The notes under the pieces were generated by a model. The model did no database searches and had not been told where the DNA came from. It was given only the letters and a program-made list of their open reading frames with translations. Below are positions 1 through 41,034 of a DNA stretch of 41,034 bases, one piece after another; position 1 is the first letter of the stretch, and each line of letters opens with the position of its first letter. The translations under genes were made by a program, and so were the position numbers. The stretch covers positions 1 through 41,034 of the forward strand of contig SKVR01000020.1 of assembly GCA_007129355.1 (NCBI GenBank), read 5' to 3'. This stretch comes from Bacteroidales bacterium (GTDB taxonomy: Bacteria; Bacteroidota; Bacteroidia; Bacteroidales; UBA7960).

Positions 1-719
1 ATTATGGCTATGTAGGCTGGATACCCATGAAAACATTTCCCGACGAGGCCGTTCAGGTTACTGCCAATGCACGTATGTGGAGTTTTAACTTCCGTTACGA
101 AAATGGCAGGGTGAGTGATAAACTTTACGTGCCTGTTGATACTGCTGTTATTGTTAACCTGAATGCATTAGACGTATTACATTCATTTTACATTCCGGCC
201 TTCCGGATAAAAGAAGACATGGTACCCGGACTTACCAACAATCGTACATGGTTTGAAGCAACTAAAACCGGGACATACACTATCTTTTGCAGCGAATACT
301 GTGGACTGCAGCATTCTTATATGCTGAGTGAAGTGGTAGTGATGGAGCAGGATGAATTCTGGGCATGGTACGAAGACCCTGATGCCATGGTAGTTGAAGT
401 TCCTGACGACGCAAATCTGGCACTTCTTGGAAGGCAATTATTAGAACGTAACGGATGTATAGCATGTCATTCACTTGATGGATCCACTCTTGTGGGCCCA
501 ACATTTGCCGGTCGATTTGGTGAAACCATAAGTGTTATAACCGGAGGTCAGGAACGTGAAATTGTTTACGATGAGGAATACGTAAAAAGGTCTATTTACG
601 ATCCGGATGCTGACATAACTGTTGGATTTCGCCCCGGGCAAATGCTATCCTATGAAGGAGAGATCACGGAGCAGGAAATTGAACTCATTGTTGAGTTTTT
701 GAAATCTCTTAATGAATAA
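1..719 (+). CDS. coxB: Cytochrome c oxidase subunit II with fused C-terminal cytochrome c domain (5' end outside window)
   Basis: Reading frame is open to base 1 (YGYVGWIPMKTFP...). CuA motif CSEYCGLQHSYM followed by a haem c motif CIACH and a C-terminal Met region. Confidence 0.93.
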   Translation, partial: YGYVGWIPMKTFPDEAVQVTANARMWSFNFRYENGRVSDKLYVPVDTAVIVNLNALDVLHSFYIPAFRIKEDMVPGLTNNRTWFEATKTGTYTIFCSEYCGLQHSYMLSEVVVMEQDEFWAWYEDPDAMVVEVPDDANLALLGRQLLERNGCIACHSLDGSTLVGPTFAGRFGETISVITGGQEREIVYDEEYVKRSIYDPDADITVGFRPGQMLSYEGEITEQEIELIVEFLKSLNE

Positions 720-1587
720 AGGTTCAGGTAAAAATTTGTGGCTGGGACTTATCCGGCTCACCAAACCCATCATAACCCTGTCAGTGGCATTTTCAGCACT
801 GACAGGTTTTGTTTTGTTCAGCGGGTTCTTTTCCGATAATTGGCTTTCGATGTATCTGGGAGTATTGTTAATTGCAGCCGGTTCTTCAGCCATTAATCAT
901 ATTCAGGAAGCAAAAACTGACTGTTTGATGGAACGTACCCGGAACCGGCCACTACCCTCAGGGCAGGTAAATATCCTGCAAGCCAGCATATGGGCTGCAG
1001 CTTTATCAATAGGTGGAGCAGTTCTGCTCTGGTATCAGACCAACCCACAAGCTACATTATTGGCTGTTTTTACATTGTTCTGGTATAATATAGTTTATAC
1101 TCCCCTTAAAAAAGTTTCCCCCTGGGCCATCATCCCTGGTGCGGTGGTGGGAGCAATTCCACCTGTAATTGGATGGTCTGCTGCAGGAGGAGCATTAACA
1201 CATCCCGATATTATTTTTATTGCATTTTTCTTCTTTATCGGTCAGATTCCACATTTTTGGCTGATTCTGCTCAGATATGGGAAAGATTATGAAGAAGCGG
1301 GTTTCCCCTCCATTAGCAGAACTTTCAGCCCTGATCAGATATCAAGGCTTACTTTTACCTGGACTGCCGCAACGGCAATGACAGCTATTTTACTCAGTAT
1401 TTTTGGAATTATCAATACAGATATTGTTTCTGCAATTGTAATTATCTTATCATGTGCTTTGATCGTTTCATTTTATAAATGGCCAGGAATTAAAAAGCCC
1501 GCTCAGGTTAATCGGGCATTTTACATCATGAATTTATATTTCCTGCTCATGATGATACTATTAATTATTGATGCTATTTTGAAATAG
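712..1587 (+). CDS. ctaB: Protoheme IX farnesyltransferase (UbiA family)
   Basis: Motif NHIQEAKTDCLMERTRNRPLPSG and multi-TM UbiA pattern. ATG overlaps the coxB stop by 8 bp. Confidence 0.93.
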   Translation: MNKGSGKNLWLGLIRLTKPIITLSVAFSALTGFVLFSGFFSDNWLSMYLGVLLIAAGSSAINHIQEAKTDCLMERTRNRPLPSGQVNILQASIWAAALSIGGAVLLWYQTNPQATLLAVFTLFWYNIVYTPLKKVSPWAIIPGAVVGAIPPVIGWSAAGGALTHPDIIFIAFFFFIGQIPHFWLILLRYGKDYEEAGFPSISRTFSPDQISRLTFTWTAATAMTAILLSIFGIINTDIVSAIVIILSCALIVSFYKWPGIKKPAQVNRAFYIMNLYFLLMMILLIIDAILK

Positions 1588-1704
1588 CAAATTACTGAGA
1601 TCTAATTTTTTCGTCTTAAAAAATAATTCGAAAGCCTTGCCTTCTGGTACAAATTCAAAAAACTTTGTTATTTTTGATATGAACTAACCCCAAAACCAAT
1701 TATC

Positions 1705-2280
1705 ATGATTTTCTTCGCATTCAGCTTTCTGGCTTCCTTGTTTGGCGGACTTTCTGCCCAAAAATCATTGGACTATAGTTTTCAGCTAAACCTTTCAATG
1801 GATAGCTTCTTTTCAAGAATCATAGCCTTCTGGCCTTTTATAATTGCATTGGTTTTACTTTTACTGGTCATTCTATGGTATCAGAACATTAAGAACATGC
1901 AGCGTAGCAAAAAACGTGGTGTCAGTCGCCCTCGCCAAGGGACACAGTCGCTGGTATTTCTTGGTATTGTAACAGTATTTGTAGTGGTATTGCTAGCAGC
2001 TCCCTATTACCTGGAAAGTATGGATGATAACGATAAAGTCACAATTGAGCAAATAGACCCTGAACAACGCGTAGAACTGGTGCTTACAGTGCATGGTATG
2101 ACCTGCGGAGGATGTGAAGCTCTTATACAAAGAAAAGTGAGTGAACTTGATGGAATTGAAACCGTCACTGCATCTAATCTGCAACAGGAAGTATTTGTGG
2201 TTTACGATAAAGACAAACTTAGTGAATCGGTAATTGCTGAGACCATAGAGAAAGTAGGATATACGGTTGTATATGAATAA
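1705..2280 (+). CDS. Membrane-anchored heavy-metal-associated (HMA) domain protein
   Basis: Two hydrophobic segments (FWPFIIALVLLLLVILWY; LVFLGIVTVFVVVLLAAPYY), then a C-terminal HMA fold with GMTCGGCEALIQ. The only cysteines are the CGGC pair. Confidence 0.8.
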   Translation: MIFFAFSFLASLFGGLSAQKSLDYSFQLNLSMDSFFSRIIAFWPFIIALVLLLLVILWYQNIKNMQRSKKRGVSRPRQGTQSLVFLGIVTVFVVVLLAAPYYLESMDDNDKVTIEQIDPEQRVELVLTVHGMTCGGCEALIQRKVSELDGIETVTASNLQQEVFVVYDKDKLSESVIAETIEKVGYTVVYE

Positions 2281-2484
2281 CAGGTTTTTATCTGTAAATA
2301 ATAATCAGAAAAAGTTCAGAGAGCCATACAATTTTACTTCTCCCGATTAGTTAATTTTTCTAATTGCCATTCATTTTTTGGGTTATCAGTTATATTACGG
2401 ATATTTATTAGGCAAAGAATGTGTATTTTTGCAGCCAATATTAATAAATTGTTAACCCGGCATGACTTTTTAGTATGATTTCGG

Positions 2485-3615
2485 ATGTCAGGGTTTTTAA
2501 TACATCTTAATTGTCTAAATAGCCAACTTGTGAAAATCAAACAAATTGCCGTCTGGTTATTGCCACTTTTACTCTTTTCAATAATATACCTGGCTTATCA
2601 GTACCTTACCTTCAGCTATTCCATATCAGCCCAAGGTATTGTTTACCCTTACCGTGAGTGGACACTTGCCAAAACATCGGACGGGAATCTGATCAATAGT
2701 TTGAGAAATAATTACAGCAACAGCATTACAAATTATACTGTTACAGAATTTCAGCGAGGCGATATGGCTGAATTTAGCATCAGGAATGAAATCTTCAAAA
2801 ATGCTTACATTGAAAAAGATGACACTATTGGTCTAATTAACTCAAGCAGTGAGTTCAGGCGTTTACTTGAACTTGAAGGCGAACTGAATTCTCAGCAAAT
2901 GCTTCTTGCCTTTTATGCAAGCGGCCAAAAACCCGAAGAAGTCCAGGTGGCCTATGATAAAATGATTCTTGCCCGACAACAATATGAAACCCAGGATAGA
3001 ATTAATCAACGTAATAAAATTCTTTTTGAAAGAGGTCATATCCCAGCTGAAGAATACGAAATATCTGAAAATGAATTCCTTGTTAGTTACCAGAACTACC
3101 TCATAGCCAGGAGTCAGCACGAGGCTCTGTTGAGTGGTGCCAAATCAGAACAACTGGATTATATAAGGGCAAACATCAATTCACTTGAGCAAAATATCGC
3201 GCATCTGAAAGGATTAATAGACGCTTTTACCATTACCAGCCCCATAAGCGGAAAGATAATCCGTAAACAGGGAATGAACTCTGAATTCGATGCCATTTTA
3301 AGAGTAGCAGACACAACCCGTTTTGTGGTAATTATACCGGTTGAATTATACAATATTCCCTACATAGAAATGGGGCAAATGATTGAGGTTATTTCACCAA
3401 TGGATGCAAGACCCATTCCTGCTACCGTTTTCAATTTTGATAGCAGTGTGCAGACGCTCAACCAACGACAGCATATTTTTGTAAGTGCCCTGGTAAATGC
3501 GCAGGATGCCACCGGAATATATCCTGACATGCGTGTGGATGCCAGAATTCCTTCAGGACCTATCAATCTGAATGATTACATAAGACGATTTATGAATGAA
3601 ATTTACAATAACTAA
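2485..3615 (+). CDS. HlyD/EmrA-like membrane-fusion (periplasmic adaptor) protein
   Basis: Single N-terminal TM (IAVWLLPLLLFSIIYLAYQYL), long coiled-coil centre (LLELEGELNSQQ...; NSLEQNIAHLKG), split lipoyl/barrel-sandwich half TITSPISGKIIRKQGMNSEFDAILRVADTTRFVVIIPV. The start could instead be the GTG at 2530. Confidence 0.75.
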   Translation: MSGFLIHLNCLNSQLVKIKQIAVWLLPLLLFSIIYLAYQYLTFSYSISAQGIVYPYREWTLAKTSDGNLINSLRNNYSNSITNYTVTEFQRGDMAEFSIRNEIFKNAYIEKDDTIGLINSSSEFRRLLELEGELNSQQMLLAFYASGQKPEEVQVAYDKMILARQQYETQDRINQRNKILFERGHIPAEEYEISENEFLVSYQNYLIARSQHEALLSGAKSEQLDYIRANINSLEQNIAHLKGLIDAFTITSPISGKIIRKQGMNSEFDAILRVADTTRFVVIIPVELYNIPYIEMGQMIEVISPMDARPIPATVFNFDSSVQTLNQRQHIFVSALVNAQDATGIYPDMRVDARIPSGPINLNDYIRRFMNEIYNN

Positions 3616-3618
3616 GAA

Positions 3619-4368
3619 ATGCTGAGGTATGAGCGTAAATATCTGGTTCCTTACGAAATTCTTGACCCCCTGAGATCAAGAATCAAACCTTTCGTGCGAC
3701 CCGATATTTATGCCAACGGAAATGGAAATGGGAATGGCTCTTTTTTGCCACAATACACGGTAAGAAGTATATATTTTGATACACATAATATGGAATGCCA
3801 TCAGGAAAAAACCGAGGGTGTTGAGTTAAGGAAAAAATTCAGAATACGCACATATAATGATTATTCTGAGGAAGCAGTAGCGGTTTTTGAAATTAAGAAA
3901 AAAATCGAAAACCGAATTCAGAAACACAGATCCTTTGCTGATTGGGAAGATGTTCCGAAATTAATGGAAACAGCTGATATTCAAAGATACATTCAGGCCG
4001 ATGAGTCTGGCCGAAGCATTGAAGATGCATCCAGATTTTTCTTTCATGTTTTGAAAAGAAATCTTAATCCAACAGTTTTAGTAGTTTATGAAAGAGAAGC
4101 CTATCATGGAGTTTTTGATTCGGGGGTAAGAATAACTTTCGATAAGAACATACGTAGTCTTATTTCCCCTAAATTGGCCGATATGTTTAAAAAACGTGAT
4201 TTAAAACAACTTTTCAGAAATCATTTTATTGTTGAGTTCAAATATTTTACCCCGGAAATGCCCACCTGGGCAAAATCACTGGTTGAAGAATTTAAACTGC
4301 GCCATCAGGCACTTTCAAAATATACCATTGGGTATGATGTTCACACCCAAAACAGCTTAACATATTAA
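3619..4368 (+). CDS. VTC-domain (polyphosphate polymerase-like) protein
   Basis: VTC signatures: RYERKYLV, VRSIYFDT, KKFRIRTYND, EIKKKIENRIQKHR, VVYEREAYHG...VRITFDKNIRS, IVEFKYFTPEMPTW, LSKYTIGYD. Confidence 0.88.
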   Translation: MLRYERKYLVPYEILDPLRSRIKPFVRPDIYANGNGNGNGSFLPQYTVRSIYFDTHNMECHQEKTEGVELRKKFRIRTYNDYSEEAVAVFEIKKKIENRIQKHRSFADWEDVPKLMETADIQRYIQADESGRSIEDASRFFFHVLKRNLNPTVLVVYEREAYHGVFDSGVRITFDKNIRSLISPKLADMFKKRDLKQLFRNHFIVEFKYFTPEMPTWAKSLVEEFKLRHQALSKYTIGYDVHTQNSLTY

Positions 4369-4372
4369 AAAT

Positions 4373-5050
4373 ATGGTTGAAGATTTTCAAAATATATTTG
4401 TTTTTAGCATAACAGCCAAGGATGTTATTGCCAATATAATGGTGGCCATGTGTTGTGGTATTTTTATTGCTCTGCTATATAAATACACTTACAAAGGGCT
4501 GAATTACTCATCTGCTTTTACCGTTTCGTTGATCATGCTTACGATGATAACAGCTGTTGTAATTATGGTAATCGGCAATAATCTTGCCCGTGCATTTGGC
4601 ATGGTTGGTGCCATGTCAATCATCCGTTTCCGCACCGCAGTGAAAGACGCATCGGATATTATGTTTATCTTTTTTGCCCTTTCCATAGGTCTTGCCGCCG
4701 GTGTTAAGCTATACTCCATTGCAATATTCGGCACATTATTTATCGGAATTGTTTACCTGATCGTATCGCAACTGAACTTTGCCCTGCCGCAGAAAAGAGA
4801 GTTTTTGTTACAGATCGTTGCAAGTGCAAATAATTTACCGGAAAATCCTTTTATGGAAACGCTCAATAAATATTGCCGGAAATCGAAACTGGTAAATGTT
4901 AAAACTATGGGAGAGCGCGACAATGAACAGATGGAATTCTCATATTACATCCATCTGAAAAATGAGCAAAAGGGACCCGATTTGATTTCGGATATTAAAG
5001 GAATCCAGTCGGTTATACAAACCAACCTCTTCTTTGATGAAACATCATAA
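4373..5050 (+). CDS. DUF4956 family membrane protein
   Basis: Multi-TM N-terminal half with NNLARAFGMVGAMSIIRFRTAVKDASDIMFIFFALSIGLAAG; cytosolic C-terminal domain. Directly follows the VTC gene. Confidence 0.85.
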   Translation: MVEDFQNIFVFSITAKDVIANIMVAMCCGIFIALLYKYTYKGLNYSSAFTVSLIMLTMITAVVIMVIGNNLARAFGMVGAMSIIRFRTAVKDASDIMFIFFALSIGLAAGVKLYSIAIFGTLFIGIVYLIVSQLNFALPQKREFLLQIVASANNLPENPFMETLNKYCRKSKLVNVKTMGERDNEQMEFSYYIHLKNEQKGPDLISDIKGIQSVIQTNLFFDETS

Positions 5051-5063
5051 CCCAATTACTGAA

Positions 5064-5084
5064 TGGTAAAAACTATTTTTACCA
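5064..5084. terminator. Probable bidirectional terminator hairpin between convergent genes
   Basis: Perfect inverted repeat TGGTAAAAA-CTA-TTTTTACCA (9-bp arms) in the 37-bp gap between DUF4956 (+) and the downstream minus-strand gene. Confidence 0.6.
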
Positions 5085-5087
5085 ATT

Positions 5088-5780
5088 TTAAAAATTCCCC
5101 TGAAGTTTTTCCCGAAGCTCATCGTAGGTGATGGGCTGATAGTCGCGGGTCACATAGAAGTTTCTTCCACCCACGAATAATCTTTTCCTTACAGAATTAG
5201 CTTCATAACGAATATTCAGAGGACCGACCCGCATTTCATACTCAAGCATGAGCCCGGAAATTTCATTGTAAGGAGTGTCAAAGTTAAAAGCATTGCCAGG
5301 AATTTCTTTGGTATACCAGATGTCGGACTCATAAACATCGCCATTTTCATCTACTACCTTTGCAATGACGTGATTACAGCTATATCCCAGGATTTCACGC
5401 GTTTGATCAGTATATTCAAATTCAGGCTGAGGCATATTACGTAACGCCGTTTGAATTTCCTGCGCTGAGCGAGTGACCACGTATTTTTCACGCATGATCT
5501 CAAGCATTGTAGATACTTCACCCGTATTACCATCAGAAATTTTCACCTGCGATAAGCCGGCATTTTCGGCACTCAGCTCAGTTCTAACCTGGTCATTTTT
5601 GGTTATAATTAATGCCTTTTCCGGCAATTCCTGTAACTCGGCAAGGTCAATATTACTTCCGGGGTAGGTGATGTTGTATGTAATTCGCCCGCGGAATGGC
5701 CTCTGGGCAGAAACAAATTCTGAAATCAGCAATATAATGGCCAGCAGAACAACTCCCGATAAGAACTTTCGTATATACAT
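5088..5780 (-). CDS. DUF4412/GLPGLI-like secreted protein of unknown function
   Basis: Signal peptide (FLSGVVLLAIILLISEFVSAQ), RGRITYNITYPG start, GYSCNHVIAKVVDENGDVYESDIWYTKEIPG. Confidence 0.6.
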   Translation of the reverse strand: MYIRKFLSGVVLLAIILLISEFVSAQRPFRGRITYNITYPGSNIDLAELQELPEKALIITKNDQVRTELSAENAGLSQVKISDGNTGEVSTMLEIMREKYVVTRSAQEIQTALRNMPQPEFEYTDQTREILGYSCNHVIAKVVDENGDVYESDIWYTKEIPGNAFNFDTPYNEISGLMLEYEMRVGPLNIRYEANSVRKRLFVGGRNFYVTRDYQPITYDELREKLQGNF

Positions 5781-5983
5781 AACAAGGCTTTTTAGTGTTT
5801 AAAAATATTATACGCTTTAACCAGCTTCAGGTTTCATCAGAATATAATTAATTTAACTCATTAGCTTTGTTGACCTCGCTTTTCAGGCTCAGTTGGCCGA
5901 GTGCCTGTCCCGCCTATGCGGGAGAACTTGCATGGTCTTAACATAATATCTTTTTTTTTGAGCGCCTGGTAATCATGCAAGAT

Positions 5984-7393
5984 TCAATAGCCCAAAGTTT
6001 TAAGCATTGATTTAAAGCTCTGTTCCTTGGCAAAAAGTTTAGTTGAGAACTCCCCTTCTTCATTGCGGTCTATGATCACCAGTTTGGGTGCAGGAATCAA
6101 ACAATGCTGCAGGCCTCCGAATCCACCAAGGCTTTCCTGGTAAGCACCTGTATGGAACATACCGATATACTGCTGAGCTCCTTCCGAAATTTTAGGCAAG
6201 AAAACAGCATTGGCATGTGATTCAGCATTGTAATAATCCTGACTATCACAGGTTAGTCCACCAAGGTTTACACGCTGGTATTCAGAATCCCAGTTGTTGA
6301 TGGCAAGTAAAATAAATCTTTGCTTCATGGCCCATATATCGGGCAGTGTGGTCATAAAACTACTATCGATCATATTCCATAACTCACGGTCATTCTGCTG
6401 TTTTTGGTCAAGGATAGAATAAAGAACGGCTCCACTTTCACCTACAGTAAAACCTCCAAATTCGGTAAAGATATCGGGCTCAGGCACTTTATTCTGCTTA
6501 CAAATACTTTTAATCTGGGCAATAATCTCTTCGGTCATATATTCATAATCGTACTCAAATCCCAGGGAGTTTTTAACCGGAAAACCACCTCCAATATTTA
6601 AAGAGTCCAGTTCAGGGCATATTTTCTTGAGATCGCAATAAACATTCACACATTTATGAAGCTCGTTCCAATAATAAGCTGTGTCTCTGATTCCTGTATT
6701 GATAAAGAAATGAAGCATCTTGAGCTCAAACCTGGGATTTTTTTTAATCTTTTCGAGATAGAAAGGAACCACATCATTGTACCTGATACCCAGTCTTGAT
6801 GTGTAGAACTCAAACATGGGTTCTTCCTCCGAAGCTATCCTGATGCCTAGTTTACATTTTTTATTTTTGTCTATCAATTGTTCGTAAGCATCAATTTCGC
6901 GTTTGTTGTCAACAACCGGAATAGTATTTTCAAATCCCTGGTTAATAAGATCAGATATCTTCTGGGTGTAAAGAGGTCTTTTGAAACCATTGCAAACAAT
7001 ATACTTGTCCTTATCAATCAAGCCGGTATTAAAAAGTTCTTCAATTATGTATATATCAAAACCCGACGAAGTTTCCAGGTGTATGTCATTCTTGAGAGCC
7101 TCTTCCAGAACAAATGAAAAATGTGAACTTTTGGTACAATAACAGTAATGATAGTCACCATCGTAATCAACCTTCGCCATTGCTACATGAAAAAGCCTTT
7201 TGGCTTTTTGTATCTGCTGACTTATTTTTGGCAGGTAGCTGATTTTAAGCGGTGTACCATACTGTTTTATGATATCCATAAGACAGATATCATGAAAATA
7301 GAGTTCATTATCAATTACCTTGAATTCTTCCTGCGGGAACTCGAAGGTTTGTTCTATCAGGTCCAGATATTTATTCTTCACAATATCAATCAA
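5984..7393 (-). CDS. speA: Arginine decarboxylase-like PLP enzyme (fold III, SpeA/LysA superfamily)
   Basis: YCTKSSHFSFVLEEAL (PLP lysine region), LNIGGGFPV, EFGGFTVGESGAVLYSILDQK, LGGLTCDSQDYY. Confidence 0.8.
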   Translation of the reverse strand: MIDIVKNKYLDLIEQTFEFPQEEFKVIDNELYFHDICLMDIIKQYGTPLKISYLPKISQQIQKAKRLFHVAMAKVDYDGDYHYCYCTKSSHFSFVLEEALKNDIHLETSSGFDIYIIEELFNTGLIDKDKYIVCNGFKRPLYTQKISDLINQGFENTIPVVDNKREIDAYEQLIDKNKKCKLGIRIASEEEPMFEFYTSRLGIRYNDVVPFYLEKIKKNPRFELKMLHFFINTGIRDTAYYWNELHKCVNVYCDLKKICPELDSLNIGGGFPVKNSLGFEYDYEYMTEEIIAQIKSICKQNKVPEPDIFTEFGGFTVGESGAVLYSILDQKQQNDRELWNMIDSSFMTTLPDIWAMKQRFILLAINNWDSEYQRVNLGGLTCDSQDYYNAESHANAVFLPKISEGAQQYIGMFHTGAYQESLGGFGGLQHCLIPAPKLVIIDRNEEGEFSTKLFAKEQSFKSMLKTLGY

Positions 7394-7475
7394 TTAATGT
7401 CAAACAAAAAATACATCCATCTTCTCAGGATATTTTCGCCTGCAGGTAAAAAGGATGCATCCATTTTTCAATTAG

Positions 7476-7483
7476 CAAAGTTA
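7476..7483 (-). promoter_or_regulatory. Candidate -7 element (TAACTTTG) upstream of the arginine decarboxylase
   Basis: Matches the Bacteroidota TAnnTTTG consensus on the minus strand. No clear -33 TTTG partner. Confidence 0.4.
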
Positions 7484-7792
7484 ATTTTTTTGCCCAAAGT
7501 AACTAAGTCAGATCAGTAAATTTTTCACAACCCAAATGATTTACATCCGAGAAAAAACTCTGAACTAAAACCTTACAAACCTTTATTTATCAATATAATG
7601 CAGATTAAACAGGCAGGAATCAGGCCCAAATAACTCTTACAGAAAGATTTATTTAACCTCAAAATAACTCACTTACTTAGGGTCAGTTTCGAAAAACATG
7701 GTTTTATTGTGCAAGAAATAAAACACTCATTTAAAAAACCGGTCAGAATGAAAAATATGGTCCTGCCCGGCTCTATCCTCTTTTCAGAGTTT

Positions 7793-9286
7793 TCAGCGAA
7801 TAGTTCTGAATGTTTTATTAAACCTAATCCTGTTGATGAGATTTTTATTCTTGTCCAGGGAAAGCCATACAAACATAGCCCTGCCGACAATATGGTCTTC
7901 AGGAACGTAACCCCAGTAGCGTGAATCGGCAGAATTATGTCGATTATCACCTACCATCCAGTAGTAATCTAATTTAAATGTGTAGGTATCAGCAACCTCT
8001 CCATTTATGTAAATCTTTCCGTCGCTTACTTCCAGGGCATTTCCTTCATAAACTTCAATGACGCGATCCCATAGCATGATATTATCAGGACTGATATCAA
8101 TGGTTGAACCTTTTTTCGGAATGTAAATGGGGCCGAAGTTATCTTCATTCCAAGGGTAATTTTCATGAAAAGGAAATATATGGGTTTCATGATAAGAAGC
8201 TGGTTTGCTGATTTTCCTTACCTGACGAACAGAGCCCAGCTGACTGAGTTGATCAGCCTTTTCCTCGGTAAGCGCCATGATATATTCACTTGCGCTTCTC
8301 TGAAAAGCATCCGTAATATCAAGTCGTTCAAGTACGCGGGCGTGAAGAGGTGAACCATCGGTAACAACCTGGTAGTTGAACTGAACATCATCAGGGAAAG
8401 GGAGCAAGCTTCCATTAATAAATATCTCTCCGTCAATGATTTGCAGCGTATCACCCGGAATTCCCACACAACGTTTGATATAATTCTCACGCTTATCAAC
8501 GGGGCGGGCGACCACATCATAATTTCTCCATACAAAATCGTGACCCATTTCGCGCACCATGCCATAGTAGCTTCTGTTTTGCATTTGCAAGGCAACCGTA
8601 TCACCATCAGGATAATTAAACACCACGACATCATTATTCTGAATGGTTCTGAATCCAGGGAAACGATAATAGGGCAACCTTACCCACTCAATATACGACT
8701 TGGTATAATCGGTAAGTGGCAGTGTATGATGAGCAAAAGGAAATGCTATGGGTGTGTTGGGTACCTTGGGGCCGTAACTGAGTTTACTTACGAACAGGTA
8801 ATCACCAACGAGCAGAGATTTTTCCATAGATGAGGTAGGAATGGTATAAGCTTCGATAAAGAAGGATCTGATAATGGTTGCAGCAATTACTGCAAAAATA
8901 ATGGCATCGGCCCATTCTCTGCCAGCAGATTTTTTTACCGGTGGAAGTTTATCAGGATGGGTGTATTCCTCATTGGGTGAAAAACCCAGGTAAGGAAGAA
9001 ACACAAATGGGAACAACACTCCCAATGCCTGCTCACCAAGACCATCTTTACGAAAACATTTAAGCGTTTCAACCACCATCAACAACAGTGTAAACACATT
9101 AATGTAGGGTATAATGATAAAAATATACCACCATAGAGGTTTATGAATGACCTTTAGCCAAATATAGACGTTATAGAAAGGAATGATTGCTTTCCAGCCA
9201 TCATAGCCGGTTTTTTCAAAGATACGCCACAGTCCGGCGACACTGGCCGCAAAAAACAACAGACTAAGCAACATGTATAAACTCAT
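7793..9286 (-). CDS. lepB: Signal peptidase I with N-terminal multi-TM extension
   Basis: IPTSSMEKSLLVGDYLFVSK (catalytic Ser), KRCVGIPGDTLQI (catalytic Lys), YWMVGDNRHNSADSRYWGYVPEDHIVGRA. Confidence 0.93.
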   Translation of the reverse strand: MSLYMLLSLLFFAASVAGLWRIFEKTGYDGWKAIIPFYNVYIWLKVIHKPLWWYIFIIIPYINVFTLLLMVVETLKCFRKDGLGEQALGVLFPFVFLPYLGFSPNEEYTHPDKLPPVKKSAGREWADAIIFAVIAATIIRSFFIEAYTIPTSSMEKSLLVGDYLFVSKLSYGPKVPNTPIAFPFAHHTLPLTDYTKSYIEWVRLPYYRFPGFRTIQNNDVVVFNYPDGDTVALQMQNRSYYGMVREMGHDFVWRNYDVVARPVDKRENYIKRCVGIPGDTLQIIDGEIFINGSLLPFPDDVQFNYQVVTDGSPLHARVLERLDITDAFQRSASEYIMALTEEKADQLSQLGSVRQVRKISKPASYHETHIFPFHENYPWNEDNFGPIYIPKKGSTIDISPDNIMLWDRVIEVYEGNALEVSDGKIYINGEVADTYTFKLDYYWMVGDNRHNSADSRYWGYVPEDHIVGRAMFVWLSLDKNKNLINRIRFNKTFRTIR

Positions 9287-9299
9287 GATTCAGGTTTTA

Positions 9300-10031
9300 T
9301 TAAATGTTTAAAAGATCGTTCATTGTAAAAATTCCTTTTTTCTCTCTCAGCCATTCTGCAGCCATTAGTGCCCCCCTGGCAAATCCTTCGCGGTTAAAAG
9401 CTTCATGCTTCAGGCTAATGCTATCAATGGGTGAAGTATATTTGACAATATGTGTTCCGGTAACTCCTTCTTTGCGAAAAGCTGCCACCGGAATTTCTGT
9501 TGATACCGGATCTTCATCCGTTAGCTTCCAGCCATTGTATGATTCATTATCTTTCAATATATCTTCCAGCATAGTTATTGCCGTGCCACTGGGTGCATCA
9601 AGTTTCTGAGTATGATGCGTTTCTTCAGCTGAAATCTTATAATCAGAGTATTGCGACATGAGTTTTGCCAGATATTTATTTACTGCAAAAAACAAATTTA
9701 CACCAATACTGAAGTTTGACGCATAGAACAGGCTTCCGTTACTCTTTTCACAATAATTCTGAATTTCAGGAAGTTTATTCATCCAACCGGTGGTACCTGT
9801 AACAACAGGAATACCCAGCTCCATAAGTTTCATGATATTTTCAGTAACCACAGCTGGTGATGTAAACTCAATGGCTACATCGGCAGATTTTAATTCTTCT
9901 GCAAACTGCTGCCAGTCATCAGAGTTGTCAATAATGGCAACGATATCCATTTTCATTGACCGGGCATATTTTTCAATTTCATGCCCCATTTTTCCATATC
10001 CGATTATGGCTATTTTAAGGAGTTTTCCCAT
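9300..10031 (-). CDS. dapB: 4-hydroxy-tetrahydrodipicolinate reductase
   Basis: GYGKMGHEIEKYA Rossmann start, VVTGTTGW, EETHHTQKLDAPSGTA. Confidence 0.93.
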   Translation of the reverse strand: MGKLLKIAIIGYGKMGHEIEKYARSMKMDIVAIIDNSDDWQQFAEELKSADVAIEFTSPAVVTENIMKLMELGIPVVTGTTGWMNKLPEIQNYCEKSNGSLFYASNFSIGVNLFFAVNKYLAKLMSQYSDYKISAEETHHTQKLDAPSGTAITMLEDILKDNESYNGWKLTDEDPVSTEIPVAAFRKEGVTGTHIVKYTSPIDSISLKHEAFNREGFARGALMAAEWLREKKGIFTMNDLLNI

Positions 10032-10041
10032 AGAATTAAAA

Positions 10042-10818
10042 TTAAAAACGAAAGGTAAATCTTAGTCCTGCAATAGAGCTCCGATTTCTGTTTACCGTAT
10101 TCAGATCGGACATTATAAAAGGTTGCAAATTCATACTGAGTTCTTCTCCCACATCAAAATCAAGAAGGTGGGCGTCAACTGTAGCATCAAGCACATTCAG
10201 CAGATAAAGTGCTGCTCCAAGTATATAGGTAACTTCAAGATTTCTTCGGTAAAAGTTGGTTGCCCGCTGTAACTGGTCGGTTGAATAAAACGGATAGTCA
10301 TCAACAGTATTTGGATTGCCATCTACCCTGGCAACATAGGCACGTCTGAATCCTTGATATTCATTATTGTTAAATCTGACAAAATATGCAATTGCACCAA
10401 ACCCGGCATAAATGATAGGAATTTTCCAGTACCTGCCATTATAGGCCTGCCCTAAACCTGGAAGAGTAACTGACAACATTGTTGCTTTGAGTGGCGAATG
10501 TTTCTCTTCTTCTATCTCTGTTTCAGGCTCCATTTCTGCCACACCTGCAGGTTCTCTTAAAAGTTGTGCATCTCTAACCTCCCTTTGGAGTGGCTCCAAC
10601 TGTATGGGCAGTATAGGCAATGTATCAGAAACAACAGTTTCACCTGCCCCACGACGTGATGCCGGAATAGTATCGCCGGAAAAAATATGTGCATTTGCAA
10701 AAGAAAACCCGGGAAAAAACAATGCCCCAAAAAACAAAATCAAACCCAACGCTAATGGACCTGAAAGTCGTTTATGGAAACTTTTTATACTTGAAAACAG
10801 TTTGGGATTTTCCTGCAT
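10042..10818 (-). CDS. DUF5683 family protein
   Basis: HSPLKATMLSVTLPGLGQAYNGRYWKIPIIYAGFGAIAYFVRFNNNEYQGFRRAYVAR. Position between dapB and parB is typical in Bacteroidota. Confidence 0.85.
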   Translation of the reverse strand: MQENPKLFSSIKSFHKRLSGPLALGLILFFGALFFPGFSFANAHIFSGDTIPASRRGAGETVVSDTLPILPIQLEPLQREVRDAQLLREPAGVAEMEPETEIEEEKHSPLKATMLSVTLPGLGQAYNGRYWKIPIIYAGFGAIAYFVRFNNNEYQGFRRAYVARVDGNPNTVDDYPFYSTDQLQRATNFYRRNLEVTYILGAALYLLNVLDATVDAHLLDFDVGEELSMNLQPFIMSDLNTVNRNRSSIAGLRFTFRF

Positions 10819-10825
10819 CGAAAAT

Positions 10826-11737
10826 TTAATCTTGTTTCTGAACCAGTTTCAGAATACGTTCCAGGTCTTCTTCTGAAGAAAAATTGATAACAATAGCTCC
10901 TTTACCACCGTTCCGGGTTTTTACCTGGACCTTTGAGCCATAAAAATCCGAAAGTGATTTCTGAAGATCATGATATTTATTATTTCCGGCTTTTAATGCT
11001 TTGTTATTAACATGATCTTTTTCATTTTCGTTTGCTTCAGAGAGATTTTTCACAATCTCTTCAACATCCCTGACTGACAGACCCTGCGCAATGATATCGT
11101 GAAATATATCAAGTTGGGTTTGCACATTATCGAGTGTTACCAGTGCCCGTGCATGCCCCATGCTAATGAGTTCCTGACGCAAACCTATTTGTATATCACC
11201 AGGCAATCTGAGCAGTCGAAGGTGATTAGAAATGGATGGTCTGGATTTACCCAGTCGTTCTGACAGTACATCTTGTGTTAGTTTATAATCTTCGATGAGT
11301 TGCTGATAGCCTAATGCTATTTCTATAGGATTAAGATTTTCACGTTGGATATTCTCAACTATAGCCATCTCTCTCATTTCCTGATCATTGGCTGAACGAA
11401 TATAAGCCGGAATTTCGTTTAAGCCGGCAAGTACAGCTGCTTTACAACGTCTTTCCCCGGAAATAAGCTGGAATTTTCCATCTTCCATTTTACGTATAGT
11501 AACAGGTTGAATTACACCCTGCTCCTTTATAGAAGCTGCAAGTTCCTGCAACGATTCCTCATCAAAATCGGTACGGGGCTGAAAAGGGTTACTGTCAATA
11601 AGTTTTAATGGAACATGTGCAACAGTGCCCACAGCATGTAAATCTTTTTCAATGTCATAGCGGGGTTGTACCTCAGTACCCGGAGTATCAAGCAAAGCAC
11701 TCAGGCCCTTCCCTAATGCTCGTTTTTTAGCGTTCAT
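10826..11737 (-). CDS. parB: Chromosome partitioning protein ParB
   Basis: RALGKGLSALL, LIDSNPFQPRTDFDEESLQELAASIKEQGVIQPVTIR, SGERRCKAA, LSERLGKSRPSISNHLRLLRLP. Confidence 0.95.
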   Translation of the reverse strand: MNAKKRALGKGLSALLDTPGTEVQPRYDIEKDLHAVGTVAHVPLKLIDSNPFQPRTDFDEESLQELAASIKEQGVIQPVTIRKMEDGKFQLISGERRCKAAVLAGLNEIPAYIRSANDQEMREMAIVENIQRENLNPIEIALGYQQLIEDYKLTQDVLSERLGKSRPSISNHLRLLRLPGDIQIGLRQELISMGHARALVTLDNVQTQLDIFHDIIAQGLSVRDVEEIVKNLSEANENEKDHVNNKALKAGNNKYHDLQKSLSDFYGSKVQVKTRNGGKGAIVINFSSEEDLERILKLVQKQD

Positions 11738-12542
11738 TTTCTATTTTTATGTTTCTTTCCGATTCTTCAATTTGAGTAAGCTGGTTATTTTGCAATATTT
11801 CTCTTCCCAGATTCAGGTAATTTATAGCACCTCTGGAGCGGGCGTCATGCATGATAATGGTTTCGCCAAAGCTGGGAGCTTCACCCAGTTTTGTATTACG
11901 TTGAATGATAGTATCAAATACAAGCTCCTGGAAATGGCTTCTAACCTCCTCGACCACCTGGTTGGAAAGTCGCAGCCTGTTATCGTACATGGTAAGCAGA
12001 ATACCTTCTATTTCAAGGCCGAGGTTCAGTCGTGACTGAACTATTTTTATAGTGTTAAGCAGTTTACCCAATCCTTCAAGAGCAAAATACTCGCATTGAA
12101 CCGGAATAATTACCGAATCGCTGGCTGAAAGAGCATTTACCGTAATCAAACCCAACGATGGAGAGCAATCAATCAGCACAAAATCGTAATCATCCTTAAC
12201 TTTATCAATAACCTTTTTCATTACCATTTCGCGGTTGGGCATATTGATCATTTCAATCTCGGCACCAACGAGATCAATATGAGCAGGAATAAGGTCAAGA
12301 TTGGGAGTAGATGTGTTGAGCAGGATATTCCGGGGGTCAACATCATCAATGATACATTCGTAAATGCTTGTTTTGATCACTTTAGGGTCAAACCCCACAC
12401 CGGAAGTGGCATTTGCCTGCGGGTCGGCATCAATAAGTAATGTTTTAAATTCCAGAACAGCAAGACTCGCTGCCAGATTGATAGCAGTTGTGGTTTTACC
12501 CACCCCCCCTTTTTGATTTGCAATGGCAATGACTTTACTCAT
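11727..12542 (-). CDS. parA: Chromosome partitioning ATPase ParA/Soj
   Basis: IAIANQKGGVGKTTTAINLAASLA (deviant Walker A), LLIDADPQANATSGVG. Overlaps parB by 11 bp. Confidence 0.95.
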   Translation of the reverse strand: MSKVIAIANQKGGVGKTTTAINLAASLAVLEFKTLLIDADPQANATSGVGFDPKVIKTSIYECIIDDVDPRNILLNTSTPNLDLIPAHIDLVGAEIEMINMPNREMVMKKVIDKVKDDYDFVLIDCSPSLGLITVNALSASDSVIIPVQCEYFALEGLGKLLNTIKIVQSRLNLGLEIEGILLTMYDNRLRLSNQVVEEVRSHFQELVFDTIIQRNTKLGEAPSFGETIIMHDARSRGAINYLNLGREILQNNQLTQIEESERNIKIENER

Positions 12543-12647
12543 AGGGTAACTGAATTAAAGTGTTGATGGTTATAAGAATATTATATCCTGAATATCAATT
12601 AATTACAAAAAATGCAATGAATTTTAGCCTTTTTTGGAGCGTAGGTG

Positions 12648-12655
12648 CAAATTTA
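12648..12655 (-). promoter_or_regulatory. Candidate -7 element (TAAATTTG) upstream of parA
   Basis: TAnnTTTG match on the minus strand, about 105 nt upstream of the parA start. Confidence 0.4.
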
Positions 12656-12755
12656 CAATTTAAAAGTGCTTAAGCAGGATTTTTTTGGAAAAAATTCCCA
12701 ACACCGGCAATATACTTTGGTTTGCAAACAGACTAAACAATCGATAAAAAAGCGT

Positions 12756-12790
12756 AAAAAAAAGAGTTGAAACACTTTGGAATCAACTCT
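12756..12790 (-). terminator. Rho-independent terminator of the DUF3276 gene
   Basis: On the minus strand: AGAGTTGA-12 nt-TCAACTCT perfect 8-bp stem followed by TTTTTTTT, about 40 bp past the DUF3276 stop. Confidence 0.75.
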
Positions 12791-12831
12791 ATAAATTTAG
12801 TTTTGATAAAAATTAAGCGGCCGCAAGACCA

Positions 12832-13251
12832 TTATTTTTCGTCATCATTATCGTCAGCGGCATCATCTTTTTTATCAAGATCTTCAAAGTCAATATCGGT
12901 AAATTCCTTTTCTTTTTTCCGTTGTTCTTCTTCAGCTTTCCGTTGTTCTTCTTCAGCCATTTCATCAAGATATGATTGTGGTACTTTGCCTGTGGCAATA
13001 TATTCATAGACTTGCTTAAGGGCTGTTTCAAACTTGTCAAAATCCTCCTGATACAGAAACAGCTTGTGTTTTTCATAGTAAAACTTTCCTGTTTGCTGAT
13101 CGAAACGTTTCTTACTTTCAGTGATAGTAAGATAATTTTCACCCGCACGGGTGGCTTTAACATCGAAGAAATAAGTCCTTTTACCTGCTCTTACGGCCTT
13201 GGAGAATAATTCCTCGTTATTGTACTGCTTACCTGTCTCTTCCGTACTCAT
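12832..13251 (-). CDS. DUF3276 / PUR-alpha-like nucleic-acid-binding protein
   Basis: KAVRAGKRTYFFDVKATRAGENYLTITESKKRF...FYYEKHKLFLYQEDFDKFETALKQVYEYI, acidic C-terminal tail. Confidence 0.85.
   Translation of the reverse strand: MSTEETGKQYNNEELFSKAVRAGKRTYFFDVKATRAGENYLTITESKKRFDQQTGKFYYEKHKLFLYQEDFDKFETALKQVYEYIATGKVPQSYLDEMAEEEQRKAEEEQRKKEKEFTDIDFEDLDKKDDAADDNDDEK
12916..12957 (-). repeat. Perfect 21-bp tandem duplication within the DUF3276 gene
   Basis: tttccgttgttcttcttcagc occurs twice back to back. It encodes the repeated AEEEQRK. Confidence 0.95.
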
Positions 13252-13279
13252 AATTACTTCCTCTTTTTAAATGGTTTGG

Positions 13280-13287
13280 CAAAAATA
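13280..13287 (-). promoter_or_regulatory. Candidate -7 element (TATTTTTG) of the DUF3276 gene
   Basis: TAnnTTTG on the minus strand, about 29 nt upstream of the ATG at 13251. Confidence 0.45.
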
Positions 13288-13519
13288 AAAAAACTTTTAT
13301 CAAAGTTACAAGATTGTAATCTTAACAATCCGTAATTTATAATTACTGCAGCTGTTTCATCAAAGTTAATAATACTCTTTAAAACAAAAAACAGCGGGAT
13401 TAAAAAATTACATTACATGATAATTTAAGAACTTAACAATTTATTAGTGTTATAGGTTTAAACTTAACTGTTTTACATCTAAATTATTTTATGAATTAAG
13501 AAAGTTTTTAAAAATGAAT

Positions 13520-13527
13520 TACTTTTG
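13520..13527 (+). promoter_or_regulatory. Candidate -7 element (TACTTTTG) of nusB
   Basis: TAnnTTTG match 64 nt upstream of the nusB ATG. -33 element unclear. Confidence 0.45.
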
Positions 13528-13591
13528 CAATGTTTTTCAGGATAACCACTGAAATTTCGTTCCTTGTTAACAGTATGAATTATTTTACCCT

Positions 13592-14527
13592 ATGCTAAAC
13601 AGAAGGCATTTACGAGTTAAAGTTCTACAAAGCCTGTATGCATTTTTCCAGTCGGGAAATACATCATTGGATGCCGGTGATAAAGAATTACTATTCAGTA
13701 TCGACAAAATTTACGATCTTTACCTTTATCAACTCACCTTAATAACTGATATAGGCCGGCAGGCCCGTAAGGTGATCGATGATAATAAGAACAAAAAAAT
13801 ACCTACTCCCGAAGATCTTAAACCCAATAACCGTTTCATTGACAATAAATGCCTGAAAGGCATTGCAGAAAGCACTGAGCTGACTAATAAACTGAAAAAA
13901 AGGAAGATTTCGTGGGCAAAAGCACCCGAAATTTCCAGAAAAATATTTTTACAATTCCGCGAAAGCAGGCATTATCAGGATTACATGAATGCAGACGAAA
14001 ATTCATGGCAACACGACCGCGACCTGATTCTTAAATTACTGAAAAATTATATATGCGAATCGGAATTACTTCATCATTTTTATGAAGAAAATTCAATTTA
14101 CTGGCTTGATGACTGGGAGCTGGTCAATAAAATGATCATCAAGAACATTAAGGCCATGATAAATGGCGAATTGGATGATTTTAAACCCATGAAACTTTAC
14201 AAAGAACCAGAAGATAAAAAATTTGCCAGGGAGTTGTTTAAAAAAACGATTTTGCTTGACAAGGAGTTTGCTCCTATGATAGCAGCAAAAACCCAGAATT
14301 GGGATATTGAGCGAATTGCCCTTATGGATATCATTATTATGAAAATGGCGCTGACTGAAATTACCAGATTCCCTGAAATTCCTGTGAAAGTATCTTTGAA
14401 CGAGTATATTGAACTTTCTAAAATGTATAGTACACCTAAAAGTAAGGTTTTTGTAAACGGTGTTCTTGATAAACTGGTTGAAGAACTTAGTAATGAAAAC
14501 AAAATCTCTAAAATCAGCAAATCTTAA
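13592..14527 (+). CDS. nusB: Transcription antitermination factor NusB (extended Bacteroidota form)
   Basis: MLNRRHLRVKVLQSLYAFFQ start; WDIERIALMDIIIMKMALTEITRFPEIPVKVSLNEYIELSKMYSTPKSKVFVNGVLDKL. Confidence 0.92.
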   Translation: MLNRRHLRVKVLQSLYAFFQSGNTSLDAGDKELLFSIDKIYDLYLYQLTLITDIGRQARKVIDDNKNKKIPTPEDLKPNNRFIDNKCLKGIAESTELTNKLKKRKISWAKAPEISRKIFLQFRESRHYQDYMNADENSWQHDRDLILKLLKNYICESELLHHFYEENSIYWLDDWELVNKMIIKNIKAMINGELDDFKPMKLYKEPEDKKFARELFKKTILLDKEFAPMIAAKTQNWDIERIALMDIIIMKMALTEITRFPEIPVKVSLNEYIELSKMYSTPKSKVFVNGVLDKLVEELSNENKISKISKS

Positions 14528-14535
14528 ACTTAAAA

Positions 14536-14973
14536 ATGAACAAACAAATTTTTTATTTTTCAAGCATGCTGTTTTTATTTGTTTTCCTGTTTGGCTGTAA
14601 TCAGGCACCACAGGCAGAAAAAAGCAGTAGTAAATCCCAAATAAATCCTGAAGCAGAAGGTCCGGTTATAAGCTTCCAGAAAGATGTGCACGACTTCGGC
14701 AAAATAATAACCGGCGAAAGGGTATCCTATGGATTTCGGTTTACCAATAACGGCAGCAGCCCTTTACTTATTACAGGAACTCGAAGCGGGTGTGGCTGCA
14801 CGGTTGGCGATTACCCCAAAGATCCTGTTATGCCAGGCAATGAAGGCAGAGTCCACATTGTTTTTAATTCTTCAGGGCGAAGAGGTTTTCAGTCAGAATC
14901 AGTAAGAGTTCTTTCCAATGCTGAAGAATCTGTTGTAACTTTGCGTATTACAGCAGAAGTAATGGAGAGATAA
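14536..14973 (+). CDS. DUF1573 domain lipoprotein
   Basis: Lipobox LFGC; FQKDVHDFGKIITGERVSYGFRFTNNGSSPLLITGTRSGCGCTVGDYPKDPVMPG. Confidence 0.88.
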   Translation: MNKQIFYFSSMLFLFVFLFGCNQAPQAEKSSSKSQINPEAEGPVISFQKDVHDFGKIITGERVSYGFRFTNNGSSPLLITGTRSGCGCTVGDYPKDPVMPGNEGRVHIVFNSSGRRGFQSESVRVLSNAEESVVTLRITAEVMER

Positions 14974-15012
14974 AAAATCATATCATTTTATAATCATTTA
15001 AACAAAACTATT

Positions 15013-15339
15013 ATGAATATGCTTAACATTTTATTAATGGCCACAGAGGGCGAAGGTGGCGGATTTGCAGCATTCCTGCCTTTGATATTGATCATCGTGG
15101 TATTTTACTTGTTTTTTATACGTCCGCAATTAAAAAAACAGAAAGATGCTCGTAAATACAGGGAAGCTCTGAAAAAGGGTGATAAAATTATTACGATTGG
15201 TGGAATTCACGGAAGAATTACTGAGGTTCAGGAAAAAACCTTTACCGTTGAGGTTGCACCTGAAATTCGGTTCAGAGTTGAGAAATCAGCTGTGGCACAG
15301 GATGGTCCGCAGGAACAACAGCTGTCCGAGAACCGATAA
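15013..15339 (+). CDS. yajC: Preprotein translocase subunit YajC
   Basis: FLPLILIIVVFYLFFIRPQLKKQKDARKYREALKKGDKIITIGGIHGRI. Confidence 0.93.
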   Translation: MNMLNILLMATEGEGGGFAAFLPLILIIVVFYLFFIRPQLKKQKDARKYREALKKGDKIITIGGIHGRITEVQEKTFTVEVAPEIRFRVEKSAVAQDGPQEQQLSENR

Positions 15340-15357
15340 AACATCACTATTTAATTT

Positions 15358-15397
15358 AAATCCTGACCGTGCTTACAGACATGGTCAGGATTTTTTT
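15358..15397 (+). terminator. Intrinsic-terminator-like hairpin between yajC and ybbR-like gene
   Basis: AAATCCTGACC-14 nt-GGTCAGGATTT (11-bp perfect arms) running into a T7 tract. Confidence 0.75.
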
Positions 15398-15422
15398 AAA
15401 ATTAAATTTATCTGAAAATACT

Positions 15423-16424
15423 ATGAAAGTATTGCCCTGGCACAATATTGAAAATTCTCCACAAATGCGGCGAAAAGTATATATTTTCCTGCTTTGTCTT
15501 GCTTTCAGTTTTATGTCGTGGCTCTTTATTAAACTTTCAAGAGAAAGTGCAGCAATTATTCCAGTCAGTATTGAACTCATAAATATCCCTCCTGAGCTTA
15601 TTGTTACAGGGCAAAGCGACAGCACATTTATTGTAAATGTTCAATCCACAGGAGCTAAACTTCTTTCGTCTCGATTTTTGCGGAGAGTAAGCAAAATTGA
15701 ATCCGATTTCAATACTTTACAACAGATACGTCGCGATGGTAATCAGATGTATTTCTTAACATCATCGCAGGCAGAAACAAGGTTTTCAGTGCTTAGTGAA
15801 ATTCCAAGATCGGCTCTGACTGTGCATCCAGACACAATCTTCTTTCTTACCATCCAAGCCTTCTCAAAAAAGGTTCCTGTAAGGCTTGTTAAAGACCTGG
15901 ATATGCAAACAGGATTTAAAATTTATGATATACCTGCACTTTCTCCTGATTCCATTGTAGTTTCAGGCCCCATCTATATGGCCGACTCTGTTTCCTTTGT
16001 ACAAACCAACCCACTCCGTGCAACAGATGTATATAAAGATATTACCCAAAAGATAGACCTTGAAAATCCCTGGAAAAACAATCGGGTTAACTTTTCTTTA
16101 AATGAGGTAGAAGTTTTTTTACCCGTTGAAGAGTATACCGAAGCATCCGTTGAGCTGGCTGTTGAAATTGACTGCCAACCCAATGTTAATATCGCTCCGG
16201 AAGACCTTATGCTTTTTCCCAACAGGGTTATTGTTTATTACCTTGTTGCACTCAGAGATGTCAATACTATAACACCTGACATGTTTAGTGCTTTTGTCAG
16301 TTGCCCTGATACCTTAACCCCCGGAAGATTCAGACTTGATGTTGAAATAAGGGAGAGCCCTTCACTCGTTGATATCATACGCATAAGGCCGGCCGAAGTG
16401 GAATACATCCTGATTAAAAGATAA
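15423..16424 (+). CDS. YbbR-like domain protein
   Basis: Single N-terminal TM and repeated beta-strand units; position yajC-X-coaE matches the conserved Bacteroidota cluster. ATG at 15423 preferred over the GTG at 15369, which lies in the terminator loop. Confidence 0.75.
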   Translation: MKVLPWHNIENSPQMRRKVYIFLLCLAFSFMSWLFIKLSRESAAIIPVSIELINIPPELIVTGQSDSTFIVNVQSTGAKLLSSRFLRRVSKIESDFNTLQQIRRDGNQMYFLTSSQAETRFSVLSEIPRSALTVHPDTIFFLTIQAFSKKVPVRLVKDLDMQTGFKIYDIPALSPDSIVVSGPIYMADSVSFVQTNPLRATDVYKDITQKIDLENPWKNNRVNFSLNEVEVFLPVEEYTEASVELAVEIDCQPNVNIAPEDLMLFPNRVIVYYLVALRDVNTITPDMFSAFVSCPDTLTPGRFRLDVEIRESPSLVDIIRIRPAEVEYILIKR

Positions 16425-16428
16425 AACC

Positions 16429-17028
16429 ATGCTTAAAGTTGCTCTTACCGGTAATATGGGAAGCGGAAAAACTGTTGTTTGCAGATTTTTTGAGATGCTG
16501 GATATTCCGGTTTTTTATGCTGATATTGAAGCCAGGAAACTTTATTCAAATAATGAGATTCTTCATAAGGTAAAAGCTCTTTTTGGCGAAGATATTTTTA
16601 TATCTGATGGAAGCATCAATAAGAAGAAACTGGCAAGCAAAGTTTTTTCTAATAAGAAAAAGCTAAAAGAACTCAATAATATTTTACACCCCGAAGTACA
16701 TAAAATGTTTGATCAATGGGCCAAAGAAAACGTGGGCAAACCTTATTGCATTCAGGAAGCAGCAATTATTTTTGAAACAGGTGGTTATAAACGTTTTGAC
16801 AAAACCATCCTGGTGCATGCTCCTGAAGAAATACTTATTGAAAGGGTAATGAAGCGCGATGCTATAAGCCGCCGGGAAGTTCTGGATCGCTTAAAAAACC
16901 AGATGAATCAGGAGAAATTAAAAGACCTGGCCAGTTATCTTTTACCCAATGATAATTCCATACTCCTCATCCCGCGAATATTGGAGATTCATTCCAAACT
17001 AAACCATCTTTCAAAAAAAAGCCATTAA
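16429..17028 (+). CDS. coaE: Dephospho-CoA kinase
   Basis: ALTGNMGSGKTVVCRFFEMLDIPVFYADIEAR; LHPEVHKMFDQW; VMKRDAISRREVLDRLKNQ. Confidence 0.93.
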   Translation: MLKVALTGNMGSGKTVVCRFFEMLDIPVFYADIEARKLYSNNEILHKVKALFGEDIFISDGSINKKKLASKVFSNKKKLKELNNILHPEVHKMFDQWAKENVGKPYCIQEAAIIFETGGYKRFDKTILVHAPEEILIERVMKRDAISRREVLDRLKNQMNQEKLKDLASYLLPNDNSILLIPRILEIHSKLNHLSKKSH

Positions 17029-17145
17029 GTGTTTACTGATTGAATTTCGGTTTATCTGCATATTTTTTCACCTGCAATAATAAATCTTCTATTTGTCGTC
17101 ATAATTTCTTAATTTAGTGGCATATAAACCACAAAAAGCACAACC

Positions 17146-18000
17146 ATGAGCAATATTGTCGTAGGGATTGATTTCTCAAAATCATCCATTAAGGCTTTTG
17201 AATATGCCTTAGGTGTAGCATACAGAACAGGCCTTGATATCAAACTGGTATATGTAAGTAAAAAAAGAGATATTGATACTATCTTGCCTGAAGGAAGCAA
17301 AGGTAAGCCCACAAGTGCTGAAAAGGGCTTTGATAAACTGATTAGTAAATACGAAAGTACAATCCCTGGTAAAATCACCTATCGTACTCTCACCGGAAAA
17401 ATCTATGAGGAAGTTACAAATCTGGCAAAATATACAGAATCATGGTTAATTATTGCTGGTGCACATGGCATGTCGGGATTCGAAGAATTCTGGGTGGGAA
17501 ATAATGCTACAAAAATCATAACCTATGCCAATAAACCTGTAATTACCGTCAAGAAGAATTACAAGATAAAAGCCAACCCTATTGAGAAGATAATAATTCC
17601 CATCGACAGTACTTTTGAAACCATTCAGAAAGTTCCATTTACCTTAGAATTGGCCAAACATTTCAAGGCACAAATAAATGTACTTTCTCTTTACAGTTCG
17701 AAAATAAAAAACATTGAAGAGCGGGTTGAGAACCATACTAAAGAAGCACTTTCAATGGTTATGAAATCCGGGTTACGTTATATCAATGAAAAAGTGGTAT
17801 GCGACAATATTACCAAGGCAACTATTGAATATGCCGAGAAAAGAAATGCCGATATGATCTCAATCATGACCGAGCAGGAGTTTTCATCACAAACCGTATT
17901 GATGGGGACTTATGCCCAGCAAATGGTTAACCAGTCAACGGTTCCGGTCTTAAGTAACAAAACCCGCATGGTAATACCCCGCGAAGCTATTCTTGAATAG
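17146..18000 (+). CDS. Universal stress protein with tandem UspA domains
   Basis: NIVVGIDFSKSSIKAFEYAL; LIIAGAHGMSGFEEFWVGNNATKIITYANKPVITVK; second half IEKIIIPIDSTFETIQK. Confidence 0.88.
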   Translation: MSNIVVGIDFSKSSIKAFEYALGVAYRTGLDIKLVYVSKKRDIDTILPEGSKGKPTSAEKGFDKLISKYESTIPGKITYRTLTGKIYEEVTNLAKYTESWLIIAGAHGMSGFEEFWVGNNATKIITYANKPVITVKKNYKIKANPIEKIIIPIDSTFETIQKVPFTLELAKHFKAQINVLSLYSSKIKNIEERVENHTKEALSMVMKSGLRYINEKVVCDNITKATIEYAEKRNADMISIMTEQEFSSQTVLMGTYAQQMVNQSTVPVLSNKTRMVIPREAILE

Positions 18001-18006
18001 GAAAAC

Positions 18007-18036
18007 TTTGTATTCAACGAATTGTTGGTAATTTTG
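18007..18036 (+). promoter_or_regulatory. Bacteroidota-type promoter (TTTG-N18-TAATTTTG) upstream of porQ
   Basis: Both -33 TTTG (18007-18010) and -7 TAnnTTTG (18029-18036) elements with 18-nt spacing, immediately after the uspA stop. Confidence 0.65.
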
Positions 18037-18131
18037 CACTACCTGTCAGGCAAAGCAATGATTCTGGCAATAATTGACACAGCCTGCCGTTTTAAATCAG
18101 GTCAACGAACTACGAGTAAATTCTAATATTT

Positions 18132-19238
18132 GTGAGAAAAACTAAATACTTCTTCAATACATACCTGACATACCTGGTTTTTTCTTTAAGCTGCTTTTGG
18201 ATTGTTCCGTCAGAGTCTTTTGCCCAACGACAAAGTGGCAAGGTTTATGAATTTATCAATTTACCTGCCACCGCCAGGATTACGGCACTTGGGGGTTATG
18301 CAGTTCCAACGCTCGACAATGACCTGGGCATGGCTCTTTTTTACCCATCACTAATAAATCCAGGACTCGAAAATGAGCTTTCACTGAATTTTGTGGATTA
18401 TTTCGGCGATATTAATTACGGTACTGCTGCCTTTTCCAAAGGATTCAACCATATTGGCAATCTCACCCTGGGCATTTCTTATATCAACTACGGGACTTTT
18501 CTTGAAGCTGACGAAATGGGTAATACATACGGAGAGTTTACCGCCGGAGAGTATGTTGTTAGCCTGGGATGGGGTCGTGCACTTTCTGACAGGATAAGCA
18601 TAGGAAGCAATATAAAAGCCATAAGTTCAACTTTTGAACAATATTCATCCTTTGGGCTTGCAGCTGATATTGCTGTGGGTTATTTTGATGAAGAAAGGCT
18701 GATTGCTTCAAGTCTTGTTTTCAGAAATATAGGACGGCAGATAACCACTTATTATAGCAACAGGGAACCCCTACCCTTTGATATCGTTTTCGGAATTTCA
18801 AAAAAACTTATCAATGCACCCTTACGATTCTCCTTTGTTGCACATAATCTGCATATTTATGACCTTACTTATGAAGATCCTGTGGCAAGCCGGCCTGCCT
18901 TTTCAACATTCGAAACCGGACCTGCAACTTCACAGGAAAGAATGAATGAAATAACTGATAAATTGCTTCGCCATGCAGTTTTTGGAATGGAATTTACTCC
19001 CACAGAGAATTTTATAGCAGGCCTGGGATACAATTACCGCAGACGGCAGGAAATGGGTGTTGACACAAGGCTTTCTACTGTTGGATTATCATGGGGTATT
19101 GGAGTAAAAATTTCTAACTTCATGTTCCACTACGGAAGATCTAATTACCATCTGGCAGGTGCACCTAACCACTTTTCAATTACCACCAATATCGACAAAT
19201 TGTTTGCCGGTGGCAGCGAAATACCCAGTATCAGGTAA
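18132..19238 (+). CDS. porQ: Type IX secretion system-associated protein PorQ
   Basis: Signal peptide; YEFINLPATARITALGGYAVPTLDNDLGMALFYPSLINPGLENELSLNFVDYFGDINYGTAAF; beta-barrel pattern; adjacent to ispH. GTG start. Confidence 0.85.
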   Translation: MRKTKYFFNTYLTYLVFSLSCFWIVPSESFAQRQSGKVYEFINLPATARITALGGYAVPTLDNDLGMALFYPSLINPGLENELSLNFVDYFGDINYGTAAFSKGFNHIGNLTLGISYINYGTFLEADEMGNTYGEFTAGEYVVSLGWGRALSDRISIGSNIKAISSTFEQYSSFGLAADIAVGYFDEERLIASSLVFRNIGRQITTYYSNREPLPFDIVFGISKKLINAPLRFSFVAHNLHIYDLTYEDPVASRPAFSTFETGPATSQERMNEITDKLLRHAVFGMEFTPTENFIAGLGYNYRRRQEMGVDTRLSTVGLSWGIGVKISNFMFHYGRSNYHLAGAPNHFSITTNIDKLFAGGSEIPSIR

Positions 19239-19249
19239 ATACGAAAGGT

Positions 19250-20125
19250 ATGGAAATCAACATTGATAAGGGTTCAGGATTTTGCTTCGGGGTTATCAAC
19301 GCTATAAAAGTTGCAGAGGAACAACTTGAACAGCATGGCAAACTTTTCTGTCTTGGAGATATTGTGCATAATAGCAAGGAAGTTGAAAGATTAAAAGCAA
19401 AAGGCTTAATTATTATTAATCATCAGGATTTCGAAAATCTTTACAATACCCGTTTACTTATCAGGGCGCATGGAGAACCACCCAAAACTTACAGCATAGC
19501 CAGAGAAAATCAAATCCAGTTGATTGATGCATCATGCCCTGTCGTTCTGAAACTTCAAAACAAGATCAAAAAGAGTTATGAAGAACTCAGCGAATTTGCC
19601 GGCCAGGTAGTGATTTTCGGGAAAGAAGGCCATGCCGAGGTAAACGGGCTTACAGGTCAAACCGGCAATAATGCCATAGTTGTGGGCTCCGGATTAGAAA
19701 ATCTTGACAAAATAGATTTCTCAAAGCCCATAACCCTTTTCAGTCAGACCACTCAGAATAAAGAGCAGTATGAGGATTTGATAAAGCTGATAAAGGAAAG
19801 AATGATGCAGAAAAATTGCAATCCGGATAAAAAACTGCAGGTTTCCAGATCTATTTGCGGACAGGTATCAAATCGGGGGCCCCATCTGGCTAAGTTTGCA
19901 AAAGACCATGACCTGATAATTTTTGTAAGCGGAAAAAAGAGCTCAAACGGAAAATATCTTTTTGATATTTGCCATCAAAACAACCCCAACTCCCGGTTTA
20001 TATCAGAAAAGGAAGAGCTAAGAAATGGGTGGTTTGATAATGTAATGAAGGTCGGTATATGTGGTGCCACTTCTACTCCGATGTGGCTGATGGAAGAAAT
20101 TGCTGTTGAGATCAGATCTTATTGA
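19250..20125 (+). CDS. ispH: 4-hydroxy-3-methylbut-2-enyl diphosphate reductase
   Basis: GFCFGVINAIKVAEEQL, LGDIVHNSKEVERL, RAHGEPP, DASCPVVLKLQ, SQTTQNKEQYEDL. Confidence 0.95.
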   Translation: MEINIDKGSGFCFGVINAIKVAEEQLEQHGKLFCLGDIVHNSKEVERLKAKGLIIINHQDFENLYNTRLLIRAHGEPPKTYSIARENQIQLIDASCPVVLKLQNKIKKSYEELSEFAGQVVIFGKEGHAEVNGLTGQTGNNAIVVGSGLENLDKIDFSKPITLFSQTTQNKEQYEDLIKLIKERMMQKNCNPDKKLQVSRSICGQVSNRGPHLAKFAKDHDLIIFVSGKKSSNGKYLFDICHQNNPNSRFISEKEELRNGWFDNVMKVGICGATSTPMWLMEEIAVEIRSY

Positions 20126-20139
20126 TAATTAATTGCAGT

Positions 20140-22497
20140 ATGACATTTGAAATACTACTTGTATTTTTTATCCTGTTAAGTGCTTTGGTTTTATTCCTTA
20201 CCGGATGGATGAGAATGGACCTGGTTGCTCTGTTAGTATTATCGACATTAACCATATCTGGCATTGTTTCACATACTGATGCACTCTCAGGCTTCAGCAA
20301 CCCTGCAGTAATAACGGTGTGGTCAATGTTTATTCTCAGTGCTGCTCTCTATCAGACCGGTGTGGCACGTATTATAAGCAGGCAATTATTATATCTTACC
20401 GGAAGCAGTGAATTGAAAATGATCACTGTAATAATGCTGACATCGGGTTTCTTTTCAGGATTCATTAACAATATCGGAGTAGCTACCCTTATGCTTCCGG
20501 TGGTAATGGACCTTGCCCGATCTACCGGCAAAGCCCCTTCACGGTTGCTGATTCCACTGGTTTTCGGTTGCCACCTCGGAGGTTTCACTACTTTAATCGG
20601 TACACCCCCAAATCTTTTGATAAGCTTTGCTTTGGAAAATGAAGGCTTAAATGCATTAAGACTATTTGATTTTACCCCCGTGGGGCTGGGAGTTTTAATC
20701 GGGGGAATACTTTTTATGGCATTTATTGGAAGACATTTGCTGCCACGGCGCGATACACTGCAAAAAATTGGCAATACAAGGAGCGATGAAATTCCGGTTT
20801 CCTATGCTTTAAATCAAAGAACTTTCAGTATAAAAATAAAACCTGCATCGCACCTCATAGGAAAAACTCTGGATGAAAGCCGGCTAAGGGCGGCATTGGG
20901 TCTCAATGTTCTTTCCATAAGACGCCAGGGCAATCTATTGCTTGACCCAGGGCCCGATACGCGAATTCAAACCAATGATACGCTCAATGTATTGGGAAGA
21001 CTGGATGACATTAAAACGCTCAAGAAATGGAATATCATTTTCCCGCAACAAGAGGATAAACCATACATCCGTAAACTGCTCCATGAAAAACTGGGGTTAT
21101 ACGAAGCAACCATACCTTCAGGCTCAGCATTATCAGGTAAAAACCTTCTGGAAAAAGATTTATTCTCCCCTCTCCAAATTGGTTTAATTTCTGTAAAATC
21201 ATCAGAAAAAATAAGGCGCTCAAGACTGAAAGAATATCGTTTTCAGGAATCTGAAATTCTATTATTACAGGGAGACCCATTGCAGCTGGAAAAGCTGGAA
21301 GCAAACGGAGACATTGAAAACATTTGCAAGATCAATTCCGAATTGCTTATCAGCGATTACAAACTTCACGATGTATTATTTGTGATGGAGATAGCCGATG
21401 ATGCTGAACCATTTAACAAGGAGAAAGCTGAAAATGAAACAGGCAATGCGCTTGGATTATATATTGTTGCTTCAATAAAGAAAGAGAATACATTACATCT
21501 GGTGGAACCCGGTGATACATTTGGTTCCGGCGACCAGCTTCTGGTGAAGTGTAATGTTAACGATCTGCCACTGGTAAAAGGGTTGAAAGACCTTGAAATT
21601 TTTTATGAGAATACAGAGACAAGCGACCTTGAATCAGATGAGATACAATTAACGGAAGTTGTGCTTGCACCACGATCCATCCTTGAAGGAAAAACGCTAA
21701 GAGAAGTAAACTTCCGGAATAAATATGGCCTTACAGTGCTGGCCATATGGCGCGAAGGTAAAGCACACCGGACCAATCTTCATAATATACCACTGCGCTT
21801 TGGAGAAGCTTTACTGCTTTATGGTAAAAGAGAAAAAATTGATCTGCTCAGCACTGATTCTGATTTGCTGGTTTTAACAGAAAGCAAACAAAGGCCTGTC
21901 CGACCCAGGAAAGCACTCATTTCTTTACTTATAATGATCGGGGTGCTGTTGCCGGTTGTTATAGGAATATTGCCTATTGCAATTTCCTCGGTACTTGGTG
22001 TTGTGGCAATGGTTCTGACCGGATGTATAAAAATGGAAGAAGCTTATCGGTCGGTTGAATGGCGCTCCGTTTTTTTAATTGCAGGATTACTACCTTTAGG
22101 AATAGCAATGCAGGAAACCGGAGCTGCAGCATTTCTCTCAGAAAAAGTGATAAATATTCTTGGGGCATGGGGTCCATGGGGAATTATCGTAGGGCTTTAC
22201 CTGGTAACTGCAATTTCCACACTTGCAATTCCCCCACCTGCACTTGTAGTTATTATGTCTCCCATTGTATTACAGGCAGCCGAAAGCTATGCTATTTCAC
22301 CCTACAGCATGATGATTGCTCTGGCCATTGCCGCCAGCGGCACATTCATGAGCCCTGTATCACATGCCGCCAATCTGCTGATTATGGGGCCGGGAGGATA
22401 TAAATTTACTGATTTTATGAGGGTTGGTGTTCCTCTTACAATTGTGGTGATGGTTATTGTTATGCTTCTGTTACCAATCTTTTGGCCTATTCAGTAA
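20140..22497 (+). CDS. SLC13-family permease with four internal RCK_C/TrkA-C-like modules (copy 1)
   Basis: ALSGFSNPAVITVWSMFILSAALYQTGVARII, NNIGVATLMLPVVMDLA, GTPPNLLISFAL, SPVSHAANLLIMGPGGYKFTDF. Four ~70-aa RCK_C-like units lie between the membrane halves. ATG at 20140 preferred over TTG at 20122. Confidence 0.88.
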   Translation: MTFEILLVFFILLSALVLFLTGWMRMDLVALLVLSTLTISGIVSHTDALSGFSNPAVITVWSMFILSAALYQTGVARIISRQLLYLTGSSELKMITVIMLTSGFFSGFINNIGVATLMLPVVMDLARSTGKAPSRLLIPLVFGCHLGGFTTLIGTPPNLLISFALENEGLNALRLFDFTPVGLGVLIGGILFMAFIGRHLLPRRDTLQKIGNTRSDEIPVSYALNQRTFSIKIKPASHLIGKTLDESRLRAALGLNVLSIRRQGNLLLDPGPDTRIQTNDTLNVLGRLDDIKTLKKWNIIFPQQEDKPYIRKLLHEKLGLYEATIPSGSALSGKNLLEKDLFSPLQIGLISVKSSEKIRRSRLKEYRFQESEILLLQGDPLQLEKLEANGDIENICKINSELLISDYKLHDVLFVMEIADDAEPFNKEKAENETGNALGLYIVASIKKENTLHLVEPGDTFGSGDQLLVKCNVNDLPLVKGLKDLEIFYENTETSDLESDEIQLTEVVLAPRSILEGKTLREVNFRNKYGLTVLAIWREGKAHRTNLHNIPLRFGEALLLYGKREKIDLLSTDSDLLVLTESKQRPVRPRKALISLLIMIGVLLPVVIGILPIAISSVLGVVAMVLTGCIKMEEAYRSVEWRSVFLIAGLLPLGIAMQETGAAAFLSEKVINILGAWGPWGIIVGLYLVTAISTLAIPPPALVVIMSPIVLQAAESYAISPYSMMIALAIAASGTFMSPVSHAANLLIMGPGGYKFTDFMRVGVPLTIVVMVIVMLLLPIFWPIQ

Positions 22498-22534
22498 AGC
22501 CCGCATACTTCTTCTGATCTAACCCACATGAAAT

Positions 22535-23179
22535 TTACAGTTTTCTGATCATTGCAAGTCCATCCCGGAAAGGCAACAAAAGATTTTCAACACGAGGATC
22601 TTCTTGTACAAATCTATTGAATTCAATAAGTGCTTCTGCTTCAACATCTCCTTTTGCAGCTGTTTCTGATAAAACTTTTCCACTCCAGAGAACATTGTCA
22701 GCGAGAATTACACCACCTACGCGTAGCTTACTCAAAATATCTTCATAATACGGAATATAGTTTTCCTTGTCTGCATCAATAAATGCCAGATCAAAAGGAC
22801 CCTGCAATCGGGGGAGTATTTCTAAAGCTTCTCCAATATGATATTCAATCATTTCTGAAAATCCCGCATCAAAAAAGAAACTGCGGGTAAAATCTTCAAG
22901 CTCCGGATTATGATCGATGGTGTGAAGTTTACCGCCCGGTTTAAGTCCACGTGCCAGGCAAATGGCTGAGTAGCCTGTATAGGTGCCGATTTCAATTATC
23001 CTTTCAGGCTGAAGCATACAACTGATCATTTCGAGCAGTTTTCCCTGCATATGACCGGATAACATGCGTGGACGAATGATTTTAGCGTGCGTTTCGCGGT
23101 TCAGACGCTTTAAAACAACGCTTTCAGGACTGGAATGCTTTTGTGCATAATTTTCAATATCGGGATGGATTAAATTCAT
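22535..23179 (-). CDS. Class I SAM-dependent O-methyltransferase (caffeoyl-CoA OMT-like)
   Basis: RIIEIGTYTGYSAICLARGL, LAFIDADKENYIPYYEDILSKLRVGGVILADNVLWSGKV. Confidence 0.93.
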   Translation of the reverse strand: MNLIHPDIENYAQKHSSPESVVLKRLNRETHAKIIRPRMLSGHMQGKLLEMISCMLQPERIIEIGTYTGYSAICLARGLKPGGKLHTIDHNPELEDFTRSFFFDAGFSEMIEYHIGEALEILPRLQGPFDLAFIDADKENYIPYYEDILSKLRVGGVILADNVLWSGKVLSETAAKGDVEAEALIEFNRFVQEDPRVENLLLPFRDGLAMIRKL

Positions 23180-23215
23180 AGGTCGGAAATTTGATAATTA
23201 GCCAGTTATTCATTA

Positions 23216-24439
23216 TCAGGGCTTGAACATAAGCATACTCAACCGGGCAGGATTCATTATCTCACTGGCAACTTCCAGAAGTTCAAATGCATTAACCTTT
23301 TCAATCTTCTGATTAATCTGTTCCAGGGTATCAATCTTGTTATACAAAATAATACTCTTACCCAGAGATAACATTTCATTGAGATTTGATTCGAAGGAAA
23401 TGGCTACCTGCCCTTGCAACTGGAGTTTTGCTCTTTTTAACTGCAAGCTTCCAAGTCGTTTTTCGCGCAAGCGTTCAAGTTCACGTAGAACCAAAGCAAC
23501 AGCTTTGTCTATAAATCCATGATCTGTTCCCAGGTAAATACTAAAAAGGCCGGTATCGGTATATGGCTGGTAATGGCTTTCAATATTATAACACAAACCA
23601 TGTTTTTCGCGCACCGCCATGTTAAGACGTGAGTTAAGACCCGGCCCGCCAAGTATATTATTCAGCAATACCAGGGCAGTCTTTTTATCATTATCAGCAC
23701 TGTAAGCTCTGCTACCCATTACACAATGAACCTGGTGATTGCGTCGTTTTACGAGTTTGGTTTCCGCATCATAGCCATTCAGGCTTTCCCTTGGATTTTT
23801 TTTTACAGACGGAGGCAGGTGCCCAAAATATCTTTCTGCAAGTTTAATGAGTTTTTTAAAATCAATTTTCCCAACAGAAGAAATAACCATTTCATGAGTT
23901 ACATAATTTTTTTGAAGGAAATTGATAATGTGTTCTTTCCTGAATTTTTTCAGATGCCGTGGCGTGCCAAGGATATTGCTGCCCAGGGGATGATTTTTGA
24001 ATATAAGTCCGTCAAAATCATCAAAGATCTGCTCACCAGGATTGTCCTTATAAGAGTTTATTTCATCAATAACGACATCCTTCTCTTTCTGTATCTCCTT
24101 TTCGGGAAAAGAAGAATGAAATACAATATCAGAAATCAGGTCGAGGCATCGTGCATAATGTATGTGCATGAAGGAAGCATAAATACAGGTATCTTCTTTC
24201 CCTGTGTAAGCATTAATCTCGCCACCCACATTTTCCATATGACTGAGAATGTGATACGCCCTTCTTTTGCTGGTGCCTTTAAATATCAGGTGCTCAATAA
24301 AGTGTGCCATACCCTGCTCGGCGGGCAATTCATCACGCGAACCTGCATTAATGGTAATTCCGCAATGGGCCACCATACTGTCAACAGGTTTGTGAACCAA
24401 CCTTATGCCATTGGATAAAGTATGGGTAAAATATTGCAT
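23216..24439 (-). CDS. M16 family zinc metallopeptidase
   Basis: HXXEH motif in MAHFIEHLIFKGT; NNILGGPGLNSRLNMAVREKHGLCYNIES. Confidence 0.93.
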   Translation of the reverse strand: MQYFTHTLSNGIRLVHKPVDSMVAHCGITINAGSRDELPAEQGMAHFIEHLIFKGTSKRRAYHILSHMENVGGEINAYTGKEDTCIYASFMHIHYARCLDLISDIVFHSSFPEKEIQKEKDVVIDEINSYKDNPGEQIFDDFDGLIFKNHPLGSNILGTPRHLKKFRKEHIINFLQKNYVTHEMVISSVGKIDFKKLIKLAERYFGHLPPSVKKNPRESLNGYDAETKLVKRRNHQVHCVMGSRAYSADNDKKTALVLLNNILGGPGLNSRLNMAVREKHGLCYNIESHYQPYTDTGLFSIYLGTDHGFIDKAVALVLRELERLREKRLGSLQLKRAKLQLQGQVAISFESNLNEMLSLGKSIILYNKIDTLEQINQKIEKVNAFELLEVASEIMNPARLSMLMFKP

Positions 24440-24477
24440 TTAATTTGAGCTTTAGATTGAATTTAGAAGTTCTTCAG

Positions 24478-25038
24478 TTATTTTCGCTGGGCAAATTTCA
24501 TTTTGTAGGAAGGATTTACCGCCCCTTTAACGATGCTTGTGAGTTTATTTTTTATAAGACGTCTTTTCAGCGGTGAAATCCTGTCAACAAAAACAACCCC
24601 ATCAATATGATCATATTCATGCTGAATAATACGGGCAGCAATGCCATCAAATTCTTCTTCGCGGGTTTCAAAGTTTTCATCCTGATAACGCATCCTGATC
24701 TTTGGTTTTCGGGATACATCCTCCCGCAGATCCGGAAAACTCAGGCATCCTTCATTGAACAACCATTCTTCGCCTGTTTCTTCAAGTACCTGAGCGTTGA
24801 TAAATACTTTTTTAAAGTCCTTCAGTTCATCTTGTTCATCTTCAAAGGGGCTTGCATCAATAATAAACAGCCTTATGGGTTTTCCGATCTGTGGTGCAGC
24901 CAATCCAACACCATTGGCGTTGTACATGGATTCCCACATATTTTCAATAAGTTCTGTCAGGTTGGGGTAACTTTTGTCAATTTCTCCGGCTTTCTTTTTT
25001 AGCACCGGATCTCCATACCCCACTATGGGTAGTATCAT
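24478..25038 (-). CDS. def: Peptide deformylase
   Basis: GVGLAAPQIG, EGCLSFP, QHEYDHIDGVVFVDRIS. Confidence 0.95.
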   Translation of the reverse strand: MILPIVGYGDPVLKKKAGEIDKSYPNLTELIENMWESMYNANGVGLAAPQIGKPIRLFIIDASPFEDEQDELKDFKKVFINAQVLEETGEEWLFNEGCLSFPDLREDVSRKPKIRMRYQDENFETREEEFDGIAARIIQHEYDHIDGVVFVDRISPLKRRLIKNKLTSIVKGAVNPSYKMKFAQRK

Positions 25039-25066
25039 TTCAAAAACTGTATTTGATCAATTATTC

Positions 25067-25498
25067 TCATTTATTGTATGACCGGTATTTTAAAGATTCC
25101 ATATAAGATTGCAGTATCAGGGTAGCGCTAATGGTATCAACCAGTTCTTTATTCTGACGGCTTTTCTTTCCCAGCCCTGCATCAATCATGGATTGAAATG
25201 CAATCTTAGAAGTAAATCGCTCATCCATTCTGTCAACAACCATATCAGGGAATTGTTTTTTCAAATGCTTTACAAAAGGTTCAATAAAGCGGGCTGCATC
25301 CGATGCACGATTTTTCATATCGCGGGGTTCTCCAACAATTATACAGTCAACATTTTCCTTTGCGATATATTCTTTTAAAAAAGACATTACATCTTTTACA
25401 TGAACAGTTATAAGACCATTGGCAATGATACGGGTTTCGTCGGTAACGGCTATTCCAACGCGTTTTTGTCCATAATCAATTGCCAGAATTCTTCCCAT
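25067..25498 (-). CDS. ruvX: Putative pre-16S rRNA nuclease / Holliday junction resolvase YqgF
   Basis: MGRILAIDYGQKRVGIAVTDETRIIANGL; VDRMDERFTSKIA. ATG at 25498 chosen because the ORF-track start at 25534 lies upstream of a -7 box. Confidence 0.9.
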   Translation of the reverse strand: MGRILAIDYGQKRVGIAVTDETRIIANGLITVHVKDVMSFLKEYIAKENVDCIIVGEPRDMKNRASDAARFIEPFVKHLKKQFPDMVVDRMDERFTSKIAFQSMIDAGLGKKSRQNKELVDTISATLILQSYMESLKYRSYNK

Positions 25499-25523
25499 TG
25501 GTTGCTTTCTTAAAAAAGATTTG

Positions 25524-25531
25524 CAAAGATA
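25524..25531 (-). promoter_or_regulatory. Candidate -7 element (TATCTTTG) of ruvX
   Basis: TAnnTTTG on the minus strand, about 25 nt upstream of the ruvX ATG. Confidence 0.5.
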
Positions 25532-25565
25532 CACAAATTAAGGTTGACAGGATAAGGTTGAGCTC

Positions 25566-25595
25566 TTGAGTATTGCAATAGTTTTGCTAATTTTG
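25566..25595 (+). promoter_or_regulatory. Candidate ftsK promoter (TTG-N19-TAATTTTG)
   Basis: -33-like TTG at 25566-25568 and -7 TAATTTTG at 25588-25595, about 15 nt before ATG 25611. Confidence 0.55.
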
Positions 25596-25610
25596 CGTTT
25601 CAGAAAAGTA

Positions 25611-28190
25611 ATGCAGAAAGCAATGCGAAAAAAGAACAAGACATCTTCAAAAAATACCTTCAAACCGAAATCCGGTAACGATAACTCCAAAAAAAATGAT
25701 TTGAAAGGGAACGAATTCACCCTAAAGAAATTTTTTGCATCATTCAAGGATCAGCGTTTGCGGAAGATCTTTGGATTGCTTTTGGTTATTGTTGCTTTTT
25801 ACCTTTTCCTGTCATTCAGTTCCTACCTGGTAAACTGGAAAACCGACGATAGTCTTATCAATGATCGTACATTTAATATTGAACTGCTTGGAGATACGCA
25901 AATCAAGGCCCAGAATCTGATGGGGCGTTTGGGTGCCATAACAGCGCATCTTTTTATCAAAAAGTGGTTCGGGGTTTCATCGTTTCTTTTTACCCTGATG
26001 TTTTTTGTAGTCGGATTTAAACTTATGACACGCATTTCAGTGTTGCCGGTATGGAAAACCCTGCGCTACAGCTTTTTCTCAATGATATGGCTTTCCGTTG
26101 CACTGGGTTTTGTTTTTACTCGTGGAGAAGGATTACTGCTTGGCGGAACTTTCGGTTACCAGAGTAATATCTGGCTCAACGGCATATTGGGAAAAGTAGG
26201 AACCGGATTTATCATTCTGTTTGCTCTCGCCAGCTTTCTTATAGTCGTTTTCAACCTTAACACATACCATTACAGGATGTTGATGGACATGTTTCGCAGT
26301 AAGGATAAAAAGCAAGGTTCTGATGATACCCTCATCCTTAATGATGAAAATGATGAAGATATTAAGGATGAGCAATATCCAGGTGTAGTAGATGATTATA
26401 ATGAGAATTCGGAAGAGAATGATGAAGAGGATGTTGATTCCGAAACTGCCATAATGGAGCGCATCAGGCAAAGAGAAAACCAGGGCGATGAAAACGACCA
26501 GTTCTTTGAGTACAATGTTGCAGAAAACGGCAACGGTAAAGAAAATAAAGATAAGAGCCAGGCAGAAAACAACCCGGATCTTGAAATTGAAATTGCCGAT
26601 GATTCAAAGATCAGCAACAGCAATTATCAGGCAATCGACGATCCGTCTGCTGATAAAACTGCCGAAGAGAAACTGGCCGAACTTGGCGATTATGACCCCA
26701 CTCTTGATCTCCCTAAATATCAGCTTCCCCCCATTGATCTGCTTGATGACTATGGCGCCAGCACCATACGTGTTGATAAGGAAGAGCTGGAAGCCAATAA
26801 GAACCGTATCCTTGATACCCTGAAGAACTATTCAATACAGATTGATAAGATCAAGGCAACCATAGGGCCAACCGTTACACTTTACGAAATTGTTCCGGCA
26901 GCAGGAGTAAGGATCAGCAAGATCCGAAACCTTGAGGATGATATTGCCCTGAGCCTTTCGGCATTGGGAATTCGTATCATAGCACCCATACCGGGCCGGG
27001 GAACTATTGGTATTGAGGTTCCTAACAGTAAGCCCGAGATAGTTTCTATGAAGAGTATCCTTTCTGGAGAAAAGTTCAGAAATTCTAATTTTGAGCTGCC
27101 CATAGGGCTGGGAAAAACCATTGCCAACGAAACCTATATTGCCGACCTTACCAAAATGCCCCACATGCTTATGGCAGGTGCCACGGGTCAGGGGAAATCA
27201 GTCGGGCTCAATGCTATTCTTGCATCTATCCTTTACAAGAAGCATCCGGCCTTTGTAAAGTTTGTGTTGGTCGACCCCAAGAAGGTAGAACTGAACCTGT
27301 TTTCCAAAATTGAACGCCATTACCTGGCCAAACTTCCCGACTCGGAAGAGGCCATCATTACCGATACCCGTAAGGTTGTGCGCACACTCAACTCCTTGTG
27401 CCTCGAAATGGATAACAGGTATAACCTTTTAAAAGATGCACAGGTAAGAAATATCAAGGAATACAATGCGAAATTTATCAGCCGCCGGTTGAACCCCGAA
27501 GAAGGCCATATATTCATGCCTTACATCATCCTGGTTATTGATGAGTTTGCCGACCTAATCATGACAGCTGGAAAGGAACTTGAACTTCCCATTGCGCGGC
27601 TTGCACAGCTCGCCAGGGCCGTGGGTATTCACCTGATAATTGCCACACAAAGACCTTCAGTAAATATTATTACCGGTATGATAAAAGCTAACTTTCCGGC
27701 AAGGGTGGCATTCAGGGTTACATCAAAAATAGACTCACGTACTATTCTTGACACCGGCGGGGCCGATCAGCTTATAGGTCGTGGTGATATGCTCCTTTCA
27801 ACCGGCAGCGACCTGCTGCGTCTGCAATGTGCTTTTATCGACACACCCGAAATTGAAAAAATTACAGAATTCATTGGCTCCCAGAGAGCATACCCGGATG
27901 CATTTTTGCTACCCGAATATGCCGATGAAGAAAGTGGCGATATAGAAGATTTTGATCCGTCGGAAAGAGATGAACTGTTTGAAGATGCCGCCAGGGTAAT
28001 CGTAGCCACTCAGCAAGGATCCACATCTCTGCTTCAGAGGAAACTGAAGCTGGGTTATAACCGTGCAGGACGAATTATCGATCAGCTGGAAGCCGCAGGA
28101 ATAGTCGGCCCCTTTGAAGGAAGTAAAGCGCGCGAAGTGAAAATAAAAGACGAAATGACTTTGGAACAAATTTTGAGAAGTAAACAGTAA
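25611..28190 (+). CDS. ftsK: DNA translocase FtsK/SpoIIIE
   Basis: N-terminal TMs, acidic linker, Walker A GATGQGKSVGLN, VLVIDEFADLIM, winged-helix gamma domain LKLGYNRAGRIIDQLEAAGIVGP. ATG 25611 or 25623. Confidence 0.93.
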   Translation: MQKAMRKKNKTSSKNTFKPKSGNDNSKKNDLKGNEFTLKKFFASFKDQRLRKIFGLLLVIVAFYLFLSFSSYLVNWKTDDSLINDRTFNIELLGDTQIKAQNLMGRLGAITAHLFIKKWFGVSSFLFTLMFFVVGFKLMTRISVLPVWKTLRYSFFSMIWLSVALGFVFTRGEGLLLGGTFGYQSNIWLNGILGKVGTGFIILFALASFLIVVFNLNTYHYRMLMDMFRSKDKKQGSDDTLILNDENDEDIKDEQYPGVVDDYNENSEENDEEDVDSETAIMERIRQRENQGDENDQFFEYNVAENGNGKENKDKSQAENNPDLEIEIADDSKISNSNYQAIDDPSADKTAEEKLAELGDYDPTLDLPKYQLPPIDLLDDYGASTIRVDKEELEANKNRILDTLKNYSIQIDKIKATIGPTVTLYEIVPAAGVRISKIRNLEDDIALSLSALGIRIIAPIPGRGTIGIEVPNSKPEIVSMKSILSGEKFRNSNFELPIGLGKTIANETYIADLTKMPHMLMAGATGQGKSVGLNAILASILYKKHPAFVKFVLVDPKKVELNLFSKIERHYLAKLPDSEEAIITDTRKVVRTLNSLCLEMDNRYNLLKDAQVRNIKEYNAKFISRRLNPEEGHIFMPYIILVIDEFADLIMTAGKELELPIARLAQLARAVGIHLIIATQRPSVNIITGMIKANFPARVAFRVTSKIDSRTILDTGGADQLIGRGDMLLSTGSDLLRLQCAFIDTPEIEKITEFIGSQRAYPDAFLLPEYADEESGDIEDFDPSERDELFEDAARVIVATQQGSTSLLQRKLKLGYNRAGRIIDQLEAAGIVGPFEGSKAREVKIKDEMTLEQILRSKQ

Positions 28191-28207
28191 TTGTAAAATC
28201 CTGAATT

Positions 28208-28867
28208 ATGATAAAAAAAATATTTCCACTCATAGCTTTGTTGTTGTCTGCAACATTATATGCCCAAACAGATCATCAGCCCCGTGCTGAACAAATAGCA
28301 AGTGAATTAATGACCAAAGCAAGTAATAAGATCAAAAGCTTCCGCACTATGGAAGTTGAATTTTCTTACAAAATGGAAAACACTTCAATGGAAATTGTAG
28401 AAACCATGAACGGAAAAGTATATTCAAAGGGCGATAAATACCGTATGATTGTCGGAGATAATGTATTTATTTCAGATGGCGAAACAGCATGGAATTATCT
28501 TGACGACATGTACGAAATCCATATCAATTATTTAGAAAACATGGAAGGTGGCCTCACCCCCACTGCCCTTCTCGATAATTTCGATGACGAATACAAAGGC
28601 CGTTTTGTGCGCCAGGAAACTTTCAATGGAAAAACGGTGGATATTATTGACCTTATTCCCAATACGCCTCAATCATTTTTTAAATACCGTGTGGCACTTA
28701 ATGCCGGCGACCATATGCTGGTATATACTGTAGCTTACGACCGTCACGGTGGAACCTATACTTATACGTTGGGGAGAACGCTCACAAACCTCGAGGTTGA
28801 CGATAAACTATTTGTCTTTAACAGGGCTGATTTCCCATCAGATACAGATATTATCGATCTTCGGTAG
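28208..28867 (+). CDS. LolA-like outer-membrane lipoprotein carrier
   Basis: Signal peptide; KIKSFRTMEVEFSYKMENTSMEIVETMNGKVYSKGDKYRM; DGETAWNYLDDMYEIHI. Confidence 0.82.
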   Translation: MIKKIFPLIALLLSATLYAQTDHQPRAEQIASELMTKASNKIKSFRTMEVEFSYKMENTSMEIVETMNGKVYSKGDKYRMIVGDNVFISDGETAWNYLDDMYEIHINYLENMEGGLTPTALLDNFDDEYKGRFVRQETFNGKTVDIIDLIPNTPQSFFKYRVALNAGDHMLVYTVAYDRHGGTYTYTLGRTLTNLEVDDKLFVFNRADFPSDTDIIDLR

Positions 28868-28895
28868 TTCTTAAATAAAACAGAAAATCAGAATT

Positions 28896-30917
28896 CTAAT
28901 TGAGCCGGGTTATTTCAGTATCCGGCTTTTTTACATCTTTAAGCCGATAGCTTTCATATTTGAAAATATAAACGAAATTATTTTCCCATCCTCCGCTTTC
29001 ACCATAGGGTTTGTAAAACCTGAACGGGCTGCCTGAAGAATTTGTTTGGTTTATAAGACCCATGCATTTATGGAAATCTGTTCCGTATTGCATAAGGGCA
29101 GTAAAAAAGAACATTCCTGTATGAGCAGCCCTGAAGGCAATGCGTTCGGGTTCAACATAATTTGCCTTACGATAACTTCTTATAAAATCAATATTGGATG
29201 TATTTTCATAGTCGATAAAATCGGATGTAAAAAGGTGAACATTTAGATTCTGCAAATATCGGTAATCCAGAGATTTGTAATCACGCCATTGCGGAACTCC
29301 AAACACTGTTATATCAAATGTATCGCGCAAATGGTTTAACTGCCTGGTGTAATCCGAAATAAGGGCTTCTCCACCCATGGGAGTAACAATAACATTATGT
29401 TTATCAACATCCAGCATGTTTCTGATCTTGTCCATTCCACCTAGTGAATAAACAACTTCCTTCAAAGTATTTCTTTGCATATACTGGTCATAGAGAGATG
29501 TCTCCTTATCACTAAGGCGCGGTTGAAGCAGAGAATCATGCAAGACATAAACATTGGTCAGCCGCTCTCCAACATATACTCCATTGAGGAAATAGCCATC
29601 AATTTTTGCCAGGTTTAAACTATCGCGATAATATTCAATATAGTTAAGTTCTCTGTTCAGGGTTGCTTTATAACCATTTATCAGATTCAAGGGCTGATTG
29701 TTATGTACAAGGATGATATTATCGTTGGCATAATTTCTTGCAACATATTTTGCCATATCGTTCATCTGGATTTGAATGGATGGTGTAGCCTGGAAGAGCA
29801 AAGGGTATGAAACCAATTGTCGATTATCTTCCCAGTGCAGAGGTGAAACAACAGGTATATCCCTACGCGTGGCAAACTGTGCAACAATATCCATCGTATT
29901 GGCATTAAACGGACCAATGATAAGGTCCATATTGGCCATTTCGGGTCTGCGTAATACGGTGTGGGCTTTACCTGCATCATCGCAAACATCAAAAACGCTA
30001 AGTCTTATGTCTGCACCCATTTTTCGCACCGAATCCAGTGCAAACAGCATTCCCTCATAATATGGCATAAAAGCAAATGAAGGATGTCGGGAGTCAGGGT
30101 TTTCAATAAATTCATTGTTTATCCTGTCAAGATGGAGCGGAATAAGTAATGCTACATTGTAATGTTCCTTAATTTGCGGATTATCACAATAAGGATCGAT
30201 GGCTACCGGGTCTTCAGGAAATTCCGGCAATACTTCAAGGGGCTTGGATTCAACAACAAACGGTGGCTGCTGCTCGGGCCCTGCTTCGGCAGGTATTCTA
30301 ATGGTTTGTCCGGCTTTTAAACCATCTTTCAACTGAGGGTTAACCCTTTCAATCGCTTCTATGGAAACATTAAACTCACGGGAAAGAGAGAACAAGGTTT
30401 GTCCGGGTGGTACCCTATACTCAAAATAACTCACAATTCTCTCGGATTGCTTTGGTATACGTAGGATCATATTAGGTCGCAGACCAACTCGTGCATGCGG
30501 ATTATTTCTTAGTAATTCTTCCTGACTTATTCCATATTGTCTGGAAATACCATATACTGTTTCCCTTCGTCTGACCTGATGTTCCATCCATGTAGTTTCT
30601 TTTACAGTACTTGATGCTACCTGACGGGGTGCATCATCTTGTTTTACAGGAATCCTGATGATCTGATCATATCTAAGGCCATGATCTCTAAGTTCAGGGT
30701 TTGCTTCATAAATATCATCCTGGCTCACACCATAGGCTCTGGTGATGGAGAATAAAGTCTGACCCTGAAGAACCGGATGAAAAAAATACTCCTTACCATC
30801 CACAAGCTGGACAGTTTGAGAGCGGGTTACAACAGGCGGAGAATCCTGCGCTATAAGAATATTATTTTCGGATAGAACAATAAATGATAGCAGAATCAAA
30901 AAAGCTTTCTTCAACAC
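28896..30917 (-). CDS. LysM x3 + type I periplasmic-binding-fold protein
   Basis: Signal peptide; three LysM units (VLQGQTLFSITRAYGVSQDDIYEANP; VRRRETVYGISRQYGISQEELLRNNP; VPPGQTLFSLSREFNVSIEAIERVNP); PBP1-like region HYNVALLIPLHL...FAFMPYYEGMLFALDSV...DLIIGPFNANTMDIVAQFA. Confidence 0.85.
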   Translation of the reverse strand: MLKKAFLILLSFIVLSENNILIAQDSPPVVTRSQTVQLVDGKEYFFHPVLQGQTLFSITRAYGVSQDDIYEANPELRDHGLRYDQIIRIPVKQDDAPRQVASSTVKETTWMEHQVRRRETVYGISRQYGISQEELLRNNPHARVGLRPNMILRIPKQSERIVSYFEYRVPPGQTLFSLSREFNVSIEAIERVNPQLKDGLKAGQTIRIPAEAGPEQQPPFVVESKPLEVLPEFPEDPVAIDPYCDNPQIKEHYNVALLIPLHLDRINNEFIENPDSRHPSFAFMPYYEGMLFALDSVRKMGADIRLSVFDVCDDAGKAHTVLRRPEMANMDLIIGPFNANTMDIVAQFATRRDIPVVSPLHWEDNRQLVSYPLLFQATPSIQIQMNDMAKYVARNYANDNIILVHNNQPLNLINGYKATLNRELNYIEYYRDSLNLAKIDGYFLNGVYVGERLTNVYVLHDSLLQPRLSDKETSLYDQYMQRNTLKEVVYSLGGMDKIRNMLDVDKHNVIVTPMGGEALISDYTRQLNHLRDTFDITVFGVPQWRDYKSLDYRYLQNLNVHLFTSDFIDYENTSNIDFIRSYRKANYVEPERIAFRAAHTGMFFFTALMQYGTDFHKCMGLINQTNSSGSPFRFYKPYGESGGWENNFVYIFKYESYRLKDVKKPDTEITRLN
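28903..28932 (+). terminator. Rho-independent terminator of the lolA-like gene, inside the 3' end of the convergent LysM gene
   Basis: AGCCGGGT-N9-ATCCGGCT (8-bp stem with one G-U pair) followed by T tract. Confidence 0.6.
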
Positions 30918-30980
30918 TTGACTATACTTTAGTTAGTAACAAATCTACCAAACAAACACGTATGCAATTACATATTATTG

Positions 30981-31009
30981 CAAAGGTAAACAAAATTATT
31001 CCCATTCAA
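30981..31009 (-). promoter_or_regulatory. Candidate promoter (TTG-N18-TACCTTTG) of the LysM-PBP1 gene
   Basis: TACCTTTG at 30988-30981 on the minus strand with TTG at 31009-31007, overlapping the 3' end of guaA. Confidence 0.5.
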
Positions 31010-32525
31010 TGGTAGCGGGTGGTTTGGAACTGATGTCGTAAACCACACGATTAACACCTTTAACTTTGTTGATTATATCATTCGACATTTTTGCCATAAA
31101 ATCATAGGGCAGGTGCGACCAGTCTGCGGTCATTCCATCTGTTGATCCCACAGCCCTGAGGCATACAACATTTTCATAGGTGCGTTCATCACCCATTACA
31201 CCCACACTTTGCACCGGCAATAAAATGGCAGCAGCCTGCCACACCTGATCATAAAGGTGCCAGTCCTTTAGGCCTTTGATGTAAATATTATCAACCTCCT
31301 GCAAAATTCTTACTTTTTCATCAGTGATATCTCCCAAAATTCTGATACCAAGACCCGGGCCAGGGAAAGGATGCCTGTTAAGCAAATTAGGGTTTATACC
31401 CATGCTGGATCCTACACGCCGCACTTCATCCTTAAAAAGGCTGTTTAGCGGTTCTACAACCTTGAGCTTCATAAAATCGGGCAACCCGCCCACATTATGA
31501 TGCGATTTAATGGTTGCAGACGGGCCGTTTACCGATACCGACTCAATTACATCGGGGTAAATTGTGCCTTGGGCAAGCCATTTTACATCCTGGATTTTAT
31601 GAGCTTCGTCATCAAAAACTTCAATAAATACCCTTCCAATGATTTTGCGTTTTTCTTCCGGGTCACTTACTCCTTTTAATGCTGAAAGAAAACGATCGGC
31701 GGTACGTACCCCCTTTACATTCAACCCCATATTTTCATAAGATGCCAGAACATCTTCGAATTCATTTTTGCGAAGCAGCCCATTATCAACAAATATGCAG
31801 TGGAGTTGCTTTCCAATGGCATGGTGCAAAAGCATACCTGCAACACTTGAGTCTACTCCTCCTGATAATCCCAGCACAACTTTATCTTTGCCCAGTTTCT
31901 TTTTGAGTTCTTTAACTGTCATCGAAACAAATGATTCAGGAGTCCAACTTTGGGGGCAATGGCAAATATCAACAACAAAGTTTTTCAATAGTGCCAGTCC
32001 ATCAGTGGAATGATAAACTTCGGGATGAAATTGAAGCCCAAACACAGGTGCTTTTAAATCCTTAAAAGCAGCAACTTCCACATCATGTGAGCTTGCAATA
32101 AGCTTAAAACTTTCCGGAATTTTTGTTATGCTGTCGGCGTGCGACATCCAAACCTGTGAATTATCGCCAACACCATCCATTAACACCTCATGTCTGTCAA
32201 TAAAGGCCAGGTTGGCCCTGCCATATTCACGTGTTGCCGAAGCTTCTACAACACCTCCCTTATGTTGTGCAACATACTGGGCACCATAGCAAACACCAAG
32301 TAAGGGTATTTTACCGTAAAAGTGATTCATATCTATCTTCGGACCTTCAGGATCGCGCACACTTGATGGGCTACCCGATAAAATTACACCTTTAACACCC
32401 TTGAGTGATAGAGGAATATGATGGTAAGGATGTATCTCGCAATATACATTCAACTCCCTTACTCTTCTGGCTATCAACTGGGTGTATTGAGAGCCGAAAT
32501 CCAGTATCAGTATCATTTCTTGCAT
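30996..32525 (-). CDS. guaA: GMP synthase (glutamine-hydrolysing)
   Basis: [54 protein letters not shown]-terminal [11 protein letters not shown]. Confidence 0.97.
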
Positions 32526-32529
32526 GGTG

Positions 32530-32537
32530 CAAAGATA
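32530..32537 (-). promoter_or_regulatory. guaA -7 element (TATCTTTG), only 4 nt from the annotated ATG
   Basis: Minus strand TATCTTTGCACCATG. Confidence 0.5.
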
Positions 32538-32600
32538 AACATATGCATTAATGGCGTGAAATAAATTTATGAATTAGTGTATGCAGGTGGCTATCTTCCT

Positions 32601-32608
32601 TATCTTTG
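32601..32608 (+). promoter_or_regulatory. Candidate -7 element (TATCTTTG) of yggS
   Basis: TAnnTTTG match 19 nt before the ATG at 32628. Confidence 0.5.
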
Positions 32609-32627
32609 TGGTAAATAATACAAACTT

Positions 32628-33302
32628 ATGGTGTCGCAAATTGCTGATATTTATCATAATCTAATTACCGAACTGCCTGCACATGTAGTTCTTGTAGCTG
32701 TAAGCAAAACCAAATCAGCTGATGAGATCATGGAGTTATATAACTGTGGTCATCTCACTTTTGGAGAAAGCAAGGCGCAGGAAATGGCTGCAAAATATGA
32801 AGCACTTCCTAAAGACATTCAATGGCATATGGTTGGCCATTTACAAACCAACAAAGTAAAGTACATTGCCCCGTTTGTAAAGCTCATCCACTCCGTTGAC
32901 AGTTTTAAACTGCTTAAAACCATCAATAAAGAAGCACTGAAAAATGAACGGATTATTGACTGTTTGCTGCAGATACATATTGCCGACGAAGAAACCAAAT
33001 TTGGGATGGATTTCTCTGAAGCTATGGATATATTTGAAAGTGAAGAATTCCGGGAACTGAAGAATATAAGAATCCGAGGCCTTATGGGTATGGCTACATT
33101 TACAGATGATGTGCAAAAAATAAGGAAAGAGTTTAAGCAACTACGATTTGATTTTAACATGATGAAAAAGAATTTTTTTCATGATGATGATAACTTCAAT
33201 CAACGTTCCATGGGAATGTCAGATGACTGGGCTGTTGCCATTGGCGAAGGCAGTACAATGGTAAGAATCGGCAGTAGCCTTTTTGGAAAAAGGAATACAT
33301 AG
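32628..33302 (+). CDS. yggS: YggS/PLPBP family pyridoxal phosphate homeostasis protein
   Basis: LVAVSKTKSADEIMELYNCGHLTFGESKAQEM, IQWHMVGHLQTNKVKYIAPFVKLIHSVDS, SMGMSDDWAVAIGEGSTMVRIGSSLFGKR. Confidence 0.95.
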   Translation: MVSQIADIYHNLITELPAHVVLVAVSKTKSADEIMELYNCGHLTFGESKAQEMAAKYEALPKDIQWHMVGHLQTNKVKYIAPFVKLIHSVDSFKLLKTINKEALKNERIIDCLLQIHIADEETKFGMDFSEAMDIFESEEFRELKNIRIRGLMGMATFTDDVQKIRKEFKQLRFDFNMMKKNFFHDDDNFNQRSMGMSDDWAVAIGEGSTMVRIGSSLFGKRNT

Positions 33303-33351
33303 TTTTATCATAAAAGCCTAAAGAAACTAAAAGAACACATCCTGAAAAGGT

Positions 33352-33918
33352 ATGACTTCAAAAATCAATATTCCTAACATAATTTCTTTTTACAGACTTG
33401 TTTCATTTCCATTTATATTAGTTTTCGCCCTTCTTGGTTATGAAAATCTATTTGTTGTTCTGCTCGTTATTAATCTTATTACAGACATCCTCGACGGGCT
33501 TATTGCCCGCATACTAAAACAACAAACTGAATTTGGTGCACGCCTTGATTCTATTGCCGATATTGGAACCTACATACTTGCCATCATGGGGGTTTTTGTT
33601 TTTAAGTGGGATGATTTTGCACCGCACATGCTAAGTTTTGGCACTTTTCTTTTTTTATTCCTTTTTTCCAATCTGCTATCTTTTCTGAAATTCGGACGAT
33701 TTCCCAGCCTGCATTTATACTCCTGGAAAATTGGCGGGTATATACAAGGAGCTTTTTTCTTTGTACTTTTCGTTTTTGGATTCAATATCTACTTCTATTA
33801 TTTTATGGTTTTATGGGGAATTTTATCATTTATTGAGCATATTACCATTCAGTTAATGTTACGTAAAATGAGATCCAATCAGAAAGGATTATACTGGGTC
33901 ATTAAAAACAAGAATTAA
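33352..33918 (+). CDS. CDP-alcohol phosphatidyltransferase family protein
   Basis: Canonical DGxxARx8GxxxDxxxD: DGLIARILKQQTEFGARLDSIAD. Confidence 0.92.
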   Translation: MTSKINIPNIISFYRLVSFPFILVFALLGYENLFVVLLVINLITDILDGLIARILKQQTEFGARLDSIADIGTYILAIMGVFVFKWDDFAPHMLSFGTFLFLFLFSNLLSFLKFGRFPSLHLYSWKIGGYIQGAFFFVLFVFGFNIYFYYFMVLWGILSFIEHITIQLMLRKMRSNQKGLYWVIKNKN

Positions 33919-34059
33919 ATATAGCCTGTATTCCACGCATGCGGTTAAAACAATTAAGCCACGCCCGGTTGTTGAGTATATAATTAAAAAAAATCGTATT
34001 TTTATCGATATTTATCTGTTTACATACATTACATGTAGACCCTTTCTCATTTATAATCA

Positions 34060-36417
34060 ATGACACTGGAAGCACTTCTGGTTTTTTTTATTCTAATAGC
34101 TGCGCTGGTATTATTTTTTACCGGCTGGGTAAGAATGGATATTGTAGCACTGCTGGTTCTGGGCACACTTGGAATCAGCGGCTTGGTTTCACCTGCCGAG
34201 GCTCTTTCAGGCTTCAGCAATCCGGCTGTTGTAACCGTATGGGCCATGTTTATTCTGAGCGCGGCACTTTACCAGACAGGCGTTGCAAGAATTATCGGCC
34301 GCCAGGTTCTTAATCTTGCCGGAACCAGCGAATGGCGAATGATATTTGTTATTATGCTTACTTCGGGTTTGCTTTCGGCTGTTATGAATAACATTGGTGT
34401 GGCTGCTCTTATGCTTCCCGTGGTGATGGATATTGCGCGGTCTACCAACCGCGCACCCTCACGCCTGCTCATGCCGCTGGCATACGGTTGCTTGCTGGGA
34501 GGGCTTACAACTTTGATTGGAACACCCCCTAACCTGCTTGTAAGTTTTGCTTTGCAGGATGCCGGGCTGGAACCCTTTCAGCTTTTCGACTTTACTCCGG
34601 TGGGGATGGGTGTAATGCTGGGTGGAATCATTTTTATTTCGTTCATAGGGCGCCATTTTTTACCCGTTCGCGATGTGGCCAAAAACGGAATAAAAAAAGG
34701 CAAAAAAGCCTTACCGGCCTCCTATGAATTACAGGAGCGTACCTTTTTGATACGTGTAAAACCCGGTTCCATACTGGATGGGAAAACACTTGCTGAAAGT
34801 CGCCTGAGGGCAGCCCTGGGGATAAATGTGCTTTCGGTGAAAAGAGAAGGTGGCGGCGTAATTCTGGATCCCGGACCGGATACCCTAATCAGGGGAAAAG
34901 ACAAACTTTTCGTTCAGGGAAGATATGATGCAATCAACGCCCTTGGAGAATGGAAAATACTTCTACCAAAAGATACAGGTTTTGATCCTGAAGATCTGAA
35001 ATTATCCGACCTGAGTTTTTTTGAAGTAACTATCGGAGAAAAATCTTCACTTATTGGGCAGTGTCCTGAAAATAAACGCCTGCATAAACAGCTAAATGTA
35101 AATATTCTGGCTTTAAAACGCGATAAAGTCATTTGGGGGCAAGTTCTTAAAAAAGAAACCCTTCAATCAGGAGATGTTTTATTATTACATGGTTTAGACA
35201 AAAAAATCAAGGCTCACGGAGAAGATGGTATGTTTGAAAAGATTTCGCAAATTCAAACTAAGGAACTTCTCAAAACTTACCGTCTTCAGGAAGCGCTGTT
35301 CTTAATGGAGATCAATGAAGATTCAGAACTCTTCGGAAGCGCAGTTGCTGACACACAACTGGGTGATGCATTCGGACTCAATGTTCTGGGAATCATAAGG
35401 AAAGGAGAGAAAATACTTATGCCCAAACCCGGCGAAAAGTTTCTGCCCGGAGACCGTTTGCTTGTGCAGGGAAACATCAAAGATCTGCCTTTACTGCAAG
35501 GTCTTATGGATATAGAACTACCTGAAGAAAAGGCACCTGCTACCCAAAGCCTGGAATCTGCTGAGATTCAAATGGCAGAGGTGGTTCTGGCACCTCGCTC
35601 ACTACTTGCCGGAAAAACCCTCCGCGAAATCAACTTCCGGAAAAAATATGGAGTTACAGTATTAGCCATATGGCGCGAAGGGCGTGCATATCGCACAAAT
35701 CTGCATAATTTACCCCTTCGTTTTGGAGAAGCCCTTTTACTCTATGGAAAACGCGACAAGCTGGAGTTAATGGGAAATGACAGTGATTTTATTCTTCTCA
35801 CTGATACCATGAGCCAGACTTTCAGAACCCATAAAGCTTTAACTGCAACACTTATCATGCTGGGAATTTTGATTCCGGTTCTGGCCGGGCTGGTGCCTCT
35901 GGCCCTTTCGGCCATCATTGGTATTGCCCTGATGGTTCTTACAGGATGTCTTAAAATGGAAGAGGCCTACAGGGCCATTGAATGGCGTTCGGTTTTTCTT
36001 ATTGCAGGTCTTCTCCCCCTGGGTTTTGCCATGCAGCAAACCGGCGCTGCGGCTATGATGGCCGAACAAGTAGTTGAGATTTTCGGCAGGTTTGGCCCGT
36101 GGGGTGTAATTGCCGGACTATACCTGCTTACATTAATTTCCACACTTGCCATCCCACCTGCCGCTCTGGTGGTTATCATGTCGCCGGTGGCATTGCAGGC
36201 TGCTGCGAGTTTCGATGTATCGCCATACTCCATTATGATGGCCATTTCCATTGCAGCTGCGGCCAGCTTTCTGAGCCCGATATCACATCCGGCAAATCTC
36301 CTTGTTATGGGTCCGGGAGGTTATAAATTCACTGATTTTCTGAAACTGGGCTTACCCCTTTCCCTTGTGGTTATGGCCGTGGTAATGATTCTTTTGCCCA
36401 TTTTCTGGCCTCTGTAA
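34060..36417 (+). CDS. SLC13-family permease with four internal RCK_C/TrkA-C-like modules (copy 2)
   Basis: Same architecture and near-identical signatures as 20140-22497 (ALSGFSNPAVVTVWAMFILSAALYQTGVARII; GTPPNLLVSFAL; SPISHPANLLVMGPGGYKFTDF). Confidence 0.88.
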   Translation: MTLEALLVFFILIAALVLFFTGWVRMDIVALLVLGTLGISGLVSPAEALSGFSNPAVVTVWAMFILSAALYQTGVARIIGRQVLNLAGTSEWRMIFVIMLTSGLLSAVMNNIGVAALMLPVVMDIARSTNRAPSRLLMPLAYGCLLGGLTTLIGTPPNLLVSFALQDAGLEPFQLFDFTPVGMGVMLGGIIFISFIGRHFLPVRDVAKNGIKKGKKALPASYELQERTFLIRVKPGSILDGKTLAESRLRAALGINVLSVKREGGGVILDPGPDTLIRGKDKLFVQGRYDAINALGEWKILLPKDTGFDPEDLKLSDLSFFEVTIGEKSSLIGQCPENKRLHKQLNVNILALKRDKVIWGQVLKKETLQSGDVLLLHGLDKKIKAHGEDGMFEKISQIQTKELLKTYRLQEALFLMEINEDSELFGSAVADTQLGDAFGLNVLGIIRKGEKILMPKPGEKFLPGDRLLVQGNIKDLPLLQGLMDIELPEEKAPATQSLESAEIQMAEVVLAPRSLLAGKTLREINFRKKYGVTVLAIWREGRAYRTNLHNLPLRFGEALLLYGKRDKLELMGNDSDFILLTDTMSQTFRTHKALTATLIMLGILIPVLAGLVPLALSAIIGIALMVLTGCLKMEEAYRAIEWRSVFLIAGLLPLGFAMQQTGAAAMMAEQVVEIFGRFGPWGVIAGLYLLTLISTLAIPPAALVVIMSPVALQAAASFDVSPYSIMMAISIAAAASFLSPISHPANLLVMGPGGYKFTDFLKLGLPLSLVVMAVVMILLPIFWPL

Positions 36418-36455
36418 TCCAATCATCCATGTTAACACAGAAAAAGCAGAGTAAA

Positions 36456-36485
36456 ATAAACACTATACATCAAATAAGTGTTTAT
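36456..36485. repeat. 9-bp perfect inverted repeat (ATAAACACT-N12-AGTGTTTAT)
   Basis: Intergenic between SLC13 copy 2 and the downstream membrane protein gene. No T tract. Confidence 0.6.
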
Positions 36486-36531
36486 GATATTGTTATAGAA
36501 TAATTCATAATTCTAATCTGATAAACAAATC

Positions 36532-37119
36532 ATGCAACGACTTATTTTTACCTTGCTATTCGTGCTATTCTCATTTTTCTTCCTGCAGGCACAAACCTAT
36601 GAAGATTTTTATACCCGCAGCCTCGACATTAACCAGTCGGGCATGTATTTCCTGGGGGGTTGGGCCTTGGCCAATATGGCTACCGGCACTTACGGCTGGA
36701 TCCGGTATGACGGTGAGAAAAAATATTTTCACCAGATGAATGCCGCCTGGAACCTAGTTAATGCAGGTATTGCCGTTTATGCACTCTTCGATATTGCCGG
36801 TACAGATATAAGTATGCTTGGCGCAGATGAAATGTTGAGAAAACACATCCGGTCAGAAAATATTTTTCTTATTAATGCAGGTCTGGATATATTATACATG
36901 GCCGGAGGAGCATGGATGATACATGCCGCAGGAAAAAATGAAAAGTGGCACGATATGCTCAAAGGTTATGGGCAATCAGTTATTTTGCAGGGAGCTTTCC
37001 TTTTCCTGTTCGACCTGGTCAAATTCGGAATTCAATACAACCACCGGATAAATTTTACAGAAACCAACAACAACCTTGGTTTGACCGGAAATGGCATCAC
37101 GCTGAGTATCGGGTTTTAA
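36532..37119 (+). CDS. Uncharacterised multi-TM protein (DUF6992-like, tentative)
   Basis: Signal peptide (FTLLFVLFSFFFLQAQT); GGWALANMATGTYGWIRYDGEKKYFHQMNAAWNLVNAGIA. Confidence 0.6.
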   Translation: MQRLIFTLLFVLFSFFFLQAQTYEDFYTRSLDINQSGMYFLGGWALANMATGTYGWIRYDGEKKYFHQMNAAWNLVNAGIAVYALFDIAGTDISMLGADEMLRKHIRSENIFLINAGLDILYMAGGAWMIHAAGKNEKWHDMLKGYGQSVILQGAFLFLFDLVKFGIQYNHRINFTETNNNLGLTGNGITLSIGF

Positions 37120-37295
37120 TCAGAATAATTTAGTATTAAATAGTCAGGGCATAGCTACAGAATATTGACAATATTGGGCAAGAATCCCCTAACTCCGAAT
37201 AAAAGGGCAGATTATTCATGATATTTTCTTACATTTACATCTATTACCCGCTGGTGTTTTGAAATTTCCTTCAGGTCAAACCAAACAGAAAAATT

Positions 37296-38255
37296 ATGAA
37301 CCGTAGAGAATTTATCATAAAATCGGCCACTCTTGCTCCGGCCCTGGGACTGTTTCCCGCTGATCTTACTGCTATTGCCAGAGAATTCAGCATGGGAGAA
37401 ACCGAAAAAAGATCGCTGGGCAAAACCGGTGAAATGTTATCCATGATTGGTTTTGGAGGTATCGTTGTGACGAATGTTTCGGCTGACGAAGCTGCTGAAT
37501 CGGTAAGAAATGCCATTGATGCCGGAATCAATTATTTTGATGTGGCTCCCTCTTATGGAAATGCTGAAACCATGCTAGGTCCAGCTCTTGAGCCCTACAG
37601 AAAAGATATTTTCTTATCCTGCAAAACCGGCAAAAAAGATAAAACCGGCGCCCGCGAAGAGTTGGAGCAATCGCTAAAATACCTCCGCACAGATTACTTT
37701 GATCTTTACCAGCTTCATGCGGTTTCATCCGTTGAAGATGTGCATACCCTATTGGGAAAAGGGGGCGCTATGGAAACCTGCCTTGAAGCCCAAAAAGAAG
37801 GAAAAATCCGCTATCTTGGATTTTCGGCACATACTGTTGAAGCTGCAATGGAACTGATGAACGAATTTGATTTTGATACCATTATGTTTCCTTTTAATTA
37901 TGCTTCGTGGAATAAGGGTAATTTTGGACCACAGGTGCTGGAAAGAGCCAAAGAAAAGCAAATGGGCATCATTGCACTCAAAGCCATGGCCAAAGGAAAG
38001 TGGCCTCAAAATGCAGATCGTTCAAAATATCCCAAGGCCTGGTATGAGCCCCTTTCCAATCGGGAGGATGCCTTGCAGGGGTTGCGATTTACCTTATCAC
38101 ATCCTATCACAACAGCCATTCCTCCCGGCGAACCATCATTATTCCAGTTGGCACTGAATCTTCGCCATGAGATACATCCCATGATGCAGGAAGAGATTGA
38201 CAGACTGAAAATCCGGTCCCTCGAGTATGATCCACTGTTTACACATCAGGGCTGA
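37296..38255 (+). CDS. Aldo/keto reductase with RR-type N-terminal signal
   Basis: MNRREFIIKSATLAPALGL leader; SLGKTGEMLSMIGFGG, DAGINYFDVAPSYGNAETMLGPAL, RTDYFDLYQLHAV. Confidence 0.9.
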   Translation: MNRREFIIKSATLAPALGLFPADLTAIAREFSMGETEKRSLGKTGEMLSMIGFGGIVVTNVSADEAAESVRNAIDAGINYFDVAPSYGNAETMLGPALEPYRKDIFLSCKTGKKDKTGAREELEQSLKYLRTDYFDLYQLHAVSSVEDVHTLLGKGGAMETCLEAQKEGKIRYLGFSAHTVEAAMELMNEFDFDTIMFPFNYASWNKGNFGPQVLERAKEKQMGIIALKAMAKGKWPQNADRSKYPKAWYEPLSNREDALQGLRFTLSHPITTAIPPGEPSLFQLALNLRHEIHPMMQEEIDRLKIRSLEYDPLFTHQG

Positions 38256-38283
38256 TAAGGCCTGTACCTGACCATCTAAAAAC

Positions 38284-38323
38284 AAGCCATCGGCAATTTT
38301 ACGTGTAAAATTGCCGATGGCTT
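38284..38323. terminator. Strong bidirectional terminator-like hairpin between convergent genes
   Basis: AAGCCATCGGCAATTTTAC-GT-GTAAAATTGCCGATGGCTT, 19-bp perfect arms. Confidence 0.75.
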
Positions 38324-38358
38324 TCATAATTTGTCCGGGATTGTCCCAGTCTTTCTAC

Positions 38359-41034
38359 CTATTCAATTTCCACCTCAATCCACTTCGAACGGTCAGGATC
38401 ATCGGGTGTTATCCAGGGTTGAGGCGGACTTTCTTCCAGTTGCTGCAGCAACACTTCCACTGCTTTTTCAAGGGATGGGTCTTGTCCGCGGGCCACCAGG
38501 TGGGGCTCATCGTACACTTCAATATCAGGATAAATACCAATACCTTCAATGATCCATTCGCCTTCCTGGTTGTAAATACCAAAGCGGGGTACGCCGATGT
38601 ATCCTCCATCTGAAAGACGGGCATTTCCGGTCATACCAACCAATCCACCCCAGGTGCGGGTACCGATGATGGTTCCGAGGTTTTTCTGGCGGAAGAAATA
38701 AGGGAAAGCATCTCCGCCCGAAGCTGCAAATTGGTTGATAAGCATTGCCTTGGGGCCATCATGCGCCACTGCAGGAGTGCGCATAGGATCGAGCCCGTGA
38801 CGGTGCCAGTAGGCATGGGTTTCACGGGTAAGCATCTCCGTCAGCCTGTCAGGAATAAAACCACCTCCATTGAAACGCTCATCAATAATCAGTGCATCTT
38901 TATCATGGTATGCATACATCGCCCTGTGCAACTCACGGTTCCCGTCTTGTGCAGTGTTGGGAACGTGCATATACCCGATACGTCCGCCTGAAAGTTCGTC
39001 AACCATGGCACGGCGGGTTTCTACCCAATCCAGGTATTTCAGTTCAATTTCACTGGCAATGGGATGCACGGTAAAGGTGCGTGGGTCGCGGCCATCGGCG
39101 CGGCTGCTAACGGTAATGCGGGTAGCCACATCCACACGGTTTTCCAGGAAACGATAGGGGTTATCAGCTGTGGTTACATCATTTCCTTCAATGGCAATGA
39201 GGAAATCTCCTTCGCGAATATCCATGCCCTGCATGGTGAGTGGCGAACGGCGGCTGCTATTCCAGTTTTCTCCCTCGTAAATCTTGCTAATGATGAAGCG
39301 GTTGCTCCGCTCATCGGCTGTAAGGTCGGCACCCAGCATACCGTTCTCAATGCGATCTACCCTTTCAAAATCACCATAGTCAACATAGGCATGACCGGTG
39401 TTGGTTTCGGCAATCATTTCGCCAAACATATAATCCAGGTCAAAGCGATGATTTACATAAGGCAGCATTTGTGAGTAGCGATCATAGAAACCATCCCAGT
39501 CTACATTGTGCAGGTTGCCTACATAAAAGAAGTCGCGGTAAATGCGCCATCCGTCACGGAAGATTTGTTGCCATTCTTTACGCGGCTCAATGCGCATCTC
39601 CAGTTTATCAAGGTTGAGTTTGCCGTCTCCCGCATTCTGTCCGGGGCGTAAATCCGCCACACCATAATCCCCGGCATGCGAATAGAGGAATTTCTTTCCA
39701 TCAGCAGAAACGGTACCACTGCGGATGCTACTCATGATAACCTCATTCTTTTCTTCTTTATATTTGTAGAGGTTCATTCCGGAATCATTGAAATAAACCA
39801 ATCCATCTTCCACAGCCTGCAGGTTCCTGTAGCTTCCCGAAGAAAGGGGGAACGCGACAATACGACGATCGGCATTTTCGAAGTCAACTACTATCCTTTC
39901 TTTCTTGTCTGCATTATCATCATTACCATTTCCGTTTTCCTCAGTTTCTTTGGGTTCGAAAAGCCTGGGTGAATCATGGGTAAGGTGAATGGCATAAATG
40001 CGGGTTGCATTGTTGTAGAGATAGTTAAATTCGAAAGAAGAAAAAGCAAGATTAAAATCTCTGTTGGAAGTAAAGAAAATATAATGACCGCACTTCGAAA
40101 AGGCAGGATTTCCATCAGAAAAGGTATGATCGGTCAGGCGGTTGCTTGCACCTGTTTCAATATTATACAACCAGATAGAACTCTGACCGTTGCTGTTGCT
40201 ATTGGTATAGGCAATCCAGCGCGAATCGGGAGAGAAAGTGTAGGTCCTCAGTTCAAAGGCACGGGGTTCATCCACCACGCGGATATCTCCAGTATTGACA
40301 TCCAGCAGCTGCAGTTTCATGCTTCTGTCAAAAAACACCATATAGCGGCTGTCGGGCGACCATTCGGCCTGATATTTCCAGCCCTGCGAACCGGAGGTAA
40401 CACGGCGGGGAGTTGCACCTTCCTTGTTTTCCATCAGGTACACTTCGTACTCATCGCTGGCATCGCTGTACCACGAAATCCATTTTCCATCGGGTGACCA
40501 GGTGGGATATATCGCTCTTACGCCCTGCGTATTTGTAAGGTTATGAATGGTACCTTCACCTGCCGGTACGGAGAAAATATCGCCACGGGCATCGAACAGC
40601 ACACGATTTCCGGAAGGAGAAATAGCTGCACTATGAATGTTATCTTTAACATTTTTGAAGTAAGGCAGGGTACTCTGATTGTCGTACCGGATATTTACCA
40701 CAACCCTTTCTTCATTTCCGGTTTCCAGGTTGAGCTTGTAAAGGTGCCCACCCACTTCGTAAACCAACTGCCCGTTGTTACCGGCGGGCCACATCACGTC
40801 AAAATTATCATGGAAAGTAAGCTGGGTAGTTTCTTTGGTATTAACATCATAACTGTGCACATTGAGCCATAAATTACGGTCGGATGCAAAGTATATTTTA
40901 TCGCCATACCAGGTGGGGATATGATCAGTTCCTATCCATTCGGTTATCATTTCAGAGGTGTTGTTTTCCAGATCATAAATATGGACATTGGATGCACGTC
41001 CACCCTTGTAGCGCTTCCAGGTGCGGAATTCGCG
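38359..41034 (-). CDS. Tricorn-like S41 peptidase (5' end outside window)
   Basis: N-terminal WD40/PD40 beta-propeller units (WSPDGKWISWYSD, WSPDSRYMVFFD, FSPDSRWIAYTNS), PDZ-like region, S41 core (DALIIDERFNGGGFIPDRL; LINQFAASGGDAFPYFFRQ). Frame stays open upstream of the M at 40950 (REFRTWKRYKGGRASNVHIYDLENNTSE). Confidence 0.92.
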   Translation of the reverse strand, partial: REFRTWKRYKGGRASNVHIYDLENNTSEMITEWIGTDHIPTWYGDKIYFASDRNLWLNVHSYDVNTKETTQLTFHDNFDVMWPAGNNGQLVYEVGGHLYKLNLETGNEERVVVNIRYDNQSTLPYFKNVKDNIHSAAISPSGNRVLFDARGDIFSVPAGEGTIHNLTNTQGVRAIYPTWSPDGKWISWYSDASDEYEVYLMENKEGATPRRVTSGSQGWKYQAEWSPDSRYMVFFDRSMKLQLLDVNTGDIRVVDEPRAFELRTYTFSPDSRWIAYTNSNSNGQSSIWLYNIETGASNRLTDHTFSDGNPAFSKCGHYIFFTSNRDFNLAFSSFEFNYLYNNATRIYAIHLTHDSPRLFEPKETEENGNGNDDNADKKERIVVDFENADRRIVAFPLSSGSYRNLQAVEDGLVYFNDSGMNLYKYKEEKNEVIMSSIRSGTVSADGKKFLYSHAGDYGVADLRPGQNAGDGKLNLDKLEMRIEPRKEWQQIFRDGWRIYRDFFYVGNLHNVDWDGFYDRYSQMLPYVNHRFDLDYMFGEMIAETNTGHAYVDYGDFERVDRIENGMLGADLTADERSNRFIISKIYEGENWNSSRRSPLTMQGMDIREGDFLIAIEGNDVTTADNPYRFLENRVDVATRITVSSRADGRDPRTFTVHPIASEIELKYLDWVETRRAMVDELSGGRIGYMHVPNTAQDGNRELHRAMYAYHDKDALIIDERFNGGGFIPDRLTEMLTRETHAYWHRHGLDPMRTPAVAHDGPKAMLINQFAASGGDAFPYFFRQKNLGTIIGTRTWGGLVGMTGNARLSDGGYIGVPRFGIYNQEGEWIIEGIGIYPDIEVYDEPHLVARGQDPSLEKAVEVLLQQLEESPPQPWITPDDPDRSKWIEVEIE

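Follow-up and report, generated by a model that had tools for sequence, protein, structure and literature searches.

A conserved adaptor–VTC–DUF4956 gene unit in Bacteroidales and other bacteria: a candidate pump-less export system for a phosphate polymer

INTRODUCTION

Bacterial polyphosphate (polyP) is usually regarded as being made in the cytosol by PPK. In yeast, the VTC complex (Vtc1/Vtc3/Vtc4) has a membrane pore in the form of a channel lined by basic residues, and the triple change R264A/R266A/E426N in Vtc4 has been used to inactivate the enzyme (PMC9911596). In bacteria, VTC and DUF4956 genes adjoining a CotH gene have been published for Gram-positive pel clusters (PMC7112168). There the VTC–DUF4956–CotH set adjoins the genes for the exopolysaccharide Pel, and DUF4956 and CotH, but not VTC, affect Pel level (PMC12345266); in Streptococcus intermedius, deletion of VTC gave no aggregation phenotype, whereas deletions of DUF4956 and CotH had one, and the streptococcal DUF4956 homologue has also been likened to MgtC (PMC12345266). 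In TolC-dependent exporters, the RxxxLxxxxxxS motif of the adaptor hairpin tip contacts TolC (PMC3391258).

The locus described here, a run of three genes encoding a membrane-fusion protein (MFP, the adaptor), a VTC protein and a DUF4956 protein, shares features with each of these systems. It shares with the yeast complex a polymerase domain and its catalytic residues, the polymerase presumably being coupled to a membrane channel bearing basic residues such that polyP would leave the cytosol; unlike the yeast complex it lacks the SPX regulatory domain and the DUF202/Vtc1 membrane part (no Pfam match to either in the three proteins), its membrane partner is the unrelated DUF4956, and it adds a periplasmic adaptor (and TolC) for a second membrane. 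With the Gram-positive CotH–VTC–DUF4956(–DUF4832) pel set (PMC7112168, PMC12345266) it shares the adjacency of VTC and DUF4956, an arrangement that the first-pass annotation of this DNA had rightly given as known from bacteria, and CotH as a recurrent partner; that set, however, belongs to single-membrane cells and has no adaptor or TolC, whereas the DNA analysed here has no pel locus or CotH, CotH being linked only in some relatives. The MacAB–TolC and EmrAB–TolC exporters and type I secretion systems have in common with it the adaptor fold, the TolC-docking tip and, in relatives, a linked TolC-type gene, but here a polymerase and DUF4956 take the place of the ABC, MFS or RND pump. DUF4956 itself has weak sequence similarity to the MgtC/SapB family and an ACT-like C-terminal domain, yet it falls under both curated cut-offs for that family, and we know of no MgtC in a comparable operon context.

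RESULTS

Organization of the locus

The window, meaning the whole stretch of DNA analysed, comprises 41,034 nucleotides of contig SKVR01000020.1 from a Bacteroidales bacterium. The features under study are as follows.

2485..3615, + strand: adaptor (MFP) gene, from the ORF call; HlyD/MacA fold
3619..4368, + strand: VTC gene; VTC-domain (CYTH/TTM tunnel) polyphosphate polymerase, as assigned by Pfam and residues
4373..5050, + strand: DUF4956 gene; membrane protein, Pfam PF16316
5064..5084, + strand: A/T-rich hairpin of 9 bp, 3' of the DUF4956 gene

The three genes are all on the + strand with intergenic gaps of 3 and 4 bp, in agreement with the tightly spaced run first described. For the adaptor, GTG 2530 (VKIKQIAVW..., 361 aa) is a more likely start than ATG 2485, because five close relatives begin at exactly that residue. 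The run had been thought to be closed by a terminator at 5064–5084; the hairpin exists, but it is A/T-rich and weak (-6.9 kcal/mol, z -2.25), and termination is unproven since it has no clean T tract and is missing from the terminator scan. It is possible that it acts as a weak terminator, perhaps bidirectional, against the convergent gene at 5088–5780. As had been claimed, inspection of the window's ORFs showed neither an outer-membrane channel nor an ABC, MFS or RND pump.

Other genes of the window were assigned partly by eye. At the contig end, positions 1–719 appear to hold a truncated fusion of cytochrome oxidase subunit II with a cytochrome c domain; a haem O synthase-like gene (712–1587) comes next. 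Positions 1705–2280 encode a MerT/MerP-like fusion of a membrane segment and a heavy-metal-associated domain, below the MerTP cut-off, and 5984–7393 on the - strand a short arginine-decarboxylase-like PLP enzyme, far under the speA and lysA cut-offs. Two paralogous large transporters, of SLC13 type and with TrkA-C-like internal domains by eye, lie ~12–14 kb apart at 20122–22497 and 34060–36417.

The adaptor

The adaptor matches Pfam HlyD_D23 at 2e-5, under the cut-off, as is also the case with the DevB/CzcB-type adaptor models. Its predicted structure (pLDDT 83.8) has one N-terminal TM segment, a split lipoyl domain, long helical hairpins, a beta-barrel and a C-terminal helix, and in a Foldseek search of the PDB the top match was MacA (8e-15), then EmrA and AcrA. 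On the basis of this model the adaptor is a diverged HlyD/MacA-type membrane-fusion protein, and the earlier description of it as HlyD/EmrA-like agrees with the predicted fold. Residues 176–187 (376-aa numbering) correspond to a TolC-docking tip of the RxxxLxxxxxxS type. Across the adaptor family the R is found in 104/104 sequences and the L in 96/104, while the third position is S in 71, A in 19 and P in 11; the adaptor of the window keeps R and L and has P where most relatives have S. Competence of the adaptor for docking to TolC is thus supported, as far as the conserved motif can predict it.

The VTC protein

Residues 3–240 of the VTC protein match PF09359 (E=4.6e-37; 128 bits against a cut-off of 23), and a profile of 13 adaptor-linked VTCs retrieved Vtc4 structures from the PDB at 2.5e-14, the match being specific to Vtc4/Vtc2/Vtc3. 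By alignment, K7, R75, R77, K93 and K102 of the window protein correspond to K200, R264, R266, K281 and K294 of Vtc4, and Y157, R159 and R171 to Y359, R361 and R373; for E206 and K234 (in an SKY motif), motif and spacing alone point to E426 and K458 as the counterparts. The eight aligned residues are invariant in adaptor-linked VTCs and, except for Y157, nearly fixed in 79 VTCs of the order. Beyond R264, R266 and E426, we take the remaining aligned residues to be catalytic in Vtc4 as well. The basic and acidic motifs of the polymerase fold are therefore retained as first noted, the tunnel residues by alignment and the counterparts of E426 and K458 by spacing, and the substitution of catalytic residues that would have spoken against a polymerase was not found. 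Residue conservation supports the prediction that the protein is catalytically competent for polyP synthesis. The genome of the window also encodes a separate PPK1, and therefore storage polyP does not need the MFP–VTC–DUF4956 set.

The DUF4956 protein

The third protein matches PF16316 above the cut-off (E=8.2e-16), and its model, of medium confidence (pLDDT 74, pTM 0.52), has about 4–5 hydrophobic helices ahead of an ACT/ferredoxin-like domain at the C-terminus, in keeping with its earlier designation as a multi-TM protein. Among 207 DUF4956 sequences R87 is invariant and R85 is present in 206, within an IIRFRT motif where a membrane helix ends; these arginines may be comparable, by analogy, to the basic residues that line the yeast VTC channel. 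No pore was present in the DUF4956 model. A DUF4956 profile found no match among PDB sequences, and in a fold search the matches were confined to the ACT-like region at the C-terminus. Scores against MgtC were 17.9 bits with Pfam (cut-off 31.4) and 37.7 with NCBIfam (cut-off 214), a weak, below-cut-off indication that DUF4956 may be a distant MgtC/SapB relative.

Conservation of the gene unit

Adjacency was assessed with the adaptor itself as the query, so that linkage to DUF4956 or VTC was not built into the statistic. Among 149 genomes of the order, all 13 full-length matches (E=4e-248 for the window itself and 4e-30 for the weakest, with the next match at 5e-9) lie directly upstream of VTC, in MFP–VTC–DUF4956 neighbourhoods whose genes share a strand and are separated by short gaps or overlap slightly. 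A profile from 12 adaptors, run against 395 genomes of the phylum with its own genome excluded, gave 25 strong loci (E<1e-40), 24 of which are MFP–VTC–DUF4956. The 25th (L142, genome G314, 3935–7200) is MFP–DUF4956–OEP, in a genome where a VTC match is absent. Full-length members of this first adaptor family that lacked an adjoining DUF4956 were not found. The possibility that the adaptor is a random neighbour, raised at the outset as one of three ways in which the proposal might fail, is ruled out by these searches, and MFP–VTC–DUF4956 is a widely conserved bacterial gene unit. The same triad is present in KSB1 (L259), Neomarinimicrobiota (L262, L264) and Latescibacterota (L265), and a Caldithrix contig (L249) starts inside VTC; these come from scanning GTDB species contigs with DUF4956 as the anchor, a set that is biased towards DUF4956 and was kept out of the adjacency statistic, and because several of its loci duplicate order loci the counts are not additive.

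A second arrangement, VTC–DUF4956–MFP, occurs in 13 loci (L170–L181, L183), and one further locus (L182) reads CotH–DUF4956–MFP–OEP–VTC–CotH. The gene 3' of DUF4956 in the second arrangement is of adaptor size (361–376 aa), is HlyD-type by Pfam in the three scanned (L173, L178, L182), and has the RxxxLxxxxxxS tip in most members. Against the first adaptor profile this lineage scores 20–30 bits or nothing, and it looks like a separate recruitment because many generic adaptors score higher. A tree of 146 VTC sequences groups the 61 whose adaptor lies upstream in one clade (support 0.81) and the 13 of the VTC–DUF4956–MFP arrangement in another (support 0.81), and both adaptor-linked clades together with L031 are split from the 71 other VTCs with support of 0.93. 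Within the order, VTC–DUF4956 more often occurs without an adaptor (67/80 loci). Tree distances of the three proteins correlate at 0.88 each, a value that, lacking a species-tree control, we do not count as evidence of interaction.

Two other candidates were set aside. An apparent adaptor–VTC gene fusion at L168 (a 778-aa VTC ORF) was treated as an overlapping open frame, the adaptor match starting in another frame, and a HlyD gene two genes from VTC at L050, beside a 1123-aa protein of RND size, was taken as part of an unrelated pump operon. Alkaliphiles, or metagenomes that are probably from soda lakes, account for many of the closest loci (within L190–L269: Alkalitalea, Natronoflexus, Alkaliflexus, Belliella buryatensis, Lunatimonas lonarensis and CSSed/T3Sed bins), which may reflect sampling or ecology.

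Neighbouring genes

A TolC-type gene, recognized by Pfam OEP or by a profile from two such genes, comes after DUF4956 in eight loci; it follows directly in L090/L222, L094/L207, L239, L251, L253, L256 and L142, and in L215 lies 156 bp from DUF4956. Linked outer-membrane factor genes are missing from most adaptor loci, and the genome of the window has several unlinked TolC-type genes and none linked within the window. No ABC, MFS or RND pump family was present among the 25 most frequent of 51 Pfam families for the relatives (38 close same-strand neighbours), and the alternative that an ABC transporter is the conserved partner elsewhere accordingly found no counterpart among the families listed beside the relatives' triads. 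Nor, among these 25 families, did any glycosyltransferase or common substrate gene recur beside the triad.

Several secreted or envelope proteins were seen in these neighbourhoods. DUF2490, a secreted, probably outer-membrane, beta-rich family, often comes after adaptor-less VTC–DUF4956 pairs (34 loci, e.g. L033, L042, L054, L096 and L101); 12/34 end in F, and it is perhaps an alternative outer-membrane partner. Beta-propellers predicted to be secreted or lipoproteins recur beside DUF4956, with SdiA-regulated/phytase-like Pfam matches in L249, L082, L149, L151 and L155 and a second, related-looking group in L239, L250, L252–L256 and L266. Arylsulfotransferase-like (ASST) proteins are found near some adaptor–VTC loci (L083:3398–5197, L090:11902–13623), with nine in the order set.

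No CotH kinase gene was found within the window, and its genome has four CotH matches elsewhere. CotH is encoded in each of the 13 genomes of the order that have the adaptor; it lies in the neighbourhood of the adaptor locus in 4/13 cases in the order and at least 10/29 in the phylum. VTC and CotH co-occur across the 149 genomes (63/11/30/45; odds ratio 8.6, p=1e-8, with relatedness uncorrected). Nine CotH proteins were scanned for a type IX secretion C-terminal signal, with matches, some of them weak, in three from the window's genome and in those of L226, L242, L222 and L146; because of these matches, the signal-bearing CotH proteins are predicted to act outside the cell.

DISCUSSION

Our working hypothesis, to which we give a slightly better than even chance, is that MFP–VTC–DUF4956 (with TolC) is devoted to exporting a phosphate polymer across the whole envelope without a pump. 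VTC would sit on the cytoplasmic side of the inner membrane and polymerize phosphate from a nucleotide, a step that we infer because the Vtc4 catalytic residues are intact. The chain would then thread through the membrane domain in which DUF4956 carries its arginines, and DUF4956 would stand in both for an ABC, MFS or RND pump and for the yeast Vtc1/DUF202 channel. The adaptor would dock on DUF4956 and reach across the periplasm to an outer-membrane factor of TolC type, whose gene lies next to the unit in some relatives and elsewhere in the genome of the window. An adaptor–DUF4956–TolC set that lacks VTC, as in one genome, is what would be expected if DUF4956 is the inner-membrane partner. The first-pass annotation had already suggested that DUF4956 replaces the pump while VTC makes or loads a polymer that the adaptor carries across the periplasm; the conserved unit, the retained residues and the absence of a linked pump from the window uphold that proposal, but only in part, because polymer synthesis, its passage through DUF4956 and its export, and with them the product, path and direction, are what we infer. 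Against the export reading, MgtC relatives are regulators and not known channels, and the window has no linked outer-membrane factor and an adaptor tip with P, not S.

The main doubts about polymer export come from the VTC-less locus L142 and the S. intermedius deletions, and on these grounds the DUF4956–adaptor pair may handle a substrate other than the VTC product. It is thus conceivable, if rather unlikely, that DUF4956, adaptor and TolC export an exopolymer or secreted factor, with VTC phosphorylating, priming or regulating it and DUF4956 acting as an MgtC-like regulator or transporter. The weak MgtC similarity is in line with this idea, as is the Gram-positive set beside the Pel genes, where DUF4956 and CotH, not VTC, influence Pel level and aggregation; yet a VTC with all catalytic residues is present in nearly every adaptor locus, and no glycosyltransferase or common substrate gene recurs among the families listed. 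Alternatively, VTC–DUF4956 might move polyP only into the periplasm, as a store, metal buffer or chaperone, with the adaptor serving as scaffold or gate. The abundance of adaptor-less pairs in the order (67/80 loci) and the lack of a linked outer-membrane factor at most adaptor loci would suit such a role, which we nevertheless regard as unlikely, for the adaptor keeps its TolC-contacting tip, and TolC genes are repeatedly linked, once with the second adaptor lineage.

CYTH/TTM enzymes include triphosphatases, and the SPX and DUF202 parts of the yeast proteins are missing here, so that VTC could be a phosphohydrolase or signalling enzyme rather than a polymerase; the specificity of the profile match for Vtc4/Vtc2/Vtc3 (E=2.5e-14) and the retained polymerase tunnel residues make this very improbable. 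Adaptors usually partner ABC, MFS or RND pumps, and with several TolC-type proteins in the genome of the window the adaptor might be thought to serve an unlinked pump, its position beside VTC–DUF4956 being incidental. That explanation is nearly refuted by the near-perfect adjacency, the two adaptor lineages, the two gene orders and the separate VTC clade; an ordinary HlyD protein with an unlinked pump was likewise rejected, as no pump recurs among the families listed and no full-length family member lacking an adjoining DUF4956 was found.

If the export hypothesis is followed outside the cell, one may speculate further that type IX-secreted extracellular CotH kinases use or anchor the exported polymer. 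The predicted extracellular action of CotH leads to this speculative reading, in which the polymer would be a phosphate source or a scaffold for CotH. In its most explicit version, which we consider distinctly doubtful, synthesis by VTC would drive polyP via DUF4956, the adaptor and TolC to the surface, where the secreted CotH kinases would use polyP, not ATP, as donor in phosphorylating matrix or extracellular proteins. If true, this would account for how a kinase can work extracellularly, and for the recurrent association of CotH, VTC and DUF4956 in bacteria with one membrane as well as two.

In the literature searched, which took in few subscription journals or preprints, we found no VTC described as coupled to an adaptor or to TolC; within those limits, the coupling to adaptor and TolC is new here, and VTC–DUF4956 beside CotH in Gram-positives was already known. 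The placement of polyP outside the cell by bacteria lacks an explanation, and the triad is a specific, conserved candidate for a machine that would act across both membranes. It also gives a candidate role to DUF4956, an almost unstudied family, and, if CotH draws on the exported polymer, would address the phosphate source of extracellular bacterial kinases.
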